Part shown: one piece after another, positions 1 to 64,000 of the stretch
How the letters are laid out: each line of letters starts with the position of its first letter
How positions within the stretch are numbered: position 1 is the first letter of the stretch
Origin: Tenacibaculum todarodis
GTDB lineage: Bacteria > Bacteroidota > Bacteroidia > Flavobacteriales > Flavobacteriaceae
Length of the DNA: 64,000 bases
Direction of reading: 5' to 3'
NCBI RefSeq assembly: GCF_001889045.1
Contig: NZ_CP018155.1
Coordinates: 124,001 to 188,000 of the forward strand
Program-made: the position numbers and the translations under genes
The notes under the pieces: generated by a model
Told to the model about the DNA's origin: nothing
Database searches by the model: none
What the model saw: only the letters and a program-made list of their open reading frames with translations

Positions 1-3000
1 TTCTACATCTTGTGTTTCCATAACTGTGTTACAACTTCCTGTAACTGTATAAGTAATAACATAGTTTCCAGGATCAGAAGCTGATAAATCAATTGTCCCA
101 TCACTAGAACTCAAAACTATTCCTGATGTAGAAGTAAATGTTCCGCCAGTTAAACCAGAAAAAGTTGGAGTAGGGTCAGAATCATTTACATCATAACTTG
201 CTGCACTATAACTAAACGAAGCATCATCTAAAGCGTTCACAGTTACAGAAACTGCACTTGAATTCGGACAAGTTCCACTAGTTGTATAAGTTACTGAATA
301 GGTTCCTGGTGTTGAAGTTGACACATCAATTGCACCAGAAGAAGCGTTAATTGTTAATCCAGAAGTAGAAGAGAAACTTCCGCCAGTAAGACCTGTAATT
401 GTTGGTGTTGGGTCTGTATCATCTGCACAATATGCTGCTGCACTATAACTAAACGAAGCATCGTCTAAAGCGTTCACAGTTACTGAAACGGTACTTGAAT
501 TTGGACACGTTCCACTAGTTGTATAGGTTACAGAATATGTTCCTGGTGTTGAAGTTGATACATCAATTGCACCAGACGAAGCATTAATTGTTAATCCACT
601 CGTAGAAGAGAAACTTCCACCCGAAAGACCTGTAATTGTTGGTGCTGGATCAGAACCATTAGCACAATATGCTGCTGCACTATAACTAAACGAAGCATCG
701 TCTAAAGCGTTCACAGTTACTGAAACGGCACTTGAATTCGGACACGTTCCGCTCGTTGTATAAGTTACAGAATATGTTCCTGGTGTTGAAGTTGACACAT
801 CAATTGCACCAGAAGAAGCGTTAATTGTTAATCCAGAAGTAGAAGAGAAATTTCCACCTGTAAGACCAGTAATTGTTGGTGTTGGATCCGTATCATCTGC
901 ACAATAAGCTACAGTACCATAGTTAAAGGAAGCGTCGTCTAACGCGTTCACAGTTATAGAAACTGCACTTGAATTCGGACAAGTTCCGCTCGTTGTATAG
1001 GTTACTGAATAGGTTCCCGGTGTTGAAGACGACACATCAATTGCACCAGAAGAAGCGTTAATTGTTAATCCAGAAGTAGAAGAGAAACTTCCGCCTGTAA
1101 GACCAGTAATTGTTGGAGTTGGATCTGTATCATCCACACAATACGCTGCTGTGCTATAACTAAATGAAGCATCGTCTAAAGCGTTCACAGTTACAGAAAC
1201 TGCACTTGAATTCGGACAAGTTCCGCTCGTTGTATAAGTTACTGAATACGTTCCTGGCGTTGAAGTTGATACATCAATTGCACCAGAAGAAGCGTTAATT
1301 GTTAATCCAGAAGTAGAAGAGAAACTTCCGCCTGTAAGACCAGTAATTGTTGGAGTTGGATCTGTATCATCCACACAATACGCTGCTGTGCTATAACTAA
1401 ATGAAGCATCGTCTAAAGCGTTCACAGTTACTGAAACGGCACTTGAATTCGGACACGTTCCGCTCGTTGTATAAGTTACAGAATATGTTCCTGGTGTTGA
1501 AGTTGACACATCAATTGCACCAGAAGAAGCGTTAATTGTTAATCCAGAAGTAGAAGAGAAACTTCCGCCAGTAAGACCTGTAATTGTTGGTGTTGGGTCT
1601 GTATCATCCACACAATATGTTGCTGCGCTATAACTAAATGAAGCATCATCTAAAGTGTTCACAGTTACTGAAACTGCACTTGAATTCGGACAAGTTCCGC
1701 TCGTTGTATAGGTTACTGAATAGGTTCCCGGTGTTGAAGACGACACATCAATTGCACCAGAAGAAGCGTTAATTGTTAATCCAGAAGTAGAAGAGAAACT
1801 TCCGCCAGTAAGTCCTGTAATTGTTGGAGTTGGATCTGTATCATCCACACAATACGCTGCTGCACTATAACTAAACGAAGCATCGTCTAAAGCGTTCACA
1901 GTTACAGAAACTGCACTTGAATTCGGACAAGTTCCGCTCGTTGTATAAGTTACTGAATACGTTCCTGGTGTTGAAGTTGATACATCAATTGCACCTGTTT
2001 CACTATTAATTGTTAATCCACTCGTAGAAGAGAAATTTCCACCTGTAAGACCAGTAATTGTTGGTGTTGGATCCGTATCATCTGCACAATAAGCTACAGT
2101 ACCATAGTTAAAGGAAGCGTCGTCTAACGCGTTCACAGTTACAGAAACTGCACTTGAATTCGGACACGTTCCGCTCGTTGTATAAGTTACAGAATATGTT
2201 CCTGGTGTTGAAGTTGACACATCAATTGCACCAGAAGAAGCGTTAATTGTTAATCCAGAAGTAGAAGAGAAACTTCCACCTGTAAGACCAGTAATTGTTG
2301 GAGTTGGATCTGTATCATCCACACAATACGCTGCTGCACTATAACTAAACGAAGCGTCATTTAAAGCGTTCACAGTTACAGAAACTGCACTTGAATTCGG
2401 ACAAGTTCCACTAGTTGTATAAGTTACTGAATACGTTCCTGGTGTTGAAGTTGACACATCAATTGCACCAGAAGAAGCGTTAATTGTTAATCCAGAAGTA
2501 GAAGAGAAACTTCCACCTGTAAGACCAGTAATTGTTGGAGTTGGATCTGTATCATCCGTACAATACGCTGCTGCGCTATAACTAAACGAAGCGTCATCTA
2601 AAGTGTTCACAGTTACTGAAACGGCACTTGAATTCGGACACGTTCCGCTCGTTGTATAAGTTACAGAATATGTTCCTGGTGTTGAAGTTGACACATCAAT
2701 TGCACCAGAAGAAGCGTTAATTGTTAATCCAGAAGTAGAAGAGAAACTTCCGCCAGTAAGTCCTGTAATTGTTGGAGTTGGATCTGTATCATCCACACAA
2801 TACGCTGCTGCACTATAACTAAACGAAGCATCGTCTAAAGCGTTCACAGTTACAGAAACTGCACTTGAATTCGGACAAGTTCCGCTCGTTGTATAGGTTA
2901 CTGAATAGGTTCCCGGTGTTGAAGACGACACATCAATTGCACCAGAAGAAGCATTAATTGTTAATCCAGAAGTAGAAGAGAAACTTCCACCCGAAAGACC

Positions 3001-4975
3001 TGTAATCGTTGGTGTTGGATCGGTATCATCTGCACAATATGCTGCTGCACTATAACTAAACGAAGCATCGTCTAAAGCGTTCACAGTTACAGAAACTGCA
3101 CTTGAATTCGGACAAGTTCCGCTCGTTGTATAAGTTACTGAATACGTTCCTGGCGTTGAAGTTGATACATCAATTGCACCAGAAGAAGCATTAATTGTTA
3201 ATCCAGAAGTAGAAGAGAAACTTCCACCTGTAAGACCAGTAATTGTTGGAGTTGGATCTGTATCATCCACACAATACGCTGCTGTGCTATAACTAAACGA
3301 AGCGTCGTCTAAAGCGTTCACTGTTACTGAAACAGCACTTGAATTTGGACACGTTCCGCTCGTTGTATAGGTTACTGAATAGGTTCCTGGCGTTGAAGTT
3401 GATACATCAATTGCACCAGAAGAAGCATTAATTGTTAATCCAGAAGTAGAAGAGAAACTTCCGTCAGTAAGTCCTGTAATTGTTGGTGTTGGATCGGTAT
3501 CATCTGCACAATACGCTGCTGCACTATAACTAAACGAAGCATCGTCTAAAGCGTTCACAGTTACAGAAACTGCACTTGAATTCGGACAAGTTCCACTAGT
3601 TGTATAAGTTACTGAATACGTTCCTGGCGTTGAAGTTGATACATCAATTGCACCAGAAGAAGCATTAATTGTTAATCCAGAAGTAGAAGAGAAACTTCCA
3701 CCTGTAAGACCAGTAATTGTTGGAGTTGGATCTGTATCATCCACACAATACGCTGCTGTGCTATAACTAAACGAAGCGTCGTCTAAAGCGTTCACTGTTA
3801 CTGAAACAGCACTTGAATTTGGACACGTTCCACTAGTTGTATAGGTTACTGAATACGTTCCTGGCGTTGAAGTTGATACATCAATTGCACCAGAACTTGC
3901 ATTAATTGTTAATCCACTCGTAGAAGAGAAACTTCCACCTGTAAGACCAGTAATTGTTGGAGTTGGATCTGTATCATCTGCACAATACGCTGCTGCACTA
4001 TAACTAAACGAAGCATCATCTAAAGCGTTCACAGTTACAGAAACTGCACTTGAATTCGGACAAGTTCCACTAGTTGTATAAGTTACTGAATAGGTTCCTG
4101 GTGTTGAAGTTGACACATCAATTGCACCAGACGAAGCATTAATCGTTAATCCAGAAGTAGAAGAGAAACTTCCACCTGTAAGACCTGTAATTGTTGGTGC
4201 TGGATCAGAACCATTAGCACAATATGCTGCTGCGCTATAACTAAACGAAGCGTCATCTAAAGCGGTTATTGTTACTGAAACGGTACTTGAATTTGGACAC
4301 GTTCCACTCGTTGTATAAGTTACAGAATATGTTCCTGGTGTTGAAGTTGACACATCAATTGCACCAGAAGAAGTGTTAATTGTTAATCCAGAAGTAGAAG
4401 AGAAACTTCCGCCAGTAAGACCTGTAATTGTTGGTGTTGGGTCTGTATCATCCACACAATATGTTGCTGCGCTATAGCTAAACGAAGCGTCATCTAAAGC
4501 GGTTATTGTTAAATCAAAAGTTGATGTGTTCTGACCTGGATCAGTTGTTGTGTAAGTTATTGTATAAGTTCCAGGTGTAGATGTGTTTAAATTAATTCTT
4601 CCGTTAGAGGTGTTATTGAAATTTAAACCACTTGTTGAAGAGAAGGTACCACCTGTTTCTCCAGTTATTGTAGCTTTTGGATTGCTTTCTCCTTTGCAAT
4701 AATTATTCTTTGCATAAGTAAAAGACGCGTCATCTAAAGAGCTTGTTATTTCAATTTCAAAAGTTTTTTTATAATAAACGTTAATATTTGGAGCTAAATA
4801 GGTAACAGTGTAATCTCCAGGAGTACTTGTTGAAACATCAATTAAACCTGTAGAACTATTTATGGTTAATCCGCTAGTTGAAGAAAATGCTCCTCCAGAA
4901 ATCCCAGTTATTGTTGGTGTCGGATCTGAACTACTTGTGTCATAGCTGGAGTTTCCGTAAGAAAAATTAGAAAAA
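1..4975 (-). repeat. Tandem array of 237-bp coding repeats (about 21 units in window)
   Basis: The landmark GCGTTCAC (or a close variant) recurs at 233, 470, 707, 944, 1181, 1418, 1655, 1892, 2129, 2366, 2603, 2840, 3077, 3314, 3551, 3788, 4025, 4262 and 4499, always exactly 237 bp apart, with a diverged junction at about 4736. Each unit encodes one 79-residue domain. The two units nearest the enzyme domain (about 4499-4975) are diverged and lack the full Cys pair; the others are nearly identical at nucleotide level, which points to recent homogenisation. The array continues past the window edge. Confidence 0.95.
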
Positions 4976-6108
4976 TCGTTATAATGTAAATCTATAAAAT
5001 CTCTAATTACAGTAGCATAATCTCTTGCGAAATATGGTATAGTTGCTGTTCTTCCATCATCAGCTCTAACAGATGGATATGGATAACTTTCATAAAAATT
5101 CCCCACATCTCTCACTCTTCTGTTAACTTCAGTCATAATACCATCAATAGTACCACCACCACCACTTAGATTGCCTCCTGCGCCAGAAATATCATTATCA
5201 TGTGTCTCATCTCCTGAACCATGACGTACGTTATTATAGTAATCACCAGCAAAATACCCAAAACCAGAAGGGTTTGTGTCATTACAAGAACTTCCAGCAC
5301 TACTTATATGGCTTGGTACAGTTCTATAACCTTCTGTCCTACTACAACCAGCATACCTTAAAGTTGCATATTCTGAACCACCTGTAGTTTGTAAAAGGCC
5401 ACCTAAACTTTGTGAGCCTCTAACTAAATCATCAAAACCTAAGTTTTGTATGTTGTCTTCAATAAGGTTTTTAATTGTAACTCTTTGTAAATTGGTAGCC
5501 GAGTTTAAGTCAGTAGCATTGTATGCATTAGAGGGTAAGTTGTATCCAGCTTCTATTCTAGGTGGTGCAGAACTTTGCCCGTGTAAATCTATATATAGTC
5601 CTTTACCATATTTAACTGTAACATCGGCACTTGCAATATCAATAAAATTATGAAAAGCATCAAAATATAATTTAGAAGTTGCATTTCCACATGTTGCCTC
5701 GCTTTCATTTCTATTAGGATCTAATTTTACTCTATGAAGATTATTAATAATAATATGAGGGTACAAACCATATTGTTCATAACATAATCGTTGTATTTCT
5801 CTTATTAAAATGTCAGTATTATCATCTCTCTCTTTAGTTCTCCCTGAACAAGTTCTATCTGGTAAAGAAGAATCATTTTTTGGGTAAAGAGAACTACTAA
5901 CTCCTGATTCGCCTCCACCTTGTAGCATACCACCATGTGGGGCAGAAATAATAACTGGCATATTACCAGGAATATATTCTATATATTTTTTACTAGTATT
6001 AAAATACTGAGAAGGTGCTGGTTGAGTTTGAGCTAAGTTGTTTTGAGAGATAAAAAATAAAGTTAAGACAAGGCTTAACCTTAAAAAATTAGGGGTAATT
6101 TTCTTCAT
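1..6108 (-). CDS. Giant secreted protein: N-formylglutamate-amidohydrolase-like domain plus 79-aa tandem repeats (partial, 3' end outside window)
   Basis: Reading on the minus strand from ATG at 6108, the frame stays open to base 1, so at least 2036 residues are visible and the stop lies outside. Residues 1-26 look like a Sec signal peptide ending in NNLAQ. Residues about 40-370 resemble the FGase (N-formylglutamate amidohydrolase) fold: PVIISAPHGG, then RVKLDPNR, then DLHGQ, equivalent to the family's PHGG, DPNR and DxH metal/substrate motifs. From about residue 378 the protein consists of Ig-like repeats of 79 residues (DASFSYS...TITGLTGGSFSSTSG...GTYSVTYTTSGTCPNSS). Most repeats carry two Cys, probably a disulfide. 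A type IX secretion C-terminal domain would be expected beyond base 1, but this is inference. The enzyme's substrate is unknown; an amide or peptide outside the cell is likely. The family assignment rests on motifs only. Confidence 0.7.
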   Translation of the reverse strand, partial: MKKITPNFLRLSLVLTLFFISQNNLAQTQPAPSQYFNTSKKYIEYIPGNMPVIISAPHGGMLQGGGESGVSSSLYPKNDSSLPDRTCSGRTKERDDNTDILIREIQRLCYEQYGLYPHIIINNLHRVKLDPNRNESEATCGNATSKLYFDAFHNFIDIASADVTVKYGKGLYIDLHGQSSAPPRIEAGYNLPSNAYNATDLNSATNLQRVTIKNLIEDNIQNLGFDDLVRGSQSLGGLLQTTGGSEYATLRYAGCSRTEGYRTVPSHISSAGSSCNDTNPSGFGYFAGDYYNNVRHGSGDETHDNDISGAGGNLSGGGGTIDGIMTEVNRRVRDVGNFYESYPYPSVRADDGRTATIPYFARDYATVIRDFIDLHYNDFSNFSYGNSSYDTSSSDPTPTITGISGGAFSSTSGLTINSSTGLIDVSTSTPGDYTVTYLAPNINVYYKKTFEIEITSSLDDASFTYAKNNYCKGESNPKATITGETGGTFSSTSGLNFNNTSNGRINLNTSTPGTYTITYTTTDPGQNTSTFDLTITALDDASFSYSAATYCVDDTDPTPTITGLTGGSFSSTSGLTINTSSGAIDVSTSTPGTYSVTYTTSGTCPNSSTVSVTITALDDASFSYSAAAYCANGSDPAPTITGLTGGSFSSTSGLTINASSGAIDVSTSTPGTYSVTYTTSGTCPNSSAVSVTVNALDDASFSYSAAAYCADDTDPTPTITGLTGGSFSSTSGLTINASSGAIDVSTSTPGTYSVTYTTSGTCPNSSAVSVTVNALDDASFSYSTAAYCVDDTDPTPTITGLTGGSFSSTSGLTINASSGAIDVSTSTPGTYSVTYTTSGTCPNSSAVSVTVNALDDASFSYSAAAYCADDTDPTPTITGLTDGSFSSTSGLTINASSGAIDVSTSTPGTYSVTYTTSGTCPNSSAVSVTVNALDDASFSYSTAAYCVDDTDPTPTITGLTGGSFSSTSGLTINASSGAIDVSTSTPGTYSVTYTTSGTCPNSSAVSVTVNALDDASFSYSAAAYCADDTDPTPTITGLSGGSFSSTSGLTINASSGAIDVSSSTPGTYSVTYTTSGTCPNSSAVSVTVNALDDASFSYSAAAYCVDDTDPTPTITGLTGGSFSSTSGLTINASSGAIDVSTSTPGTYSVTYTTSGTCPNSSAVSVTVNTLDDASFSYSAAAYCTDDTDPTPTITGLTGGSFSSTSGLTINASSGAIDVSTSTPGTYSVTYTTSGTCPNSSAVSVTVNALNDASFSYSAAAYCVDDTDPTPTITGLTGGSFSSTSGLTINASSGAIDVSTSTPGTYSVTYTTSGTCPNSSAVSVTVNALDDASFNYGTVAYCADDTDPTPTITGLTGGNFSSTSGLTINSETGAIDVSTSTPGTYSVTYTTSGTCPNSSAVSVTVNALDDASFSYSAAAYCVDDTDPTPTITGLTGGSFSSTSGLTINASSGAIDVSSSTPGTYSVTYTTSGTCPNSSAVSVTVNTLDDASFSYSAATYCVDDTDPTPTITGLTGGSFSSTSGLTINASSGAIDVSTSTPGTYSVTYTTSGTCPNSSAVSVTVNALDDASFSYSTAAYCVDDTDPTPTITGLTGGSFSSTSGLTINASSGAIDVSTSTPGTYSVTYTTSGTCPNSSAVSVTVNALDDASFSYSTAAYCVDDTDPTPTITGLTGGSFSSTSGLTINASSGAIDVSSSTPGTYSVTYTTSGTCPNSSAVSITVNALDDASFNYGTVAYCADDTDPTPTITGLTGGNFSSTSGLTINASSGAIDVSTSTPGTYSVTYTTSGTCPNSSAVSVTVNALDDASFSYSAAAYCANGSDPAPTITGLSGGSFSSTSGLTINASSGAIDVSTSTPGTYSVTYTTSGTCPNSSTVSVTVNALDDASFSYSAAAYCADDTDPTPTITGLTGGSFSSTSGLTINASSGAIDVSTSTPGTYSVTYTTSGTCPNSSAVSVTVNALDDASFSYSAASYDVNDSDPTPTFSGLTGGTFTSTSGIVLSSSDGTIDLSASDPGNYVITYTVTGSCNTVMETQDVE

Positions 6109-6181
6109 TTAGGGAATGATTTTGTTGATTTAAATATTTAATAAAATAATGAGTGAAAAATACAAAAAAAAAATGATTCTA

Positions 6182-6240
6182 AAATATATGTACAAAAAAA
6201 GGTTTAGAAGTTATCTAAACCTTTTTTTGTACATATATTT
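6182..6240 (-). terminator. 27-bp perfect inverted repeat, transcription terminator
   Basis: Arms 6182-6208 and 6214-6240 are exact reverse complements (27 bp) around a 5-nt loop. The stem contains a run of seven A/T pairs, so either strand would end in a U-rich tract. It lies 12 bp beyond the stop of the YceI gene and closes the rsfS-ftsH operon. It also separates that operon from the promoter region of the giant gene starting at 6108. Confidence 0.85.
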
Positions 6241-6252
6241 TTTAAACCTATT

Positions 6253-6861
6253 TTAGAATGTAGAAGTAATATTAATAGCAACTTCATTCCATGTTTTTGA
6301 TATGCCGTCCGCACCAGAGTGTAAAGCTTTACAAGCTTCGTTTAATGAAGCTAAAGCTTTATTAGCTTTCCAATCTTCTATATTCATTGTTGATGTCATT
6401 GAAAATGTTTTGCCCGAAATTGTATATGTAAAAGGAAGTTTTTCAGTAACACCATTCATTGTAATTTCAGCAACTCCATTTGTTTCATCTGTTAAAGATA
6501 ATTTTCCTGAAAGTAATGAGGTGTTCTCCATGATTCCAAAAAAGAATTTCTGAATTTTAAAATCTCTACTTTTATCCTTTGTAAAAATACTACTTACAGG
6601 GATTGAAAATTCTACATTGTTTATAGCTTCTTTTATAGAATTTCCTTCTCCATTATTGGTAATGTTAATTTTATTGAATTGACCATTAACGCCTATCTTT
6701 TCAGTTGTTTTGTAGGCTGTCCATCCAATATTGTTTTCAGCATTTTCTAAAGAAAATTTAGCTGTTTTTTCTGTTTTTGTTTCTTTTTTTTCTTCTGATT
6801 TACAAGCCGTAAATTGAACAGAAAAAGATACTGCAATTAGTAAGATTATTAATTTTTTCAT
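6253..6861 (-). CDS. YceI-like domain lipoprotein
   Basis: 202 residues. An N-terminal lipoprotein signal has its lipobox at QFTAC, with Cys20 as the lipidation site, followed by a Lys/Glu-rich linker. From about residue 35 it resembles the YceI lipocalin-like beta-barrel family (NNIGWTAYKTTEKIGVNGQF, a target domain for isoprenoid-like ligands). The start ATG overlaps the stop of the upstream ACBP gene by 4 nt (ATGA), so translation is probably coupled. It is the last gene of the operon. The YceI assignment is moderately firm; the ligand is unknown. Confidence 0.75.
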   Translation of the reverse strand: MKKLIILLIAVSFSVQFTACKSEEKKETKTEKTAKFSLENAENNIGWTAYKTTEKIGVNGQFNKINITNNGEGNSIKEAINNVEFSIPVSSIFTKDKSRDFKIQKFFFGIMENTSLLSGKLSLTDETNGVAEITMNGVTEKLPFTYTISGKTFSMTSTMNIEDWKANKALASLNEACKALHSGADGISKTWNEVAINITSTF

Positions 6862-7136
6862 TGGTTCTTATTTTTAGTTAAAACATTATTTGCTAACTCT
6901 ATATATGCTTTCTTAGCTTCTTTTGCAGGCATTCCTTTTAACTGCATCCAAGCATTAAATTTAAAAGCACTTATTACATTTGATTCTCTATTATGAGCAA
7001 AGTTATCTCCTGAGGTTGCTTGTTTATAGTATGCATAAAATTGTAGGCGTATATCTGGTGCCATTTCAAATCTAACTTTAGAAACCTTCTCGAAAGCATT
7101 TTCAAATGCTGTGTTTAAGTTTTCTGGAATAATCAT
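6858..7136 (-). CDS. Acyl-CoA-binding protein (ACBP)
   Basis: 92 residues, the usual length of ACBP, covering the whole four-helix domain. Recognisable positions include FYAYYKQATSGD and the late KFNAWMQLKGM block, which correspond to the conserved YxxYKQATxGD and KWDAW segments that hold the acyl-CoA. It probably buffers cytoplasmic acyl-CoA for phospholipid synthesis, fitting its place just after cdsA. It overlaps cdsA by 4 nt at its start and the YceI gene by 4 nt at its end. The function is an inference from the family. Confidence 0.9.
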   Translation of the reverse strand: MIIPENLNTAFENAFEKVSKVRFEMAPDIRLQFYAYYKQATSGDNFAHNRESNVISAFKFNAWMQLKGMPAKEAKKAYIELANNVLTKNKNQ

Positions 7137-7927
7137 ATAAAATAATTAATGTATAAATATACAAAAGGAGCCAAGAAAAACAAGCTGTCAAGTCTATCTA
7201 AAATTCCTCCATGACCAGGCATTATACTTCCGCTATCTTTAACTTTGGCTTGACGTTTAAATTTAGACTCTACTAAATCTCCTAAAGTTCCAAATACTGA
7301 AGTTATTAAAGCAATAATTACCCAGTTTAATGTTGAAAAAACAGGAATGTATTTAGACAATATAATTGCTGATAAGCTTGAGAAAATTAATCCGCCAATA
7401 AAACCTTCAATAGTTTTTCTTGGTGAGACCTTTTCAAAAAGTTTATGTTTTCCAAAATTTTTTCCAATAAGATAAGCAAAGCTATCATTAACCCAAATAA
7501 GTACTAGGATACCAATTATTATATATGGATTGTAGTTGCCTGTAGTAAATGGAATTAAGATTAAAAAGAAAAATGAAAATGCAATATACCTTACAGATAA
7601 GTCTAGTTTTTCAAAATTGTGCGTAGGATAGCTGTTTTTTTTAGAATATAGATAGATTATTAATCTGATACCACAAATTAAACAAAACGCTAGAAGAATC
7701 CAGATTAATTTATTGTCATTTTTTGCATAAGCTGCATATCCTAAAAAACCTACAAATAAATATGGGACAATACTATTTAATTTAACAAGTTTGGAAAATT
7801 CCCAAACAGATAATAATCCAAATATTGTAATTAAAATAACGTACGATTCTTTAGAGTAAAGAATTGCTGCTAAAAAAAGTAAAATATAAATTACACCTGA
7901 AGTGGCTCGAGTAATAAGGTTGCTCAT
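7133..7927 (-). CDS. cdsA: Phosphatidate cytidylyltransferase
   Basis: 264 residues with about seven or eight hydrophobic segments. The C-terminal CTP transferase signature is intact: SKFKRQAKVKDSGSIMPGHG followed by GILDRLDS (residues about 215-245), with the conserved KD, PGHGG and DRxD residues. It makes CDP-diacylglycerol from phosphatidate and CTP in the inner membrane. It starts 2 nt after the LUD gene and overlaps the ACBP gene by 4 nt. Confidence 0.96.
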   Translation of the reverse strand: MSNLITRATSGVIYILLFLAAILYSKESYVILITIFGLLSVWEFSKLVKLNSIVPYLFVGFLGYAAYAKNDNKLIWILLAFCLICGIRLIIYLYSKKNSYPTHNFEKLDLSVRYIAFSFFFLILIPFTTGNYNPYIIIGILVLIWVNDSFAYLIGKNFGKHKLFEKVSPRKTIEGFIGGLIFSSLSAIILSKYIPVFSTLNWVIIALITSVFGTLGDLVESKFKRQAKVKDSGSIMPGHGGILDRLDSLFFLAPFVYLYINYFI

Positions 7928-7929
7928 TC

Positions 7930-8514
7930 TTATAAATCTTCAAAGAGTAGCAAATATAAGTTTTTAGAATTACTGTTGCCGTAATTCATAAAATTATCGT
8001 CATTTTTTTTGAGTGTATATTTTTTAACAGCACTAATGTTTGTAGGAATATTTCCACCGAAATTAGTTTTAATACCTGTTAATGCTTCACCAGTATTTTT
8101 TACAAATTGACTAGTTGTTGCGTATACAATAAAATGATCTGATAGTTCTGTTAACTTTTTACTTCTTAGTTGGTTGGATGAAAATAAAATATCTCCTTTA
8201 TCTGCAATTAAGTGTTCGCAGGTTGTAAAAAAGGGTGCGTTTGTTTTAAGTGAATCTGTTAAATTAACATCAATCTTAGCTAAGAATTTTGGTAAATCAA
8301 TATCTGTACAGATTAATTTTTTCCAATTATTTTCTAATAAAATATTTTTCAAGTTAGAAATAACCTCATCTTTATTAGTACAGTATAAAAACTTACCGCC
8401 TTTGTTAATAAAATGATGCACAAAATTATCGTCAAGAGAAAGATTTACAGGTTGTTGTTTAATTTCCTCTTTCTCTTGAGCGGTAGTTTTAAATATTTTT
8501 TTTAAAAAATTCAT
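7930..8514 (-). CDS. LUD-domain protein (LutC/YkgG-like)
   Basis: 194 residues resembling the LUD (lactate utilisation) fold: a C-terminal stretch with TGEALTGIKTNFGGNIPTN and hydrophobic strands such as HFIVYATTSQFV. No iron-sulfur cysteine motif is present, so it corresponds to the LutC-type subunit rather than LutB. No lutA/lutB neighbours are seen, so a role in lactate oxidation is not supported by context. It lies 21 nt after ftsH and 2 nt before cdsA in the operon; its function there is unknown. Confidence 0.75.
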   Translation of the reverse strand: MNFLKKIFKTTAQEKEEIKQQPVNLSLDDNFVHHFINKGGKFLYCTNKDEVISNLKNILLENNWKKLICTDIDLPKFLAKIDVNLTDSLKTNAPFFTTCEHLIADKGDILFSSNQLRSKKLTELSDHFIVYATTSQFVKNTGEALTGIKTNFGGNIPTNISAVKKYTLKKNDDNFMNYGNSNSKNLYLLLFEDL

Positions 8515-8535
8515 ACTATTAATTACAAAATTGTA

Positions 8536-10494
<1,959 letters not shown>

Positions 10495-10518
10495 AAATTT
10501 TTTTTGAAAAATTAAGTT

Positions 10519-10887
10519 TTACACAGATTTTATCTTAGTGATTTTTGCATCACCCCATAAACTTTCTATGTCGTAAAACTCACGTACTTGTTTTTGGAAA
10601 ATGTGAACAACAACGTTTACATAATCCATTAATACCCATTCAGAATTTGTTTGTCCTTCAATGTGCCAAGGTTTGTCTTTAAGTTCTTTACTTACACCTT
10701 TTTGCACAGAACCAGAAATGGCATTTACCTGTGTATTTGAAGTACCGCTGCAAATTATAAAGTAATCGCAAACAGTATTTTCTATTTCTCTTAAGTCTAA
10801 AAGTTGAATATCTTCTCCCTTTACATCATCAATTCCTTTAATTATAGCGGAGATTAACTCGTCTGTACTTACTTGCTTTTTAGTCAT
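10519..10887 (-). CDS. rsfS: Ribosomal silencing factor RsfS
   Basis: 122 residues matching the RsfS/YbeB/iojap family over its whole length. Typical blocks are DYFIICSGTSNTQVNAI, PWHIEGQTNSEWVLMDY and VVVHIFQKQVREFYDIESLW. It binds ribosomal protein L14 and blocks subunit joining under starvation. It is the first gene of the minus-strand operon running to the YceI gene, with a -7 box (TAAATTTG) 22 nt upstream of its ATG. Confidence 0.96.
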   Translation of the reverse strand: MTKKQVSTDELISAIIKGIDDVKGEDIQLLDLREIENTVCDYFIICSGTSNTQVNAISGSVQKGVSKELKDKPWHIEGQTNSEWVLMDYVNVVVHIFQKQVREFYDIESLWGDAKITKIKSV

Positions 10888-10908
10888 TCAGAAATTTTAA
10901 GTTTAGTG

Positions 10909-10916
10909 CAAATTTA
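10909..10916 (-). promoter_or_regulatory. Bacteroidota -7 promoter box for the rsfS-ftsH operon
   Basis: Read on the minus strand this is TAAATTTG, matching the Bacteroidota sigma-A -7 consensus TAnnTTTG, 21 nt upstream of the rsfS start. No clear -33 element was identified, so the call rests on position and one box. Confidence 0.55.
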
Positions 10917-10985
10917 CTGTTTTTTTGTTAGTTTTTTGTGTAATATTACACTAGTTTAGTCTTTATTTAACAGTCTATTTTACAC

Positions 10986-11717
10986 TTGAAATTAATCAAA
11001 CTTCATACCACTACATCTACCAATTCTTTTTTAAAAGAATTAAGCAAAGAAACACGGTTAGATAACTTTACAGTAGTTCTTACAGATGAACAAACTTTAG
11101 GACGTGGTCAAGTACAACAAAAATGGCAATCTGAACCTTTTAATAATCTGACATTCAGTGTTTTTGTTTCTTTTAATGATTTAAAGATTATACATCAAAA
11201 ATATTTAAATTTTGCTGTAAGTTCGGCAGTTTTTAACACCCTAGAATCTTTAGATTTACCTAAGTTAACTATAAAATGGCCTAACGACATTCTGTCAGAT
11301 AATAAGAAGTTGTGTGGTATTTTAATAGAAAATCAACTTAAAAAGGATAAAATTAATTCTTCAGTAATTGGAATTGGCTTAAATGTGAATCAACTTATTT
11401 TTAATGAATTGCCAGATGCAATTTCCTTGAAAATAATTAAACAAACCAATTTTGATTTAGATAAATTGTTAGAAAAGATTGTTGTTAACTTAAAAAATCA
11501 GATTAGAAATTTAGCACAGAAGAACTTCGCTCTGTTGGAAAGGGACTACTTGAGTTCTTTATACAAGTTTAATAAGCCTTCAATGTTTAGGGATGAAATT
11601 AACCAACACTTATTTATGGGTAAAATAGTAGGTGTTTCTTTAGAAGGAAAATTACAGGTTGAGTTAGAAGATGAATTGGTGAAAGATTTTGGTTTAAAAG
11701 AAATAAAATTTTTATAA
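10986..11717 (+). CDS. birA: Biotin--[acetyl-CoA-carboxylase] ligase
   Basis: 243 residues. It has catalytic-domain motifs of biotin protein ligase: TSTNSFLKEL at the N-terminus, GRGQVQQKWQS (the biotinyl-AMP loop), KWPNDIL, KLCGILIEN and IGIGLNVNQ. There is no N-terminal winged helix, so it is a monofunctional ligase and not a repressor. The start is TTG: an in-frame TAA lies 15 nt upstream (10968-10970) and no ATG occurs between. It is divergent from rsfS and followed by a strong terminator. Confidence 0.93.
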   Translation: MKLIKLHTTTSTNSFLKELSKETRLDNFTVVLTDEQTLGRGQVQQKWQSEPFNNLTFSVFVSFNDLKIIHQKYLNFAVSSAVFNTLESLDLPKLTIKWPNDILSDNKKLCGILIENQLKKDKINSSVIGIGLNVNQLIFNELPDAISLKIIKQTNFDLDKLLEKIVVNLKNQIRNLAQKNFALLERDYLSSLYKFNKPSMFRDEINQHLFMGKIVGVSLEGKLQVELEDELVKDFGLKEIKFL

Positions 11718-11719
11718 AA

Positions 11720-11749
11720 AAAAACTGACAAAGTTATTTGTCAGTTTTT
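11720..11749 (+). terminator. Intrinsic terminator after birA
   Basis: A 13-bp perfect stem (11720-11732 and 11737-11749, core ACTGACAAA/TTTGTCAGT) with a GTTA loop and A/T flanks on both sides begins 3 nt after the birA stop. It can work for birA on the plus strand and also for the pyrE-SRPBCC unit on the minus strand. Confidence 0.9.
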
Positions 11750-11794
11750 CGCTTAAATTATTATTCCCACGTAGTGGAAGCCTAAAAATTTATT

Positions 11795-12184
11795 TTATAA
11801 TTTATCTAAATTGTCAGTTAATGTTTCAATAAAGCTTGTTAATGGTTTTTTTACCATCATTGCCATCATCATATTAAACTTACCGTTAAAATCTAAAGTA
11901 ACTTTGCTAGAATTGTCGTCAATTTCTTCAATATCTGCAACTAGTTCAAAATCTAATTTACTACTTGCTGCACCTAAAGTAATGTTAGAATATTCCGTGG
12001 TGTCTTTTAAAACTAACCTAATTTCTGGCATTCCTTTTAATCCAAAAATAAATGAATCTCCATCAACTTCGAACTTTTGAATGCTTTCTGGCATTAGTTG
12101 TTCAAAATTTTGCAAATCAGTTAAAAATTCAAACATTTCTTTTTGAGATTTCTTTACCGCTACTGTATTTCCTTTGATGTTCAT
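11795..12184 (-). CDS. SRPBCC-family (START-like) protein
   Basis: 129 residues resembling the polyketide-cyclase/SRPBCC helix-grip fold: N-terminal KSQKEMFEFLTDLQNFEQLMP, a central beta-rich part, and a long C-terminal helix FIETLTDNLDKL. It probably binds a hydrophobic ligand; nothing shows which. It lies 51 nt downstream of pyrE on the same strand and likely forms a two-gene unit with it. Confidence 0.7.
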   Translation of the reverse strand: MNIKGNTVAVKKSQKEMFEFLTDLQNFEQLMPESIQKFEVDGDSFIFGLKGMPEIRLVLKDTTEYSNITLGAASSKLDFELVADIEEIDDNSSKVTLDFNGKFNMMMAMMVKKPLTSFIETLTDNLDKL

Positions 12185-12235
12185 TTTTTTTGTTTTAAGT
12201 GTTATGATTTGCTTTATTTCAAAAATGTTGCCAAA

Positions 12236-12877
12236 CTATTGTTTCCATTTACTTGGATTAACTCTCCAATCTTCCAATGTTCTTAATTCTTCAGCGTTTA
12301 TGTATTTACTGTCTAGAGCTTGCTCCAATAAAAACTCGTAATTACTAAGTGTAGTTAGTTCTACGTTTGCTTCTTTAAAATTTTCTGTAGCAATATCAAA
12401 TCCGTAAGAGAAAATAGCAACCATTCCTTTTACATTGGCGTCACATTCTTTAAGTGCTTTTACAGCATTTAAACTACTTTTTCCTGTGCTTATTAAATCT
12501 TCAATTACAACAACATTTTGACCACGTTCTAAATGTCCTTCAATTTGGTTTTTTCTTCCATGTTTTTTTGGCTCTGGCCTAACATAAATAAAAGGAACAC
12601 CTAATTCTTGTGCAACTAAAATTCCAATAGCTATTGCACCTGTTGCAACACCAGCAATTACATCTGGTTTTCCATGTTTTAGTTCTACTATTTTAGCAAT
12701 TTCTTCTTTTAAAAAGTTTCTAACAGGAGGGTAAGATAATGTTACTCTATTATCACAATAAATTGGAGATTTCCAGCCAGACGCCCAAGTAAATGGTTCA
12801 TTAGGACTTAGCTTTATTGCTTTAACTTGCAGTAATAATTCAGCAGTTTTTTTTGATGTATCTTTGTTTAAACTCAT
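12236..12877 (-). CDS. pyrE: Orotate phosphoribosyltransferase
   Basis: 213 residues, the usual length. The PRPP-binding motif is NVVVIEDLISTGKSS and the substrate region is TWASGWKSPIYCDNR. It converts orotate and PRPP to OMP in de novo pyrimidine synthesis. The promoter box (12885-12892) lies 7 nt upstream of the ATG, so the transcript probably has a very short leader. The NUDIX gene diverges from the same few bases. Confidence 0.96.
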   Translation of the reverse strand: MSLNKDTSKKTAELLLQVKAIKLSPNEPFTWASGWKSPIYCDNRVTLSYPPVRNFLKEEIAKIVELKHGKPDVIAGVATGAIAIGILVAQELGVPFIYVRPEPKKHGRKNQIEGHLERGQNVVVIEDLISTGKSSLNAVKALKECDANVKGMVAIFSYGFDIATENFKEANVELTTLSNYEFLLEQALDSKYINAEELRTLEDWRVNPSKWKQ

Positions 12878-12884
12878 AGTGCTG

Positions 12885-12892
12885 CAAATGTA
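12885..12892 (-). promoter_or_regulatory. -7 box of pyrE overlapping the NUDIX start codon
   Basis: The minus strand reads TACATTTG, a match to TAnnTTTG, 7 nt upstream of the pyrE ATG. The same bases contain the ATG (12888-12890) of the divergent NUDIX gene, so the promoter of one gene covers the start codon of the other. Confidence 0.6.
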
Positions 12893-13493
12893 TAAAGTTT
12901 TTGTAAATGATAAGCCTATAATTATTACAGATTCTTCACAAAAGGATAAAAAATTTCTTACCTATTTTTTTGATGAGGTAATTATTGATGAAATTATTTA
13001 TCGATTTAAAACTGAAAACATAAAAGGAGTTTACCTAATCACAAATAATTTAGAACAAGCTTGGCGTAATTTCAGAGAAAATTTTAAGGTAGTTAAAGCT
13101 GCTGGCGGATTGGTTTTTAACCAAAACAAAGAAATTTTATTTATTTATAGAGGTAATAAATGGGATTTGCCAAAAGGACGTGTAGAAGAAGGAGAGGAAA
13201 TTGAAACTACAGCAATTAGAGAGATAGAAGAAGAATGTAGCGTTTTTAACTTAAAAATAGATTCTTTTTTAACAGCTACATATCATATATTTTATAAAAA
13301 TAACAAAGCCAAGCTAAAAGAAACCTTTTGGTTTTTAATGCATACAGATTTTACAGGTAAACCTATTCCGCAAAAAGAAGAAGGCATCGTTGAAGCCGTT
13401 TTTAAAGACCATACAAGTACATTACAAGCATTACAAAACACTTTTGTAAATATTGGTTTGGTGTATGAAGCCTATCAAAAAGGATTGGATTAG
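12888..13493 (+). CDS. NUDIX hydrolase
   Basis: 201 residues from the ATG at 12888. An upstream in-frame TTG at 12864 lies inside pyrE and is unlikely to be used. The NUDIX box spans GRVEEGEEIETTAIREIEEE; the glycine usually found near its end is Ser. A divergent N-terminal region of about 70 residues (VFVNDKPIIITD...) precedes it. It should hydrolyse a nucleoside-diphosphate-linked substrate; which one cannot be told. Its 5' end faces pyrE with 10 bp between the two start codons. Confidence 0.85.
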   Translation: MYKVFVNDKPIIITDSSQKDKKFLTYFFDEVIIDEIIYRFKTENIKGVYLITNNLEQAWRNFRENFKVVKAAGGLVFNQNKEILFIYRGNKWDLPKGRVEEGEEIETTAIREIEEECSVFNLKIDSFLTATYHIFYKNNKAKLKETFWFLMHTDFTGKPIPQKEEGIVEAVFKDHTSTLQALQNTFVNIGLVYEAYQKGLD

Positions 13494-13570
13494 CTTCTTT
13501 TTATGACATCATGTCATTTAATTCCTATTTATTTTTTAACATTTCTGCCAAAAACCCTTTTAAAAGCTAT

Positions 13571-13585
13571 TGGCACACACTTTGC
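13571..13585 (+). promoter_or_regulatory. Sigma-54 (RpoN) type promoter upstream of dnaK
   Basis: TGGCACACACTTTGC matches the -24/-12 consensus TGGCACG-N4-TTGC at all positions except the G after GGCAC, and GG and GC have the required 12-bp spacing. Transcription would start near 13597, giving a leader of about 35 nt before dnaK. It lies in a 138-bp intergenic region between the NUDIX gene and dnaK. No activator-binding site was recognised. Confidence 0.65.
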
Positions 13586-13631
13586 CTATTGATTACTCGT
13601 AAAATTGAATTAAAAATTAATACATATAATT

Positions 13632-15533
13632 ATGAGTAAAATTATTGGAATAGATTTAGGAACAACAAACTCTTGTGTCTCTGTAATGGAAGGTAATGAG
13701 CCAGTTGTAATTCCTAATTCAGAAGGAAAAAGAACTACACCATCTGTAGTTGCTTTCGTAGAAGGTGGAGAACGTAAAATTGGAGATCCAGCAAAACGTC
13801 AAGCAGTTACTAACCCAACAAAAACAGTTTATTCTATTAAACGTTTTATGGGGAATAAATTTTCTGAATCTTCTAAAGAAGCAGGAAGAGTTCCTTATAA
13901 AGTTGTTAAAGGAGATAATGACACGCCACGTGTAGATATTGACGGACGTTTATATACGCCTCAAGAAATTTCTGCAATGGTATTACAGAAAATGAAAAAA
14001 ACTGCTGAAGATTATTTAGGAACTTCAGTTGCAGAAGCAGTAATTACTGTGCCAGCATACTTTAACGATGCTCAAAGACAAGCTACAAAAGAAGCAGGTG
14101 AAATTGCAGGTTTAAAAGTAAGAAGAATTATAAACGAACCAACTGCAGCTGCATTAGCATACGGTTTAGATAAAGCAGATGAAGATAAGAAAATTGTTGT
14201 TTTTGATTTTGGAGGAGGAACACATGATGTTTCTATCTTAGAATTAGGAGACGGAGTTTTTGAGGTTTTAGCAACTGATGGAGATACGCATTTAGGTGGA
14301 GATGATGTAGATGAAAAAATTATTAACTGGTTAGCTGAAGAGTTTAAAGCAGAAGAAGCAATGGACTTACGTAAAGATCCAATGTCTTTACAACGTTTAA
14401 AGGAAGCTGCTGAAAAAGCGAAGATTGAATTATCTTCTACAACGTCTACAGAAATTAACTTACCTTATATTACAGCTACAGCAAGCGGGCCAAAACACTT
14501 AGTTCGTACGTTAAGTAGAGCAAAATTTGAGCAGTTAATTGACGATTTAGTAAAAAGAACAATTGAACCTTGTCAAACAGCATTAAAAAATGCAGACTTA
14601 TCAATTTCTGAGATAGATGAAATTATCTTAGTTGGTGGTTCAACTCGTATTCCTGCTGTACAAGAAGCGGTTCAAAAGTTTTTCGGAAAATCACCAAGTA
14701 AAGGTGTAAATCCAGATGAGGTTGTTTCTTTAGGAGCAGCAATTCAAGGAGGAGTTTTAACTGGAGAGGTAAAAGACGTTTTATTATTAGACGTAACGCC
14801 ATTATCTTTAGGTATTGAAACTATGGGGAATGTTTTCACAAAGTTAATTGATGCAAACACAACAATTCCTACAAAGAAATCGCAAGTGTTTTCTACAGCA
14901 GTAGACAACCAACCATCAGTAGAAATTCACGTTTTACAAGGTGAAAGAGCAATGGCTGCAGATAACAATACAATTGGTCGTTTCCACTTAGACGGTTTAC
15001 CACCAGCGCAAAGAGGAGTTCCACAAATTGAAGTAACTTTTGATATTGATGCAAACGGAATTATTAAAGTTTCTGCATTAGATAAAGGAACAAACAAATC
15101 TCACGAAATTAGAATTGAAGCTTCTTCAGGTTTATCTGATGCTGAAATCGAAAAAATGAGACAAGATGCAGAAGCAAATGCAGAAGCAGATAAAGCTGCA
15201 AAAGAAACTGCTGAAAAAATTAATGGTGCAGACGGAATGATCTTTCAAACTGAAAAGCAATTGAAAGAATTTGGAGAAAAATTATCTGATGATAAAAAAG
15301 GTCCAATTGAAGCAGCATTAGTTGAATTAAAAGCAGCTCATGAAGCTAAAGATATTGCACAAATTGATGCTGCAATGGAAAAGATTAACGAAGCTTGGAA
15401 AGTAGCATCTGAAGAAATGTATGCAGCAGAACAAGCAGCAGGAGCAGGAGCACAACAAGGTCAACCAGAAGCAGCAAGTGCAGCAGATCAAGGAGACAAT
15501 GTTGAAGATGTAGACTTCGAAGAAGTAAAATAA
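13632..15533 (+). CDS. dnaK: Molecular chaperone DnaK (Hsp70)
   Basis: 633 residues with a complete Hsp70 layout. The ATPase domain starts [18 protein letters not shown] and contains [19 protein letters not shown] and [13 protein letters not shown]. The substrate domain and helical lid end in a Gln/Ala-rich tail and the acidic [10 protein letters not shown], where GrpE-dependent chaperones usually end in EEV. The GGGTHDVS site carries His where GGGTFDVS is typical, as in several Bacteroidota. It is monocistronic, with a sigma-54-like promoter and its own terminator; dnaJ and grpE are not adjacent. Confidence 0.98.
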
Positions 15534-15556
15534 TTTTTTAATTATTTATCATAAAC

Positions 15557-15588
15557 AAAAACGCAATCATTAATTTGGTTGCGTTTTT
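15557..15588 (+). terminator. Terminator after dnaK
   Basis: The stem AAAAACGCAA (15557-15566) pairs with TTGCGTTTTT (15579-15588) and is followed by a short T run, 24 nt beyond the dnaK stop. Confidence 0.85.
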
Positions 15589-15607
15589 TAATTCAATCTA
15601 TTTTCTT

Positions 15608-16132
15608 TTGAAAACCTATAACAAAACCAATTTCTTTAAACATACTTTTTGCGAATTTACACAAGTGGATGATTTTCAGTTTCCAGAAAATACCAGCTAT
15701 AAAAGTAAATCAGAGAGTTTGTATTTTTATACAGATGAAGGTGTTTATAGAAAATCGAATCATTGGGGAAGAGTAGCTAATTGCAGATGGAAATTAATAA
15801 CTGAAGAGAAATATAAAAACCAAGAGATTGTTGTTGGTTTTGCTAAATGGAATGCTTTTTATCCAGTAAATTCAGCAGATAAAATCTTTTTTATTGAAGT
15901 TAATTTTGAGCAAAAAACAGTAAAAATTCAAACTAAAACAGCAAATACTACAAATTATTTATTTACATATTCTGAAGCTCAAAAAAGAATAAAACAGATT
16001 AATCATTTACTTAAAGATGATAAATGGGCGCAATATTTCGATTTAGAAATTAAAGAATTACAGTTTAAAGTTATTTCAGAGTTTATCAGTTCAAATAAAA
16101 CTTTACAAGAAGTTAAAAAAGGATTTAATTAA
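15608..16132 (+). CDS. Conserved hypothetical protein
   Basis: About 174 residues from a TTG at 15608. An earlier in-frame TTG at 15575 sits inside the dnaK terminator and is therefore unlikely. No ATG is available near the N-terminus. The protein is soluble, rich in aromatic and charged residues, with a block reading GVYRKSNHWGRVANCRWKL. No domain is recognised and there is no signal peptide or transmembrane segment. It lies between dnaK and a long inverted repeat; no operon partner is evident. Confidence 0.6.
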   Translation: MKTYNKTNFFKHTFCEFTQVDDFQFPENTSYKSKSESLYFYTDEGVYRKSNHWGRVANCRWKLITEEKYKNQEIVVGFAKWNAFYPVNSADKIFFIEVNFEQKTVKIQTKTANTTNYLFTYSEAQKRIKQINHLLKDDKWAQYFDLEIKELQFKVISEFISSNKTLQEVKKGFN

Positions 16133-16144
16133 TTGCACACAAAA

Positions 16145-16267
16145 ACTTCTCGATACAATTTTGATAAAAATCAAAATCACTCGAAGTGACAGTGTGTATA
16201 ATCTTCCTAATAAATATACTGTCACTTCGAGTAAAATTCTTTTTTCAAGAATTTTGTATCGAGAAGT
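16145..16267. repeat. Long imperfect inverted repeat (about 49-bp arms), dispersed-element-like
   Basis: The left arm 16145-16193 begins ACTTCTCGATACAA and ends CACTCGAAGTGACAGT. The right arm 16218-16267 is its near reverse complement, separated by about 24 bp. The outer ends CTTCTCGAT and CACTCGAAGTGAC resemble other CTCGA-containing repeats in this window (27455-27482, 36984-37055). It lies between two plus-strand genes and may fold in RNA or be a non-autonomous repeat. Confidence 0.75.
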
Positions 16268-16315
16268 CTATAAAATTCAAACCTTTTTTATTTCAATCAA
16301 TAAATTCATTTTCCG

Positions 16316-16323
16316 TAAATTTG
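16316..16323 (+). promoter_or_regulatory. -7 promoter box for type II NADH dehydrogenase
   Basis: TAAATTTG matches TAnnTTTG and lies 41 nt upstream of the ndh ATG, just after the long inverted repeat. No convincing -33 element was found. Confidence 0.5.
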
Positions 16324-16364
16324 CAATCTGAAATTTTAACAATCTAAAAGTCTAGAAACCCGAG

Positions 16365-17660
16365 ATGAACATACCACAAACTAGTTTTCCAAGAGTTGTA
16401 ATTATTGGAGGTGGATTTGCAGGTTTAGCTGCTGCAAAAGGACTTGAAAAACAAGAATTACAAGTTGTTTTAATTGATAAACATAATTACCACACATTTC
16501 AACCTTTATTATATCAAGTTGCCACAGGAGGTTTGGAACCAGATTCTATTGCTTTTCCATTAAGGAAACGTTTTAATGATGTGGAAAATTACTATTTCCG
16601 CCTTGCAGAAGTAACGAATGTTAATTCAGAAAAAAACGAAATTGAAACTACAATTGGTAGCTTAGAATACGATCATTTAATTATCGCAACAGGTTCTACA
16701 ACTAATTTCTTCGGAAATAAAAATGTAGAAAACTTTGCAATGGAAATGAAATCAATTCCGCAATCTTTAAATATTAGAAGCTTAATTTTAGAAAACTTTG
16801 AAGAAGCATTGTTAACTTCAGATTTAGAAGAACGTAAAGCCTTAATGAACTTTGTTATTGTTGGAGGAGGGCCAACTGGAGTAGAGTTGGCTGGTGCTTT
16901 GGCAGAAATGAAAAAAGGAATTTTACCAAAAGATTATCCGGATTTAGATATTCGATTAATGAAAATTAATTTGATACAAAGTTCTGGTGAAATCTTAAAA
17001 GGAATGAGTGATAAAGCCTCAGAGAAAGCAGAAGATTTTCTTGTAAAGTTAGGTGTAGATGTTTGGAAAAATCTTCGTGTTTTAGATTATGATGGGAAAA
17101 AGGTAACCACAAATGGCGAAGATCATTTTAGAGCAGAAACTGTAATTTGGGCTGCTGGAGTTAAAGGTGAATCGGTTTCTGGTTTGCAAAACGAATGTTT
17201 AATTGAACGTGCAAATAGATTTAAAGTAGATGAATTTAACAGCGTTATAGGTTACAAAAACGTCTATGCTATTGGAGATGTTGCTTGTATGAAATCTGAA
17301 AAATATCCGTATGGTCATCCAATGATGGCACAACCTGCCATTCAGCAAGGAAGATTATTAGCTAAAAACATTCTCTTAGGTTTAAATGGGGAAAGTCTAA
17401 AAGAATTTGAATATAACGACAAAGGTTCAATGGCTACAATTGGTAGAAATAAAGCCGTTGTAGATTTACCAAAATGGAAATTTCAAGGAGTTTTCGCTTG
17501 GTTTGTTTGGATGTTTGTACACTTGTTTTCTTTAATAGGATTTAGAAATAAAGCAATTGTTTTTATGAATTGGGTGTATAATTACATTCGTTTTGATAGA
17601 GAAACGCGTCTAATTATTCGTCCTTATAAAAACAAGAATAAACATAGTTTTAAAGAGTAA
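16365..17660 (+). CDS. ndh: Type II NADH:quinone oxidoreductase
   Basis: 431 residues. The FAD Rossmann motif is VVIIGGGFAGLAAAKGL at the N-terminus, followed by the NADH motif FVIVGGGPTGVELAGALAEM and the second FAD motif NVYAIGDVA. The C-terminal hydrophobic part (FAWFVWMFVHLFSLIGF, then MNWVYNYI) anchors it to the membrane. It passes electrons from NADH to menaquinone without pumping protons. The following zinc-ribbon gene starts 6 nt after the stop. Confidence 0.92.
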   Translation: MNIPQTSFPRVVIIGGGFAGLAAAKGLEKQELQVVLIDKHNYHTFQPLLYQVATGGLEPDSIAFPLRKRFNDVENYYFRLAEVTNVNSEKNEIETTIGSLEYDHLIIATGSTTNFFGNKNVENFAMEMKSIPQSLNIRSLILENFEEALLTSDLEERKALMNFVIVGGGPTGVELAGALAEMKKGILPKDYPDLDIRLMKINLIQSSGEILKGMSDKASEKAEDFLVKLGVDVWKNLRVLDYDGKKVTTNGEDHFRAETVIWAAGVKGESVSGLQNECLIERANRFKVDEFNSVIGYKNVYAIGDVACMKSEKYPYGHPMMAQPAIQQGRLLAKNILLGLNGESLKEFEYNDKGSMATIGRNKAVVDLPKWKFQGVFAWFVWMFVHLFSLIGFRNKAIVFMNWVYNYIRFDRETRLIIRPYKNKNKHSFKE

Positions 17661-17666
17661 ATTACT

Positions 17667-17975
17667 ATGAAAGTCACAAGAAATATTAAATGTCCAAACT
17701 GTGGTGTCTTTAACACAGATAGAGAATATTGTAAAAACTGTGATACACTTATTTCTGATAAAAAGAAAAGAGAGCTCAAAAAAATAGCTGTAGAACAAAA
17801 GCATATTGATGAGGTAATTCATGAAATGGAAAACCCAGGTTTTGCTAAAAGACTAAAAGCACATCCATTTTTGTTGTATAGAATTTTTGGTTGGATTTTA
17901 TATTCAGTAATAACAGTTGTTAGTTTAATTGGAGCAGGTTTAGCTTGGTTTATAGCAATGGTTGCAGCTGGGTAA
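17667..17975 (+). CDS. Zinc-ribbon membrane protein, hypothetical
   Basis: 102 residues. An N-terminal CPNC...CKNC pair (residues about 9-26) forms a four-Cys zinc-ribbon-like motif. A charged helix follows, and a single hydrophobic segment (LYSVITVVSLIGAGLAWFIA) closes the protein. It lies 6 nt after ndh and 1 nt before the next ORF, so the three genes are probably co-transcribed. No function is known. Confidence 0.75.
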   Translation: MKVTRNIKCPNCGVFNTDREYCKNCDTLISDKKKRELKKIAVEQKHIDEVIHEMENPGFAKRLKAHPFLLYRIFGWILYSVITVVSLIGAGLAWFIAMVAAG

Positions 17976-17976
17976 A

Positions 17977-18333
17977 ATGAAAAAAACACTTTTATATTAT
18001 TTTCTCTTTTCATTATTTGCTGGAACCTTAATTTATTTTCTGCAATACTTTTCAATTCCTTTACCAAGAATTATTCGTTTTTATGTGAACGATTTTTTAA
18101 TCATTCCTATAGTTTTATATAGCTGTTTAAGAGTTTTAAAATGGTCTAAAAATGATAAAAACTACAGGTTGAGCTTACCAATAATTTTATACGTTTGTTT
18201 ACTATATAGCGTTTTGTTTGAGTATGTTTTTCCAAAATATTTAGCAAGATATACCAAAGACTTTATAGATGTTATTGTTTATTTTGCAAGTGGATTGGTA
18301 TTCTTCTATCTTCAAAAAGAAACCATCAATTAA
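17977..18333 (+). CDS. Small integral membrane protein, hypothetical
   Basis: 118 residues from the ATG at 17977, 1 nt after the preceding stop; a TTG 15 nt further upstream lies inside the neighbour. There are four hydrophobic segments (LLYYFLFSLFAGTLIYFLQY, FLIIPIVLYSCL, LPIILYVCLLYSVLF, FIDVIVYFASGLVFFYL). No domain is recognised. Its place after ndh and the zinc-ribbon gene suggests a three-gene unit. Confidence 0.7.
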   Translation: MKKTLLYYFLFSLFAGTLIYFLQYFSIPLPRIIRFYVNDFLIIPIVLYSCLRVLKWSKNDKNYRLSLPIILYVCLLYSVLFEYVFPKYLARYTKDFIDVIVYFASGLVFFYLQKETIN

Positions 18334-18464
18334 CCTAATTTTGTAATCAGGTTTAATTTAGAATTACTTATTACAATTCATCATTTAAAAATTACAACTC
18401 GGTATTTGTTTTTATTTTAAAAACTGATAACGCCACATCTTTGTATCATCAAAAACTCAAACTG

Positions 18465-20621
18465 ATGAAACGTATACTATTTATTTTATTCACTATCTGT
18501 CAATTTTCATTAATTGCACAAACAACAATTTCAGGAAAAGTTACCGATAATAAAGGAATCGGAATTTTAGGTGCAAATATCTACTTAGACGGTACTTACG
18601 ATGGAACTTCATCTGATGAAAATGGGAATTTTTCTTTTTCAACATCAGAAAAAGGAGTAAAAACATTAGTTGTTTCTTTTATTTCATTTGAAAACTTCAC
18701 TAAAACATCGGATGTTTCTAAACTGAAAAATTTACAAATAAAATTAAGAGAAGATGTAAATACCTTAGACGCAGTAACTATAAATGCAGGAACTTTTGAA
18801 GCTGGAGATAACGCAAAAGTTACGGCTTTAAAACCATTAGATGTGGTAACAACAGCAAGTGCTTTGGGCGATTTTGTTGGCGCCTTGCAAACACTTCCAG
18901 GAACATCTACAGTTGCAGAAGACGGTCGACTTTTTGTGCGTGGAGGAGAAGCGGAAGAAACGCAAATTTTTATAGACGGAATTCGTGTTTTTACACCATA
19001 CACGCCAACAACCAATAACATGCCCACTAGAGGTCGTTATTCGCCATTCTTGTTTAAAGGAATTACTTTTTCAACTGGAGGTTATTCTGCAGAATACGGA
19101 CAAGCTTTGTCAAGTGTTTTGTTATTAAATACAATTGACGAACCAGTTGAAGAAAAAACCGATTTATCTTTTATGACAGTTGGTTTAGGAGTTGGAAACA
19201 CCCAGATTTGGGGCAAAAGTTCGTTAAGTGTTAATATGTCTTATATTAATTTACAACCTTATTTAGAGTTGTTTCCGGATAGAAATAAGTGGAATAAACC
19301 GTATCAATCATTTAGCGGAGAAATGGTTTATAGATATAAATTTGACAATGATAGCATGTTAAAATTATACGGAGCGTTTAGTTACAGTGATTTTGATATC
19401 TTACAAGATGATATTAATTTTGATGATGGTTTGCACTTTGGATTAAAAAACAGAAATCTATATTTTAATACTTCATACAAGTCAAGACTTGGAAACGATT
19501 GGACAATTTCTGGTGGTGCAAGTTTTACAAACGATAATTCTGACATTGCAATAATTGAAGATGCTGTTAAGAATGATGAAAACTCGATGCATGTAAAAGT
19601 GAAGTTGAAAAATCGATTTTCAAATAGATTCAAACTTAACTTTGGCGCAGAGTATTTTACAACAGATTTTGATGAGAATTTTATTGGAAATACGGCAGGA
19701 AACTTTAACTACGGATTCGATAACAACATCTTTGGTGCTTTTGCTGAAACTGATATTTTCTTCTCCAAAAAGTTAGCTTCTAAAATTGGAGTTCGTGTAG
19801 AAAATTCAGATTTATTAAATCAGTTTACCGTTTCTCCAAGAGCTTCATTGGCTTATAAATCAGGGGAAAATTCTCAATTTTCATTGGCTTATGGACGTTT
19901 TTATCAAAATCCGAAAAGTGAATATTTAAAGTTTAGTGACAATTTTGAAGCTGAAAATACTTCGCATATTATTGCTAATTATCAATATGTAAAAAATAAT
20001 CAAATTTTTAGAGTGGAAGCCTATTATAAAGATTACAAAGACTTGGTTAAATATGATACCGATTTTGTAGATCCAAATACTAATTTTTCGAATAACGGAA
20101 ATGGATTTGCAAAAGGAGTTGATGTTTTTTGGAGAGATGGAAAGAACATTAAGAATTTAGAATATTGGGTTTCGTATTCTTATTTAGATACAAAACGAGA
20201 TTATAGAAATTATCCAGTAAAAGCAAGACCTAATTTTGCGTCGCAACACAATTTATCAATCGTTGGTAAATATTGGATGGAAGACTGGAAAAGTCAAGTT
20301 GGTGTAAGTTACAGTTTTGCTTCTGGGAGAAATTATACCAACCCGAATAAAACAGGATTTTTAAATCAAGAAACTAAGAATTACAATTCTGTAAGTTTAA
20401 ATTGGGCGTATTTATTAAGTCAACAAAAAATACTGTATTTCTCAGTAAACAATGTTTTAGGTACACAAAATGTGTTTGGCTATAATTATAAAGATACACC
20501 AAATATGAGCGGTTCTTTTGAGCGTCAGGCAATTGTTCCTTCCGCTGATAGATTCTTTTTTGTAGGTTTATTTTGGACAATTAGTGATAACAAAAAAGAC
20601 AATCAATTAAAGAATTTGTAG
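18465..20621 (+). CDS. TonB-dependent outer-membrane receptor with carboxypeptidase-like regulatory domain
   Basis: 718 residues from the ATG at 18465; an upstream in-frame TTG at 18441 is less likely because the signal peptide MKRILFILFTICQFSLIAQ starts at the ATG. Residues about 22-100 are a CarboxypepD_reg-like domain (TISGKVTDNKGIGILGANIYL). The plug follows, with RLFVRGGEAEETQIFIDGI, and then a beta-barrel ending in an aromatic residue pattern. No SusD partner is adjacent, so it is not a classical polysaccharide locus. The substrate is unknown. Confidence 0.88.
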   Translation: MKRILFILFTICQFSLIAQTTISGKVTDNKGIGILGANIYLDGTYDGTSSDENGNFSFSTSEKGVKTLVVSFISFENFTKTSDVSKLKNLQIKLREDVNTLDAVTINAGTFEAGDNAKVTALKPLDVVTTASALGDFVGALQTLPGTSTVAEDGRLFVRGGEAEETQIFIDGIRVFTPYTPTTNNMPTRGRYSPFLFKGITFSTGGYSAEYGQALSSVLLLNTIDEPVEEKTDLSFMTVGLGVGNTQIWGKSSLSVNMSYINLQPYLELFPDRNKWNKPYQSFSGEMVYRYKFDNDSMLKLYGAFSYSDFDILQDDINFDDGLHFGLKNRNLYFNTSYKSRLGNDWTISGGASFTNDNSDIAIIEDAVKNDENSMHVKVKLKNRFSNRFKLNFGAEYFTTDFDENFIGNTAGNFNYGFDNNIFGAFAETDIFFSKKLASKIGVRVENSDLLNQFTVSPRASLAYKSGENSQFSLAYGRFYQNPKSEYLKFSDNFEAENTSHIIANYQYVKNNQIFRVEAYYKDYKDLVKYDTDFVDPNTNFSNNGNGFAKGVDVFWRDGKNIKNLEYWVSYSYLDTKRDYRNYPVKARPNFASQHNLSIVGKYWMEDWKSQVGVSYSFASGRNYTNPNKTGFLNQETKNYNSVSLNWAYLLSQQKILYFSVNNVLGTQNVFGYNYKDTPNMSGSFERQAIVPSADRFFFVGLFWTISDNKKDNQLKNL

Positions 20622-20724
20622 GTTAATTTACGATTCAGAAACTTAAAACGACAGTTCGGTTAGAATTATATTTTTAAGGATGAAAAAGAGTAGATATTTG
20701 AATTATCAATTAAAAAACAACAAT

Positions 20725-21357
20725 ATGAAACGTATTATTATAGTAACAGTATTAGCACTAATTTTTACAGGAACAATTACTGCACAAGGTCAATATGAAA
20801 AAGGAATGGAAAAAGCATTTGCAATGTGGGAAGCAGGAAAAATGGATGAAGCATCTCAACTTTTTGAGCGAATTTCAAAAGCAGAAAAAGACAATTGGTT
20901 GCCATCTTATTACGCAGCAACTGTAGAGATTTTAGGAAGCTTCGGATTAAAAGATGAAGCAAAACTAACTGCTAAATTGAATAAAGCACAAGGGTTTTTA
21001 GATGAAGCAAAATCAATTTCAGAAAATAATCCTGAAATTATAATTACGCAAGCATTCTTAAATTTAGGATATATTGCTTTTGATGGTCAAAAATATGGAA
21101 TGACTTTATCTGGAAAGAATAATCAATTGTATGCAAAAGCATTAGAGATTGCGCCAAACAACCCAAGAGTTCTTTTAGGAAAAGCGGAATGGGGAATGGG
21201 AACTGCGCGTTTCTTTGGTCAATCTTTAGAACCTTATTGTAAAGATATTAAACGAGCAATAGAGCTTGGTAAAGTAGAAAAAGTTACAGAAGCATTTTAC
21301 CCTAGATTTGGTGTTGAAAGAGCTGAACAAGTTTTAAAACAGTGTGAAGGAAAATAG
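20725..21357 (+). CDS. Secreted TPR-like protein
   Basis: 210 residues from the ATG at 20725, which gives a clean signal peptide (MKRIIIVTVLALIFTGTITAQ); an in-frame ATG 45 nt upstream would add a charged 15-residue extension. The mature part has helical TPR-like repeats (KAFAMWEAGKMDEASQLFERI, ALEIAPNNPRVLLGKAEWGM). It is probably periplasmic and probably co-transcribed with the TonB receptor 103 bp upstream, perhaps as an accessory protein. Confidence 0.7.
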   Translation: MKRIIIVTVLALIFTGTITAQGQYEKGMEKAFAMWEAGKMDEASQLFERISKAEKDNWLPSYYAATVEILGSFGLKDEAKLTAKLNKAQGFLDEAKSISENNPEIIITQAFLNLGYIAFDGQKYGMTLSGKNNQLYAKALEIAPNNPRVLLGKAEWGMGTARFFGQSLEPYCKDIKRAIELGKVEKVTEAFYPRFGVERAEQVLKQCEGK

Positions 21358-21410
21358 TATTAAATCATCTCAAATAACTATTTTTACTGCTTCAATATAA
21401 ATTTAAACAG

Positions 21411-22073
21411 ATGGCTTTTAAAGCAGTGCTTTTTGATATGGACGGTGTAATTGTAGATACAGAACCTTTACACAAACAAGCCTATTTTTTAATGTTTAAA
21501 AAAGTAGAGATTGTCGTTTCTCAAGAATTGTACAATTCTTACACAGGTCAATCTACAATTGATATTTGTAAGGATTTAGTAAAGAAATTTAATTTAACCT
21601 TAGAAGCTAAGGAATTGGTAGCCTATAAAAGAGCCTTTTTTAAAGAGCTCTTTTTTTCTGATACCAACGATTTACAATTGTTAGATGGCGTTTTAGATTT
21701 AATTAAAAATTATTATAACAACGGAATTACCTTAGTATTAGCGTCTTCTGCTTCTATGGTTACCATTAATAATGTTTTTAATAAGTTTGATTTGAATCAG
21801 TATTTTAAAGGAAAAATTAGCGGAGCCGATTTAAAAGCATCTAAACCACACCCAGAAATTTTTATAAAAGCGGCGGAAATAGCTGGTTTTAAGAGAGAAG
21901 AATGTATTGTAATTGAAGATTCTACAAACGGAATAAAAGCGGCTTACGATGCAGGAATTTACTGTGTAGCCTATAAAAGTGAACACTCAAAAGCACAAGA
22001 TTATACCTTAGCTCAAAAAGTGATTTCTGATTATAGGGAAATTAGGTTTGAGGTTATGGAGAAGCATTTTTAA
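21411..22073 (+). CDS. HAD-superfamily phosphatase/phosphomutase (beta-phosphoglucomutase-like)
   Basis: 220 residues. Motif I is FDMDGVIVDTEP with both catalytic Asp. Motif II is LASSAS, and motif III/IV is KPHPEIF followed by CIVIEDSTNGIKAA. The DMDGVIVDTEP form with a helical cap places it in the HAD-IA group near beta-phosphoglucomutase and sugar-phosphate phosphatases. It is convergent with the next gene, with 6 bp between stops. The substrate cannot be fixed. Confidence 0.87.
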   Translation: MAFKAVLFDMDGVIVDTEPLHKQAYFLMFKKVEIVVSQELYNSYTGQSTIDICKDLVKKFNLTLEAKELVAYKRAFFKELFFSDTNDLQLLDGVLDLIKNYYNNGITLVLASSASMVTINNVFNKFDLNQYFKGKISGADLKASKPHPEIFIKAAEIAGFKREECIVIEDSTNGIKAAYDAGIYCVAYKSEHSKAQDYTLAQKVISDYREIRFEVMEKHF

Positions 22074-22079
22074 AGTTTT

Positions 22080-22796
22080 TTAGGCTTTCTGTTGTTTTTG
22101 TAGTAATTCTTTAATTAATTGTTCAGCGATGGGTTCATTACTGCGTTTTAATTCTTCAATTATTCGTTTAATGGTTTCTGGAGAATCTTTTTCTTTAGGT
22201 ATTGGCAGGAAACTTTCTTCAGGCGCCAATGAGAAAAACAATTTATCTGACCATTCATTTCTCTCAAAATCAATAACTAAATGAACTCGATCTACGGTAC
22301 CTGAATTCTTAACACTATGTACGTAATTAACATTCGTGTACCAGCATTCTCCGGCTAGCATTTTTAATTCTGTACCATCTAGAAGAAATTGGACATCAGA
22401 ATTTGTAATGATTGGTATGTGTAATCGAAAATTTCCATCCTCATACCCTAACTTATGATCTCTGTGTGGTTTAATTTCAGCATCAACACCTAGTCGCAAA
22501 ATACGAGCAGTAAGTATTGGCAACTTAAAAGAGTCAATAACCTCTTTAAAATAGTGACATTTTTTAAGTATTAATGTTTCCGATATAATTGAATTAGAAT
22601 TTGAAAGCGCAAAAATATTAGATTCATTTCCATCAACGGCATAAAGTGAAATCACCTTCCAATCTCCAGTATATCCCGTAGTGTTAAAGTGTGAAACCCA
22701 TTTTTTATCAAAAATTAATGATAAATCATGGACAAGTTTTTCTGTGTCAAACTGAAAAGGGAGTTTTAAATACTTGGTTCTATTTTGCATAATCAT
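22080..22796 (-). CDS. Aspartyl/asparaginyl beta-hydroxylase-like dioxygenase
   Basis: 238 residues matching the AspH cupin fold (Fe(II)/2-oxoglutarate oxygenase). Metal-ligand candidates are the HRD in IKPHRDHKLGYEDG and the distal His in NYVHSVKNSG, with RVHLVIDF placing the 2-oxoglutarate-binding Arg. The C-terminal 60 residues are a charged helical tail. No peptide substrate is encoded next to it. An ATG two codons downstream would serve equally well as the start. Confidence 0.8.
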   Translation of the reverse strand: MIMQNRTKYLKLPFQFDTEKLVHDLSLIFDKKWVSHFNTTGYTGDWKVISLYAVDGNESNIFALSNSNSIISETLILKKCHYFKEVIDSFKLPILTARILRLGVDAEIKPHRDHKLGYEDGNFRLHIPIITNSDVQFLLDGTELKMLAGECWYTNVNYVHSVKNSGTVDRVHLVIDFERNEWSDKLFFSLAPEESFLPIPKEKDSPETIKRIIEELKRSNEPIAEQLIKELLQKQQKA

Positions 22797-22915
22797 TCTT
22801 AAGATTATTAGACGTTTTTAATGAAACACAATGTAAAAAAAAATATACTAATTTTTAATATTATATATTCAGCGTTAGCGAAGTTACTTAATAATGGGTC
22901 TAGAAACAAACAAAA

Positions 22916-23866
22916 CTATTTGCCATAATTTTTAATCTGTATAATCTGTGCAGCAATACTAACTGCAATTTCTTCAACGGTTTCACTTTTTATAGAGATT
23001 CCAATTGGTGCGTAAATCGTGTTTAATTCTTCTTGTGTAAAACCTTCTTTTAGTAAAACTTCCCACATGGTTTTTAGTTTTGCTTTGCTGCCTAAAACGC
23101 CTAAAAATTTATAATCGTTTTTAAGAAGTTTACTTAAAACTAATTTATCATCTGTGTATTTGTTGGTCATTATGGCAACATAACTTGTGTTTCCTTTTGT
23201 AATGTAGTTGTTTATTTTTTCATAGTTAATAACCATTTTTTTATTAGCAAACGTGTTGTTTTTTAACGTGTTTAAGTTTTTTCTATTATCAAAAACAACT
23301 ACGTAAAAACCAAGTTTTATAAACAGTTCAGAAACAGCAACACCAACATGTCCGCCACCAACAATGTACAAGGTTTCTTTAGAACCAATGTGTTCTTCAA
23401 AAAACCAATTTGTAGTTGAGGTTATTTGGTAATCAAATCGGTTTTCTAAAATTTTATGGGATAAATCAAAAGAATTGGGTGTTAACCTTAATGTTCTTTT
23501 TTCGCCATTTTTAAGGCAATTTAAAATATCTCTAACAACGGAAATGTGCTTGTTGTCTAAACAGTGAAAAGCTACGGTTTGTTCACCAGAACAAATCATA
23601 CCAGAGCCGTCTTTTATATTTCCTTTATGTATTTGTTTCTTTATAAATGTTGGCGATTTTTCTTCTGTTAATAAACGTTGCGCTTCTTCAACCAGAGAAA
23701 ATTCCATAACGCCGCCACCAATGGAGCCAAATATAAATCCGTCTTGTGCAACCAACATTTTAAACCCTTTTCTACCAGGCGAACTTCCGTGGTTTTCAAT
23801 AACGGTTAAAACATATATTTTTTGATTGTCTTTGAGTTTATTTAGTATGTGTTGCCAGAAAATCAT
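22916..23866 (-). CDS. xdhC: XdhC/CoxI-family molybdenum-cofactor maturation protein
   Basis: 316 residues. The N-terminal XdhC/CoxI domain contains HGSSPGRKGFKMLV and GSIGGGVMEFSLVEEA, and the C-terminal Rossmann domain contains YIVGGGHVGVAVSEL. It carries molybdopterin and inserts it into xanthine dehydrogenase. The ATG overlaps the stop of the preceding membrane-protein ORF (ATGA), giving translational coupling. It is the last gene of the xdh operon. Confidence 0.9.
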   Translation of the reverse strand: MIFWQHILNKLKDNQKIYVLTVIENHGSSPGRKGFKMLVAQDGFIFGSIGGGVMEFSLVEEAQRLLTEEKSPTFIKKQIHKGNIKDGSGMICSGEQTVAFHCLDNKHISVVRDILNCLKNGEKRTLRLTPNSFDLSHKILENRFDYQITSTTNWFFEEHIGSKETLYIVGGGHVGVAVSELFIKLGFYVVVFDNRKNLNTLKNNTFANKKMVINYEKINNYITKGNTSYVAIMTNKYTDDKLVLSKLLKNDYKFLGVLGSKAKLKTMWEVLLKEGFTQEELNTIYAPIGISIKSETVEEIAVSIAAQIIQIKNYGK

Positions 23867-24237
23867 TGAAAAATTGTTTCACTTAATGCGTAATAAATAG
23901 CCATTATTGCAGAGAAAACAGCACTTGTAAGAAAACGCCAATTGAGTTTTATTTTATTCTGAATTAAAAAATTTGCAATAAAAGAAATCGGAATATTCAC
24001 TAAAAAAGACAAACAGGCTATTTCTAATAAATTGAAATTGATATCATAAAAATTACCTGAAAATAGTTTTATAAAAGCCAAATGCCTAAAAATCCACAGT
24101 GGATTAAAATACGCAATTGCCAATCCAGTTTTTGATAATGTTTGTTTAATTCCAGAAAGTTGTACCGTTTTTTTATCAATCCAAGCAAAATAATTCGGAA
24201 TTTCAAGAGCATAAATAGTTGCGCCAACTAATATCAT
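23863..24237 (-). CDS. Polytopic membrane protein in xdh operon; start codon uncertain
   Basis: From the only ATG it is 124 residues with three or four hydrophobic segments and a conserved-looking end (KLNWRFLTSAVFSAIMAIYYALSE), faintly like Mpv17/PMP22 proteins. The frame stays open 42 codons further upstream to 24363, encoding a sensible helix-bearing extension (LTKQNVLKGAIIYSAGDTIA), but that stretch has no ATG, GTG or TTG. The real start may be a rare codon or may have been lost. It lies between xdhB and xdhC; no function is known. Confidence 0.55.
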   Translation of the reverse strand: MILVGATIYALEIPNYFAWIDKKTVQLSGIKQTLSKTGLAIAYFNPLWIFRHLAFIKLFSGNFYDINFNLLEIACLSFLVNIPISFIANFLIQNKIKLNWRFLTSAVFSAIMAIYYALSETIFQ

Positions 24238-24370
24238 TCCTAATAATCTATAAATAGAGAATTCGTTTAGTAAAATAGCGGCAATAGTATCTCCAGCGCT
24301 ATAGATTATAGCGCCTTTTAATACGTTTTGTTTTGTGAGTTGTAGTTGGATAGGATTGTAATTTTAAATG

Positions 24371-26641
24371 CTAATTATTCGGCTTCTCGTATAAAGCTAT
24401 TAACACTTTTTCGGGTGTAAATGGTGCATGAAATTTCAATGTATAATTAGGGTTGAATTCCTTTACCGCTTGTTGAATAGCGAAATAAGTTCCAATTCCA
24501 TACATTAAAGGAGGTTCTCCAACAGCTTTAGATTTTTTAATTGCCAAGTCGTTTCCTTCCGTTTCTAACGGAATTGTCTCAATGGTTTTTGGTGCAGAAA
24601 ATATGTCTGGGACTTTATACGTAGATAACGCATTCGATAATAATTTGCCATCAGCATTATACGAAATTTCTTCCATGGTCATCCAACCAATTCCTTGCGC
24701 CAAAGCACCTTCAACTTGACCAACATCAATACCTAAGTTCATAGATTTTCCAAAATCGTGCACAATTTTTACGCTATCAATTTCATAAATTCCACGTAAA
24801 CAATCTACAGTAACCGTTGTTATTGCAGTTCCATATACATGATACGCAAAAGGATGTCCTTTTTCTTTGCTCTTATCAAAATGAATAATTGGCGTTGCGT
24901 AATGCGCGTTTTCCGTAAGTGCAACTCTTTCTAACATTGCTTGCGCAACTACATCTTCCCAAGAAAGTGTTGTTTTTTTATCATTCTGAAAAACAAAATC
25001 ATCTTTAAAAGAAATATTTTTTTCTTCGGATGAAAGCATCGTAGCAGCTACTTTTGTTAATCTTTCAATTAAAGAATTACATGCCATTTCTACCGCTTTT
25101 CCGTTTAAATCTGCCGTAGAACTTGCCGCAGTTGGCGAGGTATTTGCAACTCTGGTTGTGTTGGTTGTTTCTAATTTTACTTTATTGGCAGTAATTCCTA
25201 AAATATCTTGGGCAACTTGCAACATTTTGGTATTTACACTTTGACCCATTTCCACAGCGCCAGTAGAAACGCCAACACTTCCGTCTTGATAAATATGAAT
25301 TAATGCTCTCGCATGATTCATTGGTGTGTTGGTAAATGAAATTCCGAATGCAATTGGCATCAACGAAATTCCTTTTTTATACAATTGATTTTCTTTGTTA
25401 AAAGCTTCAATTTCAAACTCTAATTTCTCTAGTTCAAATTTCTCTTTTGCAGAAAACCAAGCCTTTTTTGCTTGTACTTCAGTTGCAACTTGCCCGAAAG
25501 AGAATGTATCTTTTTCATCAAACAGATTTGCTTCTTGAATTAAGCGTCTATTGATGTTTAATTTATCTGCAACAGCAGCAATGGCACTTTCTATAACAAA
25601 CATTCCTTGTGGACCACCAAAACCTCTAAACGCTGTGTTTGGCGGTAAATTTGTTTTGCAACTGTAAACGGTTGTTGCCACATTGGGAACAAAATAACTG
25701 TTGGTTGCGTGGAACAAAGTTCGTTCTGCAATTGCTGGAGATAAATCTGCGGCAGCTCCAGAATTTTGTAGGAACTCAACTTCAAAAGCTTTAATTTTTA
25801 AGTCTTTTGTTAAGCCTATTTTATAGAATGAAGAATAGGGATGACGTTTCCCTGTCATTCGTAAATCATCATGACGATTTAGTATATATTTTACAGGTTT
25901 GTTTAAATGTTTCGTAGCAACTGCGGCCATAACTGCCCAAGGTGTTGCTTGATCTTCTTTGCCGCCAAAACCGCCTCCAAGTCTTGTTACATCAACTTCA
26001 ATTTTATGCATAGAAACGCCTAAAACACGTGCTGCTATTTTTTGAACAGCTGTTGGTCCTTGCGTAGAAGAAATCAGTTTTATATTACCATTTTCTTGTG
26101 GAATTGCATAGCAACCTTGTGTTTCTAAATACAAATGTTCCTGCCCGTTAGAAAAAGTTTCTCCTTCAAAAACGTGTTCACAATTTTTAAATGCTTCCGT
26201 TGAATTTCCGAGTGAAAAAGAACGAGGAGCATTAATAAAACTACCTTTTTCTTTTGCTTCTTTTGCTGTTGTAATTACAGGTAATTCTTCAATTTCTATG
26301 CTAATTAATTTACGTGCTTTTTTAGCAATAGCTTCACTTTCTGCAACGATAAAAGCAATAGGTTGTCCCCAAAAATGGACTTCATCTTCCGCCCAAAGTG
26401 GTTCGTCAGGAAGAATTCCTCCAATTTGATTTTCGCCTACAATATCTTTATATGTAAATATTTTCTCAACACCTTCAAGCGCTTCCGCTTTTGTGTAATC
26501 TACCCATTTTATTTTTCCGTGTGCTTTTGGCGAGTCAAAAACCAAGCCGTATAAAGTATCTTTTCTTGTAATTACATCATCTACAAAAAGAGATTCGCCA
26601 CGAACATGTGTAAAACTGTCTATGTTTTTCATTGTTTTCAT
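24371..26641 (-). CDS. xdhB: Xanthine dehydrogenase, molybdopterin-binding subunit
   Basis: 756 residues. Molybdopterin-contact motifs are RLGGGFGGKED and NTAFRGFGGPQG, and the catalytic-glutamate motif is KAVGEPPLMYG near the C-terminus, as in xanthine dehydrogenase/oxidase. It oxidises hypoxanthine/xanthine to urate; another purine or aldehyde is possible. The start ATG shares one base with the xdhA stop (TAATG). A second ATG three codons downstream is an alternative start. Confidence 0.9.
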   Translation of the reverse strand: MKTMKNIDSFTHVRGESLFVDDVITRKDTLYGLVFDSPKAHGKIKWVDYTKAEALEGVEKIFTYKDIVGENQIGGILPDEPLWAEDEVHFWGQPIAFIVAESEAIAKKARKLISIEIEELPVITTAKEAKEKGSFINAPRSFSLGNSTEAFKNCEHVFEGETFSNGQEHLYLETQGCYAIPQENGNIKLISSTQGPTAVQKIAARVLGVSMHKIEVDVTRLGGGFGGKEDQATPWAVMAAVATKHLNKPVKYILNRHDDLRMTGKRHPYSSFYKIGLTKDLKIKAFEVEFLQNSGAAADLSPAIAERTLFHATNSYFVPNVATTVYSCKTNLPPNTAFRGFGGPQGMFVIESAIAAVADKLNINRRLIQEANLFDEKDTFSFGQVATEVQAKKAWFSAKEKFELEKLEFEIEAFNKENQLYKKGISLMPIAFGISFTNTPMNHARALIHIYQDGSVGVSTGAVEMGQSVNTKMLQVAQDILGITANKVKLETTNTTRVANTSPTAASSTADLNGKAVEMACNSLIERLTKVAATMLSSEEKNISFKDDFVFQNDKKTTLSWEDVVAQAMLERVALTENAHYATPIIHFDKSKEKGHPFAYHVYGTAITTVTVDCLRGIYEIDSVKIVHDFGKSMNLGIDVGQVEGALAQGIGWMTMEEISYNADGKLLSNALSTYKVPDIFSAPKTIETIPLETEGNDLAIKKSKAVGEPPLMYGIGTYFAIQQAVKEFNPNYTLKFHAPFTPEKVLIALYEKPNN

Positions 26642-28053
26642 TAGGCGATTAATTTTTGAAGTTCAACTTTAGTAGGAAATAACTCAATAAAATGCGCAAA
26701 GAATAATTGTTTTGCAAGTAACCTTTTGTATGCTGAAGTTCCACGAACATCACTAATAGGAGCGATTTCTGATTGTAAAATAGCCTCAGCCTCTTTAATA
26801 GTTTTGTTGTTTATTTCTTTTCCGACTAAAAAGGCACCTGTTTTATATAAGTATTTTGGAATTGCCGCAACACCACCAACGGAAAAATGTGCGTCGGTAA
26901 CGGTGTTCTTTTCAATAGTTATGCTTCCTGCGGAATTTACGCTAGCAATATCTAAATGTGTTCGTTTACTTACTTTTTCAAAATTGAAAAAAGTATTTTT
27001 TGTAGGAACAGGAAAAGAAATTGAAGTTAAAATTTCGTCTTCTTGTAAATCGTATTTTTTATAGTTTTGATGAAATTCTTGAAACGGGATTGTTCTTTCT
27101 AATCCGTTTTTATCTTGAATTGTAAGTATTGAATTTAATGCCAAAAAGAAAATAGACATATCTCCAATTGGTGATGCATTTACAAAGTTTCCGCCAAGAG
27201 TTCCCATGTTTCTAATCTGTTCAGAAGAAACTAGTTTTAAAAATTGCTTTAGTTTTGGGAAAAGTGTTTTTAATTGCAAACTTTCATCCATGTTTGTAAC
27301 GGTTGCATTTGCGCCTATTGAGCAAATTCCGTTAGAAAAAATAATGTTTTTTAGGTCTTTTTGTGCTGAAATTAGCTGAACGTTTTCCTCTGATAAATCA
27401 TCTGCATAACGAACATATAAGTCAGTTCCGTTTGCCACTTTTGTTCCTTTTAAAGACTTCTCGACTGCGCTCGAAGTGACATCTAGGAACATTTGTAGTT
27501 TCGATGGAATCTCTTCAAAATAATTAGGAATGAAACCTTCTTGTATCAACCAAGCTATTTTATTATTTTCATCTTTTTGAAGTAGTTTTTCTTCAATTTC
27601 AAAACCTGCTTTTTCAATGGATTTATAACCTGTACATCTACAAATGTTTCCGCTAACAGCATTATTACAAGTTTTGTTTTTATCGTTTTCTAAAGCAAAA
27701 CCAGTCATAGAAACCACAAAGCCTGGAGTACAAAAACCACATTGTGTTGCGTAATTATTGCTCATTGCTTCTTGCGCACTATTCAATTTTTTTGGAAGAT
27801 TAATTCCTTCAATAGTTACAATATGTTTACCGTGTGCGTTACCTAACGGTGAAATGCAAGAAGTAATACTTTGGTAGTTAATTTTATCATTGTTTAACTC
27901 GCCAACCAAAACGGTACAAGCGCCACAATCTCCTTCGCGACAACCAATTTTTGTGCCTTTTAACTGTTGGTTTTCTCGAATAAAATCGAGCAGAGTAACT
28001 CCAGTTTTCTCTGAAGTTTTTATTGTTTTATTATTAAGTATAAATTGTATCAT
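26641..28053 (-). CDS. xdhA: Xanthine dehydrogenase, FeS/FAD subunit
   Basis: 470 residues. The plant-type [2Fe-2S] domain has CREGDCGAC. The second [2Fe-2S] domain has CGFCTPGFV and ICRCTGY. A linker is followed by the FAD domain (QIRNMGTLGGNFVNASPIGD) and a CO-dehydrogenase C-terminal domain. It transfers electrons from the molybdenum site to NAD+. The linker around residues 191-200 contains VTSSAVEKS, encoded by an in-frame CTCGA-type dispersed repeat (27455-27482). It is the first gene of the xdh operon. Confidence 0.92.
   Translation of the reverse strand: MIQFILNNKTIKTSEKTGVTLLDFIRENQQLKGTKIGCREGDCGACTVLVGELNNDKINYQSITSCISPLGNAHGKHIVTIEGINLPKKLNSAQEAMSNNYATQCGFCTPGFVVSMTGFALENDKNKTCNNAVSGNICRCTGYKSIEKAGFEIEEKLLQKDENNKIAWLIQEGFIPNYFEEIPSKLQMFLDVTSSAVEKSLKGTKVANGTDLYVRYADDLSEENVQLISAQKDLKNIIFSNGICSIGANATVTNMDESLQLKTLFPKLKQFLKLVSSEQIRNMGTLGGNFVNASPIGDMSIFFLALNSILTIQDKNGLERTIPFQEFHQNYKKYDLQEDEILTSISFPVPTKNTFFNFEKVSKRTHLDIASVNSAGSITIEKNTVTDAHFSVGGVAAIPKYLYKTGAFLVGKEINNKTIKEAEAILQSEIAPISDVRGTSAYKRLLAKQLFFAHFIELFPTKVELQKLIA
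27455..27482. repeat. CTCGA-type dispersed repeat embedded in xdhA
   Basis: The core TCTCGACTGCGCTCGA is identical to the core at 37033-37048 and is the reverse complement of 36990-37005, both intergenic. The flank GAAGTGAC also occurs in the element at 16145-16193. Here the repeat is read in frame and encodes DVTSSAVEKS in the linker of xdhA. Confidence 0.75.
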
Positions 28054-28127
28054 AAGTATAATAGCAAGGTAGTAATTTTTAAAATAAAATCAAGATTAGT
28101 TTTGTTTTCGTAAAACTATAATAATGC

Positions 28128-28156
28128 AAAACCGTCTCGAAATACGAGACGGTTTT
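28128..28156 (-). terminator. Intrinsic terminator after the outer-membrane-protein gene
   Basis: A 12-bp perfect stem (28128-28139/28145-28156, AAAACCGTCTCG) has a 5-nt loop and A/T-rich flanks. It lies 42 nt past the stop of the gene at 28198 and 75 bp upstream of xdhA, insulating the two minus-strand units. Confidence 0.9.
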
Positions 28157-28197
28157 TTAAAAAGGGGACCTGAAACAAAAGGGGACTACAAATTTTA

Positions 28198-29187
28198 TTA
28201 TTTTTTACTGAACGGATTAAATGAGATTCCTACATTAAAATAACCAGTCATATCTTGATCGTTTTCATATATGTAATCTTTATTTGGCTCTCCTTTTTCA
28301 GTTAATCTATTACTAATGTAATTAACTAAACCACCTTTAAATGTTGCAATTACATTGTCGGTTATTTTATGTTCATAGGTTAAGCCGCTTTTTAATTCGA
28401 GTTGACTATATTCAAAAACGGAAGGAAAATTAGGAGCATCAACATTTACGTAAAATCCATTTCCGCCAAATTCTGCACCTACTGATAAACGTCCTTTTGT
28501 AGCAATTGGTTTTCTAAATAGAATTCGTTGTGGTAAGATAAAATCGAACTCCCAATCAGAGTTTTTAAATTTATGATTGTAAGAAAATGTTGGAAAAAAC
28601 GGAATTTGTGCTGTTGGATCTACAAAAACTATTAAACCAGTTGTAATAGTTGTGTTTGCTGTTCTTTTTAAAATTATTGAAGCGCCAATTAATCCTTTTA
28701 TTCGTTCTAATCCTTTTTCATTTCCATCAATAATTAAACTGGCGTTGTAAATTAATGGTTTTTTAAAAAGGCTAGAAAAAAGCGTTGTGCTAATTGCTCC
28801 AGAAATTTGATGAAAATCTGCTGTTTCATTTTGATTAAAAGCAGCAGTAGTAGAAACGTTTTCTATATTTTTGAAATCAAATTGATGATAAGCATAATTA
28901 GCCGAAGCAGTAAATGTCCATTTTTTGTATTTATAAAAGGGAATATTTGCAGAAAAATTTATTCTTTTCTGGTTCTCAATAGTACCTGTTTGAAAATTTT
29001 CATCAAATAACTTTGAATCAAAATCTCTTGCAAAAGCATTTTCGTATTCAATATTAAAAGTTCTAGCTCTTGGAAATTCTGCTCTAATAATGCTATCGGC
29101 CTCTTTTTTAAACTCGTTATTCTTTTTTTGTGAAAAGGAGAATGTAGAAATAGATATAAAAGTAATGAATATTATTAATCGTGTCAT
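28198..29187 (-). CDS. Secreted outer-membrane beta-barrel protein (DUF6268-like)
   Basis: 329 residues from the ATG at 29187, chosen because it starts a clean signal peptide (MTRLIIFITFISISTFSFSQ); an ORF beginning 96 nt earlier would overlap the mscS-like gene. The mature part has alternating beta strands (NFSANIPFYKYKKWTFTASA, TIENQKRI) and ends in FNVGISFNPFSKK, typical of outer-membrane barrels. It is reminiscent of the DUF6268 family; function unknown. It lies 19 nt after the mscS remnant, so it may share that transcript. Confidence 0.7.
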   Translation of the reverse strand: MTRLIIFITFISISTFSFSQKKNNEFKKEADSIIRAEFPRARTFNIEYENAFARDFDSKLFDENFQTGTIENQKRINFSANIPFYKYKKWTFTASANYAYHQFDFKNIENVSTTAAFNQNETADFHQISGAISTTLFSSLFKKPLIYNASLIIDGNEKGLERIKGLIGASIILKRTANTTITTGLIVFVDPTAQIPFFPTFSYNHKFKNSDWEFDFILPQRILFRKPIATKGRLSVGAEFGGNGFYVNVDAPNFPSVFEYSQLELKSGLTYEHKITDNVIATFKGGLVNYISNRLTEKGEPNKDYIYENDQDMTGYFNVGISFNPFSKK

Positions 29188-29206
29188 GTTTGTTGTTCTT
29201 TTTTGT

Positions 29207-30298
29207 TTAAATTTCTTGTTCATTTTTATTTTTAAAAACCAGTGTTCTGTGAGGAAAAGGAATTTCAATTCCTTCTTTATCAAATCGATTTTTTATAGAT
29301 TCATAAACATCGCATTTTAATACAAATGCAGATGGAAAATCTGCCGCCCAAGCCCAAGCTCTTATTGTTACGGCAGAGTCGCCAAGACTTATTACTCTTA
29401 TAATTACTTTTTTAACATTATTATATTTATCTAACTCGCTTCTGTTGTCAATTAAATTTGGGTGAGATTCACATTCTTCTCTAATAATATGTTTTGCAAG
29501 ACTTATATCGCTATCATAAGAAATTCCAATTTCTACCCATTGGCAACATTTTAATTCACCAAGATTGTAATTAATTACTTTTTCTTTGTTAATAATTGCG
29601 TTTGGAATAACAATCATTTTGTTTTCATAATTCCTTATAACAGTATGTCTTAAAGTGATATCTGTAACTTCACCTACCATTTCATTACTTATTTTGATAA
29701 CATCATGTACTTGAAAAGGTTTAAAAATGATGATAAAAAAACCACCAACTAAATTAGCAAGTGCTTCTTGAGATGCAACACCAATTATTACGGCTAAAAT
29801 ACCAGCGCCACCAACTGCGGTTTGTGCTAAACCTCTAAGAGTAGGGAATATATAAGCTGCCAATGCAATACCTATTATTAGTATTGAAAATGTACTTACA
29901 TATTTTAAGAATTTATATTAAGTTGGATTTTCTTTTTCTTTAATTTTCTTTTTTATAGTTCTATTAAAGATTGTATTAGAAAATTTAATAGATATTATTG
30001 TAAATACTGAAACAAACGCCAACCATGCAATTGTTTTAATATTGTCAGTTATAAAAGCATAATTAGATTTTTCAACAAAAAAATAGGCTAAAAATAATAA
30101 GACAAAAAGGATGATAAATATTTTTAATATTCGTCTTATTAAAACAATAAAAGAGAAGTCTTCATAACCTTTTGCTGAGGCTTTATTTATTAGTTTTTTT
30201 GAGCCCTTGTCAATAAATAGATATAAAAAGACTGCTGGAATTAATATTCCAAGCAGCCAAGTTATTTGAAGGGAATGTTGTTTTAAAAAATCAATCAT
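29207..30298 (-). pseudogene. MscS-family mechanosensitive channel gene with an in-frame stop
   Basis: One continuous frame of 364 codons encodes an MscS protein. Residues 1-126 have three hydrophobic segments. After ENPT comes a single TAA (29918-29920), and the frame resumes without shift: YKFLKYVSTFSILIIGIAL, the pore helix region (GGAGILAVIIGVASQEALAN), and the cytoplasmic beta domain ending IPFPHRTLVF. One substitution (for example TCA to TAA, restoring Ser) would repair it. It could be a recent nonsense mutation, a strain polymorphism, a sequencing error or readthrough. An intact paralogue lies at 43594-44418. Confidence 0.8.
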
Positions 30299-30381
30299 GT
30301 TTATTAGAATATTTTACTAGGATTTCTTGTAGTGTGTTTGGTTCTGAATTAAAAGAACTAAGTTGGTTTAAAAAAAAAGGC

Positions 30382-30831
30382 TTATTTTTTCCAGTTATCA
30401 ATCAGTTTAATACTTTCTCTTATAAAGTATTCCATAAATTCATTTAAATCTTTTAATTGATTGTTAAAATCTTCATTTTTAGTAGATCTGTTTTTAATTA
30501 TTTCAGACAGTATATCTCTATAATGGTTTAAGCCTTGCATATCTTTTTTAAATAACTCTTTCCATTGGTCTAGCTTAGAATAAAAATATCTTTTTCTGTC
30601 TCCAGGTTTTGTTTTATAACCTATTCTATTAAGTGTTAAAAGCATGTTTATTGCATTGCTAGTTGCACTTTTACTTAGGTGTAATGCTTCTTTTATTTGA
30701 TCAAAACTTAAATGTAATTCCTCAGAAATTGTAAGTAAAGCATTAACTCTAGCTGCAGCTGGTGTTAAGCCCATTTGTTCTTGGATTACTCCAAAGCTTT
30801 CAATAAGGTCTTTTTGTTTTTCTGATAACAT
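30382..30831 (-). CDS. GbsR/MarR-type winged-helix regulator
   Basis: 149 residues from the ATG at 30831; the frame extends to 30918, but that part lies across a terminator hairpin and is not coding. The winged-helix DNA-binding part (MGLTPAAARVNALLTISEELHLSFDQIKEALHLSKSATSNAINML) matches GbsR-like transcriptional regulators, which often control osmoprotectant or membrane-transport genes. The mscS-like gene is next downstream, 83 bp away, and would be a natural target; that is inference. Confidence 0.8.
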   Translation of the reverse strand: MLSEKQKDLIESFGVIQEQMGLTPAAARVNALLTISEELHLSFDQIKEALHLSKSATSNAINMLLTLNRIGYKTKPGDRKRYFYSKLDQWKELFKKDMQGLNHYRDILSEIIKNRSTKNEDFNNQLKDLNEFMEYFIRESIKLIDNWKK

Positions 30832-30901
30832 CTTTAAAAATTCTAATGCAAATATATGAAGTTTTTTTAGTTCTGTTTTTAGAGAACTAAAATATAATAT
30901 A

Positions 30902-30929
30902 AAAAGCACTAACAACAATCAGTGCTTTT
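30902..30929 (-). terminator. Intrinsic terminator after the SnoaL-like gene
   Basis: AAAAGCACT (30902-30910) and AGTGCTTTT (30921-30929) form a 9-bp stem with a 10-nt loop; the minus strand ends in a T run. It lies 22 nt past the SnoaL stop and upstream of the chosen start of the GbsR-type gene. Confidence 0.8.
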
Positions 30930-30950
30930 ATAAAAGAAAAATAAATTATT

Positions 30951-31313
30951 TTACATTGAATAGAAAAATTGCTCACTAGCAATTTTACCATTATGTACTT
31001 CAAAAACGCAAACTTCTTCCATTTGTTGTCTTCCTCTATCTTTAAAAGTTATGTCAAAAGTCATTTTAGAAGAAAAATGATTTCCTGCTACTATTGGTTC
31101 TGAAATTTCATTAGAATGAAATTCGGCTATATTGTCTAGCCATTCTTTACTTTTGTTCCAAACATTTTGCTTTCCAGAAACTAATTCTCCAGCTGGGTAA
31201 CCTGGCATTTCTTTACTAACTATATTGTCTGCGTATAATTCAGAAACACATTCTAAATTTTTTCCTTGTTGGCACATTTCTAACCATTTGTTTGCTACTT
31301 CCTGTGTATTCAT
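30951..31313 (-). CDS. SnoaL/NTF2-like protein
   Basis: 120 residues with the cone-shaped NTF2-like fold signature of SnoaL-type proteins: EVANKWLEMCQQGKNLECVSELYADNIVS at the N-terminus and EEVCVFEVHNGKIASEQFFY at the end. Members are small enzymes or ligand binders; no catalytic role can be read here. It lies 61 nt after the glutathione peroxidase gene and is followed by a terminator. Confidence 0.75.
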   Translation of the reverse strand: MNTQEVANKWLEMCQQGKNLECVSELYADNIVSKEMPGYPAGELVSGKQNVWNKSKEWLDNIAEFHSNEISEPIVAGNHFSSKMTFDITFKDRGRQQMEEVCVFEVHNGKIASEQFFYSM

Positions 31314-31374
31314 AACTTAATTAAATTTAAAAATTTCAGATTTAAAGTTAGCAAAAAAATAATAGAGTAGTAGT

Positions 31375-31854
31375 TTAAAGAAAATGTTTAACAATTTTTT
31401 TGCTATCAGGTTTAGTTAAAGAATACCAATAATCAACTAACTCACCGTTTTTGTTTACAAGGTATTTCTGAAAATTCCATTTTACGGTAGAATTCTTTTT
31501 ACCATTTAATTCTTTAGAGGTTAACCAAGAATATAAAGGATGTTGATTGTCTCCTTTTACATCAATCTTTTCAGTAATTAAAAAAGTAACACCGTAATTT
31601 ACTTCGCAAAATTCTTCTATTTCTTCTGAGGTACCTTTTTCTTGTTGTCCAAACTGATTGCACGGAACGCCAACAACCACTAAATCACTGTAAGTATCAT
31701 TTAATTCTTGTAGTGCCTTGTACTGTGGTGTAAATCCGCATTTAGAAGCAACATTTACAAAAAGTATGTTTTTTCCTTTAAAAACAGAAAAGTCTACAAG
31801 TTTACCTTGCAGACTTTTAATTTTTATATCGTAAATAGATATATTTTCTTTCAT
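31375..31854 (-). CDS. Glutathione peroxidase family protein
   Basis: 159 residues. The peroxidatic Cys is in NVASKCGFTPQYKALQ. The conserved Gln lies in VPCNQFGQQE and the Trp-Asn pair in VKWNFQKYLVN. Bacterial members generally use thioredoxin and reduce hydroperoxides. It starts 4 nt after the small upstream ORF; the three genes 32083-30951 form a likely unit. Confidence 0.92.
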   Translation of the reverse strand: MKENISIYDIKIKSLQGKLVDFSVFKGKNILFVNVASKCGFTPQYKALQELNDTYSDLVVVGVPCNQFGQQEKGTSEEIEEFCEVNYGVTFLITEKIDVKGDNQHPLYSWLTSKELNGKKNSTVKWNFQKYLVNKNGELVDYWYSLTKPDSKKIVKHFL

Positions 31855-31858
31855 ATTT

Positions 31859-32083
31859 TTATGACGTTAAAGGTTTTCCTTTTAGTCGTTTTTCAATACG
31901 TTGTTTAATAACTGTTAAACGTTTCATAATATCCATTATTTCTGCGTCCTTAGTTTCTTTGTAAACTTCATTTAAGCTTAAAATTAGGTCTTTTACCTCT
32001 CTAGATGCTAGTATTCTATCACTAGTTGTAGGGAAACTAAATTTTCTATTTTCAAACTCTAAAGCTTTGTCTATCAATTTCAT
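31859..32083 (-). CDS. Small conserved hypothetical protein
   Basis: 74 residues from the ATG at 32083; an upstream TTG at 32113 would add ten residues and is less likely. The sequence is helical and highly charged (REVKDLILSLNEVYKETKDAEIMDIMKRLTVIKQRIEKRLKGK), without membrane or signal segments. It ends 4 nt before glutathione peroxidase. No domain is recognised. Confidence 0.65.
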   Translation of the reverse strand: MKLIDKALEFENRKFSFPTTSDRILASREVKDLILSLNEVYKETKDAEIMDIMKRLTVIKQRIEKRLKGKPLTS

Positions 32084-32217
32084 AGATTCTTTTTTTAATA
32101 ATTTTACTTTCAATTTAAAGTTGGTAAGTTGAAAGATTTAACACGTAAATATAAAAATGTTTAGTTAAAAAGCAAATTTTTATACCAGAAAAATAACTTA
32201 CATGTTAAATTACATGA

Positions 32218-32245
32218 AAAATCCAGCTTAAAAAAGCTGGATTTT
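32218..32245 (-). terminator. Terminator after tRNA-Pro
   Basis: A 12-bp perfect stem AAAATCCAGCTT/AAGCTGGATTTT with a 4-nt loop lies directly 3' of the tRNA on the minus strand. Confidence 0.85.
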
Positions 32246-32248
32246 AAG

Positions 32249-32323
32249 TCGGGGTGGCAGGATTCGAACCTGCGACCTCCTCGTCCCAAACGAGGCGCGA
32301 TGACCGGGCTACGCTACACCCCG
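32249..32323 (-). tRNA. tRNA-Pro (UGG)
   Basis: Reading the minus strand from 32323, the acceptor stem CGGGGTG pairs with CACCCCG. The anticodon arm is CCTCG-TTTGGGA-CGAGG with anticodon TGG. The T arm contains GGTTCGAATCC. No CCA is encoded. A terminator hairpin follows. Confidence 0.95.
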
Positions 32324-32472
32324 AAAAATATAAATTTCGGACTGCAAAGATACATCTTTTATTAACTTTACAAACTATTTTTGGTTTAAATTATTAAGTG
32401 TAAGATTACTTTTTCTTATCGTCTAATTGTCAAAAGATATTCACAATAAATCTTTTAAAAGGTAAAAAAAAT

Positions 32473-32480
32473 TACATTTG
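32473..32480 (+). promoter_or_regulatory. -7 promoter box for trxB
   Basis: TACATTTG matches TAnnTTTG, 26 nt upstream of the trxB ATG in an otherwise gene-free stretch after the tRNA. Confidence 0.5.
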
Positions 32481-32506
32481 TAATCGTTTAAAATAAGAAC
32501 TCGAAT

Positions 32507-33454
32507 ATGTCAGATACAATAGAAAGAATAAAATGCTTAATTATAGGTTCTGGACCTGCAGGTTATACTGCAGCAATTTATGCTGCAAGAGCAGATATGA
32601 AGCCTGTTATGTATACAGGAATGCAAATGGGAGGTCAATTAACAACAACTACAGAAGTTGATAATTATCCAGGATATCCAAACGGTACAGATGGAACTGC
32701 GATGATGAATGATTTACAGAAACAAGCAGAACGTTTTGGTACCGAAGTTCGTTTTGGATTGGTTACTAAAGTTGAGTTAAGCGACAAAGTTGGCGGAATT
32801 CATAAAGTAATTGTTGATGAGTCTAAAGAATTAGAAGCAGAAACAGTGATAATTTCAACAGGTGCAACCGCAAAATATTTAGGTTTAGAAAGTGAACAAC
32901 GTTTAATTGGAGGTGGAGTTTCTGCTTGTGCAACTTGCGATGGATTTTTCTATAAAGGACAAGATGTAATTGTTGTTGGAGCAGGAGATACCGCAGCAGA
33001 AGAAGCTACTTATTTAGCTAATATCTGTAATAAAGTTACTATGTTGGTACGTAAAGATCACATGCGTGCTTCAAAAGCAATGCAACATCGCGTTAATAAA
33101 ACGGGAAATATTGAAGTTTTATACAATACGGAATTAGATGAGGTTTTAGGTGAATCTGTTGTAGAAGGTGCTCGCCTTGTAAATAATCAAACAAAAGAGA
33201 AACACGATATTGCTATTACAGGTGCTTTTATTGCCATTGGTCATAAACCAAATTCAGATTTATTTAAAGGTGTTTTAGATATGGATGAAGTAGGTTATTT
33301 AATCACCAAAGGGAAATCTACCAAAACAAATTTACCAGGAGTTTTTGCCGCCGGTGATATTCAAGATAAAGAATACAGGCAAGCGGTTACAGCAGCGGGA
33401 ACAGGTTGTATGGCAGCTTTAGATGCAGAGCGTTATTTAGGAGCTTTAGAGTAA
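32507..33454 (+). CDS. trxB: Thioredoxin reductase
   Basis: 315 residues, the normal length. The FAD motif is LIIGSGPAGYTAAIYAAR, the redox-active disulfide is CATCDG, the NADPH motif is VVVGAGDTAAEEATYL, and the closing FAD motif is GVFAAGDIQDKEYRQA. It reduces thioredoxin with NADPH and so supplies the thioredoxin-linked peroxidases encoded at 31375 and 48644. Confidence 0.97.
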   Translation: MSDTIERIKCLIIGSGPAGYTAAIYAARADMKPVMYTGMQMGGQLTTTTEVDNYPGYPNGTDGTAMMNDLQKQAERFGTEVRFGLVTKVELSDKVGGIHKVIVDESKELEAETVIISTGATAKYLGLESEQRLIGGGVSACATCDGFFYKGQDVIVVGAGDTAAEEATYLANICNKVTMLVRKDHMRASKAMQHRVNKTGNIEVLYNTELDEVLGESVVEGARLVNNQTKEKHDIAITGAFIAIGHKPNSDLFKGVLDMDEVGYLITKGKSTKTNLPGVFAAGDIQDKEYRQAVTAAGTGCMAALDAERYLGALE

Positions 33455-33474
33455 GCTTTTAATTTACATTATAT

Positions 33475-33506
33475 AAAAAAGAGATTGCGAAAGCTGTCTC
33501 TTTTTT
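33475..33506 (+). terminator. Terminator after trxB
   Basis: AAAAAAGAGA (33475-33484) and TCTCTTTTTT (33497-33506) form a stem with a 12-nt loop and end in a T run, 20 nt past the trxB stop. Confidence 0.8.
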
Positions 33507-33787
33507 GTTTTGTGTATATTTTTTTTGAAGCTAATTCCAGCTTTCCGTTATATCTTTTGCTGAAAAAGCAAAAGGATGCCACTTCAATCTGGGCTAAACG
33601 TACTTGCCAATTAATTGCTGAATATTATTTTAGTATTTCCTAATTATTGTTTAAATCTTCTATTGCATAACAAAAATTAAAGAATTATATTTACGTGAAA
33701 ACAGTAATCTAAAAAGTATTTTATCCTGTTAAATTTACGGGATATAAGTAATAAAAGTTACTATAAAACGAGTTAGCAAAAATTAAA
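33507..33787. other. Gene-free stretch containing a palindromic dispersed-repeat-like element
   Basis: No plausible ORF on either strand. At 33529-33596 there is a structured element: CTTTTGCT (33554-33561) pairs with AGCAAAAG (33567-33574), with short outer pairing around CCAG/CTGG. The remainder is AT-rich and ends in GTTAGCAAAA (33772-33781), 6 bp before the next ATG. Confidence 0.6.
33772..33781 (+). repeat. Left copy of a 10-bp inverted repeat flanking a solitary lipoprotein gene
   Basis: GTTAGCAAAA here is the exact reverse complement of TTTTGCTAAC at 34342-34351. The pair encloses the single gene 33788-34330 with only 6 and 11 bp to spare. Confidence 0.7.
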
Positions 33788-34330
33788 ATGAAAAAATCTC
33801 CATTCAATAACTTAACGCAACAAATAAAATTTATTTTTATAAACCTAATTTTATTATTAACTCTATCTAATTGTTCAACAACAAGGATAAATGGCGGGAA
33901 AATAATTTCAAAAAATATTCCTTTTTATTTTGACAATTGTTGCTTAGCTACTCTTATAAAAGGAAATGGGAAAATAGAAGTTTATGAAAAAAAACTAAAA
34001 ATAACCATTGAAAAAGGTAGTATAAAAATCAATCCAAAATTTAATAACAAGACTTATACTGTTGGAGAAATCTTTTTAAGTTTAGGAAGATATACTAATA
34101 AGGAAAAAGGAAATTGGACAATTTATAATCATAGTGAACCAATAAATATTGGAAAAACAATTAATTCTTTGAAAGACTCCATTGATATCTCAAAACTAAA
34201 ATTTGAAATACCTTATTATGACAAATATATGGACTTAAGAAATTCTTGGATTGTTATAACTACAGCAGATGAAAAAAGGAATGGTTTTAATCACTCACAT
34301 TCAATAAATAAATTTCAAAGATATAACTGA
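33788..34330 (+). CDS. Solitary hypothetical lipoprotein
   Basis: 180 residues. A lipoprotein-type N-terminus (FIFINLILLLTLSNC, lipobox LSNC around residue 34) has a longer than usual N-region of about 16 residues. The mature domain is beta-rich (KIEVYEKKLKITIEKGSIKI) without recognised homology. Its base composition is more AT-rich than trxB upstream. It stands alone between inverted 10-mers and dispersed-repeat DNA, which suggests a recently acquired cassette-like gene. Confidence 0.65.
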   Translation: MKKSPFNNLTQQIKFIFINLILLLTLSNCSTTRINGGKIISKNIPFYFDNCCLATLIKGNGKIEVYEKKLKITIEKGSIKINPKFNNKTYTVGEIFLSLGRYTNKEKGNWTIYNHSEPINIGKTINSLKDSIDISKLKFEIPYYDKYMDLRNSWIVITTADEKRNGFNHSHSINKFQRYN

Positions 34331-34341
34331 AAACAAAAAAC

Positions 34342-34351
34342 TTTTGCTAAC
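34342..34351 (+). repeat. Right copy of the 10-bp inverted repeat
   Basis: TTTTGCTAAC followed by AACGGATATAAC. It lies 11 bp past the stop of the lipoprotein gene and is the exact reverse complement of 33772-33781. Confidence 0.7.
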
Positions 34352-34403
34352 AACGGATATAACAAATAGAATTTTACTTTTTTTTTAAACAAATCACCAT
34401 AAA

Positions 34404-34433
34404 AAAAATCCCAAGCAAAAGCTTGGGATTTTT
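34404..34433 (-). terminator. Terminator after the J-domain gene (bidirectional)
   Basis: A 13-bp perfect stem AAAAATCCCAAGC/GCTTGGGATTTTT with an AAAA loop lies 20 nt past the stop of the minus-strand J-domain gene. It may also end transcription of the lipoprotein gene from the left. Confidence 0.9.
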
Positions 34434-34453
34434 CAATTTTATAAATATGTATT

Positions 34454-34900
34454 TTAAACTTCAACAGAAGCTTTCATAGATTTTCTATAAATAAATTTGT
34501 TAAAAATATTTCTTTTACCAAAGTTATTCATAGATTTAGCATTGATGAATTTTCCGAAAAGTATTTTACTAACACCAAAGTATTCATATTTATTTCCATC
34601 AGTAAAAGTAACTTCTAACAACATACTTTTATGATGCCAATCAGCTACTTGAAATTCAGTAATTGTAGTTTTATAAGCGTCTAAATTAGCTTCCTTAGTT
34701 TCAGGAGCAATGCTTACTAAAAAATGATAACCATCAATAATTTGAGTACTCATAACATCTGCTTCTTCCTTTTTATCTTCGTCAGTAAACTTGTCTGGGT
34801 GCCATTGCTTCACTAAACCTCTGTAGGTTTTCTTTAATTCTTTCAAATCAATAGCTCCTTCTACGTTAAAAAGTTTTTTGTATTGTTTTATGCGTTTCAT
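34454..34900 (-). CDS. J-domain protein with KTSC-like C-terminal domain
   Basis: 148 residues. The N-terminal J domain has the HPDK tripeptide region (LKKTYRGLVKQWHPDKF), which would stimulate an Hsp70 such as the DnaK encoded at 13632. The C-terminal half (KYEYFGVSKILFGKFINAKS, then NKFIYRK) resembles the KTSC domain. It lacks the G/F and zinc regions of DnaJ and so is a specialised co-chaperone. It has its own terminator and is preceded by another terminator at 34981. Confidence 0.8.
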   Translation of the reverse strand: MKRIKQYKKLFNVEGAIDLKELKKTYRGLVKQWHPDKFTDEDKKEEADVMSTQIIDGYHFLVSIAPETKEANLDAYKTTITEFQVADWHHKSMLLEVTFTDGNKYEYFGVSKILFGKFINAKSMNNFGKRNIFNKFIYRKSMKASVEV

Positions 34901-34980
34901 CTGTATGTTTTCAAATTTCGTGCAAAAGTATTGATATTTAATTAATTATAACGCGTTATTTTAGTTTTGTTTACATAAAA

Positions 34981-35006
34981 AAACCGCTTCTCTTCAGAAG
35001 CGGTTT
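34981..35006 (-). terminator. Terminator of the beta-oxidation operon
   Basis: An 11-bp perfect stem AAACCGCTTCT/AGAAGCGGTTT with a 4-nt loop, followed on the minus strand by a run of T, lies 139 bp past the acyl-CoA dehydrogenase stop. Confidence 0.88.
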
Positions 35007-35063
35007 CAAACAAACAACTAAATTCTAAAACCTTTAAAAGTTTAAGAAAATCTTTATGTCAAT

Positions 35064-35135
35064 ATTCAGTATTCAGTATTCAGTATTCAGTTGCAGTTTG
35101 CAGTTGTGAGACTGAATACTGCTACTGCAAACTGC
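35064..35135. repeat. Tandem ATTCAGT heptamers and interleaved inverted repeats in the 3' UTR
   Basis: Four tandem copies of ATTCAGT occupy 35064-35091. CAGTATTCAGT (35081-35091) pairs with ACTGAATACTG (35111-35121), and GCAGTTTGCAGT (35093-35104) pairs with ACTGCAAACTGC (35124-35135). The order A-B-A'-B' means the two stems are mutually exclusive or form a pseudoknot. It lies between the acyl-CoA dehydrogenase stop and the terminator. Confidence 0.75.
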
Positions 35136-35144
35136 CTACTAAAT

Positions 35145-36959
35145 TTAGAAGCAGTACTTGTTTTCTGCTGTTAATTTTTCTGCAATAGAATTACGTAATG
35201 CAACTACATTAGGATGGTTTGCGTATTTAGTAAAACGCTTTAACCCCATTAATAACATACGTTGCTCATCACCTTCAGCAAAAGAAACAATACCTTCTTT
35301 TCCGTTTTTAGTAATAATATCTACAGCGTTGTATAAGTATAATTTTGCCATTGCAATTTGTCCTGCTTGTGCATCTTCTCCAAAACGTTTTGCGTTTTTC
35401 TCAGCACGTAAGATGGTTGATTCTGCCATGTATACTTCATTTAAAATGTTAGCAGCCGCCATTAATAATTGTTGGTGCTTGTCTAAATCTGGTCCAAATT
35501 TCTGAATTGCAGAACCTGCAACCATTAAAAAGACTTTCTTTAATTTAGCAATCATCTCTTTTTCTTCAGCAAATAAAGCTGAGTAATCTGGCGTATCAAA
35601 AGAAGGAATTCCCATTAATTCATTTCCAACAGCAGTTGCTGGTCCTAATAAATCTACGTGCCCTTTCATTGCTTTTTTCACTAACATACCAACAGATAAC
35701 ATTCTGTTAATTTCGTTAGTTCCTTCGTAAATACGAGCAATTCTTGCATCTCTCCAAGCAGCTTCCATAGGCGTTTCTTCAGAGAATCCCATTCCTCCAA
35801 AAATCTGAATTCCTTCATCTGCACAAGCTTGTACATCTTCAGAAACAGTTACTTTTAAGATAGAACATTCAATTGCATATTCTTCTACACCTTTTAATTC
35901 TGCTTCAGAATGAGAATTTCCTGCTTCTAAACGCATTGCAATTCTATCTTCAATATTTTTAGCAGCTCTATAACTAGCAGACTCACCTGCATAGGTATTT
36001 GTGGCCATTTCAGCTAATTTTGCTTTAATAGCTCCAAAGTTTGCAATAGGAGTTTTAAATTGTTTTCTTTCTGTTGCGTATTGTAAAGCAGTAGTTGTAA
36101 CTCTTCTTTGAGAATCTAAACAAGCTGCGGCCAATTTAATACGACCAACGTTTAATGCGTTTACGGCAATTTTAAATCCACCACCTCTTACAGATAACAT
36201 ATTTTCTGCAGGAACAACAGTATCACTATAAAATACTTGACGTGTAGAACTTGCTCTAATACCTAATTTATGTTCTTCTTCACCTAAAGTAATTCCGTTT
36301 GGATTAGCTGGGTCATATTCTACAATAAAACCAGTAATGTTTTTATCGTCTTCAATACGAGCAAAAACGATCATCAAATTACAGAAACCTGCATTTGAAA
36401 TCCACATTTTTTGTCCGTTGATTTTATAGGATTTACCATCTTCAGATAAAGTTGCCGTGGTTTTTCCTGAATTTGCATCAGATCCTGCACCTGGTTCTGT
36501 TAAACAATAAGCGCCCATCCACTCACCAGTAGCAAGTTTAGTAACGTATTTTTTCTTTTGCTCTTCAGTTCCGTATAAAGTAATTGGCATTGTACCAATT
36601 CCTGTATGCGCACCAAAAGCAGTACTTAGAGAACCATTTCCGCTTGAAATATACTCACAAGTAAGCATTGTAGAAACAAAGCCCATTCCTAATCCACCAT
36701 ATTCTTCAGGAACAGCAACACCTAAAAAGCCAAGTTCTCCAGCTTTTTTCATTACTTCTTCAGTAAGTTTGTAATCTTTAGCTTCAAAACGCTCTCTGTG
36801 TGCAACTATTTCACGTTCTGTGAATTCTGTTACAGCTTCTTTCATCATTAGTTGTTCTTCTGAAAAATCTTCAGGAGTAAACACGTCTTCACAAGCAGTT
36901 TCTTTTACTAAGAATTGCCCACCACGTAAAATGTCTTTGTTTGTAGTTTCAGTACTCAT
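35145..36959 (-). CDS. Acyl-CoA dehydrogenase (long form)
   Basis: 604 residues, about 200 longer than the basic family member because of a C-terminal helical extension (from about residue 430). The FAD/substrate motifs are CLTEPGAGSDANS and WISNAGFCN, and the catalytic-base region is ARIYEGTNEINRM, where Glu is the base. It performs the first oxidation of fatty-acid beta-oxidation. It is the last gene of the operon, separated from the thiolase by a 105-bp gap holding a large hairpin. Confidence 0.93.
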   Translation of the reverse strand: MSTETTNKDILRGGQFLVKETACEDVFTPEDFSEEQLMMKEAVTEFTEREIVAHRERFEAKDYKLTEEVMKKAGELGFLGVAVPEEYGGLGMGFVSTMLTCEYISSGNGSLSTAFGAHTGIGTMPITLYGTEEQKKKYVTKLATGEWMGAYCLTEPGAGSDANSGKTTATLSEDGKSYKINGQKMWISNAGFCNLMIVFARIEDDKNITGFIVEYDPANPNGITLGEEEHKLGIRASSTRQVFYSDTVVPAENMLSVRGGGFKIAVNALNVGRIKLAAACLDSQRRVTTTALQYATERKQFKTPIANFGAIKAKLAEMATNTYAGESASYRAAKNIEDRIAMRLEAGNSHSEAELKGVEEYAIECSILKVTVSEDVQACADEGIQIFGGMGFSEETPMEAAWRDARIARIYEGTNEINRMLSVGMLVKKAMKGHVDLLGPATAVGNELMGIPSFDTPDYSALFAEEKEMIAKLKKVFLMVAGSAIQKFGPDLDKHQQLLMAAANILNEVYMAESTILRAEKNAKRFGEDAQAGQIAMAKLYLYNAVDIITKNGKEGIVSFAEGDEQRMLLMGLKRFTKYANHPNVVALRNSIAEKLTAENKYCF

Positions 36960-36983
36960 TTTATTTTATATTTTATTATTTGT

Positions 36984-37055
36984 CAGTTCGAGCGCAGTCG
37001 AGAACTATGTTTAAGTGTCTGGAATATTAAGGTCTCGACTGCGCTCGACCAGACA
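36984..37055. repeat. Inverted CTCGA-type repeats between thiolase and acyl-CoA dehydrogenase genes
   Basis: TCGAGCGCAGTCGAGA (36990-37005) and TCTCGACTGCGCTCGA (37033-37048) are perfect 16-bp inverted copies about 27 bp apart. In the fad mRNA they would form a GC-rich hairpin between two genes. The same 16-mer occurs inside xdhA at 27459-27474. Confidence 0.85.
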
Positions 37056-37064
37056 TAATTTATT

Positions 37065-38255
37065 TTAGTTTAGAAATTCAAAAATTCCTGCAGCACCTTG
37101 ACCTGTACCTACACACATTGTTACCATTCCGTATTTTCCTTGCATGTTACGCTTACGCATTTCATCAAATAACTGAACAGATAGTTTTGCTCCTGTACAA
37201 CCTAATGGATGTCCTAATGCAATTGCACCACCATTAACATTAATGATATCTGCGTCTAAACCTAACTCACGAATTACAGCTAAAGATTGAGAAGCAAATG
37301 CTTCATTCAATTCAATTAAGCTAATATCTTCTTGTTTTAATCCGGCTTGTTTTAATGCCTTTGGAATAGCAGCAACAGGTCCAATTCCCATAATTCTTGG
37401 AGGAACACCAGCAGCAGCATAACTTACCATTCTTGCAATTGGTTTTATGTTTAATTCCTTCACCATATCTTCACTCATGACCATTACAAATGCTGCACCA
37501 TCACTTGTTTGAGATGAATTACCAGCAGTAACACTTCCGCCAGTAGCAAATACTGGACGTAAACGCTCTAAACCTGCAATGTTAGACCCTTTTCTTGGTC
37601 CTTCATCTTTGTTTACAGTATACTTTCTTGTTACTTTTTTTCCTTCTGCATTCACAAATGTTTCTTCAACTTCAATTGGAACAATTTGATCTTGAAAACG
37701 ATCTTCAGCTTGTGCTTTTAAAGCTTTTAAATGAGAGTTTAAAGCAAATTCATCTTGATCTTTACGAGAGACATTAAATTTATCTGCAACTGCTTCCGCA
37801 GTATTTCCCATTCCCCAGTAATAATCTGCATGACCTGCAGCAACTGTATCGTAGTTTAATTCTGGTTTAAAACCTGTCATTGGTACAGAACTCATGCTTT
37901 CTGCTCCACCTGCAATAATACATTCTGCCATTCCTGACTGAATTTTTGCAACTGCCATACCAATAGTTTCTAGTCCTGAAGAACAAAAACGGTTAACGGT
38001 TACACCAGGAACATCTTCAATTTCTAATCCCATTAAAGAGATTAGACGAGCCATATTTAATCCTTGAGAACCTTCTGGCATTGCATTACCAACGATTACG
38101 TCGTCAATACGTTTTTTATCGAATTCTGGTAAGTTTTTCATTAAATGCTGAATCGTTTCAGCAGCTAATTCATCAGCTCTTTTAAATCTGAACGCACCTC
38201 TTTTAGACTTTGCTACGGCGGTTCTATATCCTTGTACTATATATGCTGTTTTCAT
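37065..38255 (-). CDS. Acetyl-CoA acyltransferase (thiolase)
   Basis: 396 residues. The acyl-accepting Cys is in [13 protein letters not shown]. The remaining catalytic motifs are [20 protein letters not shown] (His) and [16 protein letters not shown] (second Cys). It cleaves 3-ketoacyl-CoA to acetyl-CoA and a shortened acyl-CoA. It starts 4 nt after the FadJ-like gene, its multienzyme partner. Confidence 0.95.
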
Positions 38256-38259
38256 CTTC

Positions 38260-40665
38260 TTAGTTTCTTAATGGTTTACCAGTTTTTAACATGTGTTGAA
38301 TACGCTCTAATGTTTTGCGCTCTGTACATAAACTTAAGAAAGCTTCGCGTTCTAAGTCTAATAAATACTGTTCAGAAACCTTTGTTGGTTCTGATAAATC
38401 TCCACCAGCCATTACATAGGCTAATTTGTTTGCTATTTTTTGATCGTGTTCTGAAATAAATCTACTTGCTTGCATAGAGTCTGTAGCTACCATAAAGGCA
38501 CCTAAAGCTTGTTTACCAAGAACTAATACATCATTTCGAGTAGCTGGTTGTGTATAACCTGCTTCTGCCATTAAGACTGCATGTTTCTTTGCAACTGCAA
38601 TTTGACGGTCTTTATTTACTACAACAACATCTTTTCCTTTTTGAAGTAATCCTAAATCGAATGCTTCATAAGCTGAAGTTGCTACTTTTGCCGTACCAAT
38701 TGTTAAGAAATTTTCTTGTAAAACGTTTAACTGAACATCTCCTTTACGGAACGTATCTGAAGCACGTAATGCCATTTCTTTAGAACCACCACCACCTGGA
38801 ATAACACCTACTCCAAATTCTACTAATCCCATATACGTTTCTGCTGCTGCAACTACTTTATCTGCGTGTAATGAAATTTCACAACCACCACCTAAAGCCA
38901 TTCCGTGAGGAGCAGAAATAGTTGGAATTGAAGAATAACGCATACGCATCATTGTATCTTGGAAGTATTTAATTGCCTGATTTAATTCTGCATATTCTTG
39001 TTCTGCAGCCATCATAAATATCATTCCGATATTTGCTCCAACTGAAAAATTTGCTGCTTGATTTCCTACAATTAAACCTTGATAATTTGTTTCAGCTAAA
39101 TCAATTGCTTTATTAACTGCTGCTAAAACATCACCACCAATTGTGTTCATTTTAGATTGGAATTCTAAATTTAAAATTCCGTCTCCTAAATCTTCAATTA
39201 CTGCACCAGAGTTTTTCCAAACTTCGTTTGATTTTCTGATGTTGTCTAAGATGATAAATGAATCTTGACCTGGTTTTTTAACTTGTGCTTTTGCAGGAAT
39301 ATCATAATAATATGTTGCTCCGTCTTTTACTGAATAAAAAGAAGTTTCTCCTTTTTCTAACATTTCAGTAACCCAAGAAGCAACTTCATGTCCTTCTGCT
39401 TTCATAATCTCAACACCTTTGGCAATACCAACTGCGTCCCAAATTTGAAAAGGTCCATGTTCCCAACCAAATCCAGCTCTTAAACCGTCATCAATTCTAT
39501 ATAATTCGTCAGAAATTTCTGGAATTCTATTTTGAACATACGCAAACATTGCTCCGAAAGATTTTCTGTAAAACTCACCAGCTTTATCTTTACCAGCAAC
39601 TAATACTTTAAATCTGTCTGTAACATTATCAATCGTTTTCGTTAACTCTAACGTTGCGAATTTTGCAGATTTCTTTTCTCTATATTCTAATGTATTTAAA
39701 TCTAATGATAAGATGTTTCTTTTACCATTAGCATCTTTTGTCATTTTGTAAAAACCTTGTTTGGTTTTACTTCCTAACATTTTGTTTTCCATCATATGGT
39801 TCACAAAATCAGGAATTACAAACTGATCTCTCATTTCGTCATTAGGACAATTGTCTTTTACTCCATTTGCCGTATGAACCAATGTGTCTAAACCAACAAC
39901 ATCAATTGTTCTGAAAGTTGCCGATTTTGGGCGGCCAATAACTGGTCCTGTTAATTTATCTACTTCTTCAATAGTTAAGCCCATGTCTTTTACAACGTGG
40001 AATAAACTCATAATTCCGAAGATTCCAATTCTGTTTCCAATAAAAGCAGGCGTATCTTTAGCTAAAACTGAAGTTTTACCTAAAAACTTATCACCATATT
40101 CCATTAAGAAATCTGTAACAGCAGGATCACAATTTGGGCCTGGAACAACTTCAAAAAGTTTTAAATATCTTGGTGGATTAAAAAAGTGAGTTACCGCAAA
40201 ATGCTTTTGGAAATCTTCACTTCTTCCTTCATTCATAAATTTAATTGGAATACCAGAAGTATTAGAAGTAATTAAAGTTCCAGGAGTTCTGTACTTCTCT
40301 AATTTTTCAAAAACGATTTTCTTAATATCTAATCGCTCTACAACAACTTCCATTATCCAATCTACATCTGCTACTTTAGCAATATCATCTTCTAAATTAC
40401 CAGTTGTAATTCTTTCAGCAAACTTCTTACTATAAATAGGAGAAGGTTTCGATTTTAATGAAGCTGTTAAAGCATCGTTTACTAAGCGATTACGAACAAC
40501 TTTGTCTTCTAATGTTAATCCTTTTGCTTTTTCTTTGTCGTTTAATTCTCTTGGAACAATGTCCAATAAAAGTACTTCTACGCCAATGTTTGCAAAGTGA
40601 CAAGCAATACCAGATCCCATAATTCCGGAACCTATAATTGCTACTTTTTTTATTCTTCTAGTCAT
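38260..40665 (-). CDS. 3-hydroxyacyl-CoA dehydrogenase/enoyl-CoA hydratase fusion
   Basis: 801 residues. The domain order is reversed relative to E. coli FadB/FadJ. The dehydrogenase comes first: an NAD motif VAIIGSGIMGSGIACHFAN at the N-terminus, then HFFNPPRYLKLFEVVPG. The enoyl-CoA hydratase domain follows, with ISAPHGMALGGGCEISLHAD and VEFGVGVIPGGGG (oxyanion-hole Gly and catalytic Glu region). It catalyses the hydration and second oxidation of beta-oxidation. It lies 17 nt after the marR-type gene. Confidence 0.93.
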   Translation of the reverse strand: MTRRIKKVAIIGSGIMGSGIACHFANIGVEVLLLDIVPRELNDKEKAKGLTLEDKVVRNRLVNDALTASLKSKPSPIYSKKFAERITTGNLEDDIAKVADVDWIMEVVVERLDIKKIVFEKLEKYRTPGTLITSNTSGIPIKFMNEGRSEDFQKHFAVTHFFNPPRYLKLFEVVPGPNCDPAVTDFLMEYGDKFLGKTSVLAKDTPAFIGNRIGIFGIMSLFHVVKDMGLTIEEVDKLTGPVIGRPKSATFRTIDVVGLDTLVHTANGVKDNCPNDEMRDQFVIPDFVNHMMENKMLGSKTKQGFYKMTKDANGKRNILSLDLNTLEYREKKSAKFATLELTKTIDNVTDRFKVLVAGKDKAGEFYRKSFGAMFAYVQNRIPEISDELYRIDDGLRAGFGWEHGPFQIWDAVGIAKGVEIMKAEGHEVASWVTEMLEKGETSFYSVKDGATYYYDIPAKAQVKKPGQDSFIILDNIRKSNEVWKNSGAVIEDLGDGILNLEFQSKMNTIGGDVLAAVNKAIDLAETNYQGLIVGNQAANFSVGANIGMIFMMAAEQEYAELNQAIKYFQDTMMRMRYSSIPTISAPHGMALGGGCEISLHADKVVAAAETYMGLVEFGVGVIPGGGGSKEMALRASDTFRKGDVQLNVLQENFLTIGTAKVATSAYEAFDLGLLQKGKDVVVVNKDRQIAVAKKHAVLMAEAGYTQPATRNDVLVLGKQALGAFMVATDSMQASRFISEHDQKIANKLAYVMAGGDLSEPTKVSEQYLLDLEREAFLSLCTERKTLERIQHMLKTGKPLRN

Positions 40666-40682
40666 TTTGATATTAATTTATT

Positions 40683-41141
40683 TTATACTGCTTTCTTGTT
40701 AACTTCATTATAAATTAACTTGTCTGCAATTAGTTTGTTAATTGTACTTGTTACTTTAAAGAAACATGCTATTTCTTCTTCGGTAACATTTTCTCTTATC
40801 TTATTATTAAACTGAAAAACGTGTCCTTTAGAAACTTCACGCATTTCTTTACCATAATCGGTTAGTTTAATAATTACGCTTCTTCCATCGTCAGGATTTT
40901 TTTCTCTAGAAATAGCACCTTTGTCTTCCATTGCTTTTAAAATACGCGAAAGACTAGTTGGTTCCATTCCCATTAAAGGTCCTAATGAAGTAGAAGGTGT
41001 TCCATTTTCACTATCAATATTAAGCAATACAAAAGCGGTTGCCATTGTACTATTATGATTAGCAGCCTGCTCATTATACATTTTTGCAACTGCTTGCCAA
41101 GTAGCTCTTAATTGATGATCTATTGTTGTGTCTTTACTCAT
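40683..41141 (-). CDS. MarR-family repressor of the beta-oxidation operon
   Basis: 152 residues from the ATG at 41141; a TTG three codons upstream overlaps the promoter box. The winged helix is visible (TPSTSLGPLMGMEPTSLSRILKAMEDKGAISREKNPDDGRS). It is the first gene of the fad operon and, by position, its autoregulator, probably sensing acyl-CoA or fatty acids (inference). Two palindromic sites (41160-41185, 41196-41214) cover its own promoter. Confidence 0.9.
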   Translation of the reverse strand: MSKDTTIDHQLRATWQAVAKMYNEQAANHNSTMATAFVLLNIDSENGTPSTSLGPLMGMEPTSLSRILKAMEDKGAISREKNPDDGRSVIIKLTDYGKEMREVSKGHVFQFNNKIRENVTEEEIACFFKVTSTINKLIADKLIYNEVNKKAV

Positions 41142-41147
41142 TATCGA

Positions 41148-41155
41148 CAAATATA
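41148..41155 (-). promoter_or_regulatory. -7 box of the marR-fad operon, nearly leaderless
   Basis: The minus strand reads TATATTTG (TAnnTTTG), ending 6 nt before the marR-type ATG, so the transcript would have almost no leader. The first palindromic operator begins 4 bp further upstream, within the spacer. Confidence 0.65.
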
Positions 41156-41159
41156 GTTA

Positions 41160-41214
41160 AATTTACTATGCACGCATAGTAAATTGTAAAAAAGTTATGC
41201 ATGCATAGTAAATT
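41160..41214. promoter_or_regulatory. Tandem palindromic operators for the MarR-type regulator
   Basis: Site 1: AATTTACTATGC (41160-41171) and GCATAGTAAATT (41174-41185), a 12-bp perfect inverted repeat. Site 2: TATGCATGCATA (41196-41207) with the same right flank AGTAAATT. The two share an 18-mer differing at one base, 29 bp apart centre to centre. They overlap the marR promoter and lie between the divergent fad and ABC transporter units. Confidence 0.8.
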
Positions 41215-41329
41215 TAACATAACTTTTTATGTAACAAATTGAATGTAAGTACTACTAATTAGTTGTAAAATATGTAAGTTTGTCTTTGTTGAAAAACTTA
41301 CATCAGCAACTAATCAACAAAAGAAATCA

Positions 41330-42259
41330 ATGAATAACTTATTAGAAATTAATAATGTAGTAAAACGATATGGAGATTTTACCGCATTAAATAATGTGTC
41401 TATTCACATTCCAAAAGGAAGTGTTTTTGGGTTACTTGGACCAAATGGAGCAGGTAAAACATCACTTATTAGAATTATAAACCAAATTACAATGCCAGAT
41501 AGTGGTGAGGTAATTTTAGATGGAGAAAAGTTAGCTCCCAACCACGTAGAACATATTGGTTATTTACCAGAAGAGCGTGGTTTATATAAATCTATGAAAG
41601 TAGGTGAGCAAGCATTATACTTGGCACAATTAAAAGGTTTGAGTAAAGCTGAAGCAAAAAAACGCTTAAAATATTGGTTCGATAAATTTGATATTTCTAC
41701 TTGGTGGGATAAAAAAATTGAAGAACTTTCTAAAGGAATGGCGCAAAAAGTACAATTTATTGTTACTGTTTTACACGAGCCAAAATTATTGATTTTTGAT
41801 GAGCCTTTTTCTGGATTCGATCCAATTAATGCACAATTAATTGCGCAAGAAATTTTACAATTAAGAGATAAAGGCGCAACCATTATTTTTTCTACACATA
41901 GAATGGAATCTGTTGAAGAAATGTGTGATGAAATTGCATTAATTGATAAATCTAACAAAATTTTAGATGGAAAATTAGCGGATATAAAACGTCAGTTTAG
42001 AACAAATACTTTTCAAATTGGTTTAAATACAGACAATCCAGCGGAAGTTCAGCAAAAACTAAAAGAAAGTTTTGAGGTTTTTCCTGCGGATTTTAAATTG
42101 CTAAACGATGGTTTAACAATGAATGTTAAATTAACGGAAGGAAATTCTGCTAACGATTTATTATCGTTTTTAACAAGCAGAGGTCAAGTGCAACATTTTG
42201 TAGAATTAATACCAAGTGCCAACGATATTTTTATTCAGGCAGTAAATAAAAACAGCTAA
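41330..42259 (+). CDS. ABC transporter ATP-binding protein (NatA-like)
   Basis: 309 residues. Walker A is GLLGPNGAGKTSLIRI, a diverged signature motif is ELSKGMAQKVQF, Walker B is LLIFDEPFSGFDP, and the switch His is in FSTHRMESVEE. A C-terminal extension of about 90 residues is typical of the ABC-2 NatA group. It is the first gene of a plus-strand unit and starts divergently from marR; the shared intergenic region holds the MarR operators. Confidence 0.92.
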   Translation: MNNLLEINNVVKRYGDFTALNNVSIHIPKGSVFGLLGPNGAGKTSLIRIINQITMPDSGEVILDGEKLAPNHVEHIGYLPEERGLYKSMKVGEQALYLAQLKGLSKAEAKKRLKYWFDKFDISTWWDKKIEELSKGMAQKVQFIVTVLHEPKLLIFDEPFSGFDPINAQLIAQEILQLRDKGATIIFSTHRMESVEEMCDEIALIDKSNKILDGKLADIKRQFRTNTFQIGLNTDNPAEVQQKLKESFEVFPADFKLLNDGLTMNVKLTEGNSANDLLSFLTSRGQVQHFVELIPSANDIFIQAVNKNS

Positions 42260-42264
42260 GAAAA

Positions 42265-43584
42265 ATGAATAAGTTAAAATTAATTATAGGGCGCGAGTTT
42301 AATGCGAAAGTAAAAAATAAATCGTTTATAATGATGACTTTTTTAAGTCCATTAATAATGATTGGTATGATGGTTTTGGTTGTTTTCTTAATGAAAAAGA
42401 ACGACCAAAAAATTAAAGAAATTGTTTATGTAGACAATTCAGGAATCTTTTCAAAAGAGAATTTTGAAGATACAGAAACTATAAAATATCAAGATTATAC
42501 CAAAGTTGGAATTGAAGCAACTAAAAAGAAAGTAGAAGAAGGTAATCATTATGGTGTTTTATTTATTCCGAAGTTAGATAGCTTAGAAGTATTAGCAAAG
42601 TCGGTTGAGTTTTATTCAAAAGATACTCCAGGTTTAAACACAATAGAAAATATTGAACGTAATGTAAATACACATTTAAGAAACCTAAAAATGACTAAAT
42701 TAGGTATCAATTTAGAAAAAATAGCTGCTTCAAGAATTACTTCAAACATAAAAATGTATAATTTTTCTGGAGAAAAATCTTCTAAAATGATCAACGGAAT
42801 GAAAGTAGGTGTTGGTTCTTTAGCGGGTTATATGTTAATGATGTTTGTAATTATTTACGGAACATCAGTAATGAGAAGTGTAATTGAGGAAAAAACAAGT
42901 AGAATTATAGAAGTTATAGTTTCATCAGTAAAACCATTTCAATTAATGATGGGTAAAATTATTGGTAACGCTTCTGCTGGTTTGTTACAGTTTTTTATCT
43001 GGGGAATTTTATTAATGATTGGTTCTATTGCAGTTTCTATGTTCTTAGGAATTGATGCTTCTAAAGTGTTTTCTCAAGATGTAGATATTGAGCAAGCGGC
43101 AAAAATGAAAGAGTTATTAGGAAATAAAGCAGATGTGTTTTTAGAAATCAGGAAATTACCTTGGATGACATTATTCTTCTTGTTTGTATTTTATTTCTTA
43201 GGAGGTTATATGTTGTACAGTTCTTTATTTGCAGCCATTGGAGCCGCTGTTGATAATGAAACAGATACACAACAATTTATGATGCCAATTATGGCGCCAT
43301 TAATGTTAGCAGTTTATGTAGGTGCTTTTACTGTAATAAATGATCCTCATGGACCAATTGCTGTATTGTTTTCCCACATACCATTAACAAGTCCAATTGT
43401 AATGTTAATGCGTGTTCCTTTTGGAGTGCCTTGGTGGGAAATAGTAATTTCTATGGCAATTTTAATTGTAACATTTTTAGCAGTAGTTTGGTTGGCAGCA
43501 AAAATTTATAGAGTAGGTATTTTGATGTATGGTAAAAAGCCAACATATAAAGACTTATGGAAATGGATTCGTTATAACGGATAA
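42265..43584 (+). CDS. ABC-2 type transporter permease (NatB-like)
   Basis: 439 residues. One N-terminal transmembrane helix (SFIMMTFLSPLIMIGMMVLV) is followed by a large extracytoplasmic domain (about 50-180) and then five or so helices with the ABC-2 signature RSVIEEKTSRIIEVIVSSVKP. It pairs with the ATPase 5 nt upstream as an exporter resembling NatAB. The substrate is unknown; sodium or a hydrophobic compound is possible. Confidence 0.9.
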   Translation: MNKLKLIIGREFNAKVKNKSFIMMTFLSPLIMIGMMVLVVFLMKKNDQKIKEIVYVDNSGIFSKENFEDTETIKYQDYTKVGIEATKKKVEEGNHYGVLFIPKLDSLEVLAKSVEFYSKDTPGLNTIENIERNVNTHLRNLKMTKLGINLEKIAASRITSNIKMYNFSGEKSSKMINGMKVGVGSLAGYMLMMFVIIYGTSVMRSVIEEKTSRIIEVIVSSVKPFQLMMGKIIGNASAGLLQFFIWGILLMIGSIAVSMFLGIDASKVFSQDVDIEQAAKMKELLGNKADVFLEIRKLPWMTLFFLFVFYFLGGYMLYSSLFAAIGAAVDNETDTQQFMMPIMAPLMLAVYVGAFTVINDPHGPIAVLFSHIPLTSPIVMLMRVPFGVPWWEIVISMAILIVTFLAVVWLAAKIYRVGILMYGKKPTYKDLWKWIRYNG

Positions 43585-43593
43585 TCATATCTT

Positions 43594-44418
43594 ATGAAAA
43601 CACTTAAAGAATTTTTAAATCTTTCTTTTGAGATTAATGATACAATTCATATTGATATTAAAACAATTTTATTTGTATTATTTGTTTTCTTTATTACAGG
43701 AATAGTATTAAAAACTGTAAAGAGAATTGTTAATAGAAAATTAAACGAAGAAGACAAAGACAAATTCAAAGCTATTTATTCTTTTATTAAATACTTTGTT
43801 TACACTATTGTTTTAATTGTAGCATTAGAGTCTTCTGGGATAGATGTAAGTGTTCTTTTAGCGGGTTCTGCAGCGTTATTAGTTGGTATTGGTTTAGGAT
43901 TACAAACTTTATTTCAAGATATAATGTCGGGTGTTTTTATTTTGATTGACAAATCTTTACATGTAAATGATATTATAGAAATTGAAGGAAAAGTTGGTAA
44001 AGTTGAAGAAATAAGATTGCGAACAACAAGAGCTGTAACAATTGATAATAAAGTTTTGATAATCCCAAACCATAAATTCTTAACTAATAGTTTATATAAT
44101 TGGACACAAAACGGAAAAACAACTAGAGAAAATGTAACTATTGGTGTGGCTTATGGAAGTGATGTGGAGTTGGTTAAAAGTCTTTTAATTCAAGCTGCTA
44201 AAGAACATCCTAAAGTATACGATCATCCAGCACCGCTAGTGATTTTTCAAAACTTTGGAGACAATGCTTTAGAATTTAAGTTAGTTTTTACATTAAGTGA
44301 TAGTTACCAAGCGGTTATTCCTCAAAGCGACATTCGTTTTGCAATAGATAAAAAATTTAGAGAAAATAATATTTCTATTCCATTTCCTCAAAGAACAGTT
44401 CATATTGTTAAAGAATAA
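43594..44418 (+). CDS. MscS-family mechanosensitive channel (intact)
   Basis: 274 residues. Two or three N-terminal helices are followed by the pore-lining helix LLAGSAALLVGIGLGLQTLF and the MscS beta domain (LIDKSLHVNDIIEIEGKVGKVEEI), ending NISIPFPQRTVHIV. It releases solutes on hypo-osmotic shock. It starts 9 nt after the ABC permease. Its domain order parallels the interrupted gene at 29207-30298. Confidence 0.92.
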   Translation: MKTLKEFLNLSFEINDTIHIDIKTILFVLFVFFITGIVLKTVKRIVNRKLNEEDKDKFKAIYSFIKYFVYTIVLIVALESSGIDVSVLLAGSAALLVGIGLGLQTLFQDIMSGVFILIDKSLHVNDIIEIEGKVGKVEEIRLRTTRAVTIDNKVLIIPNHKFLTNSLYNWTQNGKTTRENVTIGVAYGSDVELVKSLLIQAAKEHPKVYDHPAPLVIFQNFGDNALEFKLVFTLSDSYQAVIPQSDIRFAIDKKFRENNISIPFPQRTVHIVKE

Positions 44419-44461
44419 ATTTTGGCTTAATTATTGAAGACTTTAAAGTATACAAAAAGAT

Positions 44462-45625
44462 ATGAGTAAAATATTAATTATAGAAGACGAAGCTGCAATA
44501 CGTAGAGTTTTAAAAAAGATCATTTCTGAAGAAAACGACAGCTATCAAGTTGAAGAAGCTGAAGATGGTTTAGTGGGAATAGAAATGATTGCTAAAGAAG
44601 ATTACGATTTAGTTTTATGTGATATTAAAATGCCAAAAATGGATGGTGTTGAGGTTTTAGAGAAAGCTAAAAAAATAAAGCCAGAAGTTCCAATGGTTAT
44701 GATTTCTGGTCACGGAGATTTAGATACAGCCGTAAATACAATGCGTTTGGGTGCTTTTGATTATATTTCTAAGCCACCAGATTTAAACCGTTTGTTAAAT
44801 ACAGTTCGTAATGCGCTTGATAAAAAAGAGTTGGTTGTAGAAAACAAACGACTAAAAAAGAAAGTTAGCAAGAACTACGAAATGATTGGCGAAAGCGACG
44901 CAATTTCTCACATTAAAGAAATCATTGAAAAAGTTGCTGCAACAGATGCAAGAGTTTTAATTACGGGGCCAAACGGAACCGGAAAAGAGTTGGTTGCGCA
45001 CTGGTTACATGAAAAGTCAGACAGAGCAAAAGCTAACATGATTGAGGTAAACTGTGCTGCAATTCCTTCAGAATTAATAGAAAGTGAACTTTTTGGACAT
45101 GTAAAAGGATCTTTTACAGGGGCAAATAAAGATAGAGCAGGTAAGTTTGAAGCTGCCAACGGCGGAACAATTTTTTTAGATGAAATTGGTGATATGAGCC
45201 TGTCAGCACAAGCAAAAGTTTTACGTGCTTTACAAGAAAATAAAATTCAACGAGTAGGGTCTGATAAAGATATAAAAGTAAACGTTCGTATAGTTGCTGC
45301 AACTAATAAAGACTTAAAGAAAGAGATTTCTGAAGGTCGTTTTAGAGAAGATTTATACCATCGTTTAGCAGTTATTTTAATTAAAGTTCCGGCATTAAAT
45401 GACCGAAGAGAAGATATACCTTTATTGGTAGATTTCTTTGCTGAAAAAATTTCTAAGGAACAAGGAACTCCTATGAAATCATTTTCTAGTGATGCAATAC
45501 AATTGTTACAAGAATATGATTGGACAGGAAATATTAGAGAATTAAGAAATGTTGTAGAACGTTTAATTATTCTTGGTGAAAAAGAAGTTTCTAAAAACGA
45601 TATTAAATTATTTGCGAGTAAATAA
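44462..45625 (+). CDS. NtrC-like response regulator with sigma-54 activator domain but no DNA-binding domain
   Basis: 387 residues. The receiver domain has the phospho-Asp in DLVLCDIKMPKMDG. The AAA+ domain has Walker A GPNGTGKE, a sigma-54 contact loop reading GSFTGA (Ser for the second residue of GAFTGA), Walker B GGTIFLDEIGDM and an R-finger region ending in WTGNIRELRNVVERL. The protein stops about 15 residues later at LFASK, where a Fis-type HTH would normally follow. It must act on sigma-54 without binding DNA itself, or through a partner. No histidine kinase is adjacent. Confidence 0.9.
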   Translation: MSKILIIEDEAAIRRVLKKIISEENDSYQVEEAEDGLVGIEMIAKEDYDLVLCDIKMPKMDGVEVLEKAKKIKPEVPMVMISGHGDLDTAVNTMRLGAFDYISKPPDLNRLLNTVRNALDKKELVVENKRLKKKVSKNYEMIGESDAISHIKEIIEKVAATDARVLITGPNGTGKELVAHWLHEKSDRAKANMIEVNCAAIPSELIESELFGHVKGSFTGANKDRAGKFEAANGGTIFLDEIGDMSLSAQAKVLRALQENKIQRVGSDKDIKVNVRIVAATNKDLKKEISEGRFREDLYHRLAVILIKVPALNDRREDIPLLVDFFAEKISKEQGTPMKSFSSDAIQLLQEYDWTGNIRELRNVVERLIILGEKEVSKNDIKLFASK

Positions 45626-46103
45626 TTTCTTTAACATTTAATAGAGAAATAATTTCTTTATAATCTTTAGCAATTGCTATATCTAATGCAGATTTGTTTT
45701 CATTATCTTTTAATGACAAGTCTGCATTATTTTTTAATAAAAAAGAAACCATATTTGTTTGGTTATACATTGTAGCAAAAATTAAAGGAGAATAACCAAG
45801 ATTGTTTTGTTCATTAATGTTTGCACCGTTATTTAATAAAAGTTCAGCTATATCAACATTGCCTTTAAAAGCTACACCTAATAAGGCAGTATTACCTTTT
45901 GCATCTTTATGATTTACATTGGCATTTTTTTTAATTAAAGTTTTAGCAATTTCTATTTTATCAAAATACGTAGCAAAAACTAAGGGAGTAAATCCTCGTT
46001 TATCTTGTGCGTTTGCAAGTTTTGGAAATCTTTTTAAAAGCGTTTCTATTAAATTAATATTTACTGATTGAATTGCTTCAAAAAAAGTATTTAAAATATT
46101 CAT
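45603..46103 (-). CDS. Ankyrin-repeat protein linked to katG
   Basis: 166 residues of ankyrin repeats (DKRGFTPLVFATYFDKIEIAKTLIK, DAKGNTALLGVAFKGNVDIAELLL, NNLGYSPLIFATMYNQTNMVSFLL), about four in all. There is no signal peptide. Catalase genes of other bacteria are sometimes followed by an ankyrin protein (AnkB with KatB in Pseudomonas) that supports catalase activity; the order here is katG then ankyrin gene. It overlaps the convergent regulator gene by 23 bp. A hairpin lies between it and katG. Confidence 0.85.
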   Translation of the reverse strand: MNILNTFFEAIQSVNINLIETLLKRFPKLANAQDKRGFTPLVFATYFDKIEIAKTLIKKNANVNHKDAKGNTALLGVAFKGNVDIAELLLNNGANINEQNNLGYSPLIFATMYNQTNMVSFLLKNNADLSLKDNENKSALDIAIAKDYKEIISLLNVKEIIYSQII

Positions 46104-46118
46104 AAGTATTGTATTTAT

Positions 46119-46158
46119 AAAAAGGGATAAGCTTTAATAAAATAGCTTATCCCTTTTT
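46119..46158 (-). terminator. Hairpin/terminator between katG and the ankyrin gene
   Basis: A 15-bp perfect stem AAAAAGGGATAAGCT/AGCTTATCCCTTTTT with a 10-nt loop. On the minus strand it follows the katG stop by 7 nt, so it may terminate or attenuate transcription into the ankyrin gene. Confidence 0.8.
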
Positions 46159-46165
46159 TTATTAA

Positions 46166-48343
<2,178 letters not shown>

Positions 48344-48526
48344 TTATATATTTTAAATTTTATGTTTTAATTTTTGACAAAACTACAATATCTTTTTAAA
48401 TAATTTTTATCTATTGTTTTTATTTTAAAATAAGTAAAATCTATTTTATTAAATAATTCTTTGAAAATAAATATTCCCTTTTATCATATTTTGAATAATT
48501 AACTTCTATGTTTTTTATCTGAAGTT

Positions 48527-48541
48527 ATAGTTAAAAGCTAT
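48527..48541 (+). promoter_or_regulatory. OxyR-like box
   Basis: ATAGTTAAAAGCTAT fits ATAGnTnnnAnCTAT, one half of the classical OxyR tetramer site, at all fixed positions. No good second half was found 7 bp to either side. It lies 52 bp upstream of the peroxiredoxin -7 box, a suitable place for an activator. Confidence 0.5.
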
Positions 48542-48593
48542 AGTAGTATCAAAAGTTACCATTAAAATAACTAATTTTATTTTGCTTTATTTT

Positions 48594-48601
48594 TATCTTT
48601 G
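48594..48601 (+). promoter_or_regulatory. -7 promoter box for peroxiredoxin
   Basis: TATCTTTG matches TAnnTTTG, 42 nt upstream of the peroxiredoxin ATG. Confidence 0.55.
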
Positions 48602-48643
48602 TACCTGTTAAAAATAGAATATTAATAATTAAAATTATAAAAA

Positions 48644-49285
48644 ATGGCAACAGCAGTTGGTAAACAATTTCCAGATTTAAACGTAGACGCAATGAACGAA
48701 ATGGGAGATACGTTCAAAATTAACGTCTTAGAAGAAGCAAAAAATAATAATAAGAAAGTGTTGTTATTTTGGTATCCAAAAGATTTTACTTTTGTTTGTC
48801 CTACGGAATTACACGCTTTTCAAGCAGCTTTAGGAGAGTTTGAAAAAAGAAATACAATTGTAATTGGAGCTTCTTGTGATACTCCAGAAGTACACTTTGC
48901 TTGGTTAAATCAATCTAAAGATAACGGAGGAATTGAAGGTGTAACTTATCCTTTATTAGCAGATAGTAACCGTAACTTATCATCAATTTTAGGTATTTTA
49001 GATATTTCTGAAGAAGTTTATGATGAAGCTACTCAAACAGTACAGGTTGTTGGAGATAATGTAACGTATAGAGCTACTTATTTAATTGATGAAGAAGGAA
49101 CTGTTTTTCATGAAGGAATTAATCATATGCCAGTTGGTAGAAATGTAAATGAGTTTTTACGTTTAATTGATGCCTATTCTCATGTTCAAAAAAACGGAGA
49201 AGTTTGTCCTGCAAACTGGGAAGAAGGTAAAGATGCAATGAAACCTAATGCAAAAGGTACAGCTGAATATTTAGCTTCACACTAA
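48644..49285 (+). CDS. 2-Cys peroxiredoxin (AhpC/Prx1 type)
   Basis: 213 residues. The peroxidatic Cys is in DFTFVCPTELHAFQ and the resolving Cys in GEVCPANWEEGK, so it is a typical 2-Cys enzyme reducing peroxides. It is followed 68 bp later by a thioredoxin-like gene, its likely reductant, and is divergent from katG. The intergenic gap to trx holds a 17-bp imperfect hairpin. Confidence 0.95.
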   Translation: MATAVGKQFPDLNVDAMNEMGDTFKINVLEEAKNNNKKVLLFWYPKDFTFVCPTELHAFQAALGEFEKRNTIVIGASCDTPEVHFAWLNQSKDNGGIEGVTYPLLADSNRNLSSILGILDISEEVYDEATQTVQVVGDNVTYRATYLIDEEGTVFHEGINHMPVGRNVNEFLRLIDAYSHVQKNGEVCPANWEEGKDAMKPNAKGTAEYLASH

Positions 49286-49296
49286 AATTTAATTAC

Positions 49297-49337
49297 AAAT
49301 TATGAATTGCGAATGTTTAATTCGTAATTCATAATTT
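49297..49337 (+). repeat. Hairpin between peroxiredoxin and thioredoxin genes
   Basis: AAATTATGAATTGCGAA (49297-49313) and TTCGTAATTCATAATTT (49321-49337) pair over 17 bp with one G-U or mismatch position around a 7-nt loop. It could be an attenuator, an mRNA end or a dispersed repeat. Confidence 0.7.
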
Positions 49338-49353
49338 AAAATTCATCATTATT

Positions 49354-49662
49354 ATGGTACAAGAATTAAGTCAAGATAATTTAGCTGAATTAGTTTCAGA
49401 AAATAAAACAGTTATAGTTCAATATTCTGCAACTTGGTGTGGAAACTGTAGAATTATGAAGCCTAAATTTAAGAAATTAGCTTCTGAAAATGAAAACGTA
49501 GTTTTTGTAATTGCAGATGCAGAAAAATTTCCTGAAAGTAGAAAATTAGCAGATGTAAGTAATTTACCAACATTTGCAACTTTTGTAGATGGTAAATTTG
49601 TAAATCAAGTACAAACGAACAAATTTGATTCTTTAAAAGAATTGGTGGCAGAGATAGTATAA
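49354..49662 (+). CDS. Thioredoxin-family protein
   Basis: 102 residues. The active site is WCGNC (instead of WCGPC), with the cis-Pro in NLPTFATF. It is cytoplasmic, with no signal peptide. It probably recycles the peroxiredoxin encoded upstream. Confidence 0.92.
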   Translation: MVQELSQDNLAELVSENKTVIVQYSATWCGNCRIMKPKFKKLASENENVVFVIADAEKFPESRKLADVSNLPTFATFVDGKFVNQVQTNKFDSLKELVAEIV

Positions 49663-49669
49663 TTTATGT

Positions 49670-49699
49670 CATTCCGAACTTGTTTCAGAATCTCATTAA
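49670..49699 (+). repeat. GTCATTCCGAACTT-type dispersed repeat
   Basis: The sequence after the thioredoxin stop (GTCATTCCGAAC then TTGTTTCAGAATCTCATT) is an imperfect palindrome of a type known to be scattered between genes in flavobacteria. It resembles the GTCATTCCTGCG elements at 62746, 62798 and 63664. Confidence 0.5.
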
Positions 49700-49711
49700 A
49701 GAAAATGTAAT

Positions 49712-49969
49712 ATGAAATTACCTGTAATTAAACACTTAACAAATTTTATAGAAGAAAACGATCAAGATTATTTGATTGAAACTATAGAAACGCTAGAAGC
49801 TTTAACTGAAGTTTCGTCATTAAAAGACGAAGAATTAGATGTAATAGGAGAATTAATATCTAATATGTATGGAGCGTTAGAAGTAGATAAAATGATAAAA
49901 GAAGGAACACCGCAGAAAGAAGCTTTAAATGTTTTTATGAAGCGTGTTCTAGGATCTATTGATAAATAG
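49712..49969 (+). CDS. Small conserved protein (DUF6952-like)
   Basis: 85 residues, acidic and helical (LIETIETLEALTEVSSLKDEELDVIGELISNMYGALEV), without signal or membrane segment. It is recognised as a short family typically found after a thioredoxin-like gene in flavobacteria. The function is unknown; a role with the upstream prx-trx pair is likely. Confidence 0.75.
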   Translation: MKLPVIKHLTNFIEENDQDYLIETIETLEALTEVSSLKDEELDVIGELISNMYGALEVDKMIKEGTPQKEALNVFMKRVLGSIDK

Positions 49970-50036
49970 TTTTTTATATCGTCTTCTCAACATCAGAAGT
50001 TTTCAATAGCTAATTTTGATATAAAAAAAACTGAAC

Positions 50037-50073
50037 AAAATAGTGAGGTTACTGAAAAAGTAGCCTTATTTTT
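50037..50073 (+). terminator. Probable terminator after the prx-trx unit
   Basis: GGTTACT and AGTAGCC pair with one wobble around a short loop, extended by AAAATA/TATTTTTT and ending in a T run, 68 nt after the small-protein stop. The stem is imperfect. Confidence 0.5.
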
Positions 50074-50147
50074 TAAAAAGGGCAGTGATAAAAAACCACA
50101 ACCCATAATTTATTAATTTTGTAACGCTATTTTAGGGCGTCACAAAC

Positions 50148-50309
50148 TTATAATTCGTTATCTTTTTGCTCGTTTACTTTTTTTATTATTGCCTTCAAAC
50201 GTTCTTTATTTCGCTGTTTATCTAGCTTTACTTTATTGATTTTCTGATTCATCAACTTGGTGTGTTTAGCTTTGTTAACAGTGTTTTTTGCTTTTCCTTT
50301 TTTAGGCAT
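50148..50309 (-). CDS. Small strongly basic protein
   Basis: 53 residues from ATG at 50309: MPKKGKAKNTVNKAKHTKLM, continuing Lys/Arg-rich to DNEL. About one residue in three is Lys or Arg; there is no hydrophobic segment, which suggests an RNA- or ribosome-binding peptide. It lies 30 bp downstream of rimK on the same strand, so it is probably its last operon member. No family is recognised. Confidence 0.55.
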   Translation of the reverse strand: MPKKGKAKNTVNKAKHTKLMNQKINKVKLDKQRNKERLKAIIKKVNEQKDNEL

Positions 50310-50339
50310 AAAATATGTTTTCTCTTTTAGAATAATATT

Positions 50340-51215
50340 TTATTCTGCGTGAATTTCTAAATAACGAATAATCTCTTTAGCAATGTTTTTACCTGTTGCA
50401 GTTTCAATTCCTTCTAATCCTGGCGAAGAATTTACCTCTAAAACTAAAGGGCCTTTAGAAGATTGTAACATATCTACACCTGCAACACCTAAACCTAATG
50501 CTTTAGTAGCTTTTAAAGCTGTTTTTTCTTCCTCATCTGTTAATTCTATAACTGTTGCGTTTCCACCTCTGTGTAAGTTAGAGCGGAATTCTCCTTCTTT
50601 TCCTTGACGTTTCATGGCTCCAACTATTTTTCCATCTACAACAAATGCTCTAATGTCTGCTCCGCCAGCTTCTTTAATAAATTCTTGGGCAATTACTCTA
50701 GCTCCAAGACCATTAAATGCTTCTAATACAGAAGTTGCAGCATTTTTAGTTTCTGCTAAAACAACACCTAAACCTTGTGTTCCTTCTAGTAATTTTAAAA
50801 TTAAAGGCGCTCCACCAACAGACTCAACAACGTGCTCTACATCTTTCGTATAATTTGTAAAAACGGTTTTAGGTAAACCAACACCAGCTCTTGCTAAAAT
50901 TTGTAAACTGCTTAGTTTATCTCTAGATTTTACCAATGCTTGAGAAGAGACTGAAGAAAAAACTTTCATCATTTCAAATTGACGAATTACAGCAGTTCCA
51001 TAAAAAGTTACTGAAGCTCCAATTCGTGGAATTATTGCGTCAATATTTTCTAAATATTCACCTTTATAAAATATTTTTGGAGACTTTTTTTCAATCTCAA
51101 TATTACACTTTAAATGATCTACAACTAAAACCTCGTGCTTTCTTTTTTGAGCAGCTTCAACTAATCTTCTTGTTGAGTATAAGTTAGGATTTCTAGATAA
51201 TATTACAATTCTCAT
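50340..51215 (-). CDS. rimK: Ribosomal protein S6--L-glutamate ligase-type ATP-grasp enzyme
   Basis: 291 residues of ATP-grasp fold: [12 protein letters not shown], the Gly-rich loop [32 protein letters not shown], and the metal-binding end [15 protein letters not shown]. It matches RimK, which adds glutamates to the C-terminus of ribosomal protein S6. Its ATG shares a base with the upstream rimB stop (TAATG), so the two are co-translated. Confidence 0.93.
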
Positions 51216-51652
51216 TAGTTTTTTTGTTTTAGTTTGAAGGATACATCTTTTTTAATGGCGTCAATTATAAATCTTTTGTTCAAAAATTTTCTTCCCAATA
51301 ATACAGGGAATTTCATTTCCTTACGTTGGCTTAATGTTAAATCAATTGGAAAACTTTTATTAAAAATGAAGATTTCAGTCTGAATCATAAAACGTTTTTC
51401 AGCAATACCATTAGAACTTTTTACCATTTTGGAGGTGTAGTTTTTTGTGGTAAATTCTTTATTGTTATATAAAGGATGCTCCGGATCTAATAACGTAAAT
51501 TGAATTAAAGACTCTTCGTCTTTTTTAATTTCTTTAATATTGATACAATGTATTGATGAGGTATAAGCACCAGAATCAATTTTTAAATCAATGTCAAATA
51601 ATGATAATTCAGGAAAATCTCCTTTATCAAAACGACCAATTGTTATTTTCAT
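51215..51652 (-). CDS. Retropepsin-like protease partner of RimK (RimB-like)
   Basis: 145 residues. The aspartic-protease-like motif is [14 protein letters not shown] near the N-terminus and [13 protein letters not shown] near the end (Pfam Zn_protease/RimB type). Such proteins trim the glutamate tails added by RimK. The one-base overlap with rimK supports joint action on ribosomal protein S6 or another target. Confidence 0.85.
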
Positions 51653-51710
51653 TTATTTAAATTAATAAAAAGTAAAATTAGGTATACTAATTCAATTAAA
51701 ACAAAATTTT

Positions 51711-53267
51711 TTACAAATTAGCAATAGCAGCTTCAGCACAACGTTCTCCGTCCATTGCCGCAGAAATAATTCCACCAGCATAACCGCCACCTTCTCCGCA
51801 AGGAAATAAACCTTCAATTTCTGGATGTTCTAAATTTTCTTTTCTCGGAATATTTACTGGAGATGAAGTTCTAGATTCTACACCAATAATATTGGCTTCG
51901 TTGGTATGATAACCATGCATTTTTTCACCAAAAGCAGCAAAGCCTTTTCGCAATCTTCCACCGATAATTTTTGGTAAAAGTGAATGTAAAGGCGCCGATT
52001 TTAATCCTGGTTGATACGAAGTTTCATTTAAATTTGTTGAGGTTTTTCCATCAACAAAATCAACTAAACGTTGCGCGGGGGCAACCTGACTTCTTCCGCC
52101 TGCGAAAAAAGCAATTTTTTCTAAGTCTTTCTGAAATTCTAAGCCTTTTAAAGCACCAAAATCCTCGTATTTCTTAAAATCTTTATCAATATCTAATTCT
52201 ACAACAATACCAGAATTAGCAAATTTATTATTTCTACGTGAAGGCGACATTCCATTTACCACAACTTCGCCATTTGCAGTTGCTGCGGGAACAATAAATC
52301 CGCCAGGACACATACAAAAAGAATATACGCCTCTGTTATTTACTTGGTGTACTAAACTATAAGCAGCAGCAGGTAATAACTCATCTCTTTCTCCTGAACA
52401 ACTATATTGAATTTGGTCAATTATTTCCTGCGGATGTTCCACTCGAACTCCCATTGCAAAAGATTTTGCTTTTAAGGCGATGTCTTTTTTATGTAATAAT
52501 TCGTAAATATCTCTTGCGGAATGTCCTGTTGCTAAAATAACCGAATTTACAGCCATTTCTGTTCCGTTTTGCAATTGGATAGCTTGTAGTTTGTTGTTCT
52601 TAATTACAAAATCTGTAACTCTGCTTTCAAAATGAATTTCGCCACCAAACTTTATAATTTGCTCTCGAATATTCTGAATAATCTTTGGTAATTTATTAGT
52701 TCCAATATGTGGATGCGCATCAATCAAAATTTGTTCTGTTGCACCGTGAAAAACCAAGTTTTCAAAAATTCGTCTTACATCACCACGTTTTAAAGAACGC
52801 GTGTATAATTTTCCGTCAGAATAAGTTCCTGCACCACCTTCGCCAAAACAATAATTAGAATCTTCGTTTACAAAATGTTCTTGATTTATTGCGCGTAAAT
52901 CACGCCTTCTATCTTGTACATTTTTACCACGCTCTAAAACAATTGGTTTAAAACCTAACTCAATGCAACGTAATGCAGCGTACATTCCTGCTGGCCCAAA
53001 ACCAATAATATGAACTTCTTTTGCGTTAGAAACATCTTTGTAATCAAAAGTGTAGTCTGATTTTTCAGGAATATTTTCGTTGATATAAACGGCAACTTTA
53101 TAGTTGAAAATGATGTCCTTTTTACGAGCATCAATAGATTTTCGTAAAACTTTTACAGCATTAATTTCAGTTCTAGCGATGTCTAATTTCTTAGCAGCTT
53201 TAAAAAGTAAGATATCTTCTTTTCTTTCTTCAATAAGATTTACTCGGAGTTGTAATTCTTTTATCAT
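51711..53267 (-). CDS. FAD-dependent dehydrogenase (COG2509-like)
   Basis: 518 residues. A small N-terminal domain (about 1-85) is followed by the FAD Rossmann motif VHIIGFGPAGMYAALRC, a long middle domain with CFGEGGAGTYSDGKL, and the C-terminal FAD motif FPCGEGGGYAGGIISAAMDG. It is cytoplasmic; the substrate is unknown. Its promoter box and first 15 codons are duplicated in front of the next gene upstream (54126-54192), which makes this copy the probable donor. Confidence 0.87.
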   Translation of the reverse strand: MIKELQLRVNLIEERKEDILLFKAAKKLDIARTEINAVKVLRKSIDARKKDIIFNYKVAVYINENIPEKSDYTFDYKDVSNAKEVHIIGFGPAGMYAALRCIELGFKPIVLERGKNVQDRRRDLRAINQEHFVNEDSNYCFGEGGAGTYSDGKLYTRSLKRGDVRRIFENLVFHGATEQILIDAHPHIGTNKLPKIIQNIREQIIKFGGEIHFESRVTDFVIKNNKLQAIQLQNGTEMAVNSVILATGHSARDIYELLHKKDIALKAKSFAMGVRVEHPQEIIDQIQYSCSGERDELLPAAAYSLVHQVNNRGVYSFCMCPGGFIVPAATANGEVVVNGMSPSRRNNKFANSGIVVELDIDKDFKKYEDFGALKGLEFQKDLEKIAFFAGGRSQVAPAQRLVDFVDGKTSTNLNETSYQPGLKSAPLHSLLPKIIGGRLRKGFAAFGEKMHGYHTNEANIIGVESRTSSPVNIPRKENLEHPEIEGLFPCGEGGGYAGGIISAAMDGERCAEAAIANL

Positions 53268-53288
53268 GTTGCAAAATTACGGAAAACT
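53222..53288 (-). repeat. 67-bp direct repeat, copy A (promoter, ATG and 15 codons of the FAD dehydrogenase)
   Basis: 63 of 67 bases match 54126-54192. It contains TAATTTTG (-7 box, 53272-53279), the ATG at 53265-53267 and the codons for MIKELQLRVNLIEER. The four differences are all transitions. Confidence 0.9.
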
Positions 53289-53328
53289 AATTAGTCACTT
53301 TGAAATTTAAAAGTATAAAATTAAAGAA

Positions 53329-54171
53329 TTATTGAAATGAAAATTTAAAAATATGATCTTTATTATCTATTCTATTTGATGAAATATATCCCTTGTTTTT
53401 GTCAGTAAAGATTAGGCTTAGGTCATCAAACGGAGTGTTGAATTTTTTTAAGTTTATAGGTTTAGACCATTCTTCTTTAGATTTTGTTATTTTGTATAAA
53501 TCAATTCCACCAATACCTCCAATTCTTTTTGATGCAAAAATAATAGTTGAATGATCTTTAAATATTGGGTTTAGAATAGGTGAAGTGTCAGTAAAAATGG
53601 TTCTAGTTTTTACCCATTGGTCATTTTTTAAACTATATTCATTCAAGGAATAAACTCCTCCTTCATTTGTGTGAATTAATAGTTTATTATTTAGTATCTG
53701 AGCATGTCCATAGCTGAATTCGGGATTGCAAAAACTTAGTTTCTTTAAGTCAAATATTTTATTTTTCTTTATTTTTCCTTTGTAAACAGCTAAATTAAAT
53801 TTATTATTACTCGATTTTTTACCTGAAGATTTTGTTAAGTAAATAAGTTTGTTTTTTTTATCATAAAAGACTTGCCCAATATGATGTTTTTGTTTTTTTA
53901 TTTTAATCTTTTTGAGATTATTTTTGAAATCTGAGTAGTATAAATTATAAAATTCTCCATCTCTGTCTGAAACAAATAATATTCCATCTTTATAAACGGT
54001 AGGAGCAAAGTCATTATATTTTACGTTAGTGAAATTGACTAATTCAAATTTAATGTTATAACTATTCTGAGCTAAAAATGTAAAATTTATCAGAATTAGA
54101 ATTGAAAAAAGTGTTTTTTTTATACTTCTTTCTTCAATAAGATTTACTCGGAATTGCAATTCTTTTATCAT
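53329..54171 (-). CDS. Chimeric PD40/beta-propeller secreted protein with a borrowed N-terminus
   Basis: 280 residues. Residues 1-15 (MIKELQFRVNLIEER) copy the N-terminus of the FAD dehydrogenase at 51711. A native-looking signal peptide follows (KKTLFSILILINFTFLAQ). The mature part has PD40/WD40-like beta-propeller repeats (NDFAPTVYKDGILFVSDRDG, IGGIDLYKITKSKEEW, GYISSNRIDN), as in OmpA-family surface lipoproteins, but the protein ends without an OmpA domain. The 16-residue extension before the signal peptide may affect export. It is likely a recent fusion by recombination through the 67-bp repeat. Confidence 0.7.
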   Translation of the reverse strand: MIKELQFRVNLIEERSIKKTLFSILILINFTFLAQNSYNIKFELVNFTNVKYNDFAPTVYKDGILFVSDRDGEFYNLYYSDFKNNLKKIKIKKQKHHIGQVFYDKKNKLIYLTKSSGKKSSNNKFNLAVYKGKIKKNKIFDLKKLSFCNPEFSYGHAQILNNKLLIHTNEGGVYSLNEYSLKNDQWVKTRTIFTDTSPILNPIFKDHSTIIFASKRIGGIGGIDLYKITKSKEEWSKPINLKKFNTPFDDLSLIFTDKNKGYISSNRIDNKDHIFKFSFQ

Positions 54172-54192
54172 ACTGCAAAATTACGGAAAACT
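54126..54192 (-). repeat. 67-bp direct repeat, copy B (captured promoter and start)
   Basis: It has the same structure as 53222-53288, with the -7 box TAATTTTG at 54176-54183 and ATG at 54169-54171. It supplies both promoter and start codon for the PD40 gene. The copies are 904 bp apart, and the PD40 gene fills the interval. Confidence 0.9.
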
Positions 54193-54253
54193 TTGCATAG
54201 AATTTTATTGATAAAAAGAAGGTTTGTAAACAGTTTGAAAAGAGTTAAAATTT

Positions 54254-55147
54254 TTATTTTAAATAAAAACCATCTGTAATTCCTTTTTTAGATACAAATA
54301 AATTAATGTTTGCATATTTTTTTCTGCTTTTTCTTGCATTCATATAAATGCGAAATTGGATAAGTTTAAGTCTTATACTACTTTTAACTTTTTTATTCAT
54401 TTGTTTAAAACTACTACCAGAAGTAAAAATAGCAATTGTAGCTTCAGAAATAGCGTTGCTTAATGGTATTATTATAAAGTCTGAATAGCCATTAAAAGCA
54501 GCAGCTCCCAAATCTAAAAAAGTTTTAGAAAATGAGTTTTCTCCACTAGTTACACCTGCAGAATGGCAAGCATTTAAAAAAATCCAAGTGTTGTTAAAGG
54601 TTTTACCTTCGCTTGTAATTTTAAACCATTTTGCAGATAACCCGAAGGAACCATTTGCTCCTTCATCTATTCTTCCTGTGGCTTGTTGTTCTTCTAATGA
54701 TAGTTTGTCAAAAGCCTTTCTGTCTATTTCAACAGAATTGATACCCACAGCTATTTGAGGGGCAAATTTTTTGTTATCTGTTTTGCTTAAACCAATATTG
54801 TTATGCCCATGAGTACTAATATAAACAACATCAAAATCTGCTAAAAAAGAACCTCTAAACTTGTCTATATTGGCATCGCCATCTTCATATACTTCTGTTT
54901 TATAACCTGCATTGTTAAAATAACGCTCTAGTGTTTTTTTGTTTTCTTTAAATTCATGCTGAAAAGGAAGTAGCAGTAAAGCCTTACCATTTCCAGATGG
55001 TGTTGTTTTGTTTAGCTTGTTTTTTAATAAAACCTGTGTTTGGTTATTTTGAAATTGATTTCCATTTTTTTTTACAGGTATTACATCACTAAAACATATA
55101 GTAAAAAATACAAGTTGATAAATAATAAACATGTTAATTAGCTTCAT
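54254..55147 (-). CDS. Secreted caspase-like (clan CD) cysteine peptidase domain protein
   Basis: 297 residues. An N-terminal hydrophobic signal (MFIIYQLVFFTICFSDV) is followed by a caspase/gingipain-like alpha/beta domain from about residue 50. The catalytic dyad candidates are His in VVYISTHGHNNIG and Cys in FLNACHSAG (the family's HG and AC[HS] motifs). The C-terminal 60 residues are basic and helical. It should act outside the cytoplasm. It lies 18 nt after the OmpA lipoprotein gene and is its likely partner. The substrate is unknown. Confidence 0.75.
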   Translation of the reverse strand: MKLINMFIIYQLVFFTICFSDVIPVKKNGNQFQNNQTQVLLKNKLNKTTPSGNGKALLLLPFQHEFKENKKTLERYFNNAGYKTEVYEDGDANIDKFRGSFLADFDVVYISTHGHNNIGLSKTDNKKFAPQIAVGINSVEIDRKAFDKLSLEEQQATGRIDEGANGSFGLSAKWFKITSEGKTFNNTWIFLNACHSAGVTSGENSFSKTFLDLGAAAFNGYSDFIIIPLSNAISEATIAIFTSGSSFKQMNKKVKSSIRLKLIQFRIYMNARKSRKKYANINLFVSKKGITDGFYLK

Positions 55148-55165
55148 AATCTATTAAATTTTAAA

Positions 55166-56848
55166 TTAATTTGGAACTACTAATACTTCTACACGCCTGT
55201 TTTTTGCTCTATTATCGTCAGAATCATTTTTAACTATTGGTTTAGATTCTCCCATTCCTTTTTCCTTCCATTTAAATTGATTGCTAGGAATTAGCTTTTT
55301 AAGCTCAATAACCACATTTTTAGAACGCGCTAAAGATAATTTTTTGTTGAAGTTTGCATCTCCAACATCATCTGTATGTCCTTCAACAATTACATTTCCT
55401 TTCTTTAAGACCTTAATACTTTCGGCTAATTCTTTTAAAGCCTCAAAGCCTTCTGGTTTTAATTCAGATTTTCCTGTTTCAAACAATACTTTGCTATCTA
55501 ATTTTAATCGCATGGCTGCACCAATTGCAGCTATAGCATCTACATCTGCTCCTGGTAATGCGCTGTATTCTTCTAAATCGGTAAGTCTAACATAGTAAAA
55601 TAAATCATCTGGTGCTACAAACTCTGCAATATCTACTTCAGAAACTCCACCATCAATTTTACCTACACTTATCCAGTTAGTACCATCTTTTGAAATTTCA
55701 AGATTAGTAGGTTCTACTTTTCCTATTTCAAAAATGTATAAATCGGGTCCATTAACATCGGTTAAAGCATTGTCTATAAATTGAACAACAAGCGTTCCTG
55801 CTTTTCCTAAACTATATTCTCCGGTTATGGTTTGTGCGCCAAGATCTTCAATAACATCTGGAGTTCCTAAAACGTTATTTAAGTTTAAAACATTTAAATT
55901 TGGATGTTGGGCTTTTATAACTTTATCTGCAAAAGATAGTTTTCCTAAAGGCAAATAAACAGCTGCTCTTACTCTGCTGCTAAAAAAGGTTTCGCCAACT
56001 TCATCACCAAAATATAAGTTGGGATTTAATTTTTTAAATTCACGCTGTGCAATCTTCTCCTTCTTTTTCATTTTTTTAAGCGTAGAAACACCGCTTTTTA
56101 TAAAGCGCACTAATCTATCTTTGTACTTAGGACTCGCTTTTATCTTTCCTGAGTTGTAATTATTTAATTCGCTTTTAATGGAGTCTATAAATAATGTAAC
56201 TTCCTTTTTACTGTGTAAATTGTCTGCGTAATTAGATAGCTTTCTAAGTTTATAGCCTTCATAAATATTTGCATAACGGATTATATATTTAGCCTCTTTC
56301 TCGCTTAATTTAGAAATTAAATTAGTTCCAGAAATTGAATCTACTTTTTTTAGTTTTGTAGGAGTTATATCTCTTTTTAATTCGTTTTGTAATAATAATA
56401 CTGCTTCTTCTATTGAAACACCTGTTGGTGTATCTTTTGAAGTTAATTGCGCTACTGAAATTGGTCCTTTTAAAGGAAATTTACGTCTTGGAAGTCGTTT
56501 TTTATTGTTTTTTGCTACCTGTTTTATTAACTTTTTTAATGAATCTGGATTGTTAATTTGTTCTGAATATTCGTCCTTTGGTATTCCACTAAATTGAAAG
56601 AGTTTTTCAATATAAACTTTATCTACAGATTTAGATACAACATTTTTAATATCAACGTCTTTAGTTATTACTTTATCAACATCCTGTATAACTTCTTTTA
56701 TTTTTTCAGTAGCTTCTTTTGGTTTTTTAGACGTTTTTGGTGTTTGAGTTTCGTGAGTATCAGGAGTTGAAGATTTAGTTTTTTTTGATTCTTCTTTACA
56801 TCCATAAAACACAAAAAGTACTATTAGAATAATTAAGTGTTTTTTCAT
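55166..56848 (-). CDS. OmpA-family lipoprotein with cell-surface domain
   Basis: 560 residues. The lipobox is FVFYGC, followed by a Thr/Lys/Pro-rich linker and a helical region (about 60-280). A beta-sandwich-like domain (about 310-440) contains GPDLYIFEIG and SKDGTNWISVG, reminiscent of surface domains with DGpDlyvFE motifs. The C-terminal OmpA domain (about 455-560) has the peptidoglycan-binding helix region VEGHTDDVGDANFNKKLSLA. It anchors to the outer membrane and cell wall. It lies 1 nt after the next lipoprotein gene. Confidence 0.88.
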   Translation of the reverse strand: MKKHLIILIVLFVFYGCKEESKKTKSSTPDTHETQTPKTSKKPKEATEKIKEVIQDVDKVITKDVDIKNVVSKSVDKVYIEKLFQFSGIPKDEYSEQINNPDSLKKLIKQVAKNNKKRLPRRKFPLKGPISVAQLTSKDTPTGVSIEEAVLLLQNELKRDITPTKLKKVDSISGTNLISKLSEKEAKYIIRYANIYEGYKLRKLSNYADNLHSKKEVTLFIDSIKSELNNYNSGKIKASPKYKDRLVRFIKSGVSTLKKMKKKEKIAQREFKKLNPNLYFGDEVGETFFSSRVRAAVYLPLGKLSFADKVIKAQHPNLNVLNLNNVLGTPDVIEDLGAQTITGEYSLGKAGTLVVQFIDNALTDVNGPDLYIFEIGKVEPTNLEISKDGTNWISVGKIDGGVSEVDIAEFVAPDDLFYYVRLTDLEEYSALPGADVDAIAAIGAAMRLKLDSKVLFETGKSELKPEGFEALKELAESIKVLKKGNVIVEGHTDDVGDANFNKKLSLARSKNVVIELKKLIPSNQFKWKEKGMGESKPIVKNDSDDNRAKNRRVEVLVVPN

Positions 56849-56849
56849 C

Positions 56850-57461
56850 TTACTTAGTTATATTTTTTACTACTAACTGTCCAATTTTAATTAAATCTTT
56901 TTCAGTTTGCATACAAGATTGACTTGATTTGTTTTTTCCATGATGAAATACAAAAGTAAAAGCCACATTACCAATTCTTACTCCAAGATATTGGTCTTTA
57001 TTGTTTTTACTTTGACTGAAGCCAATATAAGCATCATCACCTAAACCAGTAATTTCTTTAGATCCAGAAGGAATCATTCTAGTTTTCTTCTTTTTGTTAA
57101 ATATTGTTGTGAAAATTTGTTTGGCTAATTCGGGCTGTGCTTCTTTACCAAATACTTTTTGAAAATCTGAAAAAACGATACTAAAATCTATGTTTTGATG
57201 TCCAGCATCATTATATATTTCATATTGACAATTTGTTTCACTATTCTGAACTAACCTATATTTTGGAGTTTTTTTTGATGTAAAACAAAATGATGAGAAA
57301 TCAATATTCGCAATTAAATTATCACAGTTTCCTTTCCTAATATAGGTTTTAGATATTTTCTTTTCTGAATTATTTATATGGTTTTTATTAATTTTATTTT
57401 TTTTTCCACAAGCATATATGGTTAAAAAAGCAATTAAGTAGTATGAAATTTGTTTTTTCAT
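56850..57461 (-). CDS. Small lipoprotein, paralogue A
   Basis: 203 residues with a lipoprotein signal (YYLIAFLTIYAC). The mature domain has conserved Cys in GNCDNLIANIDFSSFCF and SETNCQYEIY and a late SCMQTEKD. It shares this layout with the next gene upstream (57485-58066). The pattern recalls DUF3558-type lipoproteins of other phyla, but that link is weak. It is part of the envelope cluster. Confidence 0.7.
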   Translation of the reverse strand: MKKQISYYLIAFLTIYACGKKNKINKNHINNSEKKISKTYIRKGNCDNLIANIDFSSFCFTSKKTPKYRLVQNSETNCQYEIYNDAGHQNIDFSIVFSDFQKVFGKEAQPELAKQIFTTIFNKKKKTRMIPSGSKEITGLGDDAYIGFSQSKNNKDQYLGVRIGNVAFTFVFHHGKNKSSQSCMQTEKDLIKIGQLVVKNITK

Positions 57462-57484
57462 TTGTTTAAAATATTAAGTTTTCT

Positions 57485-58066
57485 TTATAGTTCACTTATA
57501 AAAAGTTTGGCAAATTTTATAATTTCATCTTTAGAGAAAAAGCAAGGTGTTGCTCTGGTTCCTACAACACGATTGGCTTGAATTTGAATAAAACTATTGT
57601 TGTGTTTTATGTATAAAGATCTATTTGAACTTACCTTATCTGTTTTTTCTAATCCAGCTAAATCTCCAAGGTTTTTTATAGAGTCTATAGTATCGCTCAT
57701 TTCCAATAAAAATATATTATACATAGCGTCTGCATCTTTTTTGTTTTTGTAGGTAGTTATGCTTATGTCTAAATATTCATCAAAATTATCAACTTTGGCA
57801 AAACGAAATGTACAACCCATATTATTGGAGGAGACAACAGTGTAATTTGGGTTTTCACTTTCAATAAAGCAAATTGTTGAATAATCTGCTTTTTTAAAAT
57901 AATCTTTACAATCTAATAATTCAATGTTTTTTGAAGCTTTATCTATCATCTTTTGCTTCTTGTTTTCGAGTTCTTCAATTAAAGAACCTGTGCTTTTTGC
58001 TTTTGGATCAGATTTACAGCAGTAAAAAGCTGAAATACAAATTAATATAAGTGTGAGTTTTTTCAT
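57485..58066 (-). CDS. Small lipoprotein, paralogue B
   Basis: 193 residues; the lipoprotein signal is ICISAFYCC. A coiled region EELENKKQKMIDKASKNIELL precedes the same domain as paralogue A: DCKDYFKKADYSTICF, then GCTFRFAKVDNFDEYLDISI, then TPCFFSKDEIIKFAKL. It ends 23 nt before paralogue A starts, consistent with a tandem duplication. No function is known. Confidence 0.7.
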   Translation of the reverse strand: MKKLTLILICISAFYCCKSDPKAKSTGSLIEELENKKQKMIDKASKNIELLDCKDYFKKADYSTICFIESENPNYTVVSSNNMGCTFRFAKVDNFDEYLDISITTYKNKKDADAMYNIFLLEMSDTIDSIKNLGDLAGLEKTDKVSSNRSLYIKHNNSFIQIQANRVVGTRATPCFFSKDEIIKFAKLFISEL

Positions 58067-58077
58067 TTTTATATTTT

Positions 58078-58536
58078 TTACTTTTTTAAGACCAATTCTG
58101 CTTTAGTAATTTTTAAATCTGGGTTTTTGGTTGCAATTAAAATAGATTTAAAAGTATAAGATTCATCTTTCTTTATGTTTAACTTGTAGTTTTTACCTGT
58201 AAAACGCCATTTAGTTTTTCCCATTAAAGCCGTTTTTACTTCGTCAACAGTTATGTTTTTGTTGGTTGGATCAATTTCAATTTCTGAAATTTTTGTTTTA
58301 CCGATAAAAATTTTCACTTTAAAACGAAGTTTAACATTTCCTTTATATTCATAGTCCATATCAGACCAAATAGCAATTTCATCTCCTTTTTTTAAAGAGA
58401 GTGTAGTTTCTTCTGAAAAAACATTTCCTTTTGTACTTACTTTATTAATTTTAAGTCTTGCAACTTCTTTTCCAGTTAAATTACTACAACTTATTGTTAA
58501 AGATGTAATAATTAGTAATAAGATTATTTTTTTCAT
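58078..58536 (-). CDS. Small beta-rich lipoprotein, hypothetical
   Basis: 152 residues; the lipobox is LTISC. The mature part alternates short beta strands (RLKINKVSTKG, KGDEIAIWSDMDYEYKG, NVKLRFKVKIFIGKTKISEIEI). No family is recognised. It is 11 nt from the paralogue B gene and 5 nt from the DUF4412 gene, so firmly within the operon. Confidence 0.65.
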   Translation of the reverse strand: MKKIILLLIITSLTISCSNLTGKEVARLKINKVSTKGNVFSEETTLSLKKGDEIAIWSDMDYEYKGNVKLRFKVKIFIGKTKISEIEIDPTNKNITVDEVKTALMGKTKWRFTGKNYKLNIKKDESYTFKSILIATKNPDLKITKAELVLKK

Positions 58537-58541
58537 ATTAA

Positions 58542-59360
58542 TTAGTAGCCAATATTTTGATAGTTATTTGAATCAATTTTTAACGAAGATTTTTCTATAG
58601 ATAAACACTTCATAAGAATAGTACGAGGTTTTCTTTTAGAGCTATCTATCATTTCCATTTCCATTGCCCAACCATCTAAGTTATTCATCCATTGTTGATT
58701 GTTAGCTTTGTTTTTAGCGCCATTGTACATGACACTTGGAAAACGAAAATCTACTTCTTTGGTAACCCAAATTGTAGCGGTCATTTCTTTACCAGACATT
58801 TTATATTCTTTACAATTGTAACCTAAAATAACTTTAGTGTTTCCAGTCGGTGTAATGTTAAAATCGGTATTATCTACATCTACGTCATCGGTTTTAAATT
58901 CGATACCCATTTTTATTTTTTTACCAGCATTTTGCATAAACGTAAACATAGCTTCACGTTCCACGTCATAAACCGTCATAAAATCATCTTTGACCCTTTT
59001 GTCTTTAATTCCCATTCCAAAAAAACTACCTGTATTTGGTAGGTAATAGTCAATTTTAGTAACTTCTTTTCCAGATGAAATTTGCATTACCGCTTTGTGG
59101 TTAAATGCATAGCTATTTGCTGGTTTTACATTAGAGAATCCGGGAATGCTAGTTTTTTTTCTTTTTTTCTTTTTTTTAGAGTTGTTAAAGGTAGAATCGA
59201 AAGCTTTTTCGGTTTCTTTGGTTGTTTTTTGTTCTACTTTTCTTTCCACAGCTTTCTCGGCAGCTTTTTTAACTTTCTTACCTAATCGTTTAAAGAATTG
59301 AGCATTTGCAGTTCCAGAAAAGCATAAAAGAAGGCCGATAATGAGTGTTGATTTTTTCAT
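58542..59360 (-). CDS. Secreted DUF4412-like protein
   Basis: 272 residues. The signal peptide is MKKSTLIIGLLLCFSGTANA. A basic, amphipathic region (about 22-72: KRLGKKVKKAAEKAVERKVE, then KKKKKRKKTS) follows, and then a beta-rich domain of the DUF4412 type (YNCKEYKMSGKEMTATIWVT, FRFPSVMYNG). It is probably periplasmic or surface-exposed, and is likely near the first gene of the envelope operon. Confidence 0.78.
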   Translation of the reverse strand: MKKSTLIIGLLLCFSGTANAQFFKRLGKKVKKAAEKAVERKVEQKTTKETEKAFDSTFNNSKKKKKRKKTSIPGFSNVKPANSYAFNHKAVMQISSGKEVTKIDYYLPNTGSFFGMGIKDKRVKDDFMTVYDVEREAMFTFMQNAGKKIKMGIEFKTDDVDVDNTDFNITPTGNTKVILGYNCKEYKMSGKEMTATIWVTKEVDFRFPSVMYNGAKNKANNQQWMNNLDGWAMEMEMIDSSKRKPRTILMKCLSIEKSSLKIDSNNYQNIGY

Positions 59361-59429
59361 AAATTTAATTTTTTAAATAGTTAGTTTTTAATATAATTAT
59401 TAGTTTTCAACAATCTTGAAGGTTTTAAA

Positions 59430-59660
59430 CTATTTGTTAGAGAGTGTTTTAACTAGTGTAAAGTCAGGTTTTAAATCAGAAAAATCTACTTCGGTTTTTA
59501 GAGAGTTTGTAGCTTCAAGTGTAAGGCTAAAAAAAGATTCTTCTAAGGTTAATTCTATAGCATTAACACATTCATTATTTTCAGAAGGAGTTTGTTCCTG
59601 TATTTTAAAACAAAAAAATACTATAAGAATTAAAGGATAAAAAGTGATTTTTTTCATCAT
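59430..59660 (-). CDS. Very small secreted protein
   Basis: 76 residues. A signal-like N-terminus (MMKKITFYPLILIVFFCFKI) is followed by a short acidic, Leu/Ser/Thr-rich part with one Cys. Either of two adjacent ATGs could start it. It lies 69 bp upstream of the DUF4412 gene on the same strand. No function is known; with so short an ORF the call is uncertain. Confidence 0.55.
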   Translation of the reverse strand: MMKKITFYPLILIVFFCFKIQEQTPSENNECVNAIELTLEESFFSLTLEATNSLKTEVDFSDLKPDFTLVKTLSNK

Positions 59661-59772
59661 TATTTTTAACTCAAATCTACAGAAAAGAGAAGCTTAGGGA
59701 GCTGTTAAAAAGAAATGATTTATATTTTTGTTGCGTCAATTCTCGAATTGACTTCCTATAAGTGTAATGTAA

Positions 59773-61200
59773 TTAGTGGGTTAAGTTGCTGATGAACTTG
59801 TAAGGTGTTTCGCTGTATTTAGCTACGAAAGCGCGTTCAAAACTTTTTTTAGACCCAAAACCAGACTCTCTGGCAATCTCACCAATCTTATAATTTCTAA
59901 ATTTTTTGTCTTTTTGAATGCGATTGTAAGCATATTCAATACGTAAATCATTTATAAAAACAGAAAATGATTTGTTATACTTCTCGTTAATATAATGACT
60001 TAAATAACGTTCAGATTTTATGCCGTTTTCTAAGCAAACAGTTTTTCTTGTACTCTTTGGTTTTAAGAATAATTGTTTTTCTTTTAATTCTTTTAATGCA
60101 ACCTCAATTTTTTCAATTTCACTTTCACTAACTACTATTTTTTTTCCTGGTGCTTTTGTAAGTAAGTTAGATAATTTTTTATTTGTTTTCTTATTATTTA
60201 AATAAAAGTAAATTCCGAAGGCAATTAAAGCTATTAAAATGATGCAAAAAAATAAATATTCTTTTAAATCTTTATTTTTAGCATTAACCAATTCGCGTTT
60301 TTTTTCAACGTTATACAATTCTCTGTACTTTTCAGCTGAAAAACTTAAGGAATCGTTAATAGCCTCGTTGTATATTTTGTGATAAGCATTAGCTTTTTCT
60401 TGATTACCTAAATTTTCATAAACTTCAATTAATTTATTCGCTGCCACCTTAATCTGTTCTGGGTCTTTTGTTTCTATAGTAAGGTTTAAATGCTCGTTAA
60501 AGTATGCTGTAGCTTTTAATAAAGAGTCTTGTTTTACTAAACAATCTCCAATCATTGAGTACGCATAACTTTTAGAATTTATAAAACTTGCGGTATCTCT
60601 AATAGTTTGGAAGTTTAACTTTTTACATAACTCGTAGTTTTTGTTAAAAAAATTATATTGCATGGCAACATGATTTTTTGTGATAGGATTTAAATCTGAG
60701 TCTTTAGTTATTTTGTATGCTTCTATTATAGCGTTTTTTGCATTAATTGAATCTTTTTTGTTTTGATAAAGGCTAGATAGTAAAAGATGTGTTTGTACTG
60801 ATAAAGAATTGTTTTTGTTGTGTTTTACTACTAAATCAAAGTATTCAATAGATTTGTCATAATCTGTAATTGCAGAATAAATTGCGCCAATCATAAAATT
60901 AAAATTGACTCTTTTTTGTTCATCTTTTATAGTATCTAACGAATTAAAAGCAATTTTTAACGCTTCATTATAAGAAGATTGCATAAAAAGCACCTTTACC
61001 AACTGATAATTTAAAGCACTTTTATCTTGCTTTTTAGGTAGTTTATCTAAGTTAGCTTTTATGTAAATTTTAGCTGAATCTAATTTAGCCTGAGATATAT
61101 ATTGGTTTATTTTTTGTTGAATCTGCGCTGATTCTTGACCAATAACTGCGTTGATAGTAAAAATAAATGTAAAAAAGAATATTAGTTTAATATTTTTCAT
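59773..61200 (-). CDS. Membrane TPR-AraC transcriptional regulator
   Basis: 475 residues from the ATG at 61200; an in-frame ATG 18 nt upstream overlaps the -7 box. The signal-like N-terminus is followed by TPR repeats (about 25-300), a single transmembrane helix (YLFFCIILIALIAFGIYFYL) and a cytoplasmic AraC-type HTH (YNRIQKDKKFRNYKIGEIARESGFGSKKSFERAF). Such proteins sense an envelope signal and control adjacent surface genes. It lies 113 bp upstream of the envelope cluster on the same strand and is its likely regulator (inference). Confidence 0.85.
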   Translation of the reverse strand: MKNIKLIFFFTFIFTINAVIGQESAQIQQKINQYISQAKLDSAKIYIKANLDKLPKKQDKSALNYQLVKVLFMQSSYNEALKIAFNSLDTIKDEQKRVNFNFMIGAIYSAITDYDKSIEYFDLVVKHNKNNSLSVQTHLLLSSLYQNKKDSINAKNAIIEAYKITKDSDLNPITKNHVAMQYNFFNKNYELCKKLNFQTIRDTASFINSKSYAYSMIGDCLVKQDSLLKATAYFNEHLNLTIETKDPEQIKVAANKLIEVYENLGNQEKANAYHKIYNEAINDSLSFSAEKYRELYNVEKKRELVNAKNKDLKEYLFFCIILIALIAFGIYFYLNNKKTNKKLSNLLTKAPGKKIVVSESEIEKIEVALKELKEKQLFLKPKSTRKTVCLENGIKSERYLSHYINEKYNKSFSVFINDLRIEYAYNRIQKDKKFRNYKIGEIARESGFGSKKSFERAFVAKYSETPYKFISNLTH

Positions 61201-61206
61201 TGGAAA

Positions 61207-61214
61207 CAAATATA
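61207..61214 (-). promoter_or_regulatory. -7 box of the TPR-AraC gene, near-leaderless
   Basis: The minus strand reads TATATTTG, ending 6 nt before the ATG at 61200. This fixes the start: the ATG at 61218 lies upstream of the box. Confidence 0.65.
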
Positions 61215-61253
61215 ACATATTAACGTTCTTTGAAAAATAAAAATAGTAACAAA

Positions 61254-61757
61254 CTAAATTAACTTTCTAAAATCATTAATTTGTTTTTTAGCATTTTCAG
61301 AAATCTCTTTTCCATTAAAAAAAGCGTGCGTATCTCCAAGATAATTCATTCCTAAGTATTTTGCACTTTCCACAAAGGGCATTTCAAAACCATTTCGTCT
61401 ATCGTTTCCTGCAGAATTACTAAGCATAGCCATATTTTTACCACGTAACTGTCTTCCTAACTCTTTTTTGTAGTGCAGTAAATCAGACATTCTGTCGAAA
61501 AAATCTTTTAGCATTCCGCTCATTGTGTACCAGTAAACCGGTGTTGCAAAAATAATAGTGTCATAGTTTGCTATAATGTTTTCCATCAATGGTAAAAAAT
61601 CATCATTTGCATTGCTAAAATCATATTCAAACGCACCAATGTTTTTGGTTTTTAAGTCGATTACATCAAACTTTTTGTCTTTGTTTAAATAGTTTACTAC
61701 TTTATGAGTGTTGCCAAAACTGTTGGAGCTTCCTTGTATTATTACTGTTTTATTCAT
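61254..61757 (-). CDS. Flavodoxin-fold NAD(P)H-dependent FMN reductase
   Basis: 167 residues of flavodoxin-like fold: FMN phosphate loop QGSSNSFGNTHKVVNYL, then IIFATPVYWYTMSGMLKDFFDRM and GKNMAMLSNSAGNDRRNGF. It belongs to the NADPH-dependent FMN reductase/quinone reductase group. It is divergent from ppk2 and 53 bp upstream of the TPR-AraC gene. The substrate is unknown. Confidence 0.88.
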   Translation of the reverse strand: MNKTVIIQGSSNSFGNTHKVVNYLNKDKKFDVIDLKTKNIGAFEYDFSNANDDFLPLMENIIANYDTIIFATPVYWYTMSGMLKDFFDRMSDLLHYKKELGRQLRGKNMAMLSNSAGNDRRNGFEMPFVESAKYLGMNYLGDTHAFFNGKEISENAKKQINDFRKLI

Positions 61758-61885
61758 TTAATAAAAGTGTGAAAAATAGTTATAATAATGTTGAAAAGCT
61801 GATAATAAATATCAATTAAACCCAAGAAAAAATCAATAGAAAAACAAGTATTTTTTCTATCTTTAGGTTTTAATTATAGATTTAA

Positions 61886-62740
61886 ATGAATTTATCAAAA
61901 TATAAAGTTTCTGGCGCTATTCAACTTAAAAATTCTGTTACAAAAGAAGTGGTTGAAGATGCAGAAAAGAAACTAAAAAAGACACGTAAAAAGTTAGCAA
62001 AATTACAAGACGCTATGTATGCGGAAGGTAAATATAGTGTATTGGTTTGCTTGCAAGGAATGGATACTTCTGGTAAAGATAGCTTAATACGTGAGGTTTT
62101 TAAACAATTTAATGCGCGTGGAGTAGAAGTGTATAGTTTTAAAGTTCCTACGGAATTAGAATTAAAACACGATTTTTTATGGAGACATTACATTGCACTT
62201 CCTGCAAAAGGAAAAGTAGGAGTTTTTAATAGAACGCATTATGAAAATGTATTGGTAACAAGAGTGCATCCGGAGTATATTTTTGGAGAAAATATTCCGT
62301 CTGTAAAAAGTTTAGCCGATTTGGATGATGCTTTTTACCATGATAGAATGGATAGAATAAATGATTTTGAAAATCATTTAGCCGCAAACGGAACTATTGT
62401 TTTAAAGTTCTTTTTAAACTTATCTAAAGATGAACAAAAAAACAGATTATTGCGTAGATTAAATATCCCAGAAAAGAATTGGAAGTTTTCTGCAGGCGAT
62501 TTAAAAGAGCGTAAATTGTGGGATAAATACCAAGATTGTTATGAGGATTTGCTAAACAGAACTTCTAAAGAAAATGCGCCTTGGTTTGTACTTCCTGCAG
62601 ATGATAAGCCTTCTGCGCGTTTTATTTTAGCAGAAATATTATTAGAAGAAATGGAAAAATATAATTTTAAAGAACCAACGTTACCTGCAAAAATACAAGC
62701 GCAAGTAGAAGAATTTAAAGCACAATTAAATAATGAATAA
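61886..62740 (+). CDS. ppk2: Polyphosphate kinase 2 family protein
   Basis: 284 residues. Walker A is CLQGMDTSGKDSLIREV. The lid/catalytic segment is DFLWRHYIALPAKGKVGVFNRTHYENVLV, typical of PPK2. It transfers phosphate from polyphosphate to nucleotides; the subclass (NDP- or NMP-kinase) was not resolved. No other polyphosphate gene is adjacent. It is followed by palindromic repeats. Confidence 0.92.
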   Translation: MNLSKYKVSGAIQLKNSVTKEVVEDAEKKLKKTRKKLAKLQDAMYAEGKYSVLVCLQGMDTSGKDSLIREVFKQFNARGVEVYSFKVPTELELKHDFLWRHYIALPAKGKVGVFNRTHYENVLVTRVHPEYIFGENIPSVKSLADLDDAFYHDRMDRINDFENHLAANGTIVLKFFLNLSKDEQKNRLLRRLNIPEKNWKFSAGDLKERKLWDKYQDCYEDLLNRTSKENAPWFVLPADDKPSARFILAEILLEEMEKYNFKEPTLPAKIQAQVEEFKAQLNNE

Positions 62741-62745
62741 AGTTT

Positions 62746-62770
62746 GTCATTCCTGCGAAAGCAGGAATCT
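62746..62770. repeat. GTCATTCCTGCG-type palindromic element, copy 1
   Basis: GTCATTCCTGCG AAA GCAGGAATCT: a short perfect stem ATTCCTGC/GCAGGAAT with flanks GTC and CT. Copies are at 62798-62822 (inverted) and 63664-63688 (direct). It lies 5 bp after the ppk2 stop. Confidence 0.85.
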
Positions 62771-62797
62771 CAGAAAATATAAGAATAAAAATTAAAT

Positions 62798-62822
62798 AGA
62801 TTCCTGCCTACGCAGGAATGAC
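62798..62822. repeat. GTCATTCCTGCG-type palindromic element, copy 2 (inverted)
   Basis: The minus strand reads GTCATTCCTGCGTAGGCAGG then AATCT. It lies 6 bp before the exonuclease ATG, and with copy 1 it forms a large inverted pair around a 27-bp AT-rich centre. Confidence 0.85.
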
Positions 62823-62828
62823 AGAAAT

Positions 62829-63656
62829 ATGGAATTAAACTTAACAAAACCAATCGTATTTTTCGATTTAGAAACTACAGGAGTAAGTATTGCAACCGAT
62901 AGAATTGTAGAAATTGCAATTTTAAAAGTGCATCCAAACGGAAATAAAGAAAGTAAAACGTGGTTGGTAAATCCAGAAATTGAAATTCCGCAAGGAGCCA
63001 TCGATATTCATGGAATTACAAACGAAAAAGTAGTTACCGAACCAACTTTTAAAGAATTAGCTGCAGAAGTTAGCAAAATGATTGAAGGTTGTGATTTAGC
63101 GGGTTTCAATTCTAATAGATTCGATATTCCTTTGTTAGCAGAAGAATTAATGCGAGCAGGAATCGATTTTGATATGAATAACAGAAAAGCGGTTGATGTT
63201 CAAGTAATCTTTCACAAAAAAGAACAACGAACATTAAGTGCTGGTTATCAATTTTACTGCGGAAGAGAATTGGAAGGAGCGCACGGAGCAGAAGCAGATA
63301 CCAACGCAACCTATGAAATTTTGTTAGCGCAATTAGATAAATACGACGATATAGAAAATAGTATTGATGCGTTAAGTGAATTTTCAACTCACGGAAAAAG
63401 AGCTGATTTTGCTGGTTTTATTTTAATGAATGAAGAAGATCAAGAAATTTTTTCTTTCGGAAAGTACAAAGGAAGAACAGTAGAAGAGGTGTTAAAAGAA
63501 AACCCAGGTTATAACAATTGGATTCAGAATGCAGATTTTCCATTGTACACAAAAAAGGTATTAAGACAAATAAAAGAAAGAATGTCTGCGCCAAAAGATA
63601 CCATGAGTGATGAGGATAAGTTGAACGCGTTACAGCAAAAATTTAATTTGAGGTAA
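62829..63656 (+). CDS. 3'-5' exonuclease (DnaQ-like) with C-terminal domain
   Basis: 275 residues. The DEDDh exonuclease domain has ExoI FFDLETTGVSI, ExoII in AGFNSNRFDIPLL and ExoIII HGAEADTNATYEILL. The C-terminal 70 residues (FSFGKYKGRTVEEVLKENPGYNNWIQNAD) resemble the DUF3820-type domain found fused to such exonucleases in Bacteroidota. It proofreads or trims DNA or RNA 3' ends; the precise role is unknown. It is framed by palindromic elements on both sides. Confidence 0.9.
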   Translation: MELNLTKPIVFFDLETTGVSIATDRIVEIAILKVHPNGNKESKTWLVNPEIEIPQGAIDIHGITNEKVVTEPTFKELAAEVSKMIEGCDLAGFNSNRFDIPLLAEELMRAGIDFDMNNRKAVDVQVIFHKKEQRTLSAGYQFYCGRELEGAHGAEADTNATYEILLAQLDKYDDIENSIDALSEFSTHGKRADFAGFILMNEEDQEIFSFGKYKGRTVEEVLKENPGYNNWIQNADFPLYTKKVLRQIKERMSAPKDTMSDEDKLNALQQKFNLR

Positions 63657-63663
63657 ACAATTT

Positions 63664-63688
63664 GTCATTCCTGCGCAGGCAGGAATCT
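63664..63688. repeat. GTCATTCCTGCG-type palindromic element, copy 3
   Basis: GTCATTCCTGCG CAG GCAGGAATCT, 8 bp after the exonuclease stop, in the same orientation as copy 1. Only the loop triplet differs between copies. Confidence 0.85.
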
Positions 63689-63827
63689 ATTGTTAAAGTA
63701 CTCTAAATTAACAAATGATTAAGGAGCGTTGGTTTTTTATGGAATTATATTCGTTAAAAAACGAAATCAGATAAAAGAACTGACTACTTAAACAAACACA
63801 CAATTAAACAATTAAACATTTCAAAAA

Positions 63828-64000
63828 ATGTTCACAGAATATAAAAATTTACCAGATAACTCACGCGTTTGGATTTACCAAGCAGATAGAGAATTTCAAA
63901 TAGAAGAAATAGAACACATAAGTGCAAAAGCGTTGTTGTTTATAGACCAATGGACGCGTCATGGAGACGATTTAAAAGGATCATTTACTATAAAATACAA
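63828..64000 (+). CDS. Conserved Bacteroidota protein (often labelled ABC transporter ATPase), partial
   Basis: 57 complete codons from ATG at 63828 to the window edge: MFTEYKNLPDNSRVWIYQAD, then FIDQWTRHGDDLKGSFTIKY. It matches a short, widely conserved Bacteroidota family whose common label as an ABC ATPase is doubtful, because no Walker motif is visible here. The rest lies outside the window. Confidence 0.7.
   Translation, partial: MFTEYKNLPDNSRVWIYQADREFQIEEIEHISAKALLFIDQWTRHGDDLKGSFTIKY

Follow-up and report, generated by a model that had tools for sequence, protein, structure and literature searches.

The left end of the window, i.e., the 64,000-nucleotide stretch of the Tenacibaculum todarodis genome analysed here (G000:C1:124001-188000; the genome is a single contig of 3.02 Mb), encodes a protein of 2125 residues in which a signal-peptide-like start, a domain of the N-formylglutamate amidohydrolase (FGase) superfamily, 21 Ig-like units and a sorting domain (type A) of the type IX secretion system (T9SS) follow one another from the N- to the C-terminus (Table 1). 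We see an even chance that this protein is a surface-displayed amidohydrolase for gamma-glutamyl polymers (poly-gamma-glutamate) or their fragments. Such polymers are the best-supported class of substrate because relatives of the enzyme sit in loci of the poly-gamma-glutamate type and, since the T. todarodis genome has no PgsB over the cut-off (best 36.5 bits), the polymer attacked would be a foreign one. The FGase superfamily acts on N-acyl-glutamates, to which a gamma-glutamyl amide beside a free carboxylate is similar, and nematocysts are a natural store of poly-gamma-glutamate.

Table 1. Features of the protein and its upstream neighbour, in window coordinates.
Feature	Residues	Position	Strand	Remark
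Coding sequence of the 2125-residue protein	1-2036 inside window	1..6108	-	Stop left of the window edge
Signal-peptide-like start	1-26	6031..6108	-	Hydrophobic, judged by eye from the translation
FGase-superfamily domain	40-381	4966..5991	-	Profile searches, profile-profile comparison, model, Foldseek
His58 (PHGG)	58	5935..5937	-	Invariant, 41/41 (alignment H19); putative zinc ligand
Asp95	95	5824..5826	-	Invariant, 41/41 (D56); counterpart of D33 in the FGase alignment; putative zinc ligand
His176 (DLHG)	176	5581..5583	-	Invariant, 41/41 (H137); putative zinc ligand
Ser180	180	5569..5571	-	His in 14 other flavobacterial rows and 26/29 rows of the wider alignment
Glu327	327	5128..5130	-	Invariant, 41/41 (E288); candidate general base
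First diverged Ig-like unit	382-458	4735..4965	-	
Second diverged Ig-like unit	459-538	4495..4734	-	80 residues
18 near-identical 79-residue Ig-like units	539-1960	229..4494	-	Two Cys each
Last, diverged Ig-like unit	from 1961	1..228	-	T9SS sorting domain next, left of the window
YceI-like protein, upstream neighbour		6253..6861	-	Homologue in own and 13/14 other flavobacterial loci, Olleya excepted

Architecture of the protein and its stalk

The open reading frame and its translation bear out the single minus-strand frame of the original prediction, with an ATG at 6108 and no stop as far as the window edge; in the genome sequence the stop lies 270 bases beyond that edge. The C-terminal T9SS domain, which had been expected further to the left, is present there and scored 45.8 bits against TIGR04183 (cut-off 23) and 42.6 bits against PF18962 (cut-off 27). 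Together with the Ig-like units, this sorting domain supports the earlier idea of a secreted enzyme on a long stalk, the protein being probably exported by the look of its sequence. Two distant members of the family were compared with the T9SS cut-off, which L042 passed (25.7 bits) and L046 just failed to reach (21.6 bits), and T9SS-like tails were recognised by eye in further ones.

The stalk had been described as at least 21 near-identical repeats of 79 residues, of which the length of the unit and the 21 matches stood, while near-identity applied to only 18. These 18 units have pairwise amino acid identities of 82-100% (mean 94%; DNA mean 91%) and two cysteines each, and the three diverged units are 54-65% identical to the query unit with one cysteine or none. 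To judge from the cysteine pairs, disulfides may form along the stalk. A single unit scored 18.8 and 17.3 bits against the bacterial Ig-like Pfam families PF16403 (cut-off 27) and PF07523 (cut-off 21.2), and the whole protein reached 174.8 bits, a sum across many units.

All 21 matches to the unit in the T. todarodis genome fell within this one protein. Every other row among the 17 flavobacterial homologue rows (two pairs of which share one contig each) had one to three, and no open reading frame of the distant, i.e., non-flavobacterial, loci matched the unit at all. The giant stalk thus belongs to this copy rather than being a trait of the family. The long rod would have expanded in this lineage, with the enzyme domain, we infer, as the more ancient component. 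With E up to 1e-8 the unit was found in 7 of 39 genomes, the source genome included: besides the protein described here, its carriers in the same genus are three proteins of 1245-1256 residues, all of them enzyme homologues in which it matched three times, and it also occurs in three more distant genomes, one of which has four matches in a protein of 3703 residues. At the right end of the locus of the Tenacibaculum aquimarinum homologue (L016), the contig breaks in the same repeat after three units, so its stalk may be longer; short-read assemblies may undercount such repeat proteins.

The enzyme domain: family, predicted fold and conserved residues

The enzyme domain is 57-71% identical to 13 other flavobacterial sequences, so its observation is not due to chance. 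Its assignment as an FGase-type enzyme is upheld by superfamily, signature and first-ranked fold and falls short at the Pfam threshold, the window domain having scored 20.2 bits against PF05013 (E 7.1e-4), under the curated cut-off of 28.9 bits, in an HMM search of the kind that the original prediction had proposed. Two relatives exceeded the cut-off (L030, 35.0 bits; L042, 34.2 bits). With E up to 1, PF05013 matched each of the 14 sequences in the flavobacterial alignment, the best at 6.9e-9, and with E up to 0.1 it matched each of 18 sequences in a wider set, the best at 8.8e-11. Profile-profile comparisons with ten PF05013 proteins of the same phylum gave 96.6% and 96.8%. At E up to 1 the HutG profile (NCBIfam TIGR02017, cut-off 278.75 bits) did not match the window domain, and it matched three of five relatives at 15.1-29.4 bits; with this result and the sub-cut-off PF05013 score, the literal FGase/HutG reading was dropped as the default. 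A second PF05013 protein of the same genome (L109, G000:C1:1231073-1231642) is over the cut-off, at 49.2 bits.

At the same E limit the gamma-PGA hydrolase family PF05908 likewise failed to match the window domain, and hhalign of two PF05908 sequences against the enzyme family returned 10.9%; membership was ruled out by this profile comparison and by the spacing of the zinc ligands. A phage origin was also rejected: with E up to 0.1, two domains matched nothing in PHROG, and viral contigs contained no relative in a single-sequence search, which detects close relatives only.

A structure prediction had been suggested as a further check, and its outcome agreed with the FGase assignment. The AlphaFold model built on 41 sequences had a pLDDT of 84.3 and a pTM of 0.89 (an earlier model from 14 close sequences, with a pLDDT of 37.9, was set aside), and the first two Foldseek matches were chains of the FGase 2q7s (E 1.7e-5 and 3.1e-5; TM 0.39/0.47, rmsd 8.1), followed by 2odf (E 7.7e-3) and then, at E >0.03, by peptidoglycan amidases and succinylglutamate desuccinylases. 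Sequence and model together support placing the domain in the FGase superfamily and fold, with a structural overlap that is modest in view of the low TM-scores.

The motifs picked out earlier are in place, PHGG starting at residue 57, DPNR at 130 and DLHGQ at 174. In the ten PF05013 proteins the invariant columns include H8, D33, R57, N63, R64 and H140, and the 19 invariant columns of 41 family sequences include H19, D56, R87, N93, R94, H137 and E288, i.e., the H-D-R-N-R-H signature of PF05013 is kept in the window domain and in its family. The 41-sequence alignment comprised 31 of 33 trimmed distant domains and 10 flavobacterial ones, with one cut copy swapped for its full version, one long-branch row omitted and two fragments skipped; the flavobacterial alignment took 14 of the 17 homologue rows, leaving out two duplicate contigs and one near-copy. 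Zinc would be held by His58, Asp95 and His176, Glu327 would act as the general base, and the bond hydrolysed would be an amide next to a glutamate-like carboxylate. All columns that are invariant across the remaining 40 sequences, among them the presumed metal ligands, are retained in the window copy. Its Ser180, in the place of a largely conserved His, may change the activity of this copy; two other rows of the 29-row alignment have Asn there.

Distribution, gene neighbourhoods and ancestry

The domain was found in 6 of 36 genomes of the genus, the source genome among them, and in none of the 23 other genomes of the order (genus and order being separated by kinship), and the named flavobacterial relatives belong to Polaribacter, Tenacibaculum and Olleya. 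Profile searches of three overlapping sets of genomes extended the family to 13 of 395 within the phylum, to 20 of 341 within another class and to 7 of 114 within another order; an FGase-like protein of this kind is consequently not a one-off. The distant members among those listed are mostly open frames of about 300-490 residues.

The position of the YceI-like gene upstream is conserved in the flavobacteria, and a functional connection with the enzyme is possible; other flavobacterial neighbours, named by sequence reading, are rsfS, ftsH, LUD, cdsA and psd. To the left of the T. todarodis gene, and convergent with it, lies an operon resembling the kynurenine pathway of tryptophan breakdown (L002:9281-18534), with genes read from sequence as kynureninase, KMO, RidA, aldehyde dehydrogenase, HAO and ACMSD, and within it two small GIY-YIG-like genes (L002:13306-13629 and 15457-15774). 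Kynureninase- and KMO-like genes also occur near the Olleya homologue (L024), whose locus has a similar GIY-YIG-like gene. No marker gene of poly-gamma-glutamate loci was found in any of the 15 flavobacterial loci, a DUF6305 search of nine flavobacterial genomes gave no match (nor did its positive control), and PF05908 had no match in the T. todarodis genome.

The clue to function came from the distant relatives. With seven markers (genes for GGT, PgsB, PgsW-like, racemase-like, AstE/AspA-like, DUF6305 and DctM-like proteins), BLAST placed at least two within about 20 kb of the enzyme gene in 8 of 25 non-flavobacterial carriers (G149, G211, G298, G357, G538, G551, G595 and G656). The remaining 17 had no such linkage, 16 of them with no marker and one (G690) with a racemase-like gene alone, on contigs some of which were short. 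These flanks represent 25 of the 26 non-flavobacterial carriers in the 395- and 341-genome sets, G646 and three carriers of the 114-genome set having been left out. In G298 (L044) GGT comes first, followed by PgsB, a PgsW-like protein (TIGR04332), a C45-like hydrolase that scored under its cut-off, and then the enzyme. Scores in the reference loci were 257 bits for PgsB (cut-off 222.7), 248.7 for TIGR04332 (100), 459 for GGT (357.85), 178.3 for DUF6305 (25), 33.2 for AstE/AspA (25) and 42.4 for the Asp/Glu racemase family PF01177 (31), the racemase-like protein being below the NCBIfam glutamate-racemase cut-off (73.9 vs 146.65) and the DctM-like protein, at 21.3 bits, below its Pfam cut-off of 23.8. 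In all four carriers in which PgsB was seen, its gene and the enzyme gene are less than 14 kb apart on one contig (G149 and G298, over the cut-off; G357, 112 bits; G538, by BLAST).

PgsB exceeded its cut-off in 11 of the 395 genomes, and the enzyme was matched in two of these (G149 and G298) and had no match in nine, so poly-gamma-glutamate loci do not need the enzyme. Three of the nine have the cassette DctM-AspA-DUF6305-GGT-PgsB-PgsW with no enzyme in the 18-20 kb read, and the other six loci are of a different make. The recurrence of the same cassette in three enzyme-less loci means that the cassette is by itself a locus of the poly-gamma-glutamate type, in which the enzyme is optional. Two further leads were discarded. 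GGT is uninformative, as 24 of 39 relatives have it whether the enzyme is present or absent, and PF05908, matched in 2 of 247 genomes (G080 and G101) that both also carry the enzyme family, was given little weight, as the G101 contig looks foreign by gene reading and neither site has a marker nearby. One such PF05908 protein (L118:9958-10767) has a lipoprotein-like start, judged by eye, in a genome that also has the enzyme family. In another locus, one with no marker genes, an enzyme homologue is followed by an MlrC-like (M81) gene scoring 83.3 bits, below its cut-off (L049:11360-13775).

In a tree of 44 enzyme domains, the 15 flavobacterial ones form one group (support 100/100), which is sister to the G538 member (81/83), itself in a PgsB-GGT locus. 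The group holding all linked members, with the flavobacterial clade inside it, has support of 81/59; this placement falls short of the customary support threshold, and long branches occur in several rows. The stretch behind the enzyme in the G538 protein (L083) shows a weak resemblance, at E 4.7e-8 at best, to part of the flavobacterial proteins, and the corresponding part of L017 has a G8 match of 20.9 bits, below the cut-off of 22.9. Large proteins like this post-enzyme part of L083 recur beside the enzyme gene in L043, L046, L086, L089 and L090.

Possible functions and known systems

If the enzyme does act on gamma-glutamyl polymers, it would cross the inner membrane by Sec and the outer membrane by the T9SS and then be anchored at the surface, where the Ig rod would keep it at a distance from the cell; the attack on a foreign polymer could serve nutrition, or the opening of a capsule or matrix. 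It is also conceivable, if rather unlikely in our judgement, that this secreted amidohydrolase belongs to the superfamily but has a different kind of amide as its target (peptidoglycan stem peptides, N-acyl amino acids, algal or animal peptides), the poly-gamma-glutamate link holding for distant members only. Such a target would fit the peptidoglycan amidases and desuccinylases that come after the FGases in Foldseek, the lack of linkage in 17 of 25 distant carriers and 15 of 15 flavobacterial loci, and the one carrier with an MlrC-like neighbour, but the sole recurrent context among the distant carriers is the poly-gamma-glutamate-type locus, and the nearness of the window clade to linked members in the tree points weakly the same way. 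It is improbable that the protein is a genuine extracellular deformylase of N-formylglutamate or N-formyl amino acids: the superfamily and the best fold match do have the annotation N-formylglutamate amidohydrolase, but HutG failed to match the window domain, its best score with relatives was 29.4 of 278.75 bits, another PF05013 protein of the genome does pass the cut-off, and the sorting domain implies export. Nor does the gene context of the relatives lead towards a literal N-formylglutamate substrate.

Two other readings concern the window copy itself. We give a low probability to its being an adhesin with an altered or dead enzyme domain, as Ser180 and the 21 units (one to three in other flavobacterial homologues) might suggest; against this stand the retention of all columns invariant in the other 40 sequences and the two relatives with Asn at the same position. 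Hardest to credit is a formamidase of tryptophan breakdown acting on N-formylkynurenine, an idea that stems from the kynurenine-pathway genes adjoining the enzyme gene here and in Olleya and that founders on the flanks of 13 other flavobacterial loci, in which such genes are lacking (one contig ends inside the gene), on the export implied by the sorting domain, and on the distant relatives sitting elsewhere.

Our preferred reading, hydrolysis of gamma-glutamyl polymers, can be set beside several known systems. The enzyme resembles the FGase superfamily PF05013 (2q7s, 2odf) in the order of its invariant H, D, R, N, R and H, in its best fold matches and in profile-profile comparison (97%), and differs in its sorting domain and Ig stalk, its extra loops, its sub-cut-off score, its distance from HutG and, in part of the family, a gene context of gamma-glutamyl polymer. 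With GGT its relatives share poly-gamma-glutamate loci; GGTs act on gamma-glutamyl bonds, but they are Ntn hydrolases with an unrelated fold. The repeat stalk and type A sorting domain are those of T9SS-exported Ig-repeat surface proteins of Bacteroidota, with the difference that here the N-terminus bears an enzyme head of the FGase type. The PghP/PghL-type hydrolases of poly-gamma-glutamate (PF05908) are similar in being zinc amidases, as is predicted here, and in their polymer context. The PghP-type enzyme is described as small and of phage origin in PMC4497714, and PMC6506827 names 2odf and 2q7s as the next structural neighbours of PghL after PghP and gives His41 and Glu46 among its zinc ligands, i.e., a Glu at His+5, whereas the window copy has Gln63 there and no profile link (10.9%).

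Within the open-licence literature searched, PMC6506827 alone brought together poly-gamma-glutamate and N-formylglutamate, no title dealt with an extracellular FGase protein of this kind, and nothing was found on FGase together with type IX secretion or on polyglutamate or PgsB in Bacteroidetes. Tentatively, and with somewhat less than even confidence, we propose that the FGase fold underlies an unrecognised family of extracellular enzymes that depolymerise poly-gamma-glutamate and are distinct from the phage PghP family; such an enzyme would be an optional component of the locus for the polymer in some Bacteroidota, and marine flavobacteria would have recruited it onto a T9SS-exported Ig stalk for use against the polymer of others. 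If this is true, it would be a second zinc-amidase family for poly-gamma-glutamate, found via gene context, it would provide a testable function for proteins whose sole match is to the N-formylglutamate amidohydrolase family, and it would point to poly-gamma-glutamate turnover in the sea. The stalk, with 21 units here and one to three in relatives, would be a natural case in which the reach of an enzyme from its cell varies with the number of repeats.
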